Positions 1 to 64,000 of a stretch of DNA of 64,000 bases are shown piece by piece. Each line of letters starts with the position of its first letter. Position 1 is the first letter of the stretch. The notes under the pieces were generated by a model that searched no databases, had not been told where the DNA came from, and saw nothing but the letters and a program-made list of their open reading frames with translations. The DNA comes from Thermosipho sp. (in: thermotogales) (lineage in GTDB: Bacteria > Thermotogota > Thermotogae > Thermotogales > Fervidobacteriaceae), in contig JACDNZ010000001.1 of the NCBI GenBank assembly GCA_017656345.1, forward strand, positions 1 to 64,000, given 5' to 3'. Position numbers and translations under genes: made by a program.

Positions 1-61
1 TAATGACTTCTTGTTTTAGCTTGAAAGAATACTTTTTAAATCTCTGTCCTTTCTTAGCCAA
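1..61 (-). CDS. IS3-family transposase OrfA, N-terminal fragment (cut by window edge)
   Basis: Read on the minus strand from a TTG at 61, the sequence gives (M)AKKGQRFKKYSFKLKQEVI before leaving the window. A short basic start followed by KKYSF-x-LK-x-EV is typical of the helix-turn-helix N-terminus of IS3/IS150 OrfA proteins. A GGGGGTG ribosome binding site lies seven bases upstream of the TTG, at 69-75. Only about 20 residues are visible, so family assignment rests on this motif and on the IS-like end next to it. Confidence 0.55.
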   Translation of the reverse strand, partial: MAKKGQRFKKYSFKLKQEVI

Positions 62-63
62 AG

Positions 64-113
64 AAAAACACCCCCTTGTTGGTTTTATTTTACCACTTCG
101 GGGGTGTTTTTTT
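64..113. terminator. 12-bp perfect hairpin at the IS end, terminator-like
   Basis: Arms 64-75 and 100-111 are perfectly complementary (AAAAACACCCCC with GGGGGTGTTTTT), and the plus strand continues in T to 113. It can end transcription on either strand. On the minus strand the second arm contains the transposase ribosome binding site. A -10-like TAAAAT lies in the loop (87-92, minus). Read-through transcripts from outside would therefore mask the site, whereas transcripts started in the loop would not. Confidence 0.6.
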
Positions 114-242
114 GTGTTTCATCCTTGGGGTTCAGTGCAAATTTCGGGGGCCATTTTTTTTAATCTTTCGAGTATTATTAAAAAAATATAATTATTATCA
201 ATTACAATCAAAAATTAACATTTTTCATCAAATTTTAAATTT

Positions 243-297
243 TTTAATTTTTCGGTAAACACTGTATAATATATACATCAATTTTATATATATTGAT
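243..297 (+). promoter_or_regulatory. Probable promoter of the xdh-type operon with an operator-like inverted repeat
   Basis: A consensus -10 TATAAT lies at 265-270, with only a weak, T-rich -35 around 243-248. Just downstream, ATCAAT (277-282) and ATTGAT (292-297) form an inverted repeat with a 9-base spacer, a position suited to a repressor. The leader up to the ATG at 363 shows no riboswitch fold that I recognise. The only other content between 153 and 363 is AT-rich DNA and the ribosome binding site AAAGGAGGG just before the gene. Confidence 0.5.
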
Positions 298-362
298 TTT
301 ATAGCTTAAAAAAATAAGGGTTTAATAGATGGTTGTAGGAATTTTTTAAAAGGAGGGATAAA

Positions 363-1232
363 ATGATTGCTTTTAGTTATGAGTACATAAAACCAAAGAC
401 TTTAGATGAAGCATTAGAAATATTAAACAGTGAAGAAGAGGTGTACCCAATTTTGGGTGGTACGGATTTAATAGTTAAGATGAGGGCAGGAAGAGTAAGA
501 CCAAAAATGGTTGTGGATTTAAAAGGAATTGATGAATTATTTAGGATAGAGTTTTCGTTAGAAAAAGGTTTAACTATTGGAGCAGCTGTAACATTGAATT
601 CGTTGGTAGAAGATTTTGATTATGTAAAAAGGTATTTTCCAACTTTATATGAAGGTATAAGAGTTGTAGGAGGTTATCAAACAAGAAATAGAGGAACGGT
701 AATTGGAAATATATGTAATGCTTCTCCGGCATCTGATACTGCACCAGCTTTACTAACTTATAATGCGAAAATAAATATTGTTTCATTGAATGGTGAAAGA
801 ACAGTAAATATTGGTGATTTTTTCCTTGGACCTGGTAAAACAGTTTTACAAAAAGGTGAAATAGTAAAGTCAATTACAGTACCTTACGAAGGTGATAATA
901 TTGGAAGGTATTATAAGATTTCAAGAATAAAAGCAGTAGATTTGGCAACTATTGGTGTAGCACTTACTGTTATAGAGCCAGATGGAAAAAGAGAAATTCG
1001 AGTAGCCTTAGCTTCAGTAGCTCCAATACCATTAAGAGTATATGAGGCTGAGAAATTTATAAATGGTAAGGAATTGACTACTGAGAATGTAGAAAGATTT
1101 GCACAAATAATTCAAGATAATATAAAACCAATAACAGATGCTAGGGGAACAGCAGATTATAGAAAAAAAATGGCAAAAGTATTACCAATTAAATTATTGA
1201 AAGAAATGAATTTATTTAAGGGGGAATTTTAA
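363..1232 (+). CDS. Molybdenum hydroxylase (xanthine dehydrogenase family), FAD-binding subunit
   Basis: This 289-aa protein is the middle (FAD) subunit of a xanthine dehydrogenase/CO dehydrogenase-type enzyme. It passes electrons between the 2Fe-2S subunit and FAD and acts in the cytoplasm. Diagnostic features are PILGGTDL near residue 35 and RNRGTVIGNICNASPASDTAP near residue 110, both FAD-binding, and the CO_deh_flav_C region with ASVAPIPLR. Length is normal. The ATG follows AAAGGAGGGATAAA. Its stop overlaps the next ATG (TAATG), so the subunits are translationally coupled. The family is clear; the substrate is not. Confidence 0.93.
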   Translation: MIAFSYEYIKPKTLDEALEILNSEEEVYPILGGTDLIVKMRAGRVRPKMVVDLKGIDELFRIEFSLEKGLTIGAAVTLNSLVEDFDYVKRYFPTLYEGIRVVGGYQTRNRGTVIGNICNASPASDTAPALLTYNAKINIVSLNGERTVNIGDFFLGPGKTVLQKGEIVKSITVPYEGDNIGRYYKISRIKAVDLATIGVALTVIEPDGKREIRVALASVAPIPLRVYEAEKFINGKELTTENVERFAQIIQDNIKPITDARGTADYRKKMAKVLPIKLLKEMNLFKGEF

Positions 1233-1702
1233 TGAAAATTAAATTTATAGTGAACAATGAGAATGTAGAAGTTGAGGTAAAGCCCAACGAGACCCTCCTA
1301 GATGTTTTAAGAGAAAAATTATTTTTGACAGGTGCCAAAGAAGGATGTGGTAATGGTGAATGTGGTGCTTGCACAGTTATTTTAAATGGTAAACCTGTAA
1401 ATTCATGCTTGGTTTTAGCACCTGAAGCTGATGGAGCTGTGATAGAAACTGTTGAAGGATTATCGAAAAATAATAAGCTTCACCCAATTCAAGAAGCATT
1501 TATTGAAGCAACAGCTTTTCAATGTGGATTTTGTACGCCAGGTTTTATTATGTCAACAAAAGCGATGCTTGAAAAAATACCGAATCCATCCAACGAAGTT
1601 ATTATTGAAAGATTATCTGGAAACTTGTGCAGATGTACAGGTTATGCCGTTATAATTGATGCTGTAAAATTAGCGGCCCAGAAAATGGGAGGTGCGAAAT
1701 AA
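1232..1702 (+). CDS. Molybdenum hydroxylase, 2Fe-2S subunit
   Basis: A 156-aa small subunit with two 2Fe-2S clusters. The N-terminal plant-type ferredoxin cluster uses CGNGECGACT and a later Cys (NSC), roughly residues 38-60. The C-terminal cluster uses QCGFCTPG and CRCTGY, roughly residues 95-140. It carries electrons from the molybdopterin centre to FAD. It overlaps its neighbours on both sides by TAATG, giving the order FAD, Fe-S, Mo. Length and cysteine pattern are fully canonical. Confidence 0.95.
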   Translation: MKIKFIVNNENVEVEVKPNETLLDVLREKLFLTGAKEGCGNGECGACTVILNGKPVNSCLVLAPEADGAVIETVEGLSKNNKLHPIQEAFIEATAFQCGFCTPGFIMSTKAMLEKIPNPSNEVIIERLSGNLCRCTGYAVIIDAVKLAAQKMGGAK

Positions 1703-4044
1703 TGAATTATAAGTATCAATCACCTATAAAATTTAAATATGTTGGGAAACCAATGAAGAGGGTTGATGCTATAGAAAAAGTGACGGGAAGTGCAAAGTTT
1801 GTAACTGACATGTTTTTTCCAAACATGTTATATGCAGCAGTAAAAAGAAGCCCAATACCACATGGTTTAATTAAAAAAATAGATATTTCCAAAGCAAAAG
1901 CTTTACCTGGGGTACGTGCAATTGTAACAGGTAAAGATGTTCCTTACAGACAAGGTATATATTTGGTCGATAGACCAATCATTACAATGGATAGAGTTAG
2001 ATACGTAGGTGAACCTGTTGCAGCAGTTGCAGCGGATACTTTGGAAATCGCAAGACAAGCTGTTGAATTAATTGAGGTGGAATATGAAGAGTTGCCAGTA
2101 GTACAAGATCCAAGGGAGTCTATGAAAGGCGAAGTACTAATTCACCCAGATTTGGCGAATTATGAAAGATTACCAATATATAATATTGAACCTGAAAAGA
2201 ATGTTTTTCACCATCATAAGACTAGAAAAGGGGATGTTGAAAAAGGATTCAAAGAAGCAGATTTAATTGTAGAAGGTGATTATTCTTTACCACAAATTTA
2301 TCATGCTCCTCTTGAACCTCACGCTGCGATTGCCTATTGGGATTTGAATGGAAAATTAACTGTTTGGTCAAGTGCTCAATCGCCGTTTACACTGCGTAAT
2401 TTGATTGCGTATGCTTTTAAAATTCCGCGGCATAAGGTAAGGGTTATTGCGCCATATGTTGGTGGTGGTTTTGGTGGAAAAGCAGGAATAAATATGGAAG
2501 GTATTGTTATTGCTTTGGCTGAAAAGATAAAAAATAGACACATTAAACTTGTATATACTCGTGAAGAAGATATTTCAGCGGTGGTAAGACAAGGAATGTA
2601 TGCACATATTAAAACTGGGGTAAAAAAAGATGGGACGATAGTTGCTATGGAAGCTACGTTGATATTTGATGGAGGAGCTTATGCTGAATATGGAACAAAT
2701 GTTGTAAGAGCCGCAGGATATACTTTACCAGGAGGATATTATGTACCAAATTTGAAAACAGATTCTTATGGAGTATATACTAATCATTTTCTTGGAGGAG
2801 CTTTCAGGGGGTTCGGCCATGGAGAACTTCATTGGGCTACAGAAAGAAATTTAGATGAAGTTGCTCAAAAGCTAGGAATGGATCCTCTGGAACTTCGTTT
2901 AAAAAATGTTTTAAAACCTGGTTTAACTAATTCTATGGGTCAAAAAATTCACCATGATACCGGTGATATGGAAGCATGTTTGAAAAAAGCTGCTGAATTA
3001 ATAGAATACGGAAAAAAATCTAAACCTTCAGGTCCAAGAAAAGTAAGAGGGAAAGGAATTGCAGGATTGGTTAAAGCTCCAGCTATGCCAACTAATGCAG
3101 GTTCATCAGTAATAATAAAATTTACTGAGGACGCTACTGTAACATTACAGGCTAGTATTCAGGAAATTGGTCAAGGATTTAATACAGCAATTATTCAAAT
3201 GGCAGCTGATGCTTTGCACATTCCACCTGATAAGATTCATTTTGTAACTCCAAATGATACGGATCTTAATCCTTATGAATGGCAAACAGTGGCAAGTAGA
3301 GCATTATGGACAGTTGGTAATGCTCTTTACAGAGCAGCAGAAGATGCATTGGATCAAATCAAGAATATTGCTTCTCAGGTTTTAGGAGTAGCACCTCATA
3401 ATTTGGAGGTTGAAGATGATAAGGTATTTGTGAAATATAGACCTGAAATTTATTTGTTATTAAAAGATGTAGTAATGGGATATACTTATCCAGATGGTCA
3501 TGCAATTGGTGGACCGGTTATAGGAAGAGGTAGTTTTGTTCCAGAGATGTTGACAAATCTTGATTTAGAAACTGGTCAGGGTAATGCTGCAGCTGAATGG
3601 ACCTTTGGAGCAGAGGCAGCTGAAGTTGAAATTGATTTTGATACAGGGGAAATAACTATAATACAATTAGTTGGTGTATTTGATGCTGGAACTATTATTA
3701 ACCCAATAACTGCGGGTGGGCAAGTTGTTGGTGGAATGATTCAGGGAATGGGGCCTGCTTTATTTGAAGGAATTAAATACGATGAAAAGTGTAATCCTTT
3801 AACTGTTTCCTTTACAGATTATAAGATTCCTACAATTGCTGACATTCCAGAAAAAATTAAGTATGATTTTGTAGAAACTTTTGAAGAGTCGTCACCATTT
3901 GGTGCAAAGGGTGTAGGAGAACATCCAATGATTTCTGTTCCTCCTGCAATTGCTTCAGCTATTTACGATGCATTGGGAATAAATTTAAGAGACTTACCTT
4001 TAACACCGGATAAGATTTTAAAAGCAATTGAAAATAAAAAATAA
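1702..4044 (+). CDS. Molybdenum hydroxylase, molybdopterin-binding catalytic subunit
   Basis: This 780-aa protein is the catalytic subunit. Visible marks are PYVGGGFGGKAG near residue 255, AFRGFGHGE near residue 370 and KGVGEHPM near residue 735, where the catalytic Glu is expected. The CO dehydrogenase CSFR loop is absent. The usual GFGGPQ of xanthine enzymes reads GFGHGE here, although the substrate-positioning Arg of AFRG is kept, so the substrate may not be xanthine. The enzyme hydroxylates an N-heterocycle using water. A UraA-type permease follows 49 bp later. Confidence 0.92.
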   Translation: MNYKYQSPIKFKYVGKPMKRVDAIEKVTGSAKFVTDMFFPNMLYAAVKRSPIPHGLIKKIDISKAKALPGVRAIVTGKDVPYRQGIYLVDRPIITMDRVRYVGEPVAAVAADTLEIARQAVELIEVEYEELPVVQDPRESMKGEVLIHPDLANYERLPIYNIEPEKNVFHHHKTRKGDVEKGFKEADLIVEGDYSLPQIYHAPLEPHAAIAYWDLNGKLTVWSSAQSPFTLRNLIAYAFKIPRHKVRVIAPYVGGGFGGKAGINMEGIVIALAEKIKNRHIKLVYTREEDISAVVRQGMYAHIKTGVKKDGTIVAMEATLIFDGGAYAEYGTNVVRAAGYTLPGGYYVPNLKTDSYGVYTNHFLGGAFRGFGHGELHWATERNLDEVAQKLGMDPLELRLKNVLKPGLTNSMGQKIHHDTGDMEACLKKAAELIEYGKKSKPSGPRKVRGKGIAGLVKAPAMPTNAGSSVIIKFTEDATVTLQASIQEIGQGFNTAIIQMAADALHIPPDKIHFVTPNDTDLNPYEWQTVASRALWTVGNALYRAAEDALDQIKNIASQVLGVAPHNLEVEDDKVFVKYRPEIYLLLKDVVMGYTYPDGHAIGGPVIGRGSFVPEMLTNLDLETGQGNAAAEWTFGAEAAEVEIDFDTGEITIIQLVGVFDAGTIINPITAGGQVVGGMIQGMGPALFEGIKYDEKCNPLTVSFTDYKIPTIADIPEKIKYDFVETFEESSPFGAKGVGEHPMISVPPAIASAIYDALGINLRDLPLTPDKILKAIENKK

Positions 4045-4093
4045 AAAAGGTAACTTTTGATTTTGATTCCACGAGAGGGGAGGGGGAAATTTT

Positions 4094-5395
4094 ATGAGGG
4101 AAAGTGAATACACAAATGTTATTCCTCAAGAAGATCGTAGCGCTGGAATGAGTGTTTGGGGGTTAATTTTATTAGGCCTTCAACACACTTTTACAATGTT
4201 TGGAGCAACTGTTTTAGTTCCGTACCTAACTGGTATTCCTGTAAATGTAGCTCTCTTTACTGCAGGTATAGGAACATTGTTGTTCCATTGGATTACGAAG
4301 TGGAAAGTCCCAGTATTTCTTGGTTCTAGTTTCGCATATATTGCACCGATTATTGCTGTTACAACGTATTATATGAATCAAGCGGGTCTTTCCTATGGAT
4401 CAATTAATGAAGCAGTAGCAGCTGGGGTAGATTTAAGACCTTATTTGGCTTATGCTGCAGGTGGTATTGCAATAGCAGGTCTTGTGAAGTTTGGTTTTGG
4501 TTTTTTAATTAAGTTGATTGGTATCCGAAGATTTGAAAAATTATTCCCGCCAGTAATTTCAGGAACGATGATTATACTTATTGGACTTATTTTAAGCCCG
4601 GTAGCAATTCAAATGGCAAGTGCAAATTGGTGGATTGCGTTGGTTTCATTAGCAACAGCAGTTATTGTTAGACTATATGCTAAAGGATTCAGTAGATTAG
4701 TTCCAGTAATTTGGGGTATAGTTGTTGGATATATTGTAGCAGCTTTAACGGGCAATGTGAATTTTACCGAAGTAAGCACAGCAAGTTGGACGGGATTGCC
4801 AGAATTTTATTTACCTAAGTTTTCTTGGTACGCTTTAGCTGCAATTGTTCCTGTAGCAATTGCACCATCTGTAGAACATTTTGGTGACGTATTTGCAATC
4901 TCAGCAGTAGTAGGTAAGAAATTTTATGAAGATCCTGGAATGCATAGGACATTAATGGGTGATGGGCTTGCAACATCAGTTGCAGGTATTTTTGGAGGTC
5001 CAGCAAATACCACTTACAGCGAAAATACAGGGGTATTAGCTTTCACTAAAGCGTTTAATCCTTGGATTATGAGAATAGCAGCTTTCTTTGCTATTATTTT
5101 GTCATTAGTGCCGAAAGTTGGTGCAGTTGTAAGATCAATTCCTGTTCCTGTTATGGGTGGAATTGAAATATTGTTATTCGGAATGATTGCAAGTATTGGT
5201 GTAAGAACACTAGTTGGTAATAAAGTGAAAGTAGATGGAAGAAACTTAGTTACAATGTCACTTATGCTGGTTACGGGATTAGGTGGAGCAATTTTCCAAG
5301 CTGGTAATTTTGCATTACAAGGTTTAGGTTTAGCTGCCATAGTTGGAATAGTTGTTAATGGAATCTTCGTTTTAACGGGTGCATCAGATGATTGA
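4094..5395 (+). CDS. NCS2 nucleobase permease, uracil-permease (UraA) type
   Basis: A 433-aa membrane protein with about 14 hydrophobic segments. It shows the NCS2 features LQHTFTMFGATVLVP in TM1, SVEHFGD near residue 260 and NTTYSENTGV near residue 310. In E. coli UraA the Glu residues of the AEHVGH and YGENIGV motifs contact uracil. Xanthine and urate carriers have a different, QN-type motif at the second site. The sequence therefore favours a pyrimidine-like substrate, although His of AEHVGH is Asp here. It starts with ATG after GGGGAGGGGG, 49 bp after the hydroxylase, and overlaps the next gene. Confidence 0.9.
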   Translation: MRESEYTNVIPQEDRSAGMSVWGLILLGLQHTFTMFGATVLVPYLTGIPVNVALFTAGIGTLLFHWITKWKVPVFLGSSFAYIAPIIAVTTYYMNQAGLSYGSINEAVAAGVDLRPYLAYAAGGIAIAGLVKFGFGFLIKLIGIRRFEKLFPPVISGTMIILIGLILSPVAIQMASANWWIALVSLATAVIVRLYAKGFSRLVPVIWGIVVGYIVAALTGNVNFTEVSTASWTGLPEFYLPKFSWYALAAIVPVAIAPSVEHFGDVFAISAVVGKKFYEDPGMHRTLMGDGLATSVAGIFGGPANTTYSENTGVLAFTKAFNPWIMRIAAFFAIILSLVPKVGAVVRSIPVPVMGGIEILLFGMIASIGVRTLVGNKVKVDGRNLVTMSLMLVTGLGGAIFQAGNFALQGLGLAAIVGIVVNGIFVLTGASDD

Positions 5396-6062
5396 AGTTT
5401 CAAATCTTGTTCTAAAGAAAAACAGAAAAAGTGCTAAAAGTTTTTTTAAAACAAGATATACAAGATATTATGTTTTTGAAGATGGTGAAATTTTAACTTT
5501 AACAGTACATCATAATAGGGTTGGGGTGTTGGGTATAGTTGCCCAACCCTATTTTCTAAAATTTGATGAGATTACTATTGAAGATAATAAGTTAATTTTT
5601 GATTATAAAAATGTAATTAAAACTTTTAGAATTTATAATCCAAAACTTAAAAAGATAAATTTTTATGAAAAATTTGAAAAAGTTTTAAAAATTTTAGAAG
5701 GAAAAGTAGATAGTCGTATTTTTTCAAGAATTGCAAGCAGTTTAAATCGAGAAGAGTACATGAAGTTAATTGGTTTTGGGCCAGGATTAACTCCATTCTT
5801 TGATGATGTTTTATCCGGTATTTTATTTTTAAATAATTTTTACTCTAAAGATTTTGATAAACAAGCTATTTTAGAAATTGCAAAAAAGAGAACCAATAAT
5901 ATTTCTTTTTATCAATTATACTATGCTTCAAATGGTTACGTACCTAAACCGGTAAAAATGTATTTAGAGGAAGGAATTATAGAACCTTTGTTAAATATGG
6001 GAGATACTTCTGGTTTAGGTTGGATGTTGGGAATATCATTTTTCTTTGAATTGGAGGGATAG
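5388..6062 (+). CDS. DUF2877 protein, AllH-like subunit of oxamate carbamoyltransferase
   Basis: A protein of about 224 aa with the DUF2877 signature GFGPGLTPFFDDVLSG (near residue 125) and DTSGLGWMLG near the C-terminus. DUF2877 is the family of E. coli YlbF/AllH, which works with AllF (FdrA) and AllG (YlbE) as oxamate carbamoyltransferase in anaerobic allantoin use. All three families are adjacent here. I chose the ATG at 5388, which overlaps the end of the permease gene and has GGGTG six bases upstream. A GTG at 5379 is possible. A strong hairpin lies inside the gene at 5514-5553. Confidence 0.85.
   Translation: MIEVSNLVLKKNRKSAKSFFKTRYTRYYVFEDGEILTLTVHHNRVGVLGIVAQPYFLKFDEITIEDNKLIFDYKNVIKTFRIYNPKLKKINFYEKFEKVLKILEGKVDSRIFSRIASSLNREEYMKLIGFGPGLTPFFDDVLSGILFLNNFYSKDFDKQAILEIAKKRTNNISFYQLYYASNGYVPKPVKMYLEEGIIEPLLNMGDTSGLGWMLGISFFFELEG
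5514..5555 (+). other. 12-bp perfect hairpin with T-tail inside the allH-like gene
   Basis: AATAGGGTTGGG (5514-5525) is perfectly complementary to CCCAACCCTATT (5542-5553), with a 16-base loop, and TTTT follows at 5552-5555. It is the most stable-looking structure inside a coding region that I noticed here, and it stands out against the AT-rich sequence. It could act as an attenuator or an RNA-processing site between the hydroxylase/permease genes and the carbamoyltransferase genes. The U-tract is short, so full termination is unlikely. Confidence 0.5.
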
Positions 6063-6063
6063 A

Positions 6064-7605
6064 ATGATTTACAAATTGATAAAACCAAATTCTTATTATG
6101 ATTCAGTAACGCTTATGTTGATTACAGATGAAATTAAGAAAAAAGAAAATGTTGAGGAAGCATTAGTTGGAATGGGGACAGAAACAAATAAAGGTTTTTT
6201 AAAAGAATTAGATATGTTGGACGAAGAATTAGAAAAAACTACACCAAATGATTTGTTAATTGTTGTTAAAGGTGAAAATATTGATATTAGTGAAATTGAA
6301 AAAGATGTTGAAAAACTTTTGAAAATTGAAACTGAAGAAGAAGAAGGGGAGAAGTTTTATCCTACCTTAGAAAGTGCAGTGAAAAAGCTGAAAAATGCAA
6401 ATATAGCTTTAATTTCTATTGCTGGAGAATATGCTGGCTATGAGGCAAAAAAAGCATTAGATTTGGGATTAAATGTAATGCTTTTTAGCGACAATGTTCC
6501 ATTAGAGACTGAAATTGAATTAAAGAAATATGCTTTAAAAAAAGGGCTTTTGGTGATGGGGCCAGATTGTGGTACTGCAATAATTAATGGAACTGCACTA
6601 GCTTTTGCAAATGTTGTAAAAAAAGGGAATATAGGCATAGTTGCTGCTTCGGGAACAGGTGCTCAAGAAGTCTCATCAATAATATCTAATTTAGACAGTG
6701 GGATATCTCAATTAATTGGAACAGGTGGAAGAGATGTAAAAAAAGATGTTGGAGGATTGATGTTTCTTGAGGGAATTAAAAGATTAATTGAAGATAATCA
6801 AACTGAAGTAATAGTCCTTGTTTCCAAACCACCACATGAAGATGTAGTTAAAAAAGCTGTTGAGTTGTTAAAAAAGACAAATAAAAAACATGTTGTTCAT
6901 TTTATTAATGGAAAAGTTTATGAAGAGGATATTTTAGTTGGATATACTTTAGAGGATACTGCTATAAAAGCATCATTAATAAGTAAAGGAGAAAAGGTGG
7001 AAGATAAAATTTACTCGTACTTGGATTATTTTAAGAATTTTGATTTTGATTTAAAAGCTAAAGAAGAAGCAAAAAAAATAAGTGAAGGGAAATATATTAG
7101 GGGATTATATTCCGGAGGGACACTTGCTGATGAGGCAATGATTTTATTACAAAATGACATTGGCCCAGTTTATTCTCCTTCACCAATAAATCCTGAATAT
7201 AAACTTGAAGATATAAATGAAAGCAGACAGCACACTATTGTAGATATGGGAGAAGATGAATTTACCGTTGGAAGGCCACATCCAATGATTGATTTCACTA
7301 TGAGGAAATCAAGATTGATAAAAGAATATTTTGATAAAGATACAGCGATAATTATTTTAGATATAGTTTTAGGATGGGGATCACATATGGACCCGGGTGG
7401 TGAAATAGCTGAAGCTGTAAAAACTGCAAGGGAAAAATCAAATAAATATAAATGTATAATTGCAAATATCTGTGGAACTTATGATGATCCTCAAGATTAT
7501 TTTGAGCAAAAGAAAAAATTGGAAGATGTGGGGGTTTTAGTCTTCCCGAGTAATGCTAGTGCTGTTAGATTTGCTGTTAATGTATGGAAGGAGCTGGGAA
7601 GATGA
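6064..7605 (+). CDS. FdrA/AllF family protein, oxamate carbamoyltransferase-like subunit
   Basis: A 513-aa protein of the FdrA family, related to the CoA-binding domains of succinyl-CoA synthetase. Visible marks are MGPDCGTAIINGTALAFANVV and GIVAASGTGAQEVSS in the middle, and DIVLGWGSHMDPGGE near residue 440. E. coli FdrA (AllF) is part of the complex that converts oxalurate plus phosphate to oxamate plus carbamoyl phosphate. The ATG at 6064 follows TTGGAGGG, directly after the preceding stop. It overlaps the next gene by ATGA. The function is inferred from the three-gene set. Confidence 0.85.
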   Translation: MIYKLIKPNSYYDSVTLMLITDEIKKKENVEEALVGMGTETNKGFLKELDMLDEELEKTTPNDLLIVVKGENIDISEIEKDVEKLLKIETEEEEGEKFYPTLESAVKKLKNANIALISIAGEYAGYEAKKALDLGLNVMLFSDNVPLETEIELKKYALKKGLLVMGPDCGTAIINGTALAFANVVKKGNIGIVAASGTGAQEVSSIISNLDSGISQLIGTGGRDVKKDVGGLMFLEGIKRLIEDNQTEVIVLVSKPPHEDVVKKAVELLKKTNKKHVVHFINGKVYEEDILVGYTLEDTAIKASLISKGEKVEDKIYSYLDYFKNFDFDLKAKEEAKKISEGKYIRGLYSGGTLADEAMILLQNDIGPVYSPSPINPEYKLEDINESRQHTIVDMGEDEFTVGRPHPMIDFTMRKSRLIKEYFDKDTAIIILDIVLGWGSHMDPGGEIAEAVKTAREKSNKYKCIIANICGTYDDPQDYFEQKKKLEDVGVLVFPSNASAVRFAVNVWKELGR

Positions 7606-9002
7606 GCTTATTTAATAAAGAATTAGAAATTGTCAACATTGGATTGAAATCATTTTATGAGGATCTTAAGAAACAAGGTGCTAAGGTAGTGCATGTCGAT
7701 TGGAAACCACCATTGGGTGGATCTAGATCCTTAAAAATATTGAATGATTTTTCAAAAATTAGTATTGATGTTGAAAAAGCAAATGCTGAAGCTGTAGAGA
7801 GAATAATGAACTCACAGCCAACTTTAGTTGGAATGGGTATTGCAAGAGAAGTGGTTCCTGGAATGAAAGAGAATATGATTTTACATGCGGGACCACCTAT
7901 AACTTGGAATAGAATGTGTGGACCATTAAAAGGTGCAATAATTGGTGGACTTATATATGAAGGAAAAGCGAGAAATGAACAAGAAGCTATTGAATTAATC
8001 GAATCTGGCGAAATAGAGTTTGATCCATGGCATCATCATGATGGAGTTGGCCCAATGGCTGGAGTAGCAACTCCTTCGATGCCTGTATTCATAATTGAGA
8101 ATAAAACTTATGGAATAAAATCTTATTGTACAATGAATGAGGGTTTGGGAAAGGTTTTAAGATATGGAGCAAATGGGCCAGAGGTAATTGATAGATTAAA
8201 ATGGATGGAAGAAGTTTTATACCCTGTATTGAAAGAGGCATTAGAATTGAAAGGTGAAATTAATCTTAAAAACTTGATTGCCCAAGCTGTTCAGATGGGT
8301 GATGAGTGTCACAATAGGAATAGAGCAGCTACTTCTTTATTTATTAGGGAAATTGCACCAGCAATTTTAGATACGAACTTTTCGAATAAAGAAAAGAAAA
8401 AAGTATTGGAATTTATTAATTCAAATGATCACTTTTTCCTTAATTTGTCTATGCCTGCAGCAAAATCTGCAACATTAGCAGCGGAGGGTATAAAAGGAAG
8501 TACTGTGGTTACTGTAATGGCAAGAAACGGGACAGATTTTGGGATAAGAATTGCAGGACTTCCAAATAAGTGGTTTGTAGGCCCTGCCCAAGAAGTAGAG
8601 GGTTTATATTTCCCAGGATTTACTAAGGAAGATGCAAACCCTGATATTGGAGATAGTACAATTACAGAAACAGGAGGATTTGGAGCTTTCGCGATGGCTG
8701 CGGCTCCTGCAATTGTCAAATTTGTTGGTGGAACTGTCCAAGAAGCAATTGAAACAACCTTGAAAATGTATGAAATTACTGAAACTGAGAATAATACGTA
8801 TAAAATTCCATTTTTAAATTTTAGAGGAACACCAACAGGTCTAAATATTAAAAAAGTAGTAGAAAAAGGTATACTTCCTCGAATCAACACTGGTATTGCT
8901 CATAAGAAGCCGGGAATAGGTCAGGTAGGTGCAGGTTTGACCTATCCACCTATGAATATTTTTATTGATGCTTTAGAAGCATTTGTAAAAGAATATCTTT
9001 AA
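7602..9002 (+). CDS. DUF1116 protein, AllG-like subunit of oxamate carbamoyltransferase
   Basis: A 466-aa DUF1116 (YlbE/AllG) protein. Visible marks are GGSRSLKILNDF near the N-terminus, HAGPPITWNRMCGPLKGA near residue 90, FDPWHHHDGVGPMAGV near residue 145 and MARNGTDFGIR near residue 305. The ATG at 7602 overlaps the preceding stop (ATGA) and follows AAGGAGCTGGGAAG. Together with the two preceding genes it should form a carbamoyl-transferring complex. No carbamate kinase is encoded in the window to use the carbamoyl phosphate, so that enzyme would have to lie elsewhere. Confidence 0.87.
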   Translation: MSLFNKELEIVNIGLKSFYEDLKKQGAKVVHVDWKPPLGGSRSLKILNDFSKISIDVEKANAEAVERIMNSQPTLVGMGIAREVVPGMKENMILHAGPPITWNRMCGPLKGAIIGGLIYEGKARNEQEAIELIESGEIEFDPWHHHDGVGPMAGVATPSMPVFIIENKTYGIKSYCTMNEGLGKVLRYGANGPEVIDRLKWMEEVLYPVLKEALELKGEINLKNLIAQAVQMGDECHNRNRAATSLFIREIAPAILDTNFSNKEKKKVLEFINSNDHFFLNLSMPAAKSATLAAEGIKGSTVVTVMARNGTDFGIRIAGLPNKWFVGPAQEVEGLYFPGFTKEDANPDIGDSTITETGGFGAFAMAAAPAIVKFVGGTVQEAIETTLKMYEITETENNTYKIPFLNFRGTPTGLNIKKVVEKGILPRINTGIAHKKPGIGQVGAGLTYPPMNIFIDALEAFVKEYL

Positions 9003-9020
9003 AAATAAGGGGGTAAAAGT

Positions 9021-9812
9021 ATGACAGGTATTAAAGTGTATGATTTAACTCAAAACATAGGAATTTCAACTCCACCATGGCCAAGCTATGAACCAATGAA
9101 ACTTTGGTATTTCAAAAGAAAGATGCTTCAAAAAGTTAATGGACAAATTGTTCAAACTAGCATGCATAATGGTACACACTTAGATGGTCAAAGGCATTTT
9201 ATGACTGGAGGAAAAGATATCGCTTCATTGCCTTTAGATGGTTATTTGTTTGGAGAAGGAGTTATAGTAGATATTTCAAAAGAAGTAGGTGATTTTGACA
9301 TTTATAAACCTGAGCATTTTTTGAAGGTAGCAAAGGAAAATGGTTTTGAGTATAAAAAAGGTGACATTCTTATAATAAACACTGGATATCACAAATATGC
9401 TTGGGATCAACCAGAAGCAAATGAAGAAAAGTATTTTTATTATCATCCAGGCCCAGATAAAGAGTTTGCTGATTGGGTAAAGGAACTTGAAATTAAATGG
9501 ATAGGAGTTGATTGTGGTTCAGCTGATCATCCGATGAATACAATTTTAAAAGAGTTTAGACCAGATATTGCTAAACTTGCTAATAAACATTTTATTGATA
9601 AATACGGGAAGTCATTGGATGAATATTTTACTGATGAAACTTATCAATTGATGCATAATTATTTATTCCCGGAAATGATTCTTCATGCAGAAAACCTTGG
9701 GGGAGAAATTGATAAAGTTTTAAATAGAAGAATGTATATAGGAATATTCCCGTGGAAATTGGTTGATGGTGAGTCAAGCATTGCCCGTGTTGCTGCATTC
9801 GAAATTATTTAA
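9021..9812 (+). CDS. Cyclase-family metal-dependent hydrolase (PF04199; isatin hydrolase/KynB-like)
   Basis: A 263-aa protein with the metal-binding signature NGTHLDGQRHF near residue 50, matching the HxGTHxDxPxHF motif of arylformamidases and isatin hydrolases. DILIINTGY and IGVDCGSADHPMN are also typical. Members use Mn or Zn to hydrolyse amides, often cyclic ones such as isatin. In this operon a ring-opening step that produces a carbamoyl (ureido) acid for the AllFGH-like complex is plausible but inferred. It starts with ATG after AAGGGGGT, 18 bp after the allG-like gene. Confidence 0.85.
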   Translation: MTGIKVYDLTQNIGISTPPWPSYEPMKLWYFKRKMLQKVNGQIVQTSMHNGTHLDGQRHFMTGGKDIASLPLDGYLFGEGVIVDISKEVGDFDIYKPEHFLKVAKENGFEYKKGDILIINTGYHKYAWDQPEANEEKYFYYHPGPDKEFADWVKELEIKWIGVDCGSADHPMNTILKEFRPDIAKLANKHFIDKYGKSLDEYFTDETYQLMHNYLFPEMILHAENLGGEIDKVLNRRMYIGIFPWKLVDGESSIARVAAFEII

Positions 9813-9857
9813 TAAATTTTGTTAAATAATATAAAAACTTTAAGAAGAGGTGAAATT

Positions 9858-10580
9858 ATGTGGAAAGAAATTCCTGAAAAGGTATCCCAGGAAAAGATTA
9901 CATTTGATGTGAGAGAGTTGGAGCCTATATTATCTGGTCCTTCGTGGAAATTAGAACCATATAAACCGGAAATGGCAAAGTTAAAGGATGGTAGTTATTT
10001 ATACATAAGACCTTTAAAAAAAGAAGAAGTTCCACTTCTGTTACCATTTATGAAAAAATTGTTAGATGTTGACCATGATTTTTATGATATTGTTGGAGCA
10101 AGAGTATATGCAGAATTACTAGGATGGTATAGAAATAGGCTTAAAGATCCATATTTTATGATAGGTACAATTAATGGAAAATTAGCTGGATTTGCAAATG
10201 CTAGAGTGATGAATGAAGATATTCATATTAGTTTACATTCAATGGCATTTGTAAGGGGTTTGAGAGTAGGAGCAATAATGTATTACGCAAAAACAAAGTA
10301 TGCTTTTGAAGTTTTGGGTGCAAAAGAATGGTGGGCGACATATGAAAGTTACAATGGTTTTAAAAGATGGGGATTAGGTATGGCTCAACCTTCATATCCG
10401 TGGCCAGATGTTCAACATGAATTGGGTGGAGCTAAGGTATATTACATAACCAGACAATATTGGGACCTATCGATAAAAGAATATCTTAAACAATTGGTTA
10501 AAACAGAATTAGAAGAACCAACACCAGAAGTAATTGAGGCAAATAAAGAATTGATTATTCCGGATAGTCCTGTGGTTTAA
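9858..10580 (+). CDS. GNAT-like acetyltransferase of unknown substrate
   Basis: A 240-aa protein with an N-acyltransferase-like pattern: YIRPLKKEEVPLLLPF opening the fold near residue 55, MIGTINGKLAGFANARV near residue 105, AMYYAKTKYAFEVLGAKEW and YESYNGFKRWG near residues 140-180, and GGAKVYYITRQYW at the end. The CoA-binding Q/RxxGxG/A loop is not clear, so activity is uncertain. It is the last gene before a strong terminator and lies 45 bp after the hydrolase. ATG 9858 follows AGAAGAGGTG. It could modify an amine product of the pathway, but this is a guess. Confidence 0.6.
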   Translation: MWKEIPEKVSQEKITFDVRELEPILSGPSWKLEPYKPEMAKLKDGSYLYIRPLKKEEVPLLLPFMKKLLDVDHDFYDIVGARVYAELLGWYRNRLKDPYFMIGTINGKLAGFANARVMNEDIHISLHSMAFVRGLRVGAIMYYAKTKYAFEVLGAKEWWATYESYNGFKRWGLGMAQPSYPWPDVQHELGGAKVYYITRQYWDLSIKEYLKQLVKTELEEPTPEVIEANKELIIPDSPVV

Positions 10581-10590
10581 AAAAATTACA

Positions 10591-10624
10591 AAAACTCCCT
10601 GCAAGTTGCAGGGAGTTTTTATTA
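10591..10624. terminator. Bidirectional terminator between the catabolic operon and hutU
   Basis: Arms 10591-10604 and 10606-10619 (AAAACTCCCTGCAA with TTGCAGGGAGTTTT) are perfectly complementary, with T-runs on both strands. It separates the convergent gene ending at 10580 from the minus-strand gene ending at 10634. Confidence 0.92.
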
Positions 10625-10633
10625 AAGCACAAA

Positions 10634-12283
10634 TTAGTCAAGCATTGGAATTCTAAGGCCATGTTTTTTTGCAGTGTTAATTGCAATATCATATCCTGCA
10701 TCAGCATGTCTTACAACACCTAGTCCTACATCATTGGTTAAAACTCTTTCTAATTTTTTGTGAGCTAAGTCAGTTCCATCTGCAACAATTACCATTCCAG
10801 CATGTAATGAATATCCTATTCCTACTCCTCCACCATGATGGAATGAAACCCAGGTTGCACCACTTGCAACATTTAACATAGCGTTTAATATAGGCCAATC
10901 TGCTATTGCGTCACTTCCATCTTTCATTGCTTCAGTTTCTCTATATGGACTTGCAACTGACCCGGTATCATGATGATCTCTTCCTATTACTATTGGTGCA
11001 TCTAATTCACCTTTTTTAACCATTTCGTTGATGGCAAGTCCAAATTCGGCTCTTTCACCTTGACCGAGCCAGCAAATTCTGGCAGGAAGTCCTTGCCATT
11101 TAATTTTCTTTTGAGCTAGTTCAATCCATTTTTTTAAGTGTTCGTCATGTGGAAATAGTTCTAGTACTTTTTTATCAGTTTTAAATATATCTTCAGGATT
11201 GCCTGAAAGTGCTACCCATCTAAATGGTCCTTTACCTTCTGAGAATAGATCTCTAATGTACTCTGGAACATATCCAGGAATGTTAAATGCATCTTTTACA
11301 CCATGATCGTATGCAAGTCGTCTTATGTTATTACCGTATTCAAAAACTTTTGCACCTTGTTTTTGCATTTCAAGAATTGCTTCAATATGTCTTACTACAC
11401 TATCATAAACAAGTTCCAGATATTTTTTTGGATTTTCTTTTCTTAATTTTATTGCTTCTTCGAAAGTCATTCCTTTAGGAACATAACCATTGAGAGGATC
11501 ATGAGCAGCAGTCTGATCAGTAACTATATCAGGGATAATTCCTCTTTTAACTAGTTCAGGATGTACTTCTGCTGCGTTTGCAAGGAGCCCAACTGACAGA
11601 GGTTTTCCCTCTTTTGTTGCTTCCATTACCATTTTAATTGCTTCATCAAGATTGTCTGTCCAAGTATCCAAATAACCAGTGTTTAATCTTCTTTCAATCA
11701 TTCTTTTGTCTATTTCAACTGCAAGTACAACACCATCGTTTAAAGTTACTGCAAGTGGTTGTGCGCCTCCCATTTCACCTAATCCGGCAGTTAATACCCA
11801 TTTGCCTTTGAGAGTTCCATTGAAATATTTTTTTGCTACTGCAAAGAAAGTTTCATATGTTCCTTGAAGAATCCCCTGAGTTCCAATATAAATCCAACTT
11901 CCAGCTGTCATTTGACCATACATTATTAAACCTCTTGCTTCTAAGTCTCTAAAGTATTCCCAGTTAGCCCATTTTGGGACTAAGTTCGAATTTGCAATAA
12001 GTACTCTTGGAGCCCATTCATTTGTCTTAAAGACAGCTACTGGTTTTCCACTTTGTATAAGTAATGTTTCATCCATTTCCAAGGTTTTTAAGGTTTCAAC
12101 AATTTTATCGAATGCCTCCCAATTTCTTGCAGCCCTTCCTGTTCCACCATAAACTATGAGGTTTGCAGGATCTCTAGCCACTTCAGGATCTAAGTTATTC
12201 ATAAGCATTCTCATTGGCGCTTCAGTTTGCCAATTTTTACAAGAAAGTTTTGTTCCTCTTGGAGCTTTAATAATCCTATTCAT
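10634..12283 (-). CDS. hutU: Urocanate hydratase (urocanase)
   Basis: A 549-aa protein close to urocanase over its full length. It carries [20 protein letters not shown] near residue 120, [20 protein letters not shown] near residue 400 with the conserved Cys, and [15 protein letters not shown] after it. Urocanase uses tightly bound NAD+ to hydrate urocanate to imidazolonepropionate in histidine breakdown. No hutH, hutI or hutG is present in the window, so here it is an orphan. It is last in a minus-strand series, 15 bp after the M20 gene, with AAGGGGGT before the ATG. Confidence 0.92.
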
Positions 12284-12298
12284 AAAAATACCCCCTTA

Positions 12299-13531
12299 TT
12301 AAGAATTTGCAATTAAATACGCATATACTTTAGTATCACTTATTAGGTTTTCAATTTTGACATATTCATTTGGTTGGTGTGCTGTTTCATCAATAGTGGC
12401 CCATACAACAGCTGGAAAACCTTCTCTTCTAACTATAGCTGCACATGTTCCACCACCAATACCTCCGATTCTTGGATTAATATTTTTAATAGTCTTTATT
12501 GCATTGGATAATTTTATGACAATTTCGGAATTTGGATCTGTTGGTGGAGCAGCTTGTTCGAATTGCAATTTATCGATTGTTATTTTAATGTTATATTTTT
12601 TCGAAAAGCTTTTTGCTTGTGAGAGAATATCTGTATAAATACTTTCGATATTGTATTCAGGTAAAACTCTACAATCAAAGTATAAAGTATCAGTACCGGG
12701 GATGGTATTTATATTATCAACATTTGTCAATTTTTTGGTAGGTTCAAAAGAACTTTTTGGATAATCAAATAGTTTGTTTTCAGCATTATATTTTGTATGT
12801 AGATACTCATCAAGAAAAGTGGCAAATTTCATACCATATCTATGTGCGTTTAAGGCAATATCTGGCCTTGAAGCATGAGCTTGTTTGCCTTCTGTGGTTA
12901 TTTTTAACCACATTATTGATTTTTCAGCTATTTCTATGAACCCCCCATCAGGTTCACCAGCATCAGGTACGATAAATAAATCGTCTTTTGAAAATATGTT
13001 TTGTTTTACAAGATATTTAATACCAAATTCAGAACCTGTTTCTTCATCTGAAACAAGAGCGATTCCAATATTATCTTTTGGCCTTATCCCAAGGTCAATT
13101 ACAGCCTTTACACCATATATTGAAGCGATTAATGAAGAACCATTATCTTCAGCTCCTCGGCCAAATATTTTTCCATCTTTTTCTATAGGTTTAAATGGGT
13201 CATTTTCCCATAGAGATAAATCTCCAGCAGGTACTTTATCCATGTGAGTTATTATCCATATGGTTCTTTTTCCTTCTGTCCCCTTGTATATAGCAACTAT
13301 ATTTGGTCTGAATTTATAAGGGACAATTTCATCTGGAGCATCGTATCTTTTAATTTCGTCAAATCCCCAATTGCCAATTAATTCTTCCAACCATTCTGCC
13401 ATTTCTTTTTCACCAGGGCCACCTGATCTAGGGTTTACTGAATTAATGGATATGAATTTTTTCATGGATTCGATAATACTTGGTTTTAATTTCTCAACTT
13501 GATTTACAATTTTTTCTTTCTGGTTATTCAT
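12299..13531 (-). CDS. M20-family metallohydrolase (amidohydrolase/peptidase)
   Basis: A 410-aa M20 zinc hydrolase. The ligands are visible in order: WIITHMDKVP near residue 92, GRGAEDNGSS near 125, SDEETGSE near 160, PDAGEPDGG near 190 and DETAHQPNEY near the end. The dimerisation domain lies at about 205-320. Relatives include dipeptidases, succinyl-DAP desuccinylases and N-carbamoyl or acyl amino-acid hydrolases; the substrate cannot be read from the sequence. It lies between Nudix and hutU genes with 7- and 15-bp gaps, so co-transcription is likely. Confidence 0.85.
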   Translation of the reverse strand: MNNQKEKIVNQVEKLKPSIIESMKKFISINSVNPRSGGPGEKEMAEWLEELIGNWGFDEIKRYDAPDEIVPYKFRPNIVAIYKGTEGKRTIWIITHMDKVPAGDLSLWENDPFKPIEKDGKIFGRGAEDNGSSLIASIYGVKAVIDLGIRPKDNIGIALVSDEETGSEFGIKYLVKQNIFSKDDLFIVPDAGEPDGGFIEIAEKSIMWLKITTEGKQAHASRPDIALNAHRYGMKFATFLDEYLHTKYNAENKLFDYPKSSFEPTKKLTNVDNINTIPGTDTLYFDCRVLPEYNIESIYTDILSQAKSFSKKYNIKITIDKLQFEQAAPPTDPNSEIVIKLSNAIKTIKNINPRIGGIGGGTCAAIVRREGFPAVVWATIDETAHQPNEYVKIENLISDTKVYAYLIANS

Positions 13532-13538
13532 TTGGTTA

Positions 13539-14102
13539 TTACCTCCTTTTTATCCTCAGATAAGCTTCGTAAGCTAATCTGGCAGTTATTCCCCAAATTA
13601 TTGTATTTTTATATTCATAAAACAAGATTTTATATTTGCCTTTTCTCCAATTATAATTTTTACCGTTGGGAATTAAGTGATATGGGAAATTCTGGGGTGT
13701 TTTTATTTCAACATCCACATTATAAGTAAATTTGGGAGTTTTAAAAAAGTCAATTGGGACCTTGAAAACATACTCAACTTCATTTTTGTTAATAGTGAAG
13801 TTTGTTTCTTCAAGTTCGGCTATGTAAGGATGAATAACCATATTAAAAGGTGTAATTAATGATTTTATTTTCCCATAAATTTTTTTAGGTTTCACACCAA
13901 GTTCCTCATAAAATTCTCTTATTGCAGCTTTTAAAGGTTCTTCATTGTCTTCAATTTTACCGCCTGGAAAAGAAGCTTCGTAGGGTTGTATTTTTAGATT
14001 TTTTGAACGCATTTCAAATAAAAAATAGTCATTGTTTATTATTGGAATAATTACTGAATATTCTGAAGTAGGTTCTAAAAAACCGTTTTCGAAATATAGC
14101 AT
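13539..14102 (-). CDS. Nudix hydrolase, CoA-pyrophosphatase-like
   Basis: A 187-aa Nudix protein. The Nudix box is complete near residues 47-70 (GGKIEDNE, then REFYEELGV), matching GX5EX7REUXEEXGU. The preceding FPGG and the length are like the CoA diphosphatases (NudL/YeaB), but the UPF0035 signature is not fully convincing, so ADP-ribose or other nucleotides remain possible. Enzymes of this fold cleave nucleoside diphosphates linked to other moieties using Mg or Mn. It is 7 bp upstream of the M20 gene and 8 bp downstream of the beta-propeller gene. Confidence 0.8.
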   Translation of the reverse strand: MLYFENGFLEPTSEYSVIIPIINNDYFLFEMRSKNLKIQPYEASFPGGKIEDNEEPLKAAIREFYEELGVKPKKIYGKIKSLITPFNMVIHPYIAELEETNFTINKNEVEYVFKVPIDFFKTPKFTYNVDVEIKTPQNFPYHLIPNGKNYNWRKGKYKILFYEYKNTIIWGITARLAYEAYLRIKRR

Positions 14103-14110
14103 ATTCTCAC

Positions 14111-15766
14111 CTAATTATTTATTGAGGAGGAATTCATATTGTCTTTAAAAATGTTAAACCAAGAATCGGGATTAACATCATTTGTTGAAATTGCTATAAC
14201 TTTTTTACCAACTCCATATAAAATACCATCATCAAATACTAGGTGACGTGTTTCAGGGAACGATGTTGTATAGTTTATTTTGTAATCTTTTCTGTCAATA
14301 AACAAAATTTTACCGGAAGATGTTAAAATATAAATATTATTTTTGCCCAAAATACCATCTATTATTTCTTCATCCGAATTGAAAATAACTTTGTTATTTT
14401 TCAAAATTTTATATTTTTCGAATATATATTCATTTCCAAAATCGTCGAGTAATACAAATGAATTTTCAGGAGGAATTACTGGATTTTCTGAAAAGAAAGC
14501 AATATTTTTAATTTTTCCAACAAATTTCTCTTTGTGATTGTCTATCCAAAGGTATCCCATGGCGTCGACTGAATATATTTTTCCAGAAAGAGAAACATAA
14601 GGACCAGAAATTGGCCATTTACCAATCTTATATTGGTTTATGACTTTACCATCTCTAATCTCGTATAATATTCCTTCATCAGATAGTGCATAAATTATCA
14701 TACCATCCCAGGCTACTCCCAAAGTTAAATCTGAATCAAGAGTAACTTTCCACTGAAAATTTCCATAATAACTAAAAGCATAGACGTTATTATCCCAACA
14801 GGTTACTATTAATGTATCATCAGTTAAGGTTAAATGCCCGGTTATTATAAACGGAAGTCGATAATCCCAGATTATACTTCCATTTTTTAAAGCCATAATT
14901 TTCCCATTGGTTGTCCCTACAAAAAGAATACCATTATTTGCAACTGGTTTAGCTTTTACTTCTAAATTTAAATCATATGTCCAGAGAACTTTAATTTCCC
15001 CCTTTGGGATTGTGTTGTTTTGTAAAACTGCTACACCATTTATTTGATAAGGATAAGTGGTTACGTTTAGATCTTTTGTAATGATGTAATTTCCTATATA
15101 AAGATTTTCACCATCTGAAATTAATTTTTTTCCATTTACTTTTCGTGAAAAGACCAATTTGTTGTTATTATCATAAATTCTAATTTCATTATTGTACAGT
15201 ATTGCATGATAACCAATAAATTCATAATCTTGTGCATGAGCATAATGCTCAATATATTTTGGATACATTGGTTCTGTGACATTAAAAATTACTAACCCTT
15301 TTTCGGTGAATACTGCTAGATAACCATTACTTAGTTTTAACCTTTCAAAAGTTTCGTTGTTTGGACTAATTGTCCATATGATTTTTCCATCTTTTATAGC
15401 AACAACTTGACCTAATTGGATTCCAAAAATAAATTCTTTGTAAACTTGGACATATTTTAAATCGTCTGAAATTAATTTGACAAACATTAAATTATCATTT
15501 TCTAATTTGTACAGTTTGTTGAAAGATAAGAAATAATTTTCCCCTACATATGTTGGAGATTCAATTTCAATTTCTTTTCCAGTGTCTAGATTAAGAATTG
15601 CATTATGTTTTATGATATAAATTTTGTTTTCGATGGTGACAATCCCAGAGAATATTCCAGTTTTAATTTTTTCTAATGACTTATAAACTCCATCATTTGA
15701 AAGAAAATAAACTTGGGAAACTACTATGGTGGATAAAAGGATAAATAACAGAAAATATTTTTTCAT
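14111..15766 (-). CDS. Secreted PQQ-like beta-propeller repeat protein
   Basis: A 551-aa protein with an N-terminal signal peptide (MKKYFLLFILLSTIVVSQV) and then repeated blades of about 35-45 residues. Clear copies are KAKPVANNGILFVGTTNGKI, LTDDTLIVTCWDNNVYAFS and AWDGMIIYALSDEGILYEI at about residues 275-375. This is the PQQ/WD-like propeller pattern without an obvious cofactor site or catalytic domain. It probably acts outside the membrane as a binding or scaffold protein. It lies 8-9 bp from the genes on either side. Function unknown. Confidence 0.7.
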   Translation of the reverse strand: MKKYFLLFILLSTIVVSQVYFLSNDGVYKSLEKIKTGIFSGIVTIENKIYIIKHNAILNLDTGKEIEIESPTYVGENYFLSFNKLYKLENDNLMFVKLISDDLKYVQVYKEFIFGIQLGQVVAIKDGKIIWTISPNNETFERLKLSNGYLAVFTEKGLVIFNVTEPMYPKYIEHYAHAQDYEFIGYHAILYNNEIRIYDNNNKLVFSRKVNGKKLISDGENLYIGNYIITKDLNVTTYPYQINGVAVLQNNTIPKGEIKVLWTYDLNLEVKAKPVANNGILFVGTTNGKIMALKNGSIIWDYRLPFIITGHLTLTDDTLIVTCWDNNVYAFSYYGNFQWKVTLDSDLTLGVAWDGMIIYALSDEGILYEIRDGKVINQYKIGKWPISGPYVSLSGKIYSVDAMGYLWIDNHKEKFVGKIKNIAFFSENPVIPPENSFVLLDDFGNEYIFEKYKILKNNKVIFNSDEEIIDGILGKNNIYILTSSGKILFIDRKDYKINYTTSFPETRHLVFDDGILYGVGKKVIAISTNDVNPDSWFNIFKDNMNSSSINN

Positions 15767-15774
15767 TTTATCAC

Positions 15775-16938
15775 CTATTTCAAATTTTCTATTTCAAGAA
15801 GAAAGAATTTAAGATATTGTGTTTCAAAAATATTTAATACATAAGGATGGTCATATGGTTGACCACCTTTATATAAAATTCTAGCTAATTTATTAGAATC
15901 ATTTGCAGCTGATAATACGGTTGAAGAAAATTCATTTTCAGAGATAACTTGAGTACATGAAGATGTTGCAAGGATTCCATTTTCTTTTAAAATTTTCATC
16001 GCTCTTAAATTAATTTCTTTATAACCTCTGATGGCTGATTTTTTGTTTGAAGCGCTTTTTGCGAATGATGGTGGATCAATAGATACAATATCAAAATAAG
16101 TTGAGGTTTTATCAAATGTTTTCAGGAAATCAAAAGCGTTACCAACAATTAATTCATAGTTTTTAAAGCCATTTTCTTTTAAAATCAATTCTGCAACATT
16201 TATAGCTCTTTCTGAATAATCAATAAAGGTAACATGTTTTGCTCCGAATTTCAACATGTGCAGTCCAAAATTTCCAGTATACGAAAAACAATCAAGACAT
16301 ACTTTATGCTCGACGTAATTTTTTAAAGATAGTGCATTGAATCTTTGGTCCAAAAAAGCTCCTGTTTTTTGCCCCAATGTATCAGCAAAAAATTTAATAT
16401 CATTTACTTTAAATGGAATTAATTCTGGACCATTTTTATATATCCAAGCTTTAAATATATTTAAGCCTTCTTTTTTCCGGGAAGAACTATCAGATTTTTC
16501 AAATATTCCCTTCGGTTCAAACAGTTCAACTAAAATATCGACAATGTAATTTTTAAATTTTTCAATACCCAGTGTGTTTACTTCTATTACTAGGAATTCA
16601 TCAAATTTGTCCACAATAATACCTGGCAAGTTATCTGCTTCAGAAAAGATTACTCTAAAACTATTTTCAAATTTGTTTCTCCTTTTTAAAGCTTGAATAA
16701 TTCGTTTCTTAAAAAAATCTTTATCAATTTTTTCATTTTTTCTTGTTAATAGTCTTATTCTAATTTTAGAATTAAAATTGATATATCCTTTTCCAATAAA
16801 GTGTTTTTCGTGATTGAAAACATCAACTATATTTCCGTTTTCAATTTCTCCTTCAACTTTTTCAATTTCGTTATCATAAATCCATGGATGTCCATTTTTT
16901 ATACGGTTCTTTAAGTCTTTTTTTAAAAATACCTTCAT
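15775..16938 (-). CDS. RlmI-like class I SAM-dependent rRNA (cytosine-C5) methyltransferase
   Basis: A 387-aa protein of the RlmI/YwbD family (COG1092). It has an N-terminal PUA domain with NGHPWIYDNEI near residue 20, an EEHD-like central region with FSEADNLPGIIVD, and a Rossmann domain with DCFSYTGNFGLHML near 210 and SIDPPSFAKS near 285. It likely methylates a 23S rRNA cytosine, with the Cys of SSCTQ as a family feature. I start at the ATG at 16938, just after the dehydrogenase stop and preceded by GGGAGGTAAT. An upstream extension would be in-frame read-through of that overlap. Confidence 0.87.
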   Translation of the reverse strand: MKVFLKKDLKNRIKNGHPWIYDNEIEKVEGEIENGNIVDVFNHEKHFIGKGYINFNSKIRIRLLTRKNEKIDKDFFKKRIIQALKRRNKFENSFRVIFSEADNLPGIIVDKFDEFLVIEVNTLGIEKFKNYIVDILVELFEPKGIFEKSDSSSRKKEGLNIFKAWIYKNGPELIPFKVNDIKFFADTLGQKTGAFLDQRFNALSLKNYVEHKVCLDCFSYTGNFGLHMLKFGAKHVTFIDYSERAINVAELILKENGFKNYELIVGNAFDFLKTFDKTSTYFDIVSIDPPSFAKSASNKKSAIRGYKEINLRAMKILKENGILATSSCTQVISENEFSSTVLSAANDSNKLARILYKGGQPYDHPYVLNIFETQYLKFFLLEIENLK

Positions 16939-16939
16939 A

Positions 16940-18019
16940 TTACCTCCCGAATAATTCGGATTTGTTAATGAGCCAATTATATGCTTCCTTGATTTTATCA
17001 ATATTATAATTACCTGGAGTAACTTTAATGTGAGAAGCTTTTGAAACAGTTTCAGCCCATCTGTTTATTTCATTATCGTTGATTTCGAATGATACTTTAA
17101 CATCCAGATTTTTCAGAAAATCTAACATATTACCAATTATGTTTGAAATTTTTTGACTTTTTTCTGTTGTAGCGTTCTCAATTTCGAAAGGTAAAAAAAT
17201 AGCAGTAGCAACACCATGTTTAATATTTTTTTCAGTAGTTAAGGAATATCCTAAAGCATGGGCAATAGTTGTTCCAGTAATACTGATAGCAATTCCAGCC
17301 AAAGTAGAGGCGTATAGCATATTTTTTCTTAATTCGTAATTATTAAGATCGTCAACTAATTTTGGAAGAGTGTTTTTAATAATTTCTATTGCTTTGAAAG
17401 CGAAAAGATCTGAAAAATCATTTGCTCTGAGAGAAAGTGCTGATTCGATAGCATGAGATAAAGCATCCAATCCAGTAGATATAGTTAATTCTTTTGAAAG
17501 TGTCAGAGTATATTTTGGTTCAAGTATCGAAAGAGTTGGAAAAATGGCTTCGTGTTTAAATCCCTTTTTTAAACCATTTACTGTCAAAACTGAGTATTGA
17601 GTTACTTCGCTACCAGTTCCAGAAGTGGTTGGTATACAGATAATTTTGGAAGCCAAACTGTATTTTGAAGGTTCATATAAATCTTCAACTTCAATATCAT
17701 TTTTGCATAATACCGCGACTGCTTTGGCAGTATCCATAGGGCTTCCGCCACCAAGCCCTACTACAACATCCCAATTTTTTCCAAATTTTTTTATAATTTT
17801 TTCAATTAATTCTTTCGGGGGATTTTCTAAACATTCATCGTAAATTTCGTATTTTTTCCCAAGTTTATTTAAAATAACTAAGAGATCCTCTAAACTACCA
17901 TTGATTTTAGAGCTTTTTCCTGTGATTATGAGGAAACTGTTACCAAGCGAATCAATTAATTTTTCGGATTCTTTGTAATTATCTTCAAAGAAAATTTTAG
18001 TAGGTAGATACATTCCCAT
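16940..18019 (-). CDS. Iron-containing (group III) alcohol dehydrogenase
   Basis: A 359-aa Fe-ADH. The NAD(P)-binding GLGGGSPMDTAKA lies near residue 90, and IPTTSGTGSEVT near 130. Metal ligands fall in STGLDALSHAIES (about 185-197) and in AHALGYSLT with KHGVATAI (about 250-275). It interconverts an alcohol and an aldehyde or ketone; butanol-, glycerol- or lactaldehyde-type substrates are all possible. Its start overlaps the gcvPB stop (TAATG), which ties it to the glycine cleavage operon. The link in function is unknown. Confidence 0.87.
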   Translation of the reverse strand: MGMYLPTKIFFEDNYKESEKLIDSLGNSFLIITGKSSKINGSLEDLLVILNKLGKKYEIYDECLENPPKELIEKIIKKFGKNWDVVVGLGGGSPMDTAKAVAVLCKNDIEVEDLYEPSKYSLASKIICIPTTSGTGSEVTQYSVLTVNGLKKGFKHEAIFPTLSILEPKYTLTLSKELTISTGLDALSHAIESALSLRANDFSDLFAFKAIEIIKNTLPKLVDDLNNYELRKNMLYASTLAGIAISITGTTIAHALGYSLTTEKNIKHGVATAIFLPFEIENATTEKSQKISNIIGNMLDFLKNLDVKVSFEINDNEINRWAETVSKASHIKVTPGNYNIDKIKEAYNWLINKSELFGR

Positions 18020-19467
18020 TATTTATCACCCTTGAAATTAAATTTGAATATTGGTTTTCTTGAGGCTGTAACATCATCTAATCTTCTAACAGGGGTATTA
18101 TATGGTGCATTTTTTACTAAATCTGGATTTTGTCTTGCTTCTTCAAAAATTTTTTTCAAAATTTCCGCAAAATTATCTAGAGTATCTTTGCTTTCAGTTT
18201 CTGTTGGTTCGATCATAAAATCTTCATGAACAATTAGTGGGAAGTACATAGTTGGAGCATGCACGCCATAATCAAGAAGACGTTTTGCAATATCTAAAGC
18301 TTTTACACCAGTTTCTTTTGTAAGATTTTCACATGTTGAAACAAACTCATGCATACAAATATCCGGGTATGCTATAGGCATTATTTTTTCAACTTTTTTT
18401 CTTAAATAGTTGGCGTTTAAAACTGCCATATGTCCAACCTTTTTAAGACCATCATTTCCCATTGTTTTTATATAAACATAGGCTCTAACCATTACCGAAA
18501 AATTACCATAAAAACTTCTAACCATTCCTATGGAATCAGGTTTATTGTAGTTTAGCTTAAACACATCACCGTCTTTTATAATTTCAGGTATAGGAAGAAA
18601 TTTAGCAAGATGCTTTTTGACCCCAACAGGACCACTACCAGGGCCTCCCATACCGTGTGGGGTGCTGAATGTTTTGTGAAGATTTAAATGCACAATATCA
18701 AATCCCATATCACCAGGCCTGGTTCTACCTAACAATGCATTCAGATTAGCCCCATCGTAGTATAAAAGTGCGCCTGCTTTATGTACCATTTCAGTGATTT
18801 TGTCTATGTCTTTTTCAAATAAGCCTAATGTATTAGGATTTGTTAACATTAATACTGCCACATCGTCTCCTAAAGCTTTTTCAAGTTCATTTAAATCAAC
18901 TCTGCCATCTGGCCCTGATTTTATTTCTACGACCTCGAAACCTGCCATTCTTGCAGAAGCTGGATTTGTACCGTGAGCACTGTCTGGAACAATTGCTTTA
19001 ATTCTTTTTGTGTCACCTTTACTCAAGTGATAAGCTTTCGCAATTAATATACCTGTAAGCTCTCCATGTGCACCTGCTGCAGGTTGAAGTGTCATATCAT
19101 CCATTCCAGTAATTTCACAAAGCATATTTTTCAATTCGTACATTAAACTTAAGCTTCCTTGAACAGTTTCAACTGGTTGGTAAGGGTGAATAAGTGTGAA
19201 ATTATCTATGCTGGCCATTTTTTCATTAAATTTGGGATTGTATTTCATTGTACAAGAACCCAAAGGGTAAAAGTCTACATCTACTGAATAATTTTTTGAC
19301 GCTAAGTTTGTGTAATGCCTTACTATATCAACTTCATTTAATTCAGGAAGCTTAGGTGGTTTTTTTCTTAATAGATGTTCAGGGATTTCTATTTCAAAAT
19401 CTTCAATATTATTATTTGGTAATTCATAACCTATCCTACCGGATTTTGACAGTTCAAAAAGCGTCAT
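18019..19467 (-). CDS. gcvPB: Glycine dehydrogenase (decarboxylating) subunit 2
   Basis: A 482-aa P-protein subunit. The PLP-binding lysine lies in [18 protein letters not shown], near residue 265. Other marks are [12 protein letters not shown] near 65 and [13 protein letters not shown] near 125. With GcvPA it decarboxylates glycine and passes the aminomethyl group to lipoyl-GcvH. The two-subunit P-protein is usual in Thermotogales and Firmicutes. It starts 17 bases after gcvPA, with GGAGGGAAATTC before the ATG. No gcvH or lipoamide dehydrogenase gene is in the window. Confidence 0.96.
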
Positions 19468-19483
19468 GAATTTCCCTCCATTC

Positions 19484-20803
19484 CTAGAAATTTTTTAGAA
19501 GCGCATTTATGCTTTCTTTTGTGTTTACCTCGGTACAACAAGCAAGAGCAATATTTTTTAATTCAGGGTAGATAAATTCTAAAGGAATTGGTCCAAGAAA
19601 ATCATTTAGTGCAAGTTCATGCCATTTCTCTTTGTACTTTTCATTAACAGTAAAAGCAAATTCATTTAAGAAAGGACCTGAAAATACTCTTTTATAACCC
19701 TTTTCTTCTAATTTTTTAGATAAGTAATGTGCAGCATTATATGACATCAAGGCAACTTGTTTAAGCCCTTGCGGTCCCATTGTAGCCATATAAATTGCAT
19801 TATAAAGGGCCATCAATGCATGATTAGAACATATATTTGAGGTTGCTTTTGCTCTTCTAATATGTTGTTCCCTAGTTTGAAGGATCATAACGTATCCTTT
19901 TTTACCTTCAATGTCTTTTGTTTCCCCAATTATTCTTCCAGGCATTTTTCTTACATACTTTTCTAAAGTTGTGAAAAAGCCAATACCAGGTCCACCAAAA
20001 TTTGGAGTTATTCCTAGTGATTGTCCTTCACCTACTACTATGTCTGCTCCAAATGTTTTTGGGGGTTCTAGTAACGCAAGAGAAATTGGTTCGGAAACTA
20101 CAATAAAAATAATTTTTTCTGGTAAGTTTTCTTTTATTAGTTTTAAGTCTTCAATTACTCCAAAAAAGTTTGGATAACCTACAACAACAGCAGATGTGTC
20201 AGCATCAATTTTATTTTTCAAATCATCTAAATCAATGGTACCTTCGTCTGTCCAACTTATTTCTTCAATTTCTATATTTTGGGGAGTACAGTATGTTTTG
20301 CTTACTTTAATATATTCAGGATTAATCGCCTTGGAGACAAGTATCTTGTGTCTGTTATTTATTCTTACGGCCATTAACATTGCTTCAGCTAGTGCTGTTG
20401 CACCATCATACATTGAAGAATTTGCGACTTCCATTCCGGTAAGTTCACACATCATTGTTTGATATTCAAAAAGTGCTTGTAATGTACCTTGGGAAACTTC
20501 AGCTTGGTATGGAGTATAGGCTGTTACAAATCTTTGATTGTTTGCAAGGTGCTCAACGATTGTTGGAATATGATGAAAATATATCCCGGCTCCCATAAAT
20601 ATATTTTCAGGTTTAAAAATTTTATTTTTTTGACTTAATTTAATTATTTCATTTTTTAATGTAAATTCATCTTTTCCGTTTTCAAAGTTATAATTATCGA
20701 TGGTTTTAGGAACACCTACATATAAGTCTTCTAAAGATTTCACACCAATTTCATTTAACATTTCATTTATTTCTTCTTCAGTGTGTGGTATGTATCTATG
20801 CAT
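19484..20803 (-). CDS. gcvPA: Glycine dehydrogenase (decarboxylating) subunit 1
   Basis: A 439-aa partner of GcvPB. Family marks are [16 protein letters not shown] at the start, [18 protein letters not shown] near residue 93, [20 protein letters not shown] near 115, and GLPNFGG-like [14 protein letters not shown] near 265. It lies 17 bp after gcvT in the same orientation, with AAAGGATGG before the ATG. Together the three genes make or break down glycine with tetrahydrofolate, giving methylene-THF, CO2 and ammonia. Confidence 0.96.
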
Positions 20804-20820
20804 ATCAAACCATCCTTTCT

Positions 20821-22137
20821 TTACTGTTTTTTCTTTTTACTTCTAACACTACCACGGTAGAAAGGCATTTTTACAATTTCCGCTTTTACAAGTTTATTTC
20901 TAACTTCTATTTCAATAATATCTCCAGATTTTATACCTTTTTTTAGCATTGCCATTCCAATTGCTTTATTTAGTGTAGGTGAAAATGTACCACTTGTTAC
21001 ATATCCGATTTCTATACCATCTTTAAATACTTTATATCCATGTCTTGCGATGCCTTTGTCTATTAGAATAAATCCTTTTAATCTTCTTGTTAAACCTTCT
21101 TCGAGTTGTTTTTCAAGCGCAGGTTTTCCCATAAAATCTTTTTGAAATTTTACAGCCCATTTAATACCAGTTTCGAGTGGGGTTACAGTTTCGTCCATAT
21201 CATTTCCATATAATAATAATGAAGCTTCCAATCTTAAAGTATCTCTTGCACCTAGACCAGCTGGTTCGACACCAAGTTCTAATAATTTTTGCCATAACTT
21301 GATTATTCCTTCACTATCTGTGGTATATATTTCGAAACCATCTTCGCCAGTATAACCTGTTCTTGAAATAATCGCGTCCATTTCATTTATTTTTCCGAAT
21401 TCAAAACAATAATAGCCAATGTTGTCTAAATTTAAATCAGTCAGTTTTTGCAAAGTTTCTTGAGCTTTTGGCCCTTGTACGGCGATTAAACTATATTGGT
21501 CAGATTTGTTTTCAAGGGTAACATCAAATTTTTCCGCAACTGATAACATCCAGTTAAAATCCTTTTCAATATTTGAAGCATTTACTACAAGCATGGCTGT
21601 TTCCGGATTAATTTTGTATGCTAATAAATCATCGACAAATCCTCCGTTTTCATTACACATTGCTGTATAAACAATTTCACCGTATTCAATGTTTTCAAAA
21701 TCATTTGTAATTAGGAAGTTTACAAATGACACAGCATCTTTTCCGTAAACGAAAATTTCTCCCATATGTGATACGTCAAACATTCCAACGTTGTTACGAA
21801 CAGCTAAGACTTCGTCTTTTATTCCCTTGTATTGAACAGGCATTTGAAATCCAGCAAATTCTACCATTTTTGCGCCAAGTTTAATATGTTCATTATAGAG
21901 AACAGTATATTTCATTGTAAATTCCTCCTTTTTAAGAGAATTTAATAATTCATTTGCATAGTCAAAGTCTTTCTCAAGAACGTATATTCCATAAAAGGCA
22001 CTTGAAGAACCAAAATAAGCTTTTACAAATGGTTCATCAATAAATTTTATTACAGTTGGTATATTATTAGATTTTAAAAAATTTTCAAGCAATTTTGCTT
22101 GAATTTCCCCTTCGACTTCTTTTAACTTTTTCCACAT
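20821..22137 (-). CDS. gcvT: Aminomethyltransferase GcvT with an in-frame N-terminal DUF2007-like domain
   Basis: The open frame encodes 438 aa. Residues 75-438 are a complete T-protein, beginning MKYTVLYNEHIKLGAKMVEF and including FDVSHMGEI, SRTGYTGEDGFEIY and GLGARDTLRLEA. It transfers the aminomethyl carbon to tetrahydrofolate. Residues 1-74 are extra and look like DUF2007 (LLENFLKSNNIPTVIKF, then GIYVLEKDFDYANELL). Both the ATG at 22137 (TTGGAGATGATATT upstream) and the ATG at 21915 (AAAGGAGGAATTTACA upstream) have ribosome binding sites. The cell may make a fusion, the 364-aa GcvT alone, or both. Confidence 0.93.
   Translation of the reverse strand: MWKKLKEVEGEIQAKLLENFLKSNNIPTVIKFIDEPFVKAYFGSSSAFYGIYVLEKDFDYANELLNSLKKEEFTMKYTVLYNEHIKLGAKMVEFAGFQMPVQYKGIKDEVLAVRNNVGMFDVSHMGEIFVYGKDAVSFVNFLITNDFENIEYGEIVYTAMCNENGGFVDDLLAYKINPETAMLVVNASNIEKDFNWMLSVAEKFDVTLENKSDQYSLIAVQGPKAQETLQKLTDLNLDNIGYYCFEFGKINEMDAIISRTGYTGEDGFEIYTTDSEGIIKLWQKLLELGVEPAGLGARDTLRLEASLLLYGNDMDETVTPLETGIKWAVKFQKDFMGKPALEKQLEEGLTRRLKGFILIDKGIARHGYKVFKDGIEIGYVTSGTFSPTLNKAIGMAMLKKGIKSGDIIEIEVRNKLVKAEIVKMPFYRGSVRSKKKKQ
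21913..21930 (-). promoter_or_regulatory. Strong internal ribosome binding site and start codon for GcvT
   Basis: On the minus strand AAGGAGGA (about 21922-21929) is followed after 8 bases by the ATG at 21915-21913. Initiation here gives a 364-aa protein, the normal GcvT size and N-terminus. The upstream DUF2007-like frame passes through the site without a stop, so the site also encodes KKEEFTM. This is the best candidate for the main gcvT start. Confidence 0.75.
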
Positions 22138-22169
22138 AATATCATCTCCAATTTAATTTTAACACCGAA

Positions 22170-22199
22170 ATTATATTTGTTAAACTCTTTTATCCTTGA
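22170..22199 (-). promoter_or_regulatory. Probable promoter of the gcvT-gcvPA-gcvPB operon
   Basis: A minus-strand TATAAT occupies 22175-22170, about 33 bases upstream of the first ATG. A weak -35 (TCAAGG) lies 18 bases further upstream. The 111-bp gap to the next gene holds no recognisable glycine riboswitch and no clear terminator. Confidence 0.5.
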
Positions 22200-22248
22200 A
22201 GATTGGTGAATATTCTAAAATTTTGTTATTAAACTTTATAATGCATTT

Positions 22249-23544
22249 TTATTCGCTTTCCCAATATTTTGAAGATATTGGTTTTAATTTGGAAGCGTCT
22301 TTTTTGAATCTTCCAATTTTAGCGCAATGTTTACCGTTGACTTCGACTATATCTGCTGTAATGTCTATTTTCTTTTTCAATAATTTTGAACCAACTCCAT
22401 AAACATCTGCTGGGACTTGTAGTTTTTCAAAAAGTTCTATTTTTTTCTCATCAAATCCACCAGATACGACTATTTTTAAGTTATTCAAACCAACTTTATC
22501 AAATTCTTGCCTTGCCCTCCAAACTAACTCAGGACAAACACCAAATGAGCTTTCATCTTTTGGTACAACTGATTTGTCTCTTAGGTCTCCAGAAGTATCG
22601 AATCTTACTCCCCAAATTTTATTTTTCCCTGGACCAATTATTGGACTTGGATCAGTTTTACCTAGAATAAATTCTTTTCCAGTTATATGTTCATAGAATT
22701 TTTTAACGACTTTGAAAGTAGTGTTAATAACGTCATTATCCCAATCTACCAGGAAAATTCTATTTACGTGTTCAGGCATATATTTGTCAAACGCTATTGA
22801 GGCATCTTCGGTTTTCCCGTTGTATGCTGCAATTAATGCATGGGGAATTGTCCCCATAGATTCTATACCCCAATAGTCGGCATTGGCATCTGTGGAGACA
22901 CCAAAAGCCCCGGCTTTTAATGCGGCATATCCATCAGTTGCTTGAACCCAAAAGTGATCAAATCGGGCGCTGAAGAAAAGAACAGGTTTTCCGTTAGCAG
23001 CTTTAACAACTTTATGAACAGCTGTTGCAGTACTGCTAGCTCTAGCAATTACTCCTAATAGTACAGTTTCAAGATAACCAAAATAGGTAGGATCACCTTC
23101 TATTGTTAATATCGGATCACCATTTTTAACTAATTCACCGTCGAAAGCAGCTTTTACATTTATTTCTTCCCACTTGTCTACCCATAAATTGTTCAATTTT
23201 AGTCTCAAATCCCATTTTTCTTTTGTAAGTTTTATGATTTCTTTCACATTCCCTTCAACTGAAAAACTTTGAATTTTTTTGTCAATTTTGAGAATTTCTG
23301 AGAAAATTTCACTTGCTTTGTTTTCATCTTTATAATATCCAGTACAATATTTCAAAATTGCTAATGCTTCATCAATTCCACAAACCACAGCATCTTGTCT
23401 TGGGAAAAACTGATAGTAAACTGTTGGATGGTGATTATCCTTTTTCAAAATTTCAACATATCTTGTGAAATATTTATCTGAATAATAACCCATCCTGATT
23501 TTATCAATTGGTAATTTGAAAACTTTGGGATGTAATCTTTTCAT
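22249..23544 (-). CDS. pncB: Nicotinate phosphoribosyltransferase
   Basis: A 431-aa protein of the nicotinate phosphoribosyltransferase family, converting nicotinate plus PRPP to nicotinate mononucleotide in NAD salvage. Marks are MGYYSDKYFTRYV near the start, EGDPTYFGYLETVLLGVIAR near residue 150, FSARFDHFWVQATDGYAA near 195, GVRFDTSGDLRDKS near 310 and VVSGGFDEKKI near 360, which holds the phosphate-binding loop. It starts after AAGGAGGTCAGTTT. It is 12 bp after lnt and 111 bp before gcvT. Confidence 0.9.
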   Translation of the reverse strand: MKRLHPKVFKLPIDKIRMGYYSDKYFTRYVEILKKDNHHPTVYYQFFPRQDAVVCGIDEALAILKYCTGYYKDENKASEIFSEILKIDKKIQSFSVEGNVKEIIKLTKEKWDLRLKLNNLWVDKWEEINVKAAFDGELVKNGDPILTIEGDPTYFGYLETVLLGVIARASSTATAVHKVVKAANGKPVLFFSARFDHFWVQATDGYAALKAGAFGVSTDANADYWGIESMGTIPHALIAAYNGKTEDASIAFDKYMPEHVNRIFLVDWDNDVINTTFKVVKKFYEHITGKEFILGKTDPSPIIGPGKNKIWGVRFDTSGDLRDKSVVPKDESSFGVCPELVWRARQEFDKVGLNNLKIVVSGGFDEKKIELFEKLQVPADVYGVGSKLLKKKIDITADIVEVNGKHCAKIGRFKKDASKLKPISSKYWESE

Positions 23545-23556
23545 AAACTGACCTCC

Positions 23557-25029
23557 TTAATGAAAATAATTTCTTCTATTGTTTTTAAAGAATATAGGAA
23601 TAGATATTGAAAAAATTAGAGCTAAGAAAATAAACCAATCACCAAATTTGTTATATAAAGTAGTCTGGTTTTCTCCCTTAATATTAAATATAGAAAATTC
23701 TTCAGTTCTGGGAGGAATGATTTGAATAATTCTTCCATATTTATCAACAAGACCTGTAATTCCTTTGTTTGAGACTTGAACAATATATCTTCTGTTTTCT
23801 ATAGCTCTGAAAATACTTTTCGAAAAATGTTGCCATAGGGCTGTATTATAGTCATACCAACCATCATTAGTTATTACAAATAACATTTCGGCGCCGTTTC
23901 TAGTAATATTTCTGGAGATTTCACCGAAATAGCTTTCAAAACAAATTTGAATTCCAAATTTTGGATAATTTTCTATTGTGAAAACATTATACTCCTTTCC
24001 TGGAGAAAAATATGAAACCCCTTTTAGAAAGGTAAAAAGTTTAAAAATATTTTCGTATGGTAAAAATTCTACAAATGGAAATAATTTGATTTTATTATAC
24101 TCACCTATATTTTTTCCATTAAAGTAGACTAAAGCACTGTTTTTTACGTTTGAATTGTAAGTGGGAAATCCTATAATAATCGGCTTTTCATAGCTTACTT
24201 CTTTGATGTAATTTTCTATTTCGGTGAATCTTATATCTTCCGAAGGGAAGGTTGCTTCTGGAAATATGTGGAGATAATTTGGAGTGGATTTTAGAATTTT
24301 CTGAAGATCTTTTAAAACTTCTTTTGAAGAAATTGAAATTTTTACATTTTGATCATAATTAGTTTGTACAGCTACTATTGGAATGTTTGCGTTATTAATT
24401 GGTAAAATTGATACAATGATAGCATTTATTAAATATATGACTGACATAGTTGAAACAATTGATATGATAAATTTGTTTAATCTTGTTAAATTTGTGTACA
24501 GTAGAAAATTAATTAAAACGATAAAAAATGTGAGACCAATTGTTCCAAAAAAAGAGACTGATTGAATTAACCCTGTATCTTTGAATAAAGCATCTGATAA
24601 TCGATTGCCTGTAAAACCTAATTCACCAATACTTCGAATATATTCTGAAATTGTATAAATGGATGCCACAAATATTCCACTTGCTAATTTATTTTTTATT
24701 CTTGGAACAAAGTAACCATATAAGGCACCAAATAATACAAAAGGTAAAGATTCTATTAAACAGAGGAGTAGATAAACCCCGAAACCAACAATTCCATTAA
24801 ATCTTCCAAAAAATTCTGGAAGATTTTTTGTTAGAATTGGAATAACCCAAAATAGAGATATGAATGTAAAAATATAAAAATATATAAAAGAATAAAGTAT
24901 AACTAACCAATACTTAGTTTTCTCTAATCCTTTGAATAAGAATATAAGTGAAAACCAAATTAGTCCTCCCCATAAAAAACCTGGCATTGAAAGTGCAGAT
25001 AAAACTGAAGAAATTAGTACAAAAAGCAT
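23557..25029 (-). CDS. lnt: Apolipoprotein N-acyltransferase
   Basis: A 490-aa membrane protein with about seven N-terminal hydrophobic segments, then a periplasmic nitrilase-like domain. The catalytic Glu-Lys-Cys triad is visible: Glu in HIFPEATFPSE (near residue 258), Lys in EYNKIKLFPFVEFLPYE (near 315) and Cys in FGIQICFESYFGE (near 362). It adds the third acyl chain to lipoproteins, in keeping with a Gram-negative-type envelope. It is 14 bp after the aminotransferase gene, with weak GTGAGGCG before the ATG. Confidence 0.9.
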   Translation of the reverse strand: MLFVLISSVLSALSMPGFLWGGLIWFSLIFLFKGLEKTKYWLVILYSFIYFYIFTFISLFWVIPILTKNLPEFFGRFNGIVGFGVYLLLCLIESLPFVLFGALYGYFVPRIKNKLASGIFVASIYTISEYIRSIGELGFTGNRLSDALFKDTGLIQSVSFFGTIGLTFFIVLINFLLYTNLTRLNKFIISIVSTMSVIYLINAIIVSILPINNANIPIVAVQTNYDQNVKISISSKEVLKDLQKILKSTPNYLHIFPEATFPSEDIRFTEIENYIKEVSYEKPIIIGFPTYNSNVKNSALVYFNGKNIGEYNKIKLFPFVEFLPYENIFKLFTFLKGVSYFSPGKEYNVFTIENYPKFGIQICFESYFGEISRNITRNGAEMLFVITNDGWYDYNTALWQHFSKSIFRAIENRRYIVQVSNKGITGLVDKYGRIIQIIPPRTEEFSIFNIKGENQTTLYNKFGDWFIFLALIFSISIPIFFKNNRRNYFH

Positions 25030-25042
25030 ATAATCGCCTCAC

Positions 25043-26179
25043 TTATTTAGTGAAGATTTCTAATGCTTTTTTTAAATGATACGCTACATAATCTTGTTGT
25101 TCATGCTTTAATTCAGTGAAAAATGGAAGTGCTAAAGTTTTTTTAGACAACTTTTCAGTTACTGGCAACATTCCCTCTTCCCAGCCTAATCGTTTGTATA
25201 ACGGTTGGAGATGAACAGGTGCAAAATAATTTCTTGTTTCAATACCATTTTCGTATAAATAGTTAATAATTTTTTCTCTATTTGCATTTTCAGGAAGCTT
25301 TATAACATAAACAAACCAGGACATTTTTGTTACATAGTTCTTTACTACTGGAATCTCAACAAAATTTAAAATTCTATTATAATAATTTGCTAATTGTTTT
25401 CTTTTTTCTATAATTTTTTCAATTCGTTTCATTTGAGAATATCCAAGTGCAGCAGACAATTCATCCAATCGATAGTTATAACCGATTACTTCGTGATCGA
25501 GCCATCCTTTGCCTGTCCTTCCTTGGTTTCTCATTGCTCTGGAAAGTTCATAAATTTTTGGGTTATTAGTTACTATTATTCCACCTTCTCCAGTAGTTAT
25601 TTGTTTGTTTGGATAGAATGCAAATGCACCTGCTTCACCAAACGAACCACATTTTTTACCTTTATATTCACTTCCTAAAGCTTCACATGAATCTTCAATG
25701 ATAGTTACGTTAAAATTTTTTGATATTTTTTCCATTTTATCCCAATCGATTGGATGACCAAATATATCAACAGCCATTAGATAAATATTGCTTTTAGGAT
25801 TATATTTTGTTTTTCCAGATTTTATCTTGTCAATAAGAATTTCTAAGGCTTCTATATCTATGTTACCAGTATCTTCTTCAATATCAACAAATACAGGAAT
25901 TCCGTTTTCAAAAAGCGCAACATTTGCGGATGCAATAAAGGTAAATGAAGGTACAAGTAGTAAATCACCATCTTTAAAATTTAGAGATTTTAGAATTAAA
26001 TGCAATGCTGATGTTCCACTGTTTACTGCAATTGCATATTTTACGCCAATGTATTCAGAGATAATCTGTTCAAATTTTTCTAAAAATGGACCTAAAGCTA
26101 GTCTCTTACTTGAAAGAACTTCATTGACGATTTTAATGTCTTCTTGAGATATATTAGCAGATGACAATGGAATTTTCAT
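25043..26179 (-). CDS. DegT/DnrJ/EryC1/StrS family PLP-dependent aminotransferase
   Basis: About 378 aa. PLP features are VNSGTSALHLILKSL near residue 55, EDSCEALGSEYKGKKCGSFG near 165, and the Schiff-base Lys in GAFAFYPNKQITTGEGG near 190. The NYRLDELSAALGYSQMKRI region is typical of sugar aminotransferases that act on nucleotide-linked keto sugars for cell-surface glycans. No glycan genes are adjacent, so the substrate is open. The first in-frame ATG touches the AGGAGGA site; I prefer the second ATG (26179), six bases further on. Confidence 0.87.
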   Translation of the reverse strand: MKIPLSSANISQEDIKIVNEVLSSKRLALGPFLEKFEQIISEYIGVKYAIAVNSGTSALHLILKSLNFKDGDLLLVPSFTFIASANVALFENGIPVFVDIEEDTGNIDIEALEILIDKIKSGKTKYNPKSNIYLMAVDIFGHPIDWDKMEKISKNFNVTIIEDSCEALGSEYKGKKCGSFGEAGAFAFYPNKQITTGEGGIIVTNNPKIYELSRAMRNQGRTGKGWLDHEVIGYNYRLDELSAALGYSQMKRIEKIIEKRKQLANYYNRILNFVEIPVVKNYVTKMSWFVYVIKLPENANREKIINYLYENGIETRNYFAPVHLQPLYKRLGWEEGMLPVTEKLSKKTLALPFFTELKHEQQDYVAYHLKKALEIFTK

Positions 26180-26205
26180 AAACATTCCTCCTATAAGATG
26201 CTTTT

Positions 26206-26240
26206 AAATTAAGTATAACATACAATTAATTAGACAATGA
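26206..26240 (-). promoter_or_regulatory. Possible promoter upstream of the DegT-lnt-pncB series
   Basis: A minus-strand TATACT (26217-26212) is followed by a short leader to AGGAGG. The candidate -35 elements (TTCATT at 18 bases, TTGTCT at 14) are poor fits. The 150-bp gap between 26180 and 26331 otherwise holds only AT-rich sequence, with no clear terminator for the preceding importer operon. Confidence 0.35.
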
Positions 26241-26331
26241 ATAAAAGATTGAATTATTTATGTTTATTAAACTACATTTGAATTTCAAAATAAGATAAAA
26301 CATTTTAGTTGTTTTTGAGAAAATTAACAAG

Positions 26332-27210
26332 TTATTTAATAAGTCCTAACCCCTTTAAAAATCTTTCCGCAACAATTTTAGGTTCAGTTCCTTCAACATC
26401 AACAAGGTAATTAAGTCTAATAATAATGTTTTCATTCAGATATAAAGTTAAAGGTTTTAAGATATCCTTTATTTCTGGATATTTATTCAGTATCTCTTTT
26501 CTTACTAAAATTGCAGGATTATATATTGGGAAGAAGTTTTTATCATCTTTTAGAACAAGTAGATTATATTTTAATAATTTTCCATCGGTTGAGTAGACCA
26601 TTGCAACATCGATCTTTCCACTTCTTACAGCTTCATATGTTAGACCAGCTTCCATAGTTTTAATCCAGTTTTTAGGAACTTTCATATCATAAAATTCGGC
26701 CATTGCAAAGAAACCATCTGCTCTTTCATAGAATTCTGGATTGACACCAAAAATTACTTTATTTCCTGAATTAATGAATTTTGCTAAGTCTGATAAAGTT
26801 TTTAACCCAAATTTTTCAGCATATTCACTTCTGATAGCTAAAGCATATGTATCATTAAAGGGTATCATATTAATCCATACAATGCCGTTTTTTTCTAAAT
26901 CTTCTTTAGCTACTTCTTTGAACAATTTAGTTGGATCATATATCTTTTCTTTGTGTTTAAAGTAAGCTGCCCATGCTGTTCCGGTGTATTCGGCATATAA
27001 ATCAACTTGTCCATTTTCGATTGCTGCTCTCAGAGGAAATGAGGTGAGATTATATAGAGTGGTCTTAAATCCAGCTTCTTTCAATAATAGATTTATCATA
27101 TTTCCGAGAATCAAGCCTTCAGTAAAGTTTTTAGCACCAACCGCAAGACTTGCTGCAGATAAATTTATTAATGTTGTAACCAAAAGAACAAAAATTAAAA
27201 TTTTTTTCAT
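26332..27210 (-). CDS. Glycine betaine/osmoprotectant ABC transporter, substrate-binding protein
   Basis: A 292-aa secreted protein with a signal peptide (MKKILIFVLLVTTLINLSAASL). It has the OpuAC/ProX-type fold: VGAKNFTEGLILGNMINLLL near residue 25, EYTGTAWAAYF near 80, and GVNPEFYERADGFFAMAEFY near 155. It captures choline-like or betaine-like solutes and hands them to the permeases encoded just upstream. There is no lipobox Cys, so anchoring is uncertain. It overlaps the preceding permease gene by ATGA, with GAGGAGGG as ribosome binding site. Confidence 0.9.
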   Translation of the reverse strand: MKKILIFVLLVTTLINLSAASLAVGAKNFTEGLILGNMINLLLKEAGFKTTLYNLTSFPLRAAIENGQVDLYAEYTGTAWAAYFKHKEKIYDPTKLFKEVAKEDLEKNGIVWINMIPFNDTYALAIRSEYAEKFGLKTLSDLAKFINSGNKVIFGVNPEFYERADGFFAMAEFYDMKVPKNWIKTMEAGLTYEAVRSGKIDVAMVYSTDGKLLKYNLLVLKDDKNFFPIYNPAILVRKEILNKYPEIKDILKPLTLYLNENIIIRLNYLVDVEGTEPKIVAERFLKGLGLIK

Positions 27211-27863
27211 AATTTTCCCTCCTCATATAATAGACCTTTTGAAACGAGTTTTTTTTCTAAAATAGCCAAAATACTATCAATTGTAATAGCTAAGATTGAG
27301 ACTGGTAAAACCCCAGCAAAAATTATTGAAACATTATAATGCGCAAGTCCAGTAAAAATGATAACTCCAAGGCCTCCACCACCAATTACAGCTGCTACAG
27401 TTGCGGTTGCAATGTTAATAACTGCCGAATTTCTGATACCAGAAAAGATAGTTGGTAAAGCAATTAGTAGTTCAACTTTAAACAGAATTTCTTTTTTTGA
27501 CATCCCCATTCCTTCTGCCACTTCTATTATTGTTTTGTCGATATTTATTATTCCAGAAGCTGTGTTAAAAATAACAGGAACTAGACTGTAAATAAATAGC
27601 GAAAAAATAGCAGTTAACTTTCCTATACCAAAGAAGAGAAAAACCAATGCGATAATAGCTACACTGGGAATTGATTGAGCAATACTTGATAAAGTTAAAA
27701 CAAAGTTAGTATATTTCTGCATTTTTTCACGTGTAATCAATATTCCAATAAGCAAACCAATTAAAACTGATGCAGACCATGAAATGAGAAAAACTATGAT
27801 ATGTTCACTTGTTCTTTGTAAAACAATTTGGTAATTATTAAAAAGGTAATCAAACAGATTCAC
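27207..27863 (-). CDS. Osmoprotectant ABC transporter permease (second subunit)
   Basis: A 218-aa inner-membrane permease with five or six hydrophobic segments. The ABC-permease EAA loop reads EVAEGMGMSKKEILFKVELLIALP near residue 110, and NSAVINIATATVAAVIGGGGLG follows, as in OpuC/YehY-type permeases. It starts with GTG at 27863, 14 bp after the ATPase gene. Two different permease genes flank the ATPase gene, so the translocation channel is probably a heterodimer. Confidence 0.88.
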   Translation of the reverse strand: MNLFDYLFNNYQIVLQRTSEHIIVFLISWSASVLIGLLIGILITREKMQKYTNFVLTLSSIAQSIPSVAIIALVFLFFGIGKLTAIFSLFIYSLVPVIFNTASGIINIDKTIIEVAEGMGMSKKEILFKVELLIALPTIFSGIRNSAVINIATATVAAVIGGGGLGVIIFTGLAHYNVSIIFAGVLPVSILAITIDSILAILEKKLVSKGLLYEEGKL

Positions 27864-27877
27864 CTTTTCACCGTCTT

Positions 27878-28918
27878 TTATTTAAGAATAATTTTTTCAT
27901 ATTTTATGATACCTTTTATTTCGTTATTTTTTTCGATAACTGGTAAACAATGGATATTATGTTTGAACATGATATTAAGCGCTTCTAAAACACTTTGGTC
28001 TGGTGTCACATAGTCATTTCTAATTTTTATGTGACCTTTTTTAATATCTGTTTTTAGAACGAAACCTTCAAATTTGTTAGTGAAAATTATCAAGCATTCC
28101 TTTTCGATTTTATTTATGTTGCTAATTGAGTTAGTAACTAAAAAATCTTTCTCAATAAATTTTTCAACTTTCACAAATTCCAGATAATTTAATTTTGCAT
28201 TAATTCCTAAGATATTTTCAATAAATTTATTTTTTGGATTTTTAATCAAGTTTATAGTTGAATCATATTGTTGTATTTCACCGTCTTTAAATACAGCTAT
28301 TTTGTCGCCAAGTTTTATTGCTTCCCTAATGTCGTGTGTAACAAATAAAATAGTCTTTTTTAACTTCTTTTGAATATTGAGTAGTACATCTTGGAGTATT
28401 TCACGATTTATTGGATCAATTGCTCCAAAAGGCTCATCCATTAACAAAAGTTCAGGATCAGCTGCTAGAGCACGTGCTACTCCAACTCTTTGTCTTTGTC
28501 CGCCAGATAATTCATAGGGGTATTTATTTATGACTTCTTTAAAGTCCAGATTTACTAAATTTAATAATTCAATTACTCTATTTTTGATTTTATTTTTTGG
28601 CCAGTTAAGAAGTTTTGGAACTACGGCTATATTATCGAATACTGTATAATGAGGAAATAATCCTATTTCCTGAATAACGTATCCTATTTTTCTTCTTAAT
28701 TCAATTTTGTCGATTTTGTCGATTGAGAGTCCATTAATTAAAATTTCACCTGATGTTCTTTCGATTAACCTATTTATCAATTTTAAAGTTGTAGTTTTAC
28801 CGCAACCTGATGGTCCAATAAGTACAGTAATTTTTTTATCATCAATTTCGAAGTTTAAGTTTTTAACAGCGTACACATCTTTAAATTTTTTTGAAACGTT
28901 TATAAATTTTATAGGCAT
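27878..28918 (-). CDS. Osmoprotectant ABC transporter ATP-binding protein with CBS region
   Basis: About 346 aa. It has Walker A LIGPSGCGKTTTLKLI near residue 35, signature LSGGQRQRVGVARALA near 135, Walker B LLLMDEPFGAID near 155 and the H-loop FVTHDIREA near 190. The C-terminal third has a CBS-like segment (TPDQSVLEALNIMFKHNIHC, then LPVIEKNNEIKGII). In OpuA such domains sense ionic strength. I start at the ATG at 28918, preceded by AAAGGTGG; a GTG at 28930 is possible. Confidence 0.9.
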   Translation of the reverse strand: MPIKFINVSKKFKDVYAVKNLNFEIDDKKITVLIGPSGCGKTTTLKLINRLIERTSGEILINGLSIDKIDKIELRRKIGYVIQEIGLFPHYTVFDNIAVVPKLLNWPKNKIKNRVIELLNLVNLDFKEVINKYPYELSGGQRQRVGVARALAADPELLLMDEPFGAIDPINREILQDVLLNIQKKLKKTILFVTHDIREAIKLGDKIAVFKDGEIQQYDSTINLIKNPKNKFIENILGINAKLNYLEFVKVEKFIEKDFLVTNSISNINKIEKECLIIFTNKFEGFVLKTDIKKGHIKIRNDYVTPDQSVLEALNIMFKHNIHCLPVIEKNNEIKGIIKYEKIILK

Positions 28919-28932
28919 GTTTCCATCCACCT

Positions 28933-29589
28933 TTAATTCTTAAATCTTAAGCCTTTGGGGGTTAATAAACTTTCGATTTTAAGTAAAAGATAGTTAAAGC
29001 CCATTCCTAAAGAAGCGAGTAAAATAATGCCAGTAATTATCATTTCATATCTTCCACGAGATAAGCCGGCAAAAATAAAATATCCAAGACCACCTGCTGA
29101 GATATAATAACCTATTGCAGCAATTCCTATTCCCATTACTATTGAATTTCTTATACCAGACATGATGATTGGGAGTGAAAGAGGAATTTTGATTTTAAAT
29201 AAGATTTGCATTTCAGTCATTCCCATACCTTTTGCTGAATCAATCATTTCTTTACTGATTGATTTAATTGCACTAAGTGTGTTTCTTATCATTGGAAGCA
29301 AAGAATATATAACTAGCGCAATTATTGCGGGGGGCTTCCCGAGCCCAAGTTTGAAAGGGCCGAGTATAATAACCATGATGCCAAATAATGCTGGACTAGG
29401 AATTGTCATTAGTATGCTTGTTAAGTATAAAACGTATTTGGATAGTTTTTGATGTTTGGAAATTAAAATACCAGTTCCTACGCCAATTAGAATAGCAAAG
29501 GGTAAAGCATATAGAATAATCTGTAAGTGGTTAAAAAGCTCTTTAATTATAATATCTTTATTAACAATCAAATAATTAATATAGTTCAT
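28933..29589 (-). CDS. Osmoprotectant ABC transporter permease (first subunit)
   Basis: A 218-aa permease with five or six hydrophobic segments and an EAA-like loop, DSAKGMGMTEMQILFKIKIP, near residue 120. It is homologous to the permease at 27207-27863 but clearly distinct. It is the first gene of the importer operon. No Shine-Dalgarno sequence precedes the ATG at 29589. Instead TGATATAAT ends six bases upstream, so the message may be leaderless. Confidence 0.88.
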   Translation of the reverse strand: MNYINYLIVNKDIIIKELFNHLQIILYALPFAILIGVGTGILISKHQKLSKYVLYLTSILMTIPSPALFGIMVIILGPFKLGLGKPPAIIALVIYSLLPMIRNTLSAIKSISKEMIDSAKGMGMTEMQILFKIKIPLSLPIIMSGIRNSIVMGIGIAAIGYYISAGGLGYFIFAGLSRGRYEMIITGIILLASLGMGFNYLLLKIESLLTPKGLRFKN

Positions 29590-29595
29590 ATTTTC

Positions 29596-29604
29596 ATTAT
29601 ATCA
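29596..29604 (-). promoter_or_regulatory. Extended -10 element immediately upstream of the importer operon
   Basis: The minus strand reads TGATATAAT from 29604 to 29596. The A of the first ATG is at 29589, about where transcription would begin (7 bases after the -10). There is no GGAGG between. This predicts a leaderless or near-leaderless transcript starting between the aminotransferase stop (29613) and the permease ATG. Confidence 0.5.
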
Positions 29605-29612
29605 TAAAAATT

Positions 29613-30767
29613 TTAGATTAATTTTTTGATTACTTTTTCGAATCTGAAAATTATTTCATCAATCTCAGTTTTAGTTATATTTAAAGGTGGCAAGAATCTT
29701 ACTGTGTTATTTTTTACGACGTTTAAAAGAAGTTTTTCGCTAATAGCAATTTCTATAATTTGATTTATTTTTTGGGAGTAGATTTCTACGCCAATCATTA
29801 AACCTAATCCTTTTATTTTATAGTTAATAGATAGATTTTTTTGGATTTCAGCTAATCTATTTTTAAAATAAATAGATTTTTCAGATATTTCTTTTAAAAA
29901 ATCTTCTGTAAGTCTTTCAATTACTGTTCTTCCAGCAGCAAGTGCAACAGGGTTTGGTGCAAAAGTGGAGCCATGATCACCTGGCATAAATACATCTTTG
30001 TATTTTCCAGTAAAAATCGTTGCTGAAAGTGGTAATCCACCTCCAAGAGATTTGGCAACTGTAATTATATCGGGATCTAAATTAAAATGTTTATAAGAAT
30101 AAAATTTTCCAGTTCGACCAAGACCGGCTTGTACTTCATCTGCAACAACAATGTAATCATATACATACTTGAATTTATTTATAACATCAATAAATTCACT
30201 ACTAACTGTATCTAGTCCTCCACTACCATGAACACACTCTAAAAAAACAGCAGAAATCTTTTCTCCGTTTTTTTCAACAAAATTTTTGAATGCTTGGATA
30301 TCATTGAATGGTAAAAAAACAACGTCATTTAATAGAGGTTCGAAGTTTTTTCTTAAATGTTCAAACCCAGTTATTGAGAGTGAACCTATAGTCCTGCCAT
30401 GAAAGTTGCTGGTGAAGGAAACAATTATTCCTTTTTTCAGTTTTTTAATAGCCTTTAAAGCCGTTTCATTTGCTTCAGTACCAGAATTGGCAAAAAATAC
30501 ATTTCCATCTTTACCAGTTTCGTTGACCAACCTTTTTGCAATGTAGAGAGCATCTTCATCAAGAAAAAAATTAGAAATATGTGTGTATCTATTAATTTTT
30601 TCTTTAATAGCATTTTTAATTATTTCATCGCTGTGCCCAAATGAAAGAACACCTATACCAGAGAAAGTATCTAAATATTTGTTGTTATTTGTGTCGTAAA
30701 TCCAAATGCCTTTTGCACGTTGAATTTTAATTGGGAATCTTTTGTAAGTATTTGAGATGTACATCAT
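29613..30767 (-). CDS. Class III PLP aminotransferase, ArgD-like; candidate N-acetyl-LL-DAP aminotransferase
   Basis: A 384-aa acetylornithine/ornithine aminotransferase-type protein. Marks are FANSGTEANETALK near residue 95, VADEVQAGLGRTGKFYSY near 215 and the PLP Lys in VAKSLGGGLPLSA near 245. It is the last gene of the lysine-riboswitch operon and starts almost at the lysC stop. Because dapH in this operon makes an N-acetyl intermediate, the expected partner is an N-acetyl-2-amino-6-oxopimelate aminotransferase. That role is inferred from position; an arginine-pathway role is possible. Confidence 0.82.
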   Translation of the reverse strand: MMYISNTYKRFPIKIQRAKGIWIYDTNNNKYLDTFSGIGVLSFGHSDEIIKNAIKEKINRYTHISNFFLDEDALYIAKRLVNETGKDGNVFFANSGTEANETALKAIKKLKKGIIVSFTSNFHGRTIGSLSITGFEHLRKNFEPLLNDVVFLPFNDIQAFKNFVEKNGEKISAVFLECVHGSGGLDTVSSEFIDVINKFKYVYDYIVVADEVQAGLGRTGKFYSYKHFNLDPDIITVAKSLGGGLPLSATIFTGKYKDVFMPGDHGSTFAPNPVALAAGRTVIERLTEDFLKEISEKSIYFKNRLAEIQKNLSINYKIKGLGLMIGVEIYSQKINQIIEIAISEKLLLNVVKNNTVRFLPPLNITKTEIDEIIFRFEKVIKKLI

Positions 30768-30768
30768 T

Positions 30769-31968
30769 TCAACTCCCTAGATCGAATTCCTCAGCAAGTT
30801 TTTTTAGTAAAATTTCTGATTTATTTTTTGTAACAAGCACAGAAATTTTTATCTCAGATGTGGTGACAAGTTCAGGTATGATATCGTTTTTTGATAACAC
30901 TTCAAAAAATCTTGAAGCAACACCTGGACTTGATTTCATTCCCACACCGACAATTGATACTTTATCGAAAGTTCCTTGATATGAAAATTTTAGATTGGGA
31001 GCGACTGATTTTATTGAATCTTCAATTGTTTCCTTCAGATCATTGAGAACCGAAAATGAAAGGTGAAAAGCGTTGTTATATGTAAAAAGTGAGATCATAT
31101 CAATGTTTATTTTGTTTTCACTTAAAACGTCAAATATTTTTTTCAAAATTTTATTGTCTTCAGGTAAATCATTTATGGTTATCTTAATTTGATTTTTTTC
31201 TACTGTTGCCCCAGTAACAACAGGTTCTTCCATCCATTCAGGCAATTTACTTACCACCCAGGTCCCCTCCTTTTCGACAAAAGATGAAGCACAGTATAAT
31301 TTAACATTATATTTTTTAGCAAGTTCTACTGCTCTTGAATGAAGTACTTTAGCTCCGAGAGAAGATAACTCAAGCATATCATCATAAGTGATATATTTTA
31401 ATTTTTTGGCATTAGGAACAATTTTTGGGTCACAAGTATAAACTCCATCAACGTCGCTATATATTTCGCATGATGTATTTAATTTTGCAGCAATTGCTAC
31501 TGCGCTGGTATCCGATCCTCCCCTTCCCAGTGTTGTTAAATCTCCATCTTCAGTAATTCCTTGAAAACCAGCGATTATAACTACTGAGTTCTTTTCAAGT
31601 TCTTTCAAGATTTTTTTTGAATTAATGTTTTTGATGCGAGCTTTTGTAAAGTCATGAGTAGTTAATATGTTAACTTGAAAGGCATTGAAAGATTTAGCTT
31701 TAATTCCTATTTCATTTAAAGCAATTGAAAGAAGTGCAATTGAGATTTGTTCACCAGTTGTGAGTAACATATCCATTTCCCGAGGATGAGGCTTTTTGCT
31801 AATTGATTTTGCAATGTTTATAAGTTCATCAGTTGTTTTTCCCATTGCTGAGACGATTACAACAATTTTTTCACCATTTTCGACTCTTTTTTTTATTTTG
31901 TTTGCAACGTTTAAAATTTTTTCTTTGTCAGCAACTGAGGAACCTCCATATTTTTGAACTACCAACAT
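30769..31968 (-). CDS. lysC: Aspartate kinase
   Basis: A 399-aa monofunctional aspartokinase. It has the kinase start VVQKYGGSSVAD, IAGFQGITEDGDLTTLGRGG near residue 130, and DVDGVYTCDPKIVPNAKKLK near 175. C-terminal ACT domains follow from about 265 (KITINDLPEDN; VSIVGVGMKSSPGVASRFFE), so feedback inhibition by lysine or threonine is expected. It phosphorylates aspartate, the first step toward DAP and lysine. It starts after GAGGTGATTTA, 4 bp after dapH. Confidence 0.95.
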   Translation of the reverse strand: MLVVQKYGGSSVADKEKILNVANKIKKRVENGEKIVVIVSAMGKTTDELINIAKSISKKPHPREMDMLLTTGEQISIALLSIALNEIGIKAKSFNAFQVNILTTHDFTKARIKNINSKKILKELEKNSVVIIAGFQGITEDGDLTTLGRGGSDTSAVAIAAKLNTSCEIYSDVDGVYTCDPKIVPNAKKLKYITYDDMLELSSLGAKVLHSRAVELAKKYNVKLYCASSFVEKEGTWVVSKLPEWMEEPVVTGATVEKNQIKITINDLPEDNKILKKIFDVLSENKINIDMISLFTYNNAFHLSFSVLNDLKETIEDSIKSVAPNLKFSYQGTFDKVSIVGVGMKSSPGVASRFFEVLSKNDIIPELVTTSEIKISVLVTKNKSEILLKKLAEEFDLGS

Positions 31969-31972
31969 TAAA

Positions 31973-32674
31973 TCACCTCAATTTTCTGAGTGCGTCTACA
32001 ATTTGAGTTTTTTGTTTTGTTTTTTTATCAACTTGTTTGATTACTTTTCCAGGTACACCTGCGACTACTGAGTTCTCTGGAACATCTTCAATCACTACAG
32101 CACCAGCTGCAATTACACTATTCTTACCAACATGTACTCCTTCTAATATAACTGCGTTGGCTCCGACAATAACGTTATCTTCAATAATAACTGGTTTAGC
32201 ACTTGGTGGTTCAATTACACCAGCGATAACAGTGCCTGCTCCAATATGGCAATTTTTTCCTATGATTGCTCTACCACCAATAACTGCATTCATGTCTATC
32301 ATTGTCTTTTCACCGATTTCGGCTCCAATATTTATTATTGCACCCATCATTATTATGGCACCTTCACCAATTTTAACCATATCTCTAATGATTGCTCCAT
32401 GTTCGATTCTTGCGTTGAATTTTGTGAGATCTGATAAAGGAATAGCAGAATTTCTGGTATTAATTTCTAATCTATACTTAGAAATATTGTTTTTATTTTT
32501 TTCAATAAAGGATATAATTTCTTTGTAATCACCAAATAAAATTCCAAATTTTTCTGTTCCGAAAAATTCGATTTTTTCAACTTCAATTTTTTCGAAATTT
32601 CCTTGAACAAAAGCAATTGTTTTAGTTGTTTTTTTTGAGTTAGCTATGAGATTTATTATTTCGTTAGTGTTCAT
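31973..32674 (-). CDS. dapH: Tetrahydrodipicolinate N-acetyltransferase
   Basis: A 233-aa left-handed beta-helix acyltransferase. The hexapeptide repeats run from about residue 85 to 205 (for example [20 protein letters not shown] and [16 protein letters not shown]). The N-terminal DapH_N domain and [11 protein letters not shown] are those of acetyl-CoA-dependent DapH rather than succinyl-CoA-dependent DapD. The organism therefore uses the acetylase branch of DAP synthesis. It overlaps dapB by ATGA, with AAAGGAGG before its start. Confidence 0.93.
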
Positions 32675-33324
32675 AACAATTCCTCCTTTATGATATCTCT
32701 AAATGTGAATAACCCACTTTTTTTAGTTATTATCCATTCAGCAGCTTTTAGAGCACCTATTGCAAAAACGTTTCTTGAAATTGCTCTATGAGAAATATTA
32801 ATTAATTCGCCATCGTTTGAAAACAAAATAGTATGATCACCTGGAATATTTCCTATTCTTAAGGAGTGGATTAAAACTTCTCGATTTAAAGATTTTTTTA
32901 ATAATAACGCTGTTCCAGATGGTTTATCCTTTTTCATTGAATGGTGTGTTTCAATTATTTCACAATCCCAGGCACTAAATAATTTTGAATATTTTTCAAG
33001 TATTTCTAAAATGATATTAATGCCAATGGAAAAATTGTATGATTGTATCACGGCAATATTTTGTGATGCTTCTTTCAACAAATCTATTTTTTGTTTATTT
33101 AAACCAGTTGTTCCAATAACAAGTTTCGAATTAAATTTTTTACCCAAATTGATAGTGTTTTCAATTGCTTCAGGTGCTGAGAAGTCTATAATTACTTCAG
33201 GTTTTTCATAGAATTTTTCTTCGTCTTTTTCAACGAGTAAAACGGCTTGGTGTCCTTTTTGTTGAAATACTTCCAATATTAATTTGCCCATTCTTCCTTT
33301 GTAACCTATAACACCAAATTTCAT
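32671..33324 (-). CDS. dapB: 4-hydroxy-tetrahydrodipicolinate reductase
   Basis: About 217 aa. NAD(P)-binding GYKGRMGKL is at the N-terminus. The catalytic region is [18 protein letters not shown] near residue 130, and GNIPGDHTI follows. It is shorter than the roughly 270-aa E. coli enzyme, but close to other Thermotogales forms as far as I know. The ATG at 33324 overlaps the dapA stop (ATGA). An ATG 12 bases upstream is in frame but sits within the likely ribosome binding site. Confidence 0.93.
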
Positions 33325-34202
33325 ATTATTCCACATCCTTTTAAAGTATCATTAATTATTTTCATTGTTGTTTCAGAAGCAGGAACAAGTGGTAGTCTGA
33401 GTTCATTTTCTATATAACCCATTATATTTAATGCAGCTTTAACTGGTATAGGATTAGTTTCAATAAAAAGATTTTTAAATAAATTGTAATATGTGGAATG
33501 AATTTTTCGAGCAGTTTCGATATTTCCAGTTTTTAATGCATAATACATTTCAGTCATTTGCCAAGGAATAATATTTGAAGCAACTGATATAACACCGTCG
33601 CCACCACTTGCAAGTAATTGGAAAGCTATATCATCATTTCCGGAAAAAATTTTAAAATCTTCAATTTCTTTTAGTAATTTTAGATCTTCATTTATTTGTG
33701 TAAACGATGGATTTGCTTCTTTAAGTCCTTTAATGTTTTTACAATCTGTTGCCAATTTGTATACTGTTTCAGGTAATATATTTACACCGGTTCTGCTTGG
33801 AACATTGTAAACTATAATTTCTAAATCAGTATGCTCAGAAATATACTTGTAATATTCGTAAAGTCCATTTTGAGTTGGTTTATTATAATATGGGGTAACT
33901 ATCAACAGTCCATCTGCTTCATTTTCTTCCGCATCTTTAATTAATTCCATTGTATGATTAATTCCGTTTGAACCAGCTCCAACTATGATTTGTACTTTAC
34001 CATTTGAAAATTCCTTTGCTTTTTGAATTAGAATATTTCGCTCTTCCATATTTATATTTGGTGATTCACCAGTTGTTCCAAGTACAATAATTGCATTGAC
34101 ATTATTGTTAATCTGAAATTGAATTAGTTTTTCAAATGCTTTTATATCTAGTTTCCCATCCTTAAATGGTGTAACAATAGCAGTACCAATTCCTTCAAAC
34201 AT
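33321..34202 (-). CDS. dapA: 4-hydroxy-tetrahydrodipicolinate synthase
   Basis: A 293-aa TIM-barrel aldolase of the DapA family. It has [11 protein letters not shown] near residue 42, [17 protein letters not shown] near 105, and the Schiff-base Lys in [10 protein letters not shown] near 160. It condenses pyruvate with aspartate semialdehyde. The ATG at 34202 follows AAGGAGGTGTTGAAA and overlaps the dapF end by 8 bases. Confidence 0.95.
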
Positions 34203-34908
34203 TTTCAACACCTCCTTCAAGGTATAGGTGATTATTTAAGAAATGTACAATTAAAACCCCACCTTTTGTTTGAATATAAATTTTTTTCAATTTGCTTTTA
34301 TTTAATACGTAAGCACTTGCAGTACTTCCACTTCCACATGCAAGAGTTTCTCTTTCGACACCTCTTTCAAAAGTCCTAATTTTTAAGAAATTATTTTTAA
34401 TAATTTCAACGAAATTTACATTTGCGTTTAGTTTGTTTCTTAATAATTTTCCTATTTTATTTACATCAATTTCCTCAACATTCTTTACTATAGTAACGAA
34501 ATGAGGAACACCAACAGTTATCAAAAAGCCTTTATAATTGTTTATTTCTATTAATTTGTAATTAGAAGGTTCTGGCATTTTAATCATTACACCAGTTGGT
34601 GTTAGTTTTCCTGTTATAGTTCCTGCATATGTTTCAAAATACACAGTTTCGTCATCTACATATCCCGATTTTTTAATGTAGTATAAAAAGGTTCTTGCTC
34701 CATTTCCACAAAATGTTGCTCTTTTTCCATCATTGTTAAAATAATCCATAAAAAATTTTTCGTTATGTTTTTCTACAAAGATTCCTCCATCTCTATCTTT
34801 GCAGTAAGTTAAAACTAATTTTTCTTTTTCTGCATCAGTTAATTTTTTGTTAATGATATCAAAAATAACAAAAGAATTACCTGTTGCAGTATATTTTTCA
34901 ATTTTCAT
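34195..34908 (-). CDS. dapF: Diaminopimelate epimerase
   Basis: A 237-aa epimerase with both catalytic cysteines: FCGNGARTFLYY near residue 68 and LACGSGSTASAYV near 192. It converts LL-DAP to meso-DAP for lysine and peptidoglycan. It is shorter than the roughly 275-aa E. coli protein, but both halves are present and the frame is intact. It overlaps asd by ATGA and dapA by 8 bases. Confidence 0.94.
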   Translation of the reverse strand: MKIEKYTATGNSFVIFDIINKKLTDAEKEKLVLTYCKDRDGGIFVEKHNEKFFMDYFNNDGKRATFCGNGARTFLYYIKKSGYVDDETVYFETYAGTITGKLTPTGVMIKMPEPSNYKLIEINNYKGFLITVGVPHFVTIVKNVEEIDVNKIGKLLRNKLNANVNFVEIIKNNFLKIRTFERGVERETLACGSGSTASAYVLNKSKLKKIYIQTKGGVLIVHFLNNHLYLEGGVENV

Positions 34909-35873
34909 ATTATCCCCGCCAGTTTCATCAATATTTTTACAGCATTTGTTGCGGCTCCTACTCTTATATTGTCTGCAACATTCCAGAATGCAAATCTTTT
35001 TTCATCAATTTTTCTTAATCTTGAAATAAATACATAATCGCTTCCTGCAACATCTATTGGTGTAATTATTTCTTCACTATATACTACGTTTGTTGATTCT
35101 TGAATTAGTTTTTTGATATTTTCGATAGTTCGAAAAGATTTTTTAGTTTTAACAACGATACTTTCGGAATGACCATAATAAACTGGCACTCGGACAGTTG
35201 TTGGATAAACATTTATTGAGGAATCTTCAAGGATTTTTCTTGTTTCGTTAATCATTTTAATTTCTTCTTCTGAAAAACCGTCATCTCTTAATTTACCAAT
35301 TAAGGGTATTACATTATGTGAAATCCTTTTGGTGAAAATAGCAATTTCATTTTTACCAGAATATTGTTTTTCCATTTCAGCAATGGCTTTATGTCCGGCT
35401 CCAGAAACCGCTTGATAAGTTGAAACAAAAATTTCATCAATACCGAATTCTTTGTGAATTTTATATAGAGACAAGACCATTTGTATAGTTGAGCAGTTCG
35501 GGTTGGCGATTATTCCTTTATAGTTTTTTAATAAATAACCATTAATTTCAGGAACAACTAATGGTATGTTTTCATCCATTCGAAAAGCTGAAGAATTATC
35601 AATTACGGTATTTCCATGTTTTGCAGCTATTGGGGCAAATGTTTTTGAAATTGTTGAACCTGCTGAAAAAAGCAAAAAATCAAAAGTTTCTTTCATAGAT
35701 TGTTCGGTTAAAAGTTCAACTTCTATAGGAGTATTATTAAATATGAGAATTTTTCCAACAGAGCGTTTTGAAGCGAATAATCTTAGTTCTTTTACCGGTA
35801 TTTGAAAATCTTCAAGAACTTTAATCATTGCTCTGCCTACTTCTCCAGTAGCGCCGACTATTCCTACTTTCAT
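34905..35873 (-). CDS. asd: Aspartate-semialdehyde dehydrogenase
   Basis: A 322-aa enzyme and first gene of the lysine operon. It has VGIVGATGEVGRAMIKVL at the start, the catalytic Cys in IIANPNCSTIQMVLS near residue 128, and the substrate-binding RVPVYYGHSESI near 228. It reduces aspartyl phosphate to aspartate semialdehyde. It starts 8 bases after GGAGGTG, and the riboswitch lies directly upstream. Confidence 0.95.
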   Translation of the reverse strand: MKVGIVGATGEVGRAMIKVLEDFQIPVKELRLFASKRSVGKILIFNNTPIEVELLTEQSMKETFDFLLFSAGSTISKTFAPIAAKHGNTVIDNSSAFRMDENIPLVVPEINGYLLKNYKGIIANPNCSTIQMVLSLYKIHKEFGIDEIFVSTYQAVSGAGHKAIAEMEKQYSGKNEIAIFTKRISHNVIPLIGKLRDDGFSEEEIKMINETRKILEDSSINVYPTTVRVPVYYGHSESIVVKTKKSFRTIENIKKLIQESTNVVYSEEIITPIDVAGSDYVFISRLRKIDEKRFAFWNVADNIRVGAATNAVKILMKLAGII

Positions 35874-35893
35874 AAATTTTTCACCTCCAAAAT

Positions 35894-35918
35894 AAAAAAT
35901 CGCCTCCTAGGAGAGGCG
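35894..35918 (-). terminator. Riboswitch-controlled intrinsic terminator
   Basis: On the minus strand CGCCTC (35918-35913) pairs with GAGGCG (35906-35901) across the loop TCCTAG, and ATTTTTT follows. The 5' arm and the bases around it are also used by the competing antiterminator, so this hairpin should form when lysine is bound. Confidence 0.88.
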
Positions 35919-35965
35919 AACCGCTGCGAGAAAAATATTAATTTTCACGCAGCGATCGGCTCTCC
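35910..35965 (-). promoter_or_regulatory. Antiterminator of the lysine riboswitch
   Basis: On the minus strand GGAGAG and CGCTGCG (within 35965-35948) can pair with CGCAGCG and CTCTCC (within 35928-35910). This gives 6- and 7-bp helices around a small internal loop. The pairing uses the 3' strand of aptamer helix P1 and the 5' arm of the terminator, so it is exclusive with both. This explains how lysine binding would switch off the operon. Confidence 0.75.
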
Positions 35966-36122
35966 ACGGAGAAATCCGTGACAGTGGCACAGGTATTCCC
36001 TGTACCCCCAGGTATGTGAGGTGGGAGAAACCTCACACCCTTCGGCGTCCTCGCCTTTCAGATTCTCCCAATATCTCCCATGAAGGAGAATCCTACTCTT
36101 CTCGGACGCGCCTCCGATCGCT
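35951..36122 (-). promoter_or_regulatory. Lysine riboswitch (L-box) aptamer
   Basis: Minus-strand sequence matches the lysine aptamer core: GGAGGCGCG and GAAGAGTAGG near the 5' side, CTGAAAGGCGAGGACGCCGAA, GGGTGTGAGG, CCTGGGGGTACAGGGAATACC and CACTGTCACGG toward the 3' side. Helix P1 is AGCGATCGG (36122-36114) with CCGATCGCT (35959-35951). The sequence is close to the Thermotoga maritima aptamer known from crystal structures. It lies upstream of asd and should control the whole seven-gene DAP/lysine operon by transcription termination. It fills the gene-free stretch 35874-36178. Confidence 0.97.
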
Positions 36123-36141
36123 AGGTAGGTATTTACTCAAT

Positions 36142-36147
36142 TTTATA
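36142..36147 (-). promoter_or_regulatory. Probable -10 box of the lysine operon
   Basis: Minus-strand TGTATAAA places TATAAA at 36147-36142, giving a start near 36135, about a dozen bases before helix P1. No good -35 at the standard distance is visible; TTGTAA is about 20 bases upstream. Confidence 0.45.
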
Positions 36148-36178
36148 CATAAATTTAAAATTATATGTTACAATTATG

Positions 36179-37312
36179 TTAAAATATTAATCCAAGAATC
36201 TTATTAAATAAAATCATACCAATCAAAGCAAAAGGGTAAGTGGCACCATATCCTGCAATAACTATCTCATTATTGGTTGAGTCAATAGCGGCTGCAAGGC
36301 CAGGAGTACTTGTCATCCCACCAGTTATTGCTCCTAAAAGAATTACGGGTTCTATTTTGAGAATTTTATACCCAAATGTTAATCCTATTAAAATTGAAAA
36401 CAAAGCTATTACAAGCGAAAAAGCCATTATGTAGAGAGTGTTTAAGTTAAGTGTTGAAATAACACTGTAACCAGATTTTAGTCCTATCGATGAAAGAAAT
36501 AAATGTAAGCCTAAATTTTGTATGGCATGTAATATTTTTCTATCAAATTCAAAATTAAATTTCCAGAGTTTTTTCATGGATCCAAAGAATAAAGACGAAA
36601 TTAAAATTCCTCCAGTATTTCCCAAAGATAGTGTAAATATTTTTAAATTGATATTAATATTTCCGATTAATATTCCGATAATAATTATGAATGAGTAACT
36701 AAAGTAATCAATGGGTTTAGTTGATTTTGATGAATCAAAAGTATCCTTTAAAGGGATTATTTTCGTTTCTTTCGGTTTATGAGAGAGTTTTGATCGCGAA
36801 AATGCTGATATTGAGTAAATACTAAGTATAACGGCAAGTACTCCAGGAATATATCCTATTGAATATCCAAAAATTATTTCAGAATCATGAAGTGTATTTT
36901 CAATAGCTGAAGCAAGGCCAGGAGAGCTGGTTAATGCACCAGAAAAGATTCCGATGAGATAGTTTTTATTTATGTCACTCAATAAACTGAGAATAAGAGT
37001 AGCAGAAAATCCAGAAAAAGTTATCAAGAATCCTAAAACGATGAATTTAGAACCGTATTTTTTTAATATTGATTTAATGTCTTTTGAGGCAATTAAGCCA
37101 ACAGCTGAAACAAATAATATTAAAGAAAATTGAAAGTAGTAATTGAAAGCGATTGTTTCGATATCGAAATAATTGTTTGCAATCCAACCAACAAATAATC
37201 CACTAAAAAGAGTGCCGGAAACTCCAATTCTTAATTTACCTATTTTTAATTTTCCAAGAATCAAGCCTAGAAATATTGAGAAAAAGATTAAAAAAACGGC
37301 TTTGGACCCCAT
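36179..37312 (-). CDS. AspT/YidE/YbjL-family membrane transporter
   Basis: About 377 aa with 10-11 hydrophobic segments in two similar halves. Each half holds the family repeat: GALTSSPGLASAIENT near residue 130 and GGMTSTPGLAAAIDST near 335, each followed by a GY motif. This is the duplicated domain of aspartate:alanine exchangers (AspT) and the YidE/YbjL proteins. It lacks the TrkA-C domains usual between the halves. It lies just upstream of the lysine riboswitch, so amino-acid transport is attractive but unproven. I start at the ATG after GAGGTGCTAT. Confidence 0.78.
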   Translation of the reverse strand: MGSKAVFLIFFSIFLGLILGKLKIGKLRIGVSGTLFSGLFVGWIANNYFDIETIAFNYYFQFSLILFVSAVGLIASKDIKSILKKYGSKFIVLGFLITFSGFSATLILSLLSDINKNYLIGIFSGALTSSPGLASAIENTLHDSEIIFGYSIGYIPGVLAVILSIYSISAFSRSKLSHKPKETKIIPLKDTFDSSKSTKPIDYFSYSFIIIIGILIGNININLKIFTLSLGNTGGILISSLFFGSMKKLWKFNFEFDRKILHAIQNLGLHLFLSSIGLKSGYSVISTLNLNTLYIMAFSLVIALFSILIGLTFGYKILKIEPVILLGAITGGMTSTPGLAAAIDSTNNEIVIAGYGATYPFALIGMILFNKILGLIF

Positions 37313-37342
37313 ATAGCACCTCAAAAAATTTTTTGCAAGATT

Positions 37343-37351
37343 ATTATATCA
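37343..37351 (-). promoter_or_regulatory. Extended -10 element before the AspT-like gene
   Basis: Minus-strand TGATATAAT lies at 37351-37343, directly after the preceding gene's stop and about 30 bases before the ATG. The same nonamer also precedes the osmoprotectant operon, infB and disA. Confidence 0.5.
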
Positions 37352-37352
37352 T

Positions 37353-37985
37353 TTATTGTTCAAAAGCTAAATCTTTCTTGATCTTTTTGATTCCAATAGA
37401 AATAAATGGGCTGTTTAAAATGGAGAAAATAAGTTTGATAATGTATTGAGATATTATCATGTTAATTAAGATAGAATTTTCATATTTGCCAAAAAAAGAA
37501 ACCCCGACAAATACTAAAGAATCAAAAAATTGAGTTAAGATCATGGAAAATATATTTCTGAAATATACATTATTAGTGTTTAAAACAATTTTTGGGAAGT
37601 TAAAAGCCCATATATTTATATTTTGTGCAATGAAATAAGAAAGAAAACTGGCTAAAATTATTCTTGGAGTAGAATTAAAAATGATCAGATAAGCATCATT
37701 ATTTTTAAATATTGGCGCAGGCGGATAAATAACAGTTATAAATGAGATTATGACAAGTATGAAGGAAGCTAGAAAACCTGTGTAAATTACCTTTTTTGCT
37801 GTTTTATCACCGAAAATTTCGAAAATAATATTTGAGATGGAAAAACTAATGGGGTAAACTAATACGGAAAGAGTAATTATAAATGGTCCAATATTAATTA
37901 GTTTGCCAGCTATAATGTTTGAAATTATAATAATGGATGTGAAAAGACCCGACAATGTTATAAGTTTTCCTGTGGCTTTATTCAT
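37353..37985 (-). CDS. YhhQ/VUT family transporter (queuosine-precursor type)
   Basis: A 210-aa membrane protein with six hydrophobic segments. It has SNIIAGKLINIGPF near residue 20, VYPISFSISNIIFEIFGDKTA near 45, and RIILASFLSYFIAQNINIWAF near 110, matching the vitamin uptake transporter family. Members of this family import queuine or preQ precursors. No preQ1 riboswitch is evident upstream. The gene is divergent from the DUF3783 gene. The start follows TAGAGGAGG. Confidence 0.83.
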   Translation of the reverse strand: MNKATGKLITLSGLFTSIIIISNIIAGKLINIGPFIITLSVLVYPISFSISNIIFEIFGDKTAKKVIYTGFLASFILVIISFITVIYPPAPIFKNNDAYLIIFNSTPRIILASFLSYFIAQNINIWAFNFPKIVLNTNNVYFRNIFSMILTQFFDSLVFVGVSFFGKYENSILINMIISQYIIKLIFSILNSPFISIGIKKIKKDLAFEQ

Positions 37986-38160
37986 GAATTTTACCTCCTC
38001 TAATTAGTTTTCGAGTTATAATTTTAAATTAATTTGTTCGATTTTCAAGTAACAAGTATGTTTAAAAAATTAAATCATTTTAACTTTTTGATTTTTAGTA
38101 ATGTGGTTATTGAAAAATGATGATAAAATAAATAATGAAAATGTATTGGGAGATGAGATT

Positions 38161-38364
38161 ATGGATAAAAGATTTATAATAATGCATGGGTTTGAAAATC
38201 ATGAAATAAAAAAAGTTTTAAAAATTTTAAAAGCGAACTTTCCAGATAAGGAATTAATTTTTGCAACTTCTACTTCAGAAAATTTAAATTGGAAATTAGG
38301 GGATTTGATTAAGGAGGTTGAAAAAGAACATGAAGAATTTAAGAAAATGCGGAAAAAACAATGA
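38161..38364 (+). CDS. DUF3783 small protein
   Basis: A 67-aa protein, MDKRFIIMHGFENHEIKKVL..., with HGF, then FPDKELIFATSTSENLNWKL, as in DUF3783. The family has no known function to my knowledge. The ATG at 38161 follows TTGGGAGATGAGATT; an upstream in-frame extension lacks a good ribosome binding site. It lies 38 bp before infB, and the infB -10 element begins just after its stop. Confidence 0.7.
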   Translation: MDKRFIIMHGFENHEIKKVLKILKANFPDKELIFATSTSENLNWKLGDLIKEVEKEHEEFKKMRKKQ

Positions 38365-38366
38365 TA

Positions 38367-38375
38367 TGATATAAT
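38367..38375 (+). promoter_or_regulatory. Extended -10 element of the infB operon
   Basis: TGATATAAT lies just after the DUF3783 stop and gives a start near 38382, with AAAGGAGG then a few bases later. No convincing -35 is present, which fits a TGN-extended -10 promoter. Confidence 0.55.
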
Positions 38376-38402
38376 GAAATAAAGTTAAAGGAGGTGATTT
38401 TT

Positions 38403-40514
38403 TTGGGCCGCTTAAGAGTATATGAACTTGCAAGACAGCTTGAAATGGATACAAGAGAATTGATGAAGGAATTAGCAGATTTGGGAATTGAAATAAAAAG
38501 TCATATGAGTTATATTGATGAAGATACTGTTAATATATTGTTAGAAATGTATAGTAAAGTTGAAGAGGAAGAAGAATATGAGGAAATAGGTGAATATGAA
38601 GAGTTTGTAGAACTTGAAGAAGAGTACGAAGAAACAAGGAAAATTAGTAAAAAAGGTGGGGTTGAGAAAGAAAGGCCTGAAAAGAAAAAGCCCTTAATTA
38701 CAATTACTGAGGAAGATTTGAAACTAGATAAATTTTCAGAAAAGATAGGTGTGCCTCAAAATAGAATTATTCAGGATTTTTTTATGAAAGGTGAAATATT
38801 GAAACCAGGACAAACATTAAATTTACAGCTTGCTAAAAAAATAGCAAAAATGTATGATGTAAGGATTGGTTTTGAAATAGAAGAAAGTACTGAAGAAATC
38901 TCCGAAAATCCTTTGGAAAAAATCGAAAAGTATTTTGAAGAAAAATATAAAGACAAAGAAAAATTAGTTGAAAGGCCTCCAATAGTTACAGTTATGGGAC
39001 ATGTTGACCATGGAAAAACAACCTTGCTTGATTACATTCGAAGGACAAGAGTTGCTGAACGCGAAGAAGGAGGTATTACTCAAAGTATAGGAGCTTATCA
39101 AGTAGAAGTAAATGGTAAAAAAATTACTTTTATTGATACACCAGGTCACGAGGTATTTACTGAGATGAGGGCAAGAGGTGCACAGGCAACGGATATAGTA
39201 GTATTAGTTGTAGCAGCTGATGATGGAGTAATGCCTCAAACAATTGAAGCATATAACCATGCCAAATCGGCGAATGTTCCTATAATAGTTGCAATAAATA
39301 AAATAGATAAACCAAATGCGAATGTTGAGTTAACAAAACAAGAATTAGTAAACAAACTTTCATTAATTCCAGAAGAGTGGGGCGGAGATACAATAATGGT
39401 TCCTATTTCAGCTAAAAAAGGTGAAAATGTTGACACGTTATTAGAAATGATACTTTTAGTTGCTGAAATGCAGGAAATTAAGGCAATTCCTGAAGGTACT
39501 GTTAGAGCGGTAACAATTGAAACTAAACTTGATAAAGGCTTTGGCCCAGTGGCTAATGCGATAATAAAGGACGGAAAGTTAAAAATAGGTGATTTCATTA
39601 TTGCAGGTAAAGTTAAGGGTAAAGTTAAGGCACTGGTAAATGATCAAGGTAAGAGAATAAAAGAAGCAGGCCCGTCTACACCAGTTATGATAGTTGGTTT
39701 TGAGGAATTACCAGATGCGCATAGTGTTATTTATTCTGTTGAAGATCTAGAAACAGCTCGTGAAATAAGTGAAAAGTTGAAAGAAATTGAACAAAAAGAA
39801 TTAAGAAGGAAAAGACATTTGAAATTAGAAGAAATATTAAAAATGATGGAACAATCTGAACAAAAGGAATTGAGATTAATTGTAAAAGCGGATACTTTAG
39901 GTTCAGTAATGGCATTGAACAATGCCATTCAGAAATTGCAAAGTGAAGAAGTAAGAATAAATATTATACACTCGGCTGTTGGAGCGATAACAACCAGTGA
40001 TGTTATGTTAGCCTCGGCTTCTGATGCAATTATTTTTGGATTTAGAGTGAAGGCAGATAGCCAAGCAAGAAAAATGGCAGAAACTGAGGGTATTCAAATA
40101 AAAACTTATACAATTATTTACAAGTTAATTGATGATTTGAAAGCAGCATTGGAAGGAATGCTTGAACCTGAAGAAGTTGAAGAATTAACTGGTAGAGGTG
40201 AAATTAAGAAAGTATTTAAAATTAAAAAAGTTGGAACAATTGCGGGTGTTCAAATGTATGAAGGTTATGTTGAAAAATCAGGAATTGCTAGATTGTACAG
40301 AAGTGGAAAGTTAATTTTTGAGGGAAAAATTGAATCTTTAAAACATTATCAACAGGATGTTAAAAGGGTAGATGCACCTCAGGAGTGTGGAATAAAACTG
40401 GAAAATTTTGATGATATAAAAGAAGGTGATGAACTCGAGTTTGCGATTGTTAAGAAAATCTCGAGAAAATTAACCTTTGAAGAAGAAAAACAATCTGAGA
40501 ACAAGGGTGAGTGA
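38403..40514 (+). CDS. infB: Translation initiation factor IF-2
   Basis: About 703 aa. Two IF2_N modules are present ([19 protein letters not shown] at the start and [20 protein letters not shown] near residue 105), separated by an acidic linker. The G domain carries [14 protein letters not shown] near 199, DTPGHEVF near 245 and NKID near 300. IF2-C domains follow. It brings initiator tRNA to the ribosome with GTP. The start is the TTG at 38403, six bases after AAAGGAGGTG; a GTG inside the Shine-Dalgarno is unlikely. Confidence 0.97.
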
Positions 40515-40515
40515 T

Positions 40516-41892
40516 ATGTTTGTAGATACCACCTTGAGAGATGGTCATCAATCACTAATTGCTACTAGAATGCGGACAATTGATATGCTTCCTGCACTTC
40601 CCACTATGGATGAGTTAGGTTTTGAAGCAATGGAAGTATGGGGTGGGGCTACTTTTGATGTTTGTGTTCGTTTTCTTAACGAAGATCCCTGGGAACGTTT
40701 AAGGGTTATAAAGAAAAATTTGAAAAACACAAAAACGCAGATGTTATTGCGTGGGCAGAATCTCGTTGGTTATAGACATTATGCGGATGATGTTGTTGAA
40801 TTGTTTGTAAAGAAAGCTATTGAGAATGGTATAGACAAAATAAGAATTTTTGATGCTTTAAATGATATAAGGAATCTTGAAAAAAGTATAGAGGTAGCAC
40901 TAAAGAATGGTGCACATGTTCAAGGAGCAATTTCATATACAATAAGTCCGGTTCATACGATTGAATATTATTTAGAATATGCAAAAGCATTAGTTGAACG
41001 TGGCGTTCATTCAATTTGTATAAAAGATATGGCAGGGCTATTAACCCCAAAAACTAGTTATGTGCTAGTTTCAGAATTAAAAAAACATTTTGATTTGCCA
41101 ATTGAAATCCATACACATTGTACTTCAGGATTAGGGAGTATGAATTATTTAGCTAGTGTAGAAGCCGGCGCTGATTATTTGGACACAGCTCTTTCGCCAT
41201 TTGCTCTTGGAACATCACAACCTCCATATGAAGCCGTATATTACACAGTTAAAGAATATAGAAAATTATCAGAAATTAATTGGCAAAAAATCGAATTTTT
41301 GGTGGAACATTTCAAAAAAGTAAGGGAAAAATACAAGGAATATGATATGGGAATGACAAGTATAGATTATCGAATTTTGGTTTCACAAGTTCCGGGTGGT
41401 ATGTATTCAAATCTTGTTAAGCAGCTTTCTGAGCAAAAGATGTTGCATAAACTTAAGGATGTGTTAGAAGAAATACCGAAAGTGAGAAAAGATTTGGGCT
41501 ATCCACCTCTTGTGACTCCAACAAGTCAAATTGTGGGTGTTCAAGCAGTTTTAAATGTTATGACAGGTGAAAGATATTCAAAGGTGACTAATGAAGTGAG
41601 AAATTATTTAAAAGGAATGTACGGAAAGCCTCCTGTACCAGTAGATGAGGAGTTAATTAAAAAAATATTAGGTGATGAAAAACCAATAGATTGTAGACCT
41701 GCAGATTTATTAGAACCTGAAATTGAAAATGCAAAAAAATCCATAGGTATTTTGGCTTCTTCAGATGAAGAACTTTTGATATATCTAATTTTGGGAGAAA
41801 TAGGAAGGAAGTTTCTTAAAGAAAGATATGAAGAGAAAATTTTAATTGATTTAGAGTTAGCCGATGAATTTGGAGGAGGTTATCCTGTTTGA
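40516..41892 (+). CDS. Oxaloacetate decarboxylase alpha/transcarboxylase 5S-type carboxyltransferase
   Basis: About 458 aa. It is a TIM-barrel carboxyltransferase with VDTTLRDGHQS at the start, the carboxylated Lys in ICIKDMAGLLTP near residue 180, and metal ligands in IHTHCTSGLG near 209. The C-terminal PYC_OADA domain is present, but the biotin carrier domain is absent, so a separate biotin protein is needed. OadA, pyruvate carboxylase subunit B and the 5S subunit of methylmalonyl-CoA carboxytransferase all look like this. A methylmalonyl-CoA mutase gene lies 1.5 kb downstream. ATG 40516 follows the infB stop directly. Confidence 0.85.
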   Translation: MFVDTTLRDGHQSLIATRMRTIDMLPALPTMDELGFEAMEVWGGATFDVCVRFLNEDPWERLRVIKKNLKNTKTQMLLRGQNLVGYRHYADDVVELFVKKAIENGIDKIRIFDALNDIRNLEKSIEVALKNGAHVQGAISYTISPVHTIEYYLEYAKALVERGVHSICIKDMAGLLTPKTSYVLVSELKKHFDLPIEIHTHCTSGLGSMNYLASVEAGADYLDTALSPFALGTSQPPYEAVYYTVKEYRKLSEINWQKIEFLVEHFKKVREKYKEYDMGMTSIDYRILVSQVPGGMYSNLVKQLSEQKMLHKLKDVLEEIPKVRKDLGYPPLVTPTSQIVGVQAVLNVMTGERYSKVTNEVRNYLKGMYGKPPVPVDEELIKKILGDEKPIDCRPADLLEPEIENAKKSIGILASSDEELLIYLILGEIGRKFLKERYEEKILIDLELADEFGGGYPV

Positions 41893-42698
41893 TAGTAGGT
41901 TTGGGAAACGATATTTTGGAAATCCAGAGAGTTAATGTTGAAATCGAGAGAAGAATTTTAACAGACTTAGAAAAAAATAAAAGAAAATTAGACGCCCAAT
42001 ATATTGCTGGGCGTTTTTCACTTAAAGAAGCTTTTTTTAAAGCGTTAGGTACAGGAATTGGTGGAAACTCTTTTAAGGATATATCGTTTTTGAACAATGA
42101 AAACGGAAAGCCATATGCGGTATTTCATAAGGAATTTGACGGCTTTAATTTTTGTCATGTGTCCTTGTCACATGATGAGTATGTAATTTCAACTGTTATT
42201 TTAGAGAAAGTGGAAGGGAATATATTTCTTGGTTTAGGAAGTAATATAGGCGATAAAGAAAAAAATTTGAGAGTAGCATTAAAAAAGTTGAAAGCAAATG
42301 GATTGAGATTAGTTAATGTTTCCAGTTTATATATAACCGAACCATATGGCTATGTTGAACAAGATGTTTTTTATAATATTGTTGTTGAGATAGATTCAAA
42401 TTTACCATATTTGAAACTTTTAAATTTGATTTTAAAGATTGAAAATGAAATGGGAAGGAAAAGATTAAAAAAATGGGGCCCGAGAAATATAGATATTGAT
42501 ATATTGTTTTATGGCAATTTGGTAGTTGAGATGGCAGATTTGAAAATTCCACATTATGATTTTGAAAACAGAGATTTTTTTATTGCACCAATGTACGAAC
42601 TTTCGGAAGAATTTAAGCATCCGATTTCCATGAAAACTATGAGAGATTATTATGTAAATCTAAAAGAAAAGTGGAAAAAAATAGATTGGAGTTTGTAG
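41889..42698 (+). CDS. Holo-ACP synthase fused to HPPK (AcpS-FolK)
   Basis: A 269-aa two-domain protein. Residues 1-110 are AcpS: VGLGNDILEI with the Mg-binding Asp, RFSLKEAFFKALGTG with its Glu near 47, and VSLSHDEYVIS. Residues 111-269 are FolK: IFLGLGSNIGDKEKNL, then KKWGPRNIDIDILFYG near 200, the ATP/pterin site. It would attach phosphopantetheine to acyl carrier protein and pyrophosphorylate hydroxymethyldihydropterin. The TTG start overlaps the preceding stop and follows GGAGGAGGT. No internal start with a good ribosome binding site is seen, so it is one polypeptide. Confidence 0.88.
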   Translation: MIVGLGNDILEIQRVNVEIERRILTDLEKNKRKLDAQYIAGRFSLKEAFFKALGTGIGGNSFKDISFLNNENGKPYAVFHKEFDGFNFCHVSLSHDEYVISTVILEKVEGNIFLGLGSNIGDKEKNLRVALKKLKANGLRLVNVSSLYITEPYGYVEQDVFYNIVVEIDSNLPYLKLLNLILKIENEMGRKRLKKWGPRNIDIDILFYGNLVVEMADLKIPHYDFENRDFFIAPMYELSEEFKHPISMKTMRDYYVNLKEKWKKIDWSL

Positions 42699-42718
42699 GT
42701 TTAAAGGAGGAAAAATTT

Positions 42719-43357
42719 ATGAAAAGTAAAATTTTAGAAGCAGTTGATTTTGTTATAAAAAATAATTTAGTGAAAGGAACTTGGGGAAATGTTTCTATAA
42801 AGGAAGGGGACCTTATATATATTACTCCCTCAGGGATTCCTTATGATAAGTTGACCAAAGATGATATTTCCGTAGTTGACATTAATGGAACACATATATC
42901 TGGTTTAAAGCCATCTTCTGAATTACCAACACATATTGAAATATACAAAGCAAGAAAAGATGTTAATGCAATTGTTCATACCCACCCTGTGTTTTCAACT
43001 ACTGTCTCATTGATTACAAGTTTTATCCCGCCACTTGTTGAAGATGCTGTTATGATTTTGGGTCCAAGAATAAATGTTTCTGAGTATGCATTGCCTGGAA
43101 CTGTAAAACTTGCTCAAAATGTTGTAAACGCTTTGGGAGAGAATCATGCCGTTATTTTAAAAAATCATGGTTTGATTACAGTTGGTAGTGATATAAGAGA
43201 GGCTTTAACTGCAAGTTTAGTTTGTGAAAAAACAGCTGAAATATTTTTATATGCTTTAAATATTGGTAATTTTTCAGAAATTAATGAAGGGGATGCAGTT
43301 ATGCTTAGGAATAAGTATTTAAATAGTTATAGACAGATTGAGAAAGATGTTAGATAA
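42719..43357 (+). CDS. Class II aldolase/adducin family protein (fuculose-phosphate aldolase-like)
   Basis: A 212-aa zinc aldolase fold. GTWGNVSIK near residue 20, [13 protein letters not shown] near 37, [14 protein letters not shown] with the catalytic Glu near 70, [11 protein letters not shown] near 90 and KNHGLITVG near 152 give the metal-binding histidines. Candidates are L-fuculose- or ribulose-phosphate aldolases, or methylthioribulose-phosphate dehydratase; the sequence does not decide. The ATG follows AAAGGAGG, 20 bp after the AcpS-FolK gene. Confidence 0.85.
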
Positions 43358-43388
43358 TTTAATTGAAAATAAAGAAGGGGGTAAAAAA

Positions 43389-45068
43389 ATGTTTGATAAA
43401 GAAAAATTAAAAGAGTTAAATGAAAAGTTTAATGATTATAATTCTATGGTAAATAAAGTTCTTCAGAAATTTCCTGAAAGGAAAAAAGAATTTTTTTCAA
43501 GTTCCGGGTATGAAATTAAAAGATTATATACTCCACTTGATTTAGCAAATATTAATTACGAAGAAGACATTGGTTTTCCGGGAAAATATCCTTTTACACG
43601 AGGCGTTCAACCAACAATGTATCGTGGTAAGTTCTGGACTATGAGACAGTATGCGGGATTTGGTACTGCTGAAGAATCGAATAAAAGATATAAGTATTTA
43701 TTATCTCAAGGTCAGATGGGCTTATCGGTTGCATTTGATCTTCCAACACAAATTGGTTACGATTCAGATGATCCAATGGCAGAAGGTGAAGTGGGTAAGG
43801 TTGGTGTTGCAATTGATTCATTGGAAGATATGGAGATCTTATTTGATGGAATTCCTTTGGATAAAGTAAGTACTTCAATGACAATAAACAGTACCGCTGC
43901 TATTTTGTTAGCGATGTACATTGCAGTGGCAGAAAAACAAGGAGTTCCAAAAGATAAACTTTCTGGAACTATTCAGAATGATATTTTAAAAGAATATATT
44001 GCTAGAGGTACTTATATTTTTCCACCTCAACCTTCAATGAGAATAATTACTGATATTTTTGATTATTGTTCAAAAAATATGCCTAAATGGAATCCAATTA
44101 GTATAAGTGGATATCATATCAGGGAAGCAGGCGCAACAGCTGTTCAAGAAGTAGCATTTACTTTAGCAGATGCAATAGCGTATGTTGAAACTGCTATAAA
44201 AGCTGGGTTAGATCCAAATGTATTTGGACAAAGACTTTCTTTCTTCTTTGCCGCTCATAACAATTTCTTGGAAGAAATTGCAAAATTTAGAGCAGCAAGA
44301 AGACTTTGGGCAAAAATAATGAAGGAAAGATTCGGTGTTACAAATGAAAAGGCAATGAGGTTAAGATTCCATACACAAACTGGTGGTTCCACTTTAACAG
44401 CACAACAACCTTTGAATAATATTGTGAGAGTAACTTTACAAGCTTTGGCTGCAGTGCTTGGTGGGACACAGTCGCTTCATACTAATAGTTATGATGAAGC
44501 TTTAGGATTACCAACAGAAGAGTCTGCTATGATTGCTTTAAGAACGCAACAAATAATAGCATATGAGTCAGGTGTAGCAGATACAATTGATCCTTTTGCT
44601 GGGTCGTATGTAGTTGAATCTTTGACAAATACAATTGAAAAAATGGCGACTGATTACATTGAAAAAATAGATGCGATGGGTGGAATGATAAAGGCAATTG
44701 AAAACGGATTTGTTCAAAAAGAAATTCATGAAAGTGCATATAAAATGCAAATAGCTGTTGAAAAGGGCGAAGAGATTATAGTTGGAATAAACAAATTCCA
44801 GGTAGAAGAGGAATTAAATAAAAGTGAAGTATTGAAAGTTGATCCGGCATTAGAAGAGAAACAAAAGATTAAATTGAAAAAATTGAGAGAAAAGAGAGAT
44901 AATGAGAAAGTTCAAAAAGCACTTAAAAACGTTATGAAAGCTGCAAGTAGTGATGAAAATATAATGCCGTATATTTTGGAGGCAGTAAAAACATATGCAA
45001 CTGTTGGGGAAATTAGTAATGTATTAAGAGAAGTATTTGGAGAATACAGCGAAACAATAATAATTTGA
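43389..45068 (+). CDS. Methylmalonyl-CoA mutase, large (catalytic) subunit
   Basis: About 559 aa, matching the substrate-binding TIM-barrel part of B12-dependent methylmalonyl-CoA mutase. It has [20 protein letters not shown] near residue 75, [19 protein letters not shown] near 110 and [15 protein letters not shown] near 330. The cobalamin-binding domain (DxHxxG) is missing, as in two-subunit mutases, and no such gene is adjacent. It interconverts succinyl-CoA and methylmalonyl-CoA. ATG 43389 follows GAAGGGGGT. Confidence 0.92.
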
Positions 45069-45084
45069 TTAGGAGGTGTTTAAA

Positions 45085-45963
45085 ATGACTGATAAAGGTA
45101 CATGGATGGTGAAAGAGGGTTTTGCTGAAATGTTTAAAGGTGGAGTAATAATGGATGTTACAACAGCTGAACAAGCAAAAATTGCAGAAGAAGCAGGAGC
45201 AGTAGCAGTTATGGCACTTGAAAGAGTACCGGCAGATATTAGAAAAGCTGGTGGAGTTGCAAGAATGGCAAGCATTAAAAAAATAAAAGAAATTATGGAG
45301 GCTGTTTCAATACCGGTAATGGCAAAAGTTAGAATTGGACATATAGCTGAGGCAAGAATTTTAGAAGCTTTAGGTGTTGATTTTATAGATGAATCTGAAG
45401 TTTTGACACCAGCTGATGACAAATTTCATATAAACAAATGGGATTTTAAAGTGCCATTTGTTTGTGGTGCCAGAAATCTTGGTGAAGCGTTGAGAAGAAT
45501 TGCAGAAGGAGCTGCGATGATAAGAACAAAAGGTGAAGCAGGTACTGGAAATGTTGTAGAAGCAGTTAAACACATGAGAACAGTAATGGATGAAATCAGG
45601 AAAGTTCAAAATATGCCAGAAGAAGAATTAGTAAGATTCGCGAAAGAGATAGGAGCTCCTGTTAATTTGGTTGCTGAAGTGAAAAAATTAGGTAGATTAC
45701 CAGTGGTAAATTTCGCTGCTGGTGGTGTAGCAACACCTGCTGATGCGGCACTTATGATGATGTTAGGAGCAGATGGAGTATTTGTTGGTAGTGGAATATT
45801 TAAATCAAAAGATCCAGCTAAGATGGCAAAAGCAATTGTAATGGCTGTGACATATTGGAATGATCCTGAAATGCTATTAAAAATTTCAGAAGATATTGGT
45901 GAACCAATGGAAGGTTTGGAAATCGAAGAATTAGATGTTCGTTTGCAAGAAAGGGGCTGGTAA
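45085..45963 (+). CDS. pdxS: Pyridoxal 5'-phosphate synthase subunit PdxS
   Basis: A 292-aa protein, the synthase subunit of the DXP-independent vitamin B6 pathway. It has [20 protein letters not shown] near residue 16, [18 protein letters not shown] near 45, the catalytic Lys in MAKVRIGH near 80 and [15 protein letters not shown] near 145. It makes PLP from ribose 5-phosphate, glyceraldehyde 3-phosphate and ammonia from PdxT. ATG 45085 follows TTAGGAGGTG. PLP is the cofactor of several enzymes encoded nearby. Confidence 0.97.
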
Positions 45964-45964
45964 A

Positions 45965-46525
45965 TTGAAAATAGGTGTTTCAGGAATACAAGGAGATTTC
46001 AGAGAGCATAAATTGATGCTAGAAAAAATGGGAATTGAAACTGTAGTAGTGAGAAAACCGGAAGAACTGGACTTTGTTGATGGTTTGATTATTCCTGGAG
46101 GAGAATCCACAACAATGATTCGAATAATGAAAATGATAGGCTTTTATGATGCCTTGAAGAAGAAAATTGAAGCTGGATTTCCGGTTTTTGGAACATGTGC
46201 AGGTATGATTGTTTTATCAAAAGAGGTTACGAATTTTAATCAAGATTCTCTAAAAGCAATAGATATAAAAGTTGAAAGAAATGCTTATGGTAGACAAGTT
46301 GATAGTTTTGAGACTGATATTCAAATTAAAGATTTTAAAAAACCGTTTAGAGCAATATTTATAAGAGCCCCAAAAGTTGTAGAATATGGTGAAGATGTTG
46401 AAGTATTATCTGAATATAATGGTTCACCAATATTATTAAGACAGGGTAAAATTTTAGTTGCGTCTTTTCATCCGGAATTAACAGATGATGCAGAAATACA
46501 TGAGTTATTTATTAATATGGTTTAA
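45965..46525 (+). CDS. pdxT: Pyridoxal 5'-phosphate synthase glutaminase subunit PdxT
   Basis: A 186-aa class I glutaminase. [14 protein letters not shown] opens the protein. [12 protein letters not shown] lies near residue 45, the nucleophile Cys in [11 protein letters not shown] near 77, and the His-Glu pair in SFHPELTDD near 168. It supplies ammonia to PdxS. The likely start is TTG at 45965, one base after the pdxS stop; an in-frame ATG further upstream would overlap pdxS and add residues not usual for the family. Confidence 0.96.
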
Positions 46526-46558
46526 TAAATGCCCCAATTGGGGCATTTATTTTTTTTT
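46525..46558 (+). terminator. Terminator after pdxT
   Basis: ATAAATGCCCC (46525-46535) is perfectly complementary to GGGGCATTTAT (46540-46550), with an AATT loop and nine T residues. It ends the infB-to-pdxT transcript; the disA promoter follows at once. Confidence 0.93.
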
Positions 46559-46559
46559 G

Positions 46560-46568
46560 TGATATAAT
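46560..46568 (+). promoter_or_regulatory. Extended -10 promoter element of disA
   Basis: TGATATAAT directly follows the terminator T-run and precedes the disA ATG by 38 bases. The -35 position falls inside the terminator stem and is not consensus. Confidence 0.55.
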
Positions 46569-46605
46569 AATATTGAGAATAAATAATAAAAATTGGGGGA
46601 TAGTT

Positions 46606-47679
46606 ATGCAAATTCCACAAGAATTGTTAACAAAAATTAAATTACTTGCACCTGGGTCAAAGTTAAGAAAAGCATTGGATGATATAGTTTTAGCAAATTT
46701 TGGAGCTTTAATTGTTTTTATACCTGAGGATAAGTACAATGAATTTTCCAGTATAATGCAGGCAGGTTTTAAATTGGATATAACATTTTCTCCAGAAAGG
46801 TTATATGAGTTGGCGAAAATGGATGGAGCAATTATTGTTGATGAAAATGTTACAAAAATTTTGGCTGCAAATATACATCTTGTTCCTGATGCAAGTATCC
46901 CCACTAGTGAAACCGGAACAAGACATAGGACTGCAGAGAGAGTTGCAAAACAAACCGGGCAACTTGTGATTGCTGTGTCGAAAAGAAGAAATGTGATTTC
47001 GCTTTATTTTAATAATTATAAGTATATCATCAATGATATTAATTTTTTAATTACCAGAGTGAATCAAGCATTAAATACTTTGGAAAAATACAGGCAAAAC
47101 TTTGATAAGATGTTATTCCAGATAGATATTTTAGAAATTGAAAACAGAGTTACTTTAATTGATGTGGTTGAAATAATCAATAAAGGAGTAGAAATATTGA
47201 AAATTAAAGATGAAATCGAACCTTATGTTGTTGAACTTGGGATAGAAGGCAAGTTAGCATCTATGCAATTATCGGAGATAGTAATAGATGTTGAGGATAT
47301 TTTGTATAACTTAATCTTGGATTATTATAAAGAGGACCTTGGAGACGAAGAAAAAGCAATTCAAATTATTGAAATGCTTAAAGGTTATAAAGAAAGAAGA
47401 CCGATTACAACTGCAAGATTACTTGGATATGAGGAGATTGCGAATATTAATCAACTGTATGATTATCATGTTCAATCAAGGGGATATAGATTGTTAAGAA
47501 ATATAGCAAAAATACCTATGGCAATAACTCATAACGTTGTAAGAGCGTTTGGAAACGTGTTTTCATTAAGTAATGCTGATTATTCTGCACTAAAAGAGGT
47601 TGAGGGAATAGGTGAAAAACGTGCGGCAGCAATAATTGACAGTATAAATTCTATGAGAAATAGGATTACGCAAAAATAG
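46606..47679 (+). CDS. disA: DNA integrity scanning diadenylate cyclase DisA
   Basis: A 357-aa protein that makes cyclic di-AMP from ATP and scans DNA for branched structures. The N-terminal DAC domain has AKMDGAIIVDE near residue 73 and GTRHRTAERVAKQTG near 104, both catalytic. A linker domain follows, then a C-terminal helix-hairpin-helix region (LKEVEGIGEKRAAAIID near 335). It has its own promoter and starts after TTGGGGGAT. Thermotoga DisA was the founding structure of this activity. Ferritin follows 24 bp later. Confidence 0.96.
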   Translation: MQIPQELLTKIKLLAPGSKLRKALDDIVLANFGALIVFIPEDKYNEFSSIMQAGFKLDITFSPERLYELAKMDGAIIVDENVTKILAANIHLVPDASIPTSETGTRHRTAERVAKQTGQLVIAVSKRRNVISLYFNNYKYIINDINFLITRVNQALNTLEKYRQNFDKMLFQIDILEIENRVTLIDVVEIINKGVEILKIKDEIEPYVVELGIEGKLASMQLSEIVIDVEDILYNLILDYYKEDLGDEEKAIQIIEMLKGYKERRPITTARLLGYEEIANINQLYDYHVQSRGYRLLRNIAKIPMAITHNVVRAFGNVFSLSNADYSALKEVEGIGEKRAAAIIDSINSMRNRITQK

Positions 47680-47703
47680 ATTTAGAATATAGGAGGTGGA
47701 AAT

Positions 47704-48192
47704 ATGCTGAACGAAAGAGTTGAAAAAGCTTTGAATGAACAAATAAAAAAAGAAATTAACTCTGCCTATCTTTACTTATCAATGGCAACTTATTTTGAAT
47801 CAGAAAATTTAAATGGATTTGCTAATTGGATGAAAAAACAGGCCAATGAAGAGTTAAATCATGCAATGAAAATCTACAATTATGTTTTTGAAAGAGGCGG
47901 AAGGGTTGAACTACAAGCAATTGAAAAACCAAAATGCAAGTGGGATTCTCCTTTAGCAGCATTTGAAGAGGCTTACAATCATGAAAGATTTATTACTGAT
48001 TCTATACATAAATTATATGAATTGTCTCTTGAAGAAAAAGATTATGCAACAGCAAGTATGCTGAAATGGTTTATAGACGAACAAGTTGAAGAAGAAGCAC
48101 AAACCGAGCAAATTGTTAATAAAATAAAGTTACTATCTAAATCTCCAAATGGTCTTTATATATTGGATAAAGAACTAGGTGCAAGGGATTAG
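47704..48192 (+). CDS. ftnA: Ferritin
   Basis: A 162-aa bacterial non-haem ferritin. The four-helix ferroxidase ligands are visible: Glu in EINSAYLYLSM near residue 17, Glu and His in EELNHAMKIYNYV near 50-53, and the late EEKDYATASMLKWFIDEQVEEE near 115-135. It stores iron and protects the cell against peroxide. It lies 24 bp after disA, with TAGGAGGTGG before the ATG. Confidence 0.94.
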   Translation: MLNERVEKALNEQIKKEINSAYLYLSMATYFESENLNGFANWMKKQANEELNHAMKIYNYVFERGGRVELQAIEKPKCKWDSPLAAFEEAYNHERFITDSIHKLYELSLEEKDYATASMLKWFIDEQVEEEAQTEQIVNKIKLLSKSPNGLYILDKELGARD

Positions 48193-48226
48193 TGAATAAT
48201 AAAAATAGTGAAAGGAATGAAGTTAA

Positions 48227-48263
48227 AACAAAGGGTGAGATTTTCTCACCCTTTGTTTTTTAT
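48227..48263. terminator. Bidirectional terminator between ferritin and MFS genes
   Basis: AACAAAGGGTGAGA (48227-48240) is perfectly complementary to TCTCACCCTTTGTT (48244-48257), with T-runs on both sides. The stop codon of the minus-strand MFS gene lies in the stem. Confidence 0.92.
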
Positions 48264-49541
48264 ATTTGCTGCAAATTCTAACATTTTAGTATTTAAATTT
48301 TTCACATCATTTTCAAAGAAGAAATACATCAAAAGTAATATTATTCCACATATGATCCAGAAATAAGTGGCAACGTTCATTGCAATAGCTAATGAGCCGA
48401 AAGTAACTGAAAGGAGACCTCCAATGTATTTTCCTATGCCTGTACCTAAGGAATCAGTTAAATTAAAAACTGAAAATATTCTTCCTCTATCCTGTGGCTC
48501 ATTTACGTTTAACAACATCATTTTTACATTTGGACCAGTAAACGAATCAAATGTAGCTGCGGTAAAACCGATTAAGAGTAGAACTATAAAATTTCTTGAG
48601 GTGTTAAGGTTATTATATGAAAATGTCCATATTGTAAAGAATACACCAAGTATTGTAGTTAGACCTGCAGTTATAGGAACAAGCTTTTTGTTTTTTTTGT
48701 ATATTAATTCACCTATTAAACCACCTAATAGATTTCCGAATATACTCCCCAGACCAAAAATCATAAATATGGTTGTTGCTTTGGCGGCAGTTAATCCTCT
48801 TTCCCTTTTAAAAAATTCTACTAGAAAATAAGGAATAGCCCCCCATGGTATCGTTCCAACTATTCCTTGCAAAAAGAGGTAGAGATTTGTTTTTATTTTG
48901 AAGAGCTTTAAGTAGTCTCTTATAGTTATTTTTCTAATGTATTCATATTCTGTGTCGATAAATCCTTCTTCTGCTGCACCTCTTTTAGGTTCTTTTAATA
49001 TACCTAAAGCTAAGAGAGCAAATATAAAGTTGGGCACTGAAACTAAAATAAAAGGAAGTCTCCAACCATATTTTTCTCCCAAAAAACCACCAATTATCAT
49101 ACCAACAATATTTCCGAGAGTGATTGAAAGGCCAACTATTGCCATTACTTTTCCTCTTTCTTTATGATTAAACATATCACCAATTAGTGAAAAAACTATT
49201 GGGAAAGAAGCACCAACTCCTATACCAGTAAGTGTTCGCCATATAAATAATTGTGAATAGCTTTGTGAAAACGCAGACATAAAACATGGTATTTCACCAA
49301 CAAGAATTGAAAAAATAAGCAAGTATTTTCTATTATATTTGTCAGCAAAATATCCCCATAAAAGGCTAATCAAAGCTCCAAGGATTGTGAAAGTTGAAGC
49401 AACTAAACCAATTTGTGAATCATCGATACCAAATTCTTTTTCAATTAATCCAATATTTGGAGACATAACCATTTGGTCAGCATTTAGAAATATTAACAGA
49501 ATGGTGATAAAAATCAGAATTACCCATCTGTTTTTCACCAT
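48246..49541 (-). CDS. MFS transporter, Spinster/sugar-phosphate type
   Basis: A 431-aa protein with about 12 hydrophobic segments. MFS marks are GYFADKYNRKYLLIFS near residue 65, RTLTGIGVGASFPIVFSLIGD near 105, and LGEKYGWRLPFILVSVPN near 155. The substrate cannot be read. It is the last gene of a minus-strand series and starts 1 base beyond the mfd stop, after AAGGGGGA. Confidence 0.85.
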   Translation of the reverse strand: MVKNRWVILIFITILLIFLNADQMVMSPNIGLIEKEFGIDDSQIGLVASTFTILGALISLLWGYFADKYNRKYLLIFSILVGEIPCFMSAFSQSYSQLFIWRTLTGIGVGASFPIVFSLIGDMFNHKERGKVMAIVGLSITLGNIVGMIIGGFLGEKYGWRLPFILVSVPNFIFALLALGILKEPKRGAAEEGFIDTEYEYIRKITIRDYLKLFKIKTNLYLFLQGIVGTIPWGAIPYFLVEFFKRERGLTAAKATTIFMIFGLGSIFGNLLGGLIGELIYKKNKKLVPITAGLTTILGVFFTIWTFSYNNLNTSRNFIVLLLIGFTAATFDSFTGPNVKMMLLNVNEPQDRGRIFSVFNLTDSLGTGIGKYIGGLLSVTFGSLAIAMNVATYFWIICGIILLLMYFFFENDVKNLNTKMLEFAANIKNKG

Positions 49542-49542
49542 A

Positions 49543-52263
49543 CTATTCCCCCTTAAAAAGCTCCTTTATTAATTGTTCTTCGTTGCAAAAAATTATATAA
49601 ACATTATCTTTTTCATTATAAATATGAGGAAGATTTATTTCCAATTTTTTATCTGTATAGATTAAAATACTTTCATCTTTTATTATAATTTTTTTGATTC
49701 CTAAACCTGAAGCTAAAATTCTTAGTTTAGTGTATTTTAATAAATTTTCAACGTTAAATGGAATTTCGCCGAATCTATCTTTTAGTTCACGTTTTAGTTC
49801 TTCAATTTCATTTATTGATGAAATTGAAGCTATTCTTCTGTATAATCTAATTCTTTCAATAGGGTTATAGACATAATCTTCAGGGATAACCAGTGATCCT
49901 TTCATGCCTTCTATTTCCGTTTCTATTTTTTTGGAAATTTTTCCCTGAGTTTTGTCTAAAATTTCATTTAGTATCTCAAAGTAATAATGAAGCCCTATAT
50001 CGTTAATAAATCCATGTTGTTCGAGTCCTAATATATTGCCGATACCTCTAATTTCCATATCGCGTAATGCGATTTGGAATCCACTACCTGGACCTACTAT
50101 TTCTTTTATCGCTTTTAATCTTTCTTCAGCAATTTTATTCAGTTTATTTGGATATAAAAAATATGCAAAAGCTCTTTTGTCACTTCGTCCGACTCTTCCT
50201 CTTAGTTGGTAAAGTTGTGATAAGCCATATCTATGAGCATCATCTACAATGATTGTATTTGCATTTGGTATGTCGATTCCGTTTTCAACAATTGTGGTAG
50301 CGACCAAAACATCTATTTTTCCGTGATAGAAGGCCTGAACAGTGCTTTCCATTGCCCTTTTTGACATTTGTCCATGTGCAACTGCAATTGTTGCTTCTGG
50401 AACTATTTCGTTTAGTTTTGTGGCAGTTTCATCAATATCTAAAACTCTATTATGAACATACAAAACTTGGCCCCCTCTATTTATTTCTCTTAAAATTGCC
50501 TGCCTGACTAATCTTTTGTCAAATTTACTAACAATAATTTGAATTTGTTTTCTTCCAAAAGGTGGCGTTTTAATAACTGATATATCTTTTAAACCACTTA
50601 GTGCCATATGCAAGGTTCGGGGAATTGGAGTAGCACTCATGGATAGGATATTTATGTTTACTCTTATTTTCTTTAGTGCTTCTTTTTGCACAACACCAAA
50701 TTTTTGTTCTTCATCAATAATTAATAAACCTAAATCAGCAAATTTTAATGATTTAAATATTCCATGAGTACCAATTACCACATCTGTTAAACCTTTTCTT
50801 ACATCATTAATTACTTTTTCTTTTTGTTTGTTTGTCAGAGAACTATCATATAACTCTACGCGAAGTCCAAATTTCTCAAATCTTTCTTTAAAATTTTCAT
50901 AATGTTGTCGAGCTAAAACCGTAGTTGGAACTAGTATCGCTACTTGTTTTCCGGAAATTGCTACTTTAAAAGCAGCTCTCATAGCGACTTCAGTTTTACC
51001 ATATCCAGCATCACCAGCAACCAATCTGTCCATATTTTTTTCTGATGATAAATCTTCTAGTACTTCTTCTATTGCTTTCAGTTGATCTTCAGTTTCAATA
51101 TGTGGAAATGTTTCAGCAAATTCTTTTTCTAATTCAGAATCACCTTCTATTATTAATCCTTTTGTTGTTTGGCGGATAGCGTTTAATTTTAGTAATTCTT
51201 TTACAACTTTTTCTATTTCTTTTCTTGCTTTTTTAACTCTTTTTTGCCAGTTACTTTTTTTTAAGTTATCTAATTTGACAGCATCTTTTATTCCTACGTA
51301 CTTTTGAACTAAATCAAGTCGGTCAATGGGGACATATAATTTTGAATCTTTGTATTCCAGAATTAGATATTCTCGTTCGAGCTTTTCATTTTTGACTTTT
51401 CTTATACCAGAAAATTTTGCAATACCATATTTTTTGTGAACAACAATATCACCGATTTCAAAATCTTCTTCCGAAATAACCGGGACAGTTGGTATTTCTC
51501 TTTCTTTTTTTTCTTTTAATTGTTTTTCAGCTGGTATGCTAATAGTTTTTGATACATTTTTAATAATTTTTTGGTAATCAAATCCAGAGTTTGTGACATA
51601 TTTGTGCCTGAGATCTAGATCAATTATTAACTCTCTTATTTCTCTTTCTTTTTTTACAAATTCTTCAATTGCCTTTTTTTTGTTAGTGATTAATAATTTT
51701 ACATCATAATCTAAAATTGTTCCTTTGTATTTTTCACCAATCATTGTTTCATGTGTTATATTACCTATATATTCTTTTGCTGGTAAAAGCAAAGCTGTAT
51801 CAATTTTTTTAATTGATCTTTGTGTTGATGGATCGAATTGTCTAATGTCTTCTATCATATTTCCAAACAGTTCAATTCTTATTGGAATTTCGTCTGGCCC
51901 AATATAATCAATTATTTCCCCTCTTATTGAAAATTGTCCACCTTCACGTACATTAAATACCCTTTCATAACCGAGTTGGGAAAACAAATGTTCTGGGGAA
52001 TTAATTGTATCGCCCCTCTGAAAATTAAAGATATATTTTTTAAATTCTTCAGGTGGCATAACATATCTGGTCAAGGAATAAAGTGTGGCTACACCCTTTA
52101 GTTTTTTGTTTAAAGCAAGATAAAGAGCATAAATTCTATGTGATCTTATATACCATGAATTAGGAATATCCTCAAAAGGAAAAACATCATATGAAGGTAT
52201 ATGAAAATATCCGTTAATTTTACAATCTTTTTCTGTTGGAACGATAAGTATTTCATTGCCCAT
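49543..52263 (-). CDS. mfd: Transcription-repair coupling factor Mfd (short form)
   Basis: A 906-aa Mfd, about 240 residues shorter than the E. coli protein. The missing part falls in the N-terminal UvrB-like region, which begins here with a short GYFHIPSYDVFPFED segment. The RNA-polymerase-interacting domain (EIGDIVVHKKYGIAKFSGI near 270), Walker A GDAGYGKTEVA near 417, DEEQKFG near 517, QLRGRVGRSDKRAFAYF near 680 and the TRCF C-terminal domain are intact. It removes stalled RNA polymerase and recruits UvrA. The start has only a weak ribosome binding site (AGAGTGAT). Confidence 0.95.
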   Translation of the reverse strand: MGNEILIVPTEKDCKINGYFHIPSYDVFPFEDIPNSWYIRSHRIYALYLALNKKLKGVATLYSLTRYVMPPEEFKKYIFNFQRGDTINSPEHLFSQLGYERVFNVREGGQFSIRGEIIDYIGPDEIPIRIELFGNMIEDIRQFDPSTQRSIKKIDTALLLPAKEYIGNITHETMIGEKYKGTILDYDVKLLITNKKKAIEEFVKKEREIRELIIDLDLRHKYVTNSGFDYQKIIKNVSKTISIPAEKQLKEKKEREIPTVPVISEEDFEIGDIVVHKKYGIAKFSGIRKVKNEKLEREYLILEYKDSKLYVPIDRLDLVQKYVGIKDAVKLDNLKKSNWQKRVKKARKEIEKVVKELLKLNAIRQTTKGLIIEGDSELEKEFAETFPHIETEDQLKAIEEVLEDLSSEKNMDRLVAGDAGYGKTEVAMRAAFKVAISGKQVAILVPTTVLARQHYENFKERFEKFGLRVELYDSSLTNKQKEKVINDVRKGLTDVVIGTHGIFKSLKFADLGLLIIDEEQKFGVVQKEALKKIRVNINILSMSATPIPRTLHMALSGLKDISVIKTPPFGRKQIQIIVSKFDKRLVRQAILREINRGGQVLYVHNRVLDIDETATKLNEIVPEATIAVAHGQMSKRAMESTVQAFYHGKIDVLVATTIVENGIDIPNANTIIVDDAHRYGLSQLYQLRGRVGRSDKRAFAYFLYPNKLNKIAEERLKAIKEIVGPGSGFQIALRDMEIRGIGNILGLEQHGFINDIGLHYYFEILNEILDKTQGKISKKIETEIEGMKGSLVIPEDYVYNPIERIRLYRRIASISSINEIEELKRELKDRFGEIPFNVENLLKYTKLRILASGLGIKKIIIKDESILIYTDKKLEINLPHIYNEKDNVYIIFCNEEQLIKELFKGE

Positions 52264-52267
52264 ATTA

Positions 52268-53536
52268 TCACTCTAACATTATTGGATTTCTGAAATCCAT
52301 GCCAGATTTTCTATTGAGTTTATTAGGATAAAAGAACGTATAAATATTGCTAGCTAATATGTCAGTTTCGAATTGTTTAATATAAAGTTGAGGATTTATT
52401 TTCCAGTCCTTATCTTTATCTTTCAGGATTTTTTCTAGAATCTTTTTATAATTTGAGGCGGTACTGACAAATGGAATTTCAGTTTTTTTCTTAATGTTTG
52501 ATAATAGCTCTTTTCCTTTTTTAGTGAAACCAAGAATTCTAAAATATTGAGGGCCAAAGGTATTTGAAAGTTCAATGAAATCTTTCTTCATATTTAAGAT
52601 TGCATATAGAATTAGTCTTCGAATTCTTGAATAAGTAAATCTTTTTGATTTAACATTTTCTAGAAATTCTTGAATAGTACCAGACATATTAGCAGCTCTA
52701 ATAAATCTAATGTCAAGCCCTTCTTTAAAACCATAGATCTTTTCCAAATCTTCTCTTTTTAAAGTTCTTAAATAAGGAATGACAAATTTTTCCATTGAAT
52801 CTAAATAAATGGGACCTCTGCCTTCAGAAAATTCTTTAATTAAAATTTCTATATTTACTTTTGGCATTGAACTTGTATAATCAAGTTTGTTCTTTATGGC
52901 AAGTCTAATTGCAGAAGCAGATGAAATATTTCCTTTTAATTCAGTATCATTATAATTTGTTCCAATTCTTTTTATAGTATGATAATTTATATTGCTGCTT
53001 AATTTTAGTAATGAATGAATATATTCTATACCTAAAATATCATTAGATTTTTCAAGTTTTTCAATTATTTCTTCCTGTAAGTTTAAGAACTTTTTTAAAG
53101 CGTATTTTCTTGCATTTGGATATGAATACCCTTTTTTTAATTCTAATTTCATAAGTTCATCAAATTTTTTAGGTTGTTGATGAAGAATTTCGGCAATTGT
53201 ATTTAAAAAATTTGTATCGTTACTTTCACTACCAAAAACAAAATCAGTCACACAGTTTAATTTATTTAAAATTGATACAGCACCGAAAGCAAATCCTCCA
53301 GCATCCTGTATAGCATAAACTGTAGGTAATTCAATAACTAAATCTATACCATTTCTTAAAGCCATTTCAGTTCTTGCAAATTTGTTTACTATTGCTGGTT
53401 CTCCGCGTTGACAAAAATTTCCACTCATTACTGCAACAATATAATCAGGGTTAACTAATTTTTTTGCTTGAAGAAGATGATATAAGTGCCCGTTGTGCAT
53501 AGGGTTATATTCAACTATTAAACCCAGAACTTTCAT
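52268..53536 (-). CDS. tmcAL: tRNA(Met) cytidine acetate ligase (TmcAL/YlbM)
   Basis: A 422-aa protein beginning VLGLIVEYNPMHNGHLYHL, with the nucleotidyltransferase HxGH site, and GNFCQRGEPAIVNKFART near residue 40. SSASAIRLAIK near 205 completes the nucleotide-binding set. The family makes acetyl-AMP and acetylates cytidine 34 of elongator tRNA-Met. It overlaps the upstream membrane protein gene by ATGA (GAGGTGAAAA) and is followed 4 bp later by mfd. Confidence 0.92.
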   Translation of the reverse strand: MKVLGLIVEYNPMHNGHLYHLLQAKKLVNPDYIVAVMSGNFCQRGEPAIVNKFARTEMALRNGIDLVIELPTVYAIQDAGGFAFGAVSILNKLNCVTDFVFGSESNDTNFLNTIAEILHQQPKKFDELMKLELKKGYSYPNARKYALKKFLNLQEEIIEKLEKSNDILGIEYIHSLLKLSSNINYHTIKRIGTNYNDTELKGNISSASAIRLAIKNKLDYTSSMPKVNIEILIKEFSEGRGPIYLDSMEKFVIPYLRTLKREDLEKIYGFKEGLDIRFIRAANMSGTIQEFLENVKSKRFTYSRIRRLILYAILNMKKDFIELSNTFGPQYFRILGFTKKGKELLSNIKKKTEIPFVSTASNYKKILEKILKDKDKDWKINPQLYIKQFETDILASNIYTFFYPNKLNRKSGMDFRNPIMLE

Positions 53537-53991
53537 TTTTCACCTCTAATTTCAATAAATAAAATTGAAGCGGAAATTACTAAAGAGAGGAAACTAATTA
53601 GAAAGACAATCGCAGAGACATACATAGCCTCAATTTTATTTCCATAAGTTCCGAATAGTTCGATACCTATCCATGTTGGACCAATAATAGTTAGCTTATA
53701 TAATTGAAAAACGAATGAAATTATTGAAAATAAAAATGATAGTATGATTATAAATTTTGAACTAAATGAATTAATTTTTGAAATTGCGTATATGCCAAAG
53801 AAAAAACCAATTAAAGTGAATGAAATTGATATAATTAACATAGCATTTGTAAGATTCATTTGAACTCCCAAAAAGTCTTCAATGATTGGAGATAAATAAT
53901 TGAAAGAAAAGTAGAATAATAATAATAAAAGACCAATAAAAGCAATGATTACACCGTAAACATATACAAGATATAATTGAAAATTTTTCAT
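53533..53991 (-). CDS. Small four-helix membrane protein of unknown function
   Basis: A 152-aa protein with four hydrophobic segments at about 8-30, 45-68, 75-100 and 120-145 and few polar residues between them. I do not recognise a family. It overlaps tmcAL by ATGA, so the two are translationally coupled. The ATG follows GAGGTGATATA. Confidence 0.65.
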   Translation of the reverse strand: MKNFQLYLVYVYGVIIAFIGLLLLLFYFSFNYLSPIIEDFLGVQMNLTNAMLIISISFTLIGFFFGIYAISKINSFSSKFIIILSFLFSIISFVFQLYKLTIIGPTWIGIELFGTYGNKIEAMYVSAIVFLISFLSLVISASILFIEIRGEK

Positions 53992-54033
53992 TATATCACC
54001 TCATTTTAGTTTTTCAAATATATTTTAACACAC

Positions 54034-54055
54034 AAAAAGGGGCTCTATGCCCCTT
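54034..54055 (-). terminator. Terminator of the tRNA-Val transcript
   Basis: Minus-strand AAGGGGC (54055-54049) pairs with GCCCCTT (54043-54037) across a 5-base loop, followed by TTTTT. It lies about 20 bases after the tRNA 3' end. Confidence 0.88.
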
Positions 54056-54073
54056 GTTTTAGTAGTTAATATT

Positions 54074-54148
54074 TGGTGGGTGCGGCAGGGATTGAACCTG
54101 CGGCCTCTTCCGTGTGAAGGAAGCGCTCTCCCACTGAGCTACGCACCC
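54074..54148 (-). tRNA. tRNA-Val (anticodon CAC)
   Basis: The minus strand folds as a 75-nt tRNA with encoded CCA. Acceptor stem GGGTGCG/CGCACCC, D-arm GCTCAGTGGGAGAGC, anticodon stem CTTCC/GGAAG with loop TTCACAC giving CAC, and T-arm with GGTTCAATCC. It reads GUG valine codons. Confidence 0.97.
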
Positions 54149-54159
54149 ATTCATGTAAG

Positions 54160-54188
54160 ATATTAACATAAATATGTTTTGAAATCAA
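54160..54188 (-). promoter_or_regulatory. Promoter of tRNA-Val
   Basis: Minus-strand TTGATT (54188-54183) and TAATAT (54165-54160) are 17 bases apart. The predicted start is a few bases before the tRNA 5' end, so the 5' leader is very short. Confidence 0.7.
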
Positions 54189-54252
54189 GATTTTGAGGTA
54201 AAATATATTATGATTATGAATATTATAAGAACAATAAATTAGGGTGTGAAAT

Positions 54253-55479
54253 ATGAAAAAATATTTTAATTTGTCTTTGCTTTTTGTTATTGTAATATTT
54301 ATAATTTTTTTAATCTCACCGTATATCTTTAAATATCATAAATATTCACGAAAGACACTTCAAAAAGAAACTGATTATATATTCAATAATATTGAAAAGC
54401 TTCATATTGGGCAATATCTTAATGAAAATGAAAGTACATTCGAAAAAGCCCCATTAATTGAAAGTAGAATGAATAAATACACTTTTTACACATTTTTGTG
54501 GCAAGAGCTAAATAAGTATTTTCCGGAAGTATATATGGTCATTCCATATGAGTATAAGTCTACCAATCTGCTTCCGTTTACTACAAGATATTTAGATGAT
54601 TCTTATGTTGTAATAAAAAGTTATTGTAAAATACCTGTTGGAGCTAAAATTAAAAAAATTAACGGAATAAACATTGAAAGATTATATAACGATTTTAGTT
54701 ATGCAATTACAGGAGAAAATGAATATGTTAAAAAACATAATTTTACAATTTTTATTCTTCCAATATTGCCGGATTTTTTAAAAAGGAAAGAATTTGAAGT
54801 TTTGTACGAATTTGAAGGTAAAGAAAACGTTATAGAGCTAAATTCGATTACCTATGAAGAATATTTAAAAAATTTAACTCTTGTTCCTTTTGAATACAAA
54901 AAAATTAACAAACAAATAGGGATATTAAAAATAAATAATTTCAATGTTACTGGAAAATATTTTTTTGATATGCTTGAGCTGCTTGAATCTATTGCAAAAG
55001 ATGAAACAGAGGTATTATTAATTGATATGCGTGGTTGTGAAGGATTAGTTAGAGATCTGAGTGGAATATACATGTTGTTATCATTTATAACCGATAAAAC
55101 TTTTTACCTCTCCGATAAAATATTTTATTCTTATGGAAAAAGATTAATAACTTATGAAAAATATGGGTATGTTCAACCCAATCAGATCAATTTTGCGAAT
55201 AAAAAATTGTATTTTATTTCGGATAAATCAATAGCGCACCCACTTCCAATGTTTGTTTTAAGTTTTGTTAAGAAATGGAAATTGGGTATAATTATTGGAG
55301 AGAAATCAACATACCCTGCAAACTTTTATGGAGCTTTGAAGGAGTTAAAAACTACTTGGACAAATATTAAAGTATTGGTTCCAACATGGTATTTTGAAAA
55401 TTATAAGTATAACTTTGTTGAACCTGATATTTATTGTAAAGGTGATTATTTGAATTTAATCATGGAAACATACAAATAA
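54253..55479 (+). CDS. Membrane-anchored S41 (tail-specific protease-like) protein, probably atypical
   Basis: A 408-aa protein with one N-terminal membrane anchor (residues 5-27) and a large outer domain. The C-terminal half resembles S41 proteases: IGILKINNFNVTG near residue 222, LLIDMRGCEGLVRDLSG near 257 in place of DLRGNGGG, and IIIGEKSTYPANFYG near 345. The usual SAxE nucleophile motif is not evident; the region reads SDKSIAHPLPMF. It may be inactive or changed in mechanism. It stands alone between a tRNA gene and a solute-binding protein gene. The ATG follows TTAGGGTGTG. Confidence 0.65.
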   Translation: MKKYFNLSLLFVIVIFIIFLISPYIFKYHKYSRKTLQKETDYIFNNIEKLHIGQYLNENESTFEKAPLIESRMNKYTFYTFLWQELNKYFPEVYMVIPYEYKSTNLLPFTTRYLDDSYVVIKSYCKIPVGAKIKKINGINIERLYNDFSYAITGENEYVKKHNFTIFILPILPDFLKRKEFEVLYEFEGKENVIELNSITYEEYLKNLTLVPFEYKKINKQIGILKINNFNVTGKYFFDMLELLESIAKDETEVLLIDMRGCEGLVRDLSGIYMLLSFITDKTFYLSDKIFYSYGKRLITYEKYGYVQPNQINFANKKLYFISDKSIAHPLPMFVLSFVKKWKLGIIIGEKSTYPANFYGALKELKTTWTNIKVLVPTWYFENYKYNFVEPDIYCKGDYLNLIMETYK

Positions 55480-55502
55480 CAGATGTTACATATAAATAAT
55501 AT

Positions 55503-55554
55503 CATTTTATAAAATGTAATATGCTTGATTTATTTGTAAAAGTTATGGTATAAT
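55503..55554 (+). promoter_or_regulatory. Strong promoter and palindrome upstream of the solute-binding protein
   Basis: TTGATT (55525-55530) and TATAAT (55549-55554) are separated by 18 bases. Just upstream, CATTTTATAAAATG (55503-55516) is a perfect 14-bp palindrome, a possible operator or UP-like element. The leader carries AGAGGGGGG before the GTG. Confidence 0.7.
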
Positions 55555-55596
55555 ATTCACGTGCTACTATATTACTCCAGAAGAGGGGGGATTTTT

Positions 55597-57441
55597 GTGA
55601 AGAAAGTATTGGTATTTTTGGTAGTATTATTTGCTGTTGCATTATTTGCAGCAGATCCTAACGTATTAGTTGATGCAACTATAGGTGAACCAGACACACT
55701 TGACCCACACCTTGCATACGATACAGCAAGTGGAGAAGTTATCTATCAAGTATATGAGAACCTTATTCAATACAAAGGCTCAAGTGTTAGTGAATTTGAA
55801 CCAAGGCTTGCAACAGAAGTTCCATCAGTTGAAAACGGTTTGATTAAAGATGGCGGAAAAACATACATCTTCCCAATCAGAAAAGGCGTTAAATTCCACA
55901 ATGGAAATGATTTAACACCTGAAGATGTTGAATACAGTTTCGAAAGAGGACTTCTTTATAATCCAGCTGGTGGACCTGTATGGATGCTTTGGTATGCAAT
56001 ATTTGGAATTTGGGATGTAACAGAAATGGTTGAAGAAGTAGCAGGAAAACCATACGACGAGCTTTTCGATGAAAATGGAAACCCACTTCCAGAAGCAGAA
56101 GAAGTATTCAAGAAAGTATACGACATTGTTGACGCAGCAATTGAAGTTGACGGTGACAATGTTGTATTCCACTTATCAAGGCCATATTCTCCATTCCTCA
56201 ACGTAATTGCACAGGGATCAAATTGGGGAGCAATTCTCGATAAAGAATGGTGTATTGAACAAGGACTCTGGGATGGTCAACCAACAACATGGTGGAAATG
56301 GCATGACCAACAAAAAGAAGAATCACCACTTTACCAAAATGCAATGGGAACAGGTCCATACAAATTCGTAGAATGGGATAGAACACAACAAAAAGTTATT
56401 CTTGAAGCAAATGAAAATTACTGGAGAGAACCAGCAAAGATAAAGAAAGTAATCATCTGGGGAGTAGACGAATTCTCCACAAGGAAAGCAATGCTTGAAA
56501 AAGGAGACGCAGACATTGCATACATTCCAACACAATACCTTGATCAAGTAAGAGGAAATCCAGATATTGAAATTATTGAAGGACTTTCTTCCATTTCAGC
56601 AAATGTTCTTTTATTCAACTGGAGTATAAGAGAAGACAGCAAATACATAGGAAGCGGAAAACTTGATGGAAACGGAATCCCAGTAGACTTCTTCAGTGAT
56701 GTACACGTAAGAAGAGCAATAGCACATGTTATCAACTATGATGCCCTTATAAATGATGTATTAAAAGGATTTGGAAAGAGAGTTCCAACAGCATTACCAG
56801 AAGGATTACTTGGATTTGATCCATCACTTCCACTTTACGACTTCAACTTGTTCAAAGCAAGACAAGAACTCATGCAAGCATGGGGCGGAGAAGCATGGGA
56901 AAAAGGTTTCAAATTCTCCGTTGCATATAACCTTGGTAACGAAGCAAGACAAAGAACAGCTGAAATGGTAAAAATGTATCTTGAAATGCTTTCACCAAAA
57001 ATCAAGATTGATGTTGTAGGGCTTCAATGGCCAACATTCCTTGATGCAACCAAACGTGGAGAACTTCCAATATTTATTCTCGGATGGCTTGCAGACTTCC
57101 CAGACCCAGATAACTTCATTTTCACATTCTATGATTCAAAAGGTGACTACAGCTCCAGACAAGGTGCAAACTTCAGGAAATTTGTAAGCACTCCAATGGA
57201 CGAACTTGGCGGTAAGAGCCTTGACGACATTATTGAAGAAGCAGCAGCAGAAGTTGATCCACAAAAACGTTTGGAACTCTATAAACAAGCACAAGATTTC
57301 ATTGTTAAATACGTAATTAGTGTTCCACTTTATCAACCAGTTGGAGTACGCGTACACAGATCATGGCTCAAAGGTTGGTACCACAACCCAATGAGACCAG
57401 GTGACGATTACTACGCATACTGGTTCGAAGGTAAAGAATAA
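55597..57441 (+). CDS. ABC transporter substrate-binding protein, family 5 (oligopeptide/oligosaccharide)
   Basis: About 614 aa with a signal peptide (VLVFLVVLFAVALFAA). SBP_bac_5 marks are GEPDTLDPHLAYDTASGEV near residue 30, FPIRKGVKFHNGNDLTPEDV near 90, GTGPYKFVEWDR near 250 and VHVRRAIAHVINYDAL near 370. Thermotogales proteins of this family bind peptides or oligosaccharides. No permease or ATPase genes are adjacent, so it is an orphan that works with components elsewhere. Codon use is visibly richer in C-ending codons than that of its neighbours, as in very highly expressed genes. GTG 55597 follows GAGGGGGG. Confidence 0.92.
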   Translation: MKKVLVFLVVLFAVALFAADPNVLVDATIGEPDTLDPHLAYDTASGEVIYQVYENLIQYKGSSVSEFEPRLATEVPSVENGLIKDGGKTYIFPIRKGVKFHNGNDLTPEDVEYSFERGLLYNPAGGPVWMLWYAIFGIWDVTEMVEEVAGKPYDELFDENGNPLPEAEEVFKKVYDIVDAAIEVDGDNVVFHLSRPYSPFLNVIAQGSNWGAILDKEWCIEQGLWDGQPTTWWKWHDQQKEESPLYQNAMGTGPYKFVEWDRTQQKVILEANENYWREPAKIKKVIIWGVDEFSTRKAMLEKGDADIAYIPTQYLDQVRGNPDIEIIEGLSSISANVLLFNWSIREDSKYIGSGKLDGNGIPVDFFSDVHVRRAIAHVINYDALINDVLKGFGKRVPTALPEGLLGFDPSLPLYDFNLFKARQELMQAWGGEAWEKGFKFSVAYNLGNEARQRTAEMVKMYLEMLSPKIKIDVVGLQWPTFLDATKRGELPIFILGWLADFPDPDNFIFTFYDSKGDYSSRQGANFRKFVSTPMDELGGKSLDDIIEEAAAEVDPQKRLELYKQAQDFIVKYVISVPLYQPVGVRVHRSWLKGWYHNPMRPGDDYYAYWFEGKE

Positions 57442-57471
57442 TAATAATAACTTTAAGTGTTTAACAAAATT

Positions 57472-57500
57472 AGCGGCCCCTGGTGGGCCGCTTTATTTAT
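57472..57500 (+). terminator. Terminator after the solute-binding protein gene
   Basis: AGCGGCCC (57472-57479) pairs with GGGCCGCT (57485-57492) across CTGGT, followed by TTATTTAT. The stem is very GC-rich, but the U-tract is interrupted. Confidence 0.85.
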
Positions 57501-57532
57501 GTTATACTTATCTAACGAGGGGAGGTAATAAC

Positions 57533-59197
57533 TTGCCATATGATGGATTTGTAATGAATACTTTTTTAGACAATGTATCTCGAACATTACAAGGATCAAT
57601 TTTGAGAAATGTTTATTATAAGAAAAATGTTTTTTATTTTAGTTTTCAAAATAGAGATCTAAAAATATCTTTAAATCCAAATTATTCATATATAACTTTT
57701 GAAAAAAGAAATATTCCAAATGATACAAAAAGTCATTATTTTTTAGAATATTTAAGGAGTAGAATAAGAAATTCGAAAGTGAATTTGGTTAAGCAATTTG
57801 GTCTAGAAAGAACAGTGAAATTTGAGATTGAAAAAAACGATGAGATTGGGACAAAACACATTTATGATATATATATTGATATTATGGGGAAACATTCTAA
57901 TATAATTATTGTGGAAAATGGGAAGATATTAGATGCTTATAAAAGAATAAAAACGAGATATAGAAATATTTTACCAGGAGAGGATTTTAAGTTATATGTT
58001 TCAAATAAAATTAATCCACTTACCGAATTAGAAAAACTATTTGAATTTTCAAATAATTTTGAAGGAAAAATTAGTGAGTTTATTTATAAGAACATTCAGG
58101 GGTTTTCAAAAATAACAGCACGTGAAGTTATATTTAGAGCTGGTATTGAAGACGAAAAATTTGAAAAAGTTCATTTAGAAATAATCAAGCCGGTTATAAA
58201 GGATTTAATTAGTGAGTTTTTAAAAAAACACTTATACATTTATTATGAAAAAAATAAACCATATGAGTTATCAGCATTTTTGTTAAAACACTTGGGACTT
58301 GACTACCAAATATATGAAGAAATTGATAAAGCAATAATAGAATTTTTTGAGTGGCATGAACAAAGGAGTTTTATAATTCAGAAAAAAAAGAATCTTGAGA
58401 ATGTTATAGTAAAAAATATATCTAAAATCGAAAATACTCTTGCAAAAATCAACAATGAGTTAGAAAAGACAAAAGATTATGATAAATATAGAAAATGGGG
58501 TGAGCTGCTCAAAGCGTATTTTTATGAAATAGATACAAATCTTGACTTGGTTGAACTTGTTGATTGGGAAACTGGTGAAAAAGTTGAAATTCCTTTGGAA
58601 AGCGGGAAATCTCCAATTGAAATTGCAAATAAATATTTTAAGATGTACAATAAATTAAAAACAAAAATAAAAGGGCTAATTGAAAGAAAAAAAATATTGG
58701 AAAGAGAATTAGATTATTTATATCAGTTGTGGTATACGTTAAATGATAGTGAAAAAGAATTTGAAATAAATGAAATTCAAAGCGAAATGATAGAAATCGG
58801 TTTAATTAAAGAGAAAAAAAAGAAAATACAAACTAGAAAATCAGAACCAAGAAAAGTTATATATAATGGATACACAATTATTATTGGTAAAAACAATAAA
58901 CAGAATGATGAATTAGTTAGAAATTCATCAGATGATGATTTATGGTTCCATGCACATGAAATGCCAGGTGCTCATGTGGTTATCAAAAATAATAAAAATT
59001 TAGTTGATGAGGATACAATTATATTTGCTGCACAGCTTGCAGCCGGTTACAGTAAAGGAAAAAATTCTTCCAAAGTTCCTGTCGACTATACGAAAATAAA
59101 ATATGTTAGAAAAACTAAAGGATTGAAACCAGGAATGGTCTTATATAGTAATTATAAAACTTTGTATGTTAACCCCAGGAGGTTAGAAAATGTTTAA
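57533..59197 (+). CDS. rqcH: Rqc2 homologue RqcH (NFACT/fibronectin-binding-like protein)
   Basis: About 554 aa. It has the NFACT-N domain starting (M)[14 protein letters not shown], with [16 protein letters not shown] near residue 110 and [15 protein letters not shown] near 140. A coiled-coil (about 265-430) follows, then the NFACT-R domain with [19 protein letters not shown] near 465. It binds split 50S subunits and directs alanine tailing of stalled chains. The TTG at 57533 follows GGGGAGG and gives the normal family N-terminus. It overlaps uvrB by 8 bases. Confidence 0.92.
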
Positions 59198-61196
59198 GGT
59201 TGTTTCTGAATTTGAAGCATCTGGTGATCAGCCAAAAGCAATTAAGGAATTAGTTGAAGGGATATTAGAGAAAAATTTTAGAGTCCAAACTTTACTAGGG
59301 GTTACGGGAAGTGGTAAAACATTTACAATGGCGAAGGTAATAGAAAAAGTTCAAAAACCTACTTTAGTAATTTCGCCAAATAAAACTTTGGCAGCGCAAT
59401 TATATGCTGAATTTAAAAGTTTTTTCCCAGAAAATAAAGTTGAATTTTTTGTAAGTTATTATGATTATTATCAACCAGAAGCTTATATACCTACCAAAGA
59501 TTTATATATTGAAAAAAACGCAGATATAAATGATGTAATTGCAAGGATGAGAATGAGTGCAATAAAATCAATAATGACTAGAAATGATGTGATTGTAATT
59601 GCAAGTGTTTCGGCGATATATAATTGCGGAGATCCTAAAGATTTTGATGAATTAAACTTTACAGTAAGTATTGGTGAACAAATAAAGATTGGTGATTTAA
59701 CCAAACATCTTGCAAAGATTGGTTATGAGAGAAAAGAGGATATTTCATTAACTGGTAGTTTTAGAATTAGAGGTGATGTTATTGAAATATATCCAACATA
59801 TCAAGATGAAGGGATACGTATAGAATTATTTGGAAATGAAGTAGAAAGTATCTATATATTTGATCCAATGAACAGAAAAATATTAGAGAAACTTGATAGA
59901 ATAGTAATTTATCCAACTAAAGAATTTATAACAACAGAGGAAAAAATTAGAAATGCAGTGAATGAAATTATGAAAGAATTGGATGAACAGATTAGATATT
60001 TTAAGAGTAAAGGTAAATTACTTGAGGCGGAGAGAATTAGACAACGAACACTTAATGATCTAGAATTATTAACAGCTTTAGGTTATTGTACTGGGATAGA
60101 AAATTATTCCAGACATTTCGACGGAAGAAAACCAGGTGAACCTCCATATACATTATTAGATTACTTTAGAAACGACTATTTGGTGATTATTGATGAATCC
60201 CATATAACGGTTCCTCAACTTAGAGCAATGTATAATGGCGATTATTCGAGAAAAAAGAATTTAGTTGAGTATGGTTTTAGATTACCTTGTGCATTTGATA
60301 ATAGACCTTTAAAATTTGAAGAATTTTGGCAAAAAGTTCCACAGGTAATTTTTGTTTCAGCAACTCCGGGAGAATTTGAAATAAGAAATTCGGAGAGAAT
60401 CGTGGAACAAATAATAAGGCCAACTGGATTAGTTGATCCTGAAGTAGAAGTAAGACCAACAAGGAATCAAATAGATGATTTAGTAAACGAAATAATTAAA
60501 GTAAAGAAACGTGGAGAGAGAGCGATTGTAACGGTTTTAACTAAGAAGATGGCAGAAAGATTATCTGAACATTTAATTGAGATTGGTATTAATTCTCTTT
60601 ATATTCATTCAGAACTTGATACGATTGAGAGGGTAGAAGTTCTAAAAAAGTTAAGAAGAGGCGATGTAGATGTAGTTGTTGGTGTAAATTTATTAAGGGA
60701 AGGTTTGGATTTACCTGAAGTTTCGCTGGTCGCTATTCTTGATTCTGATACTGAAGGTTTTCTAAGAAGTGAAACTACATTAATTCAAATTATTGGTCGA
60801 GTTGCAAGAAATGAAAATGGAAAAGTGTTGATGTATGCAGATAAAATAACTCCCGCAATGAAAAGAGCTATTGAGGAAACAAATAGAAGAAGAAAGTTAC
60901 AAATTGAATATAATAAAAAATATGGGATAAAACCACAAACAATTATTAAACCTTTAAATGTTGAGATTTTCAAACCATTCATGGAAGAAGAGAAAGAATT
61001 TAAGGAGGAACTTCAAAATGTGTTATCTTTGAAAGAAACATTGTCAATGGAAGAGTATATTGCGGTACTTGAAGAAGAAATGTATAAAGCTGCTTCAGAA
61101 CTGAGATATGAGGATGCAGCAAGGCTTAGAGATGAATTGTTTGAAGTCAGAGAAAAATTAAAAAAATTTGCAAAAAATAAAGCTGCTAAAAAATAG
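59190..61196 (+). CDS. uvrB: Excinuclease ABC subunit B
   Basis: A 668-aa nucleotide excision repair helicase-like protein. Walker A is [14 protein letters not shown] near residue 35, with the beta-hairpin [12 protein letters not shown] near 92, DESH near 335, GRVARNENG near 540, and a C-terminal UVR motif ([17 protein letters not shown] near 640). With UvrA and UvrC it locates and incises damaged DNA. The ATG follows AGGAGG inside the rqcH end. Confidence 0.97.
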
Positions 61197-61203
61197 CAGC
61201 TTT
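61179..61203. terminator. Bidirectional terminator overlapping the uvrB end
   Basis: AAAGCTGCTA (61179-61188) pairs with TAGCAGCTTT (61194-61203). The stem includes the last uvrB codons and stop. The minus strand, serving coaE, has the better U-tract (TTTATTTTTT). Confidence 0.8.
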
Positions 61204-61224
61204 ACTGGATTTACTTTAATTGCA

Positions 61225-61764
61225 TTACAAATTGTTGGATTTTTTCATTTGGTTATAGATGATATTCAATTTTGTTTGTAAGTTTTCAAGTGAAGAGCTG
61301 TTGTCAATGATTATACCTTCAGGAATAATGTCGTTTTGTAGTTTAAGTATATTTTCAACTTCGGTTTTAGAAAGTCCACGACTTGTCAATCTTTGAAAGA
61401 TTATCTCTTTAGCTGCAGTAACAGTAATAGTCAAATCACAGATTATTCCCAATCTTCTTTTAATTGCTGCTTCAATGACATAATTTAAGTTTTTGGTTAT
61501 CCTTTCGTTCAAGACTTTTTTCATTTCCGGATGTAGAATATTTTCTAATATTCTTAATTTTTCTTCATTATTAAAAACAATATTTGCTATTTCTTTTCTG
61601 TTTGCAGTGCCAAAAATATTGTATATTTCATATTTCTTTTTTTCAAATACTTCATGACCAATATCGTCCATACTAATGTATTCGAACCCTTTATTTTTGA
61701 AATAATATGCAACGGTTGTTTTTCCAGTACCTATTTTCCCAGTTATACAGAGAAGAAAGCTCAA
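61225..61764 (-). CDS. coaE: Dephospho-CoA kinase
   Basis: A 179-aa P-loop kinase. It has CITGKIGTGKTTVAYYF at the N-terminus, GFEYISMDDIGHEVF near residue 28, and NILHPEMKKVL near 75. It phosphorylates the 3'-OH of dephospho-CoA, the last CoA step. It starts with TTG, overlapping the previous stop (TTGA), after AGGAGTGAAG. Confidence 0.92.
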   Translation of the reverse strand: MSFLLCITGKIGTGKTTVAYYFKNKGFEYISMDDIGHEVFEKKKYEIYNIFGTANRKEIANIVFNNEEKLRILENILHPEMKKVLNERITKNLNYVIEAAIKRRLGIICDLTITVTAAKEIIFQRLTSRGLSKTEVENILKLQNDIIPEGIIIDNSSSLENLQTKLNIIYNQMKKSNNL

Positions 61765-61988
61765 AATATCTTCACTCCTAGTTCGTTTAAGTCAAATTTG
61801 TTTTTTTCTTCAATAGTTAAAAATCTAAGGCTCAGATCTTCATCAATTGAAGAGATTTGTTTGGAAAATTTTGATAATTTTTCTTCCATATCTGTTTCGG
61901 TATTTAAGATGACAGTTATTAAATTATCGGATTTATATATCTCAACAGGTTTAAATAGTTCTTTTATAATTTCAATAATTTTTTCCAT
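61761..61988 (-). CDS. 75-aa conserved-context protein of unknown function
   Basis: The protein begins MEKIIEIIKELFKPVEIYKS and is acidic and soluble in composition, with no membrane segment or motif that I recognise. Its start overlaps the pgi stop (TAATG) and its stop overlaps the coaE start (TTGA). This tight coupling on both sides argues that it is a real gene. Confidence 0.7.
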   Translation of the reverse strand: MEKIIEIIKELFKPVEIYKSDNLITVILNTETDMEEKLSKFSKQISSIDEDLSLRFLTIEEKNKFDLNELGVKIF

Positions 61989-63343
61989 TATAGTTCAATC
62001 CTTTCTTGTTTTTGATTACCTATATTGTATTCCTCAAATCCAGGTCTTCCCATTAATGCGTAGGTTATTTTTTTGCCAAGTTCAACACCTGGTTGATCGT
62101 ATGGATTAATATTAAAGAGTTCACCAGCAATTGCGGTAGCTAATTCGTAATACATAATAAATTGTCCGACGTTAAATTCATCAATTTTTGGGAATATTAC
62201 TTTTAAAGATGGTTTCCCATGTTTTAATAAAGCAGATTCAGTACCAATAAGTTCACTATTTAGAAGTTGAGAAAGTGTTTTTCCTTGTAAATAATTTAAA
62301 GATTTTTCATTGTGAACTTGTGGGATTTTAATATTTCTATCAAAACATTCTGTTTTTAAAAAAGTAATAATTTTGTCATCAGGACCTTCATTATAAAGCT
62401 GTATTTGAGAATGTTGATCAGTTGCCCCAAGTGCTTTTACAGGAGTTTGACCAACATTGATTTTTTGATTATCTTTTGAATATGCTTTTCCTAGACTTTC
62501 TGCCCATAATTGACGATACCAATCTGCTAAGTAATATAGTTTATTTGAATAAGCCATCATAACTGAAATATTTCTGCCTTTTTGGTAATAAAGATAATGC
62601 GTAAGAGCGATTAAAGCAGAAGGATTATTCCAAATATCTTCTTTAATAGTTCTTTCGAAAGCGTATCTGGCACCTTCATACAACTTTTCAATATTAATAC
62701 CAGCGGCAAATGCAGATAAAAGACCTACAGGAGTTAGAACGCTAAATCTTCCACCGACATTTTCAGGAATTTCCAAAGTTTTAATATTTTCCTCATTGGC
62801 AATTTTTCTTAAGACACCATTTTTTGGATCGGTTGTAAAAATTAAATGTTCTTTTGGATTAAGGCCATAAGTTTCAATTATTCCTCTAACAACAAGATAA
62901 TTTGCCATTGCTTCAGCAGTACTTCCTGATTTTGAAATAACGTTAAATATTGTTCTTTTGATATCTATAGAATCAAGAATTGCAGCAACGTAGTCAGGAT
63001 CAACGTTATCAATAACAAAAATTCTTAAATGGCCATTTCGTTCTTCTTTAGAAAGGAAATTCCAGTTTAAAGGTTTTAAAGTGTTTTGAAGAGCAATATT
63101 ACCTAGAGCAGATCCTCCGATACCAACTATTACAAAGTTATCAAAATCTTTTAGAAAATTCTTAATGTTAAATACAGAATCAAGCCATTTATTGGTGAAT
63201 AAAATTTCAACAAAACCTGGCTTATTCTCATTAATGTCTTTTAAAATATTTTTTATTTTTGAAGAGTTTTGTTCAATTTCATCTTTGGTTATACCATTTG
63301 GAATATCTGAATTAAAGATGTTTGTGAAGTCAAACTTTAACAT
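61988..63343 (-). CDS. pgi: Glucose-6-phosphate isomerase
   Basis: About 451 aa. It has the sugar-phosphate fold of Pgi: VIVGIGGSALGNIALQ near residue 75, VISKSGSTAEAMANYLVV near 135, the catalytic Glu in IPENVGGRFSVLT near 195, and GATDQHSQIQLYNEGPDD near 310. It interconverts glucose 6-phosphate and fructose 6-phosphate in glycolysis. The ATG at 63343 follows AAGGAGGAATTCTCA; the longer frame has no better site. Confidence 0.95.
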   Translation of the reverse strand: MLKFDFTNIFNSDIPNGITKDEIEQNSSKIKNILKDINENKPGFVEILFTNKWLDSVFNIKNFLKDFDNFVIVGIGGSALGNIALQNTLKPLNWNFLSKEERNGHLRIFVIDNVDPDYVAAILDSIDIKRTIFNVISKSGSTAEAMANYLVVRGIIETYGLNPKEHLIFTTDPKNGVLRKIANEENIKTLEIPENVGGRFSVLTPVGLLSAFAAGINIEKLYEGARYAFERTIKEDIWNNPSALIALTHYLYYQKGRNISVMMAYSNKLYYLADWYRQLWAESLGKAYSKDNQKINVGQTPVKALGATDQHSQIQLYNEGPDDKIITFLKTECFDRNIKIPQVHNEKSLNYLQGKTLSQLLNSELIGTESALLKHGKPSLKVIFPKIDEFNVGQFIMYYELATAIAGELFNINPYDQPGVELGKKITYALMGRPGFEEYNIGNQKQERIEL

Positions 63344-63356
63344 TGAGAATTCCTCC

Positions 63357-63869
63357 TTATAATTCAATGAGTGAGATTATGTTTTCTCCCTCTAAGAATT
63401 TTCTTGGGTTTAGGTAAGTGAGTTCAATTAAGAATACCATTGCAACAACTTCACCGCCAGCTTTTTCGATTAATTTTTTCATTGCTTTAGCAGTACCTCC
63501 GGTTGCTAGCACATCGTCGAAAATGATAACTTTTTGCCCCTTTTCAATTGCATCTATATGCATTTGAAGTTCAGCTGTTCCATATTCTAAAGAATAACTT
63601 TCGGAAATAACCTTGTATGGTAATTTTCCGGGTTTTCTTACTGGAATAAAACCTTTGTTTAACTTATAAGAAAGTGCTCCACTGAAAATAAAACCTCTTG
63701 CTTCAGGTGCTATTATTAAATCAAAATCTAAATTATCCAATTTTTTAGACAATTCATCAATAGCAAACTTAAAAGCTTCTGGATTTTTTAGAAGGGGAGT
63801 AATATCTCTGAATATGATTCCTTTTTCAGGAAAATCTGGAATATCTCTAATATAGTCTCTTAAATTCAC
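63357..63869 (-). CDS. apt: Adenine phosphoribosyltransferase
   Basis: A 170-aa type I PRTase. It has FPEKGIIFRDITPLL near residue 15, IIAPEARGFIFSGAL near 53, RKPGKLPY near 78 and the PRPP loop VIIFDDVLATGGTAKAM near 113. It salvages adenine to AMP. I start at the GTG at 63869, six bases after TTGGAGGTG; the longer frame begins inside that ribosome binding site. It lies 13 bp upstream of pgi. Confidence 0.95.
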   Translation of the reverse strand: MNLRDYIRDIPDFPEKGIIFRDITPLLKNPEAFKFAIDELSKKLDNLDFDLIIAPEARGFIFSGALSYKLNKGFIPVRKPGKLPYKVISESYSLEYGTAELQMHIDAIEKGQKVIIFDDVLATGGTAKAMKKLIEKAGGEVVAMVFLIELTYLNPRKFLEGENIISLIEL

Positions 63870-63884
63870 AGCACACACCTCCAA

Positions 63885-64000
63885 TTATTTAATTCCGATT
63901 CCAACAGGTATTCCTCTCTGAATTTCACCATCTTGATTAACCACTTTGTTATTAACTACCATTGCACTTGATCCACCACCGTCAAGCATCATTGCAGAAA
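63885..64000 (-). CDS. Phosphodiester glycosidase/NAGPA-like (DUF2233) protein, C-terminal fragment
   Basis: Only the last 37 or so residues are in the window. They read SAMMLDGGGSSAMVVNNKVV and end RGIPVGIGIK. ALNLDGGGSSTMVV-type motifs followed by a short R-x-hydrophobic tail are typical of the C-terminus of phosphodiester glycosidase domains in secreted envelope proteins. The stop lies 15 bases before the apt start, so the two are probably co-transcribed. Confidence 0.7.
   Translation of the reverse strand, partial: SAMMLDGGGSSAMVVNNKVVNQDGEIQRGIPVGIGIK

Follow-up and report, generated by a model that had tools for sequence, protein, structure and literature searches.

The window, the stretch of 64,000 nucleotides that we analysed, carries a fusion of acpS and folK at positions 41889–42698 of the forward strand. 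The gene is a single open frame encoding 269 amino acids, with a TTG start and a TAG stop. Nine bases before the TTG lies a Shine–Dalgarno-like GGAGGAGG (41872–41879, forward strand), read directly from the letters, and relatives of the fusion in the window's own family (f1) show a comparable G-rich site ahead of their TTG start. Upstream, on the same strand, lies a gene that resembles those for pyruvate carboxylase subunit B and the oxaloacetate decarboxylase alpha subunit (oadA-like, 40477–41892), the stop of which overlaps the TTG of the fusion. The same oadA-like gene is the upstream neighbour of the fusion in f1 and in the sister family (f2), wherever upstream sequence is available. Across the segment 40477–45068 of the window, the fusion is flanked by this oadA/PycB-like gene and by genes for a class II aldolase and a methylmalonyl-CoA mutase; the class II aldolase gene is absent from the fusion locus in part of f1.

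The N-terminal half of the encoded protein is an AcpS (holo-ACP synthase, a 4'-phosphopantetheinyl transferase) domain (residues 4–102; 41898–42194, forward strand; Pfam ACPS, E 1.1e-14) and the C-terminal half an HPPK (6-hydroxymethyl-7,8-dihydropterin pyrophosphokinase, FolK) domain (residues 113–239; 42225–42605, forward strand; Pfam HPPK, E 2.4e-36). Each half exceeds the curated cut-offs of its family: the AcpS half scores 67.6 bits against 59.8 for TIGR00516 and 54.9 against 25 for PF01648, and the HPPK half 135.4 bits against 54.1 for TIGR01498 and 125.1 against 25.7 for PF01288. This agrees with the sequence-only reading, which had placed an AcpS–FolK fusion here. Pfam reports ACPS and HPPK only, and the partner domain is neither FolB nor FolP; the nearest NCBIfam model is PRK14661, a long form of AcpS. 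The two Pfam envelopes are separated by a gap of ~10 residues, which makes the protein practically linker-free. At the junction lies LEKVEG (residues 105–110; 42201–42218, forward strand), a segment without a conserved start codon; junction length is near-constant across 30 fusions, the alignment of which runs through it gap-free.

The residues expected of both active sites are in place. The AcpS half of the window protein carries D8, R14, E47, K51 and H95, all invariant among the 30 fusions (29 where a contig end cuts one). The catalytic aspartate of the GxGxD motif (D8) is found in 29 of the 29 fusions that cover the position, one being clipped by a contig end, and the catalytic glutamate of RFxxKE (E47) in all 30. 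The HPPK half carries the GSN motif and N163, E185, R192, W196-G-P-R199, D202, D204, H222, Y223, R228 and F230; the latter residues, together with N119, are invariant in the 30 fusions. In E. coli numbering, W89-GPR92, D95, D97, H115, Y116 and R121 are unchanged in 30/30. Both halves have a dN/dS below 0.3 in each of the eight fusion pairs tested, indicating purifying selection on AcpS and HPPK alike. The earlier claim that the catalytic residues of both domains are intact thus extends to every fusion in the set, and the fusion is, as judged from its sequence, a real bifunctional enzyme. The AcpS half would take phosphopantetheine from CoA and attach it to ACP; the HPPK half would pyrophosphorylate hydroxymethyl-dihydropterin for a DHPS encoded elsewhere. 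The sequence-only reading had further remarked that both enzymes transfer a nucleotide-derived group; the likeness is superficial, as phosphopantetheine comes from CoA and pyrophosphate from ATP, and the folds are unrelated.

In a whole-genome Pfam search of the window's genome (2.12 Mb, 88 contigs, 96.6% complete), the AcpS and HPPK families gave a single match each, both inside the fusion gene. With one match per family, separate second copies of acpS or folK, which the sequence-only reading had named as evidence that would count against its proposal, are absent from the assembled part of the genome. The fusion is the only predicted source of both enzymes in this genome, of which ~3% is missing. 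The other weak point named at the outset was a sequencing error between the domains. The uninterrupted frame recurs in 29 other genomes, single-contig ones among them, and we therefore exclude that a sequencing or assembly error joined two adjacent genes; the probability of such an artefact is negligible.

Two separate products could arise from this frame if AcpS was made from the first start and a free HPPK was released by internal initiation or proteolysis. The window junction does contain one in-frame GTG (Val108), which would favour such an arrangement. However, this codon has no clear Shine–Dalgarno sequence and is not conserved: in-frame start codons around the junction are scattered and unconserved among the fusions, and 15 of the 30 genomes have no ATG, GTG or TTG in the last 14 codons ahead of the GSN motif of HPPK. 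We set aside an internal start at the junction because its codon is not conserved, in keeping with the earlier statement that none is evident, and consider two products highly improbable. A single polypeptide would be by far the likeliest product.

To describe the distribution of the fusion, we ran the AcpS and HPPK families against 103 genomes of the phylum. The fusion is present in 20 of 20 f1 genomes, the window's own included, and in 10 of 11 f2 genomes; the f2 exception is a 71%-complete genome in which neither gene was found. A third family of the same order (f3) encodes AcpS and HPPK separately. In the rest of the phylum (f4–f11), AcpS is unfused, as is HPPK where it occurs, and throughout the survey the matches to the two families sit in separate places outside f1 and f2. 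A search of 398 and 296 genomes of two other phyla with a profile of the fusion gave no match spanning both domains among the matches listed. A fused gene would be expected to top such a match list. The impression that the architecture is uncommon is supported. Loci related to the fusion were also sought, and HPPK-only relatives were returned. Among openly accessible papers, a set with few subscription journals, we found none on an AcpS–HPPK fusion or on PDB entry 5XUM. AcpS–HPPK joins two known enzymes in an architecture that is new, but it represents no new mechanism.

The HPPK half is complete when compared with the HPPK/FolK family (PF01288/TIGR01498), with which it shares the WGPRxIDxDI and HYDxxNRxF motifs. 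The HPPK of the window is neither free nor joined to another folate enzyme but stands behind AcpS. Its best match in the PDB is the FolB–FolK protein 2CG8, which, like the window protein, has two domains, a length of ~270 amino acids and a C-terminal HPPK. In 2CG8 the partner is the preceding folate enzyme, whereas here it is an enzyme of fatty-acid/ACP metabolism. HPPK is likewise part of a multidomain protein in FolK–FolP fusions (PDB 4PZV and 3MCM; yeast FOL1, 2BMB), but their partner, DHPS, acts in the same pathway, and the DHPS of the window's genome is encoded by a separate, distant gene. AcpS is an unexpected addition to the known partners of folate-enzyme fusions. That a fusion need not mean a shared pathway is relevant to 'Rosetta stone' inference of function, and automatic pipelines would tend to label such a gene by one of its halves.

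All fusion genomes but two incomplete ones contain DHPS, the enzyme that acts after HPPK, and its gene, folP, is separate and distant from the fusion. FolB scores above the cut-off in one of the 103 genomes of the phylum. The window's genome (G000) encodes two proteins of the PTPS family on contigs C10 and C3 (L166 and L171), one with a CExxHGH motif (hybrid I/III) and one with CxxxHGH. CExxHGH is the motif of PTPS-I/III hybrids, and such PTPS proteins can serve folate synthesis (PMC5041015). The two proteins probably replace FolB in this genome. With DHPS and a CExxHGH PTPS present, HPPK would have a working pathway, and it is plausible that the HPPK half has both a substrate source and a downstream customer. 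In the eight f3 genomes with a free folK, folP directly adjoins it, and in the f3 genera g10, g11 and g14 (G086–G088 and G097–G099) neither folK nor folP was found above the cut-off. These three genera are probably incapable of de novo folate synthesis. Those folP genes of f2 and f10 that have frames of ~400 amino acids (for example, L158:2228-3415, reverse strand) encode a DHPS with an N-terminal extension of ~115–130 amino acids, to which no Pfam match was found.

In a tree of HPPK domains, all fused HPPKs form one clade (support 99/91), from which it follows that the fusion arose once. The free HPPKs nearest to this clade come from f3 and f8, within the same phylum, where their genes lie beside folP. 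Most likely, the fusion was derived from the phylum's own folK.

The AcpS proteins of f3 (genes at loci L105–L116) carry ~55–70 extra C-terminal residues that begin where HPPK begins in the fusions; an example reads ...LERRRGGVFVKG...GEILEIETDLPPYELLRVLRERGCELLRYGNILEVE. The AcpS of G090 (L109:4992-5501), an f3 genome, matches PDB 5XUM at every one of its 169 residues, and NCBIfam NF011255 (PRK14661) models this long, tail-bearing form. From the 5XUM identity and the PRK14661 match we take 5XUM to be a Thermotoga AcpS, f3 to be the Thermotoga family and the order to be Thermotogales. The window protein shares with AcpS (PF01648/TIGR00516) a full domain that includes the catalytic D8 and E47 and the conserved H95. 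Its closest solved AcpS, 5XUM, ends in a ~55-residue tail resembling a remnant of HPPK, whereas the window protein has a whole C-terminal HPPK. Three segments of the tails are colinear with HPPK, namely the first strand, the VVEIETDLPPxELL strand–helix and the YGNLVV strand, and the motif 'EIETDLPPxxL...YGNIL' occurs in the same order as in HPPK. For the last of these segments, several alignments to HPPK are possible. The tails lack the catalytic WGPRxIDLDI loop and all of HPPK that follows it.

Plain HMMER comparisons of tail and HPPK gave weak scores, the best being 7.5 bits. With hhalign, tail and HPPK aligned with P 6e-5 and a score of 30.9, whereas the highest score among 300 column-shuffled controls was 21.2. 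We also applied a gap-tolerant profile test, in which whole blocks could be skipped by tails and decoys alike, to 13 tails and 1500 decoys. The tails scored 19.6–32.7 bits; the 99th percentile of the decoys was 20.9 and their maximum 23.6. Nine of the 13 tails lay above every one of the 1500 decoys, and the weakest was outscored by 2.6% of them. These comparisons point to the f3 tail as an eroded HPPK remnant without a catalytic core. Because the gap-tolerant test was devised after the alignment had been inspected and the 13 tails are mutually related, we call this assignment probable and go no further.

If the tail was instead an unrelated extension, the fusion would have arisen only in the ancestor of f1 and f2. 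Such an origin would suit the rpoBC tree, which places f3 outside f1 and f2 with modest support (83), the weak HMMER scores, and the surroundings of the f3 acpS gene, which has other neighbours: it occupies another locus, where oadA does not precede it, and no synteny was found between it and the f1 and f2 loci. On the other hand, the profile–profile and gap-tolerant tests both surpass their controls, and the tail begins at the same point after AcpS and follows the segment order of HPPK. We judge an unrelated extension unlikely. The rpoBC data do not reject a grouping of f2 with f3 (p 0.16), leaving the branching order of f1, f2 and f3 unsettled; for this reason, an origin of the fusion before f3 is argued from tail homology alone. 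A tree built from AcpS is too short to resolve f3. A bracketing of f3 by f1 and f2, considered as proof of secondary loss, was dropped because of the outside position of f3 in the rpoBC tree.

The f3 tails are under purifying selection, with a dN/dS of 0.05–0.45 where measurable, and they persist in f3 genera that lack folK and folP; the best-scoring tail of all belongs to G088, from one such genus. That the tail outlasted HPPK catalysis is consistent with a structural role for it in AcpS. On balance, we lean towards a captured HPPK that is indispensable in two families and that in the third has become a non-catalytic, selected structural stabiliser of AcpS, present in 5XUM.

Taken together, the data make it probable that AcpS–HPPK is a bifunctional protein that stems from one ancestral fusion, was kept in two families and decayed in a third, and that provides a benefit of co-expression or scaffolding. 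A duplicate folK would have landed behind acpS, either in an ancestor of the whole order or in one shared by f1 and f2 only. The f1 and f2 families would then have lost the free folK, with the fusion becoming indispensable to them. The Thermotoga family would have kept a free folP–folK pair or lost folate synthesis, while its fused HPPK eroded to a short C-terminal tail serving AcpS, probably in folding or trimer stability. Enzymes of the AcpS type form homotrimers in which the active sites lie between subunits. The fusion should accordingly form a trimer bearing three HPPK domains, with AcpS as the probable scaffold. Most likely, the benefit of the fusion is that it ensures co-expression and provides a stable scaffold, and does not come from crosstalk between the two pathways; stability at high temperature is probably part of the gain.

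The sequence-only reading had raised a possible link between lipid and folate synthesis. HPPK could sense, or be gated by, the status of CoA/PAP or ACP through AcpS, tying one-carbon metabolism to lipid synthesis, and the tight junction, near-constant in length in 30/30 fusions, is compatible with contacts between the domains. However, folP is not near the fusion, it is oadA that f1 and f2 keep beside it, and no shared metabolite is apparent beyond adenine nucleotides. In f3, HPPK apparently decayed while AcpS was kept, which means that the two activities are separable. These observations speak against the proposed link, and we consider coupling of the two pathways very unlikely.

Of the two parts of the finding, the possible fossil domain in the f3 tail is the more interesting. 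If the assignment is true, a worn-down HPPK accounts for the odd C-terminal extension of Thermotoga AcpS, and the remnant completes a series that leads from a free enzyme via an active fused enzyme to a selected remnant.
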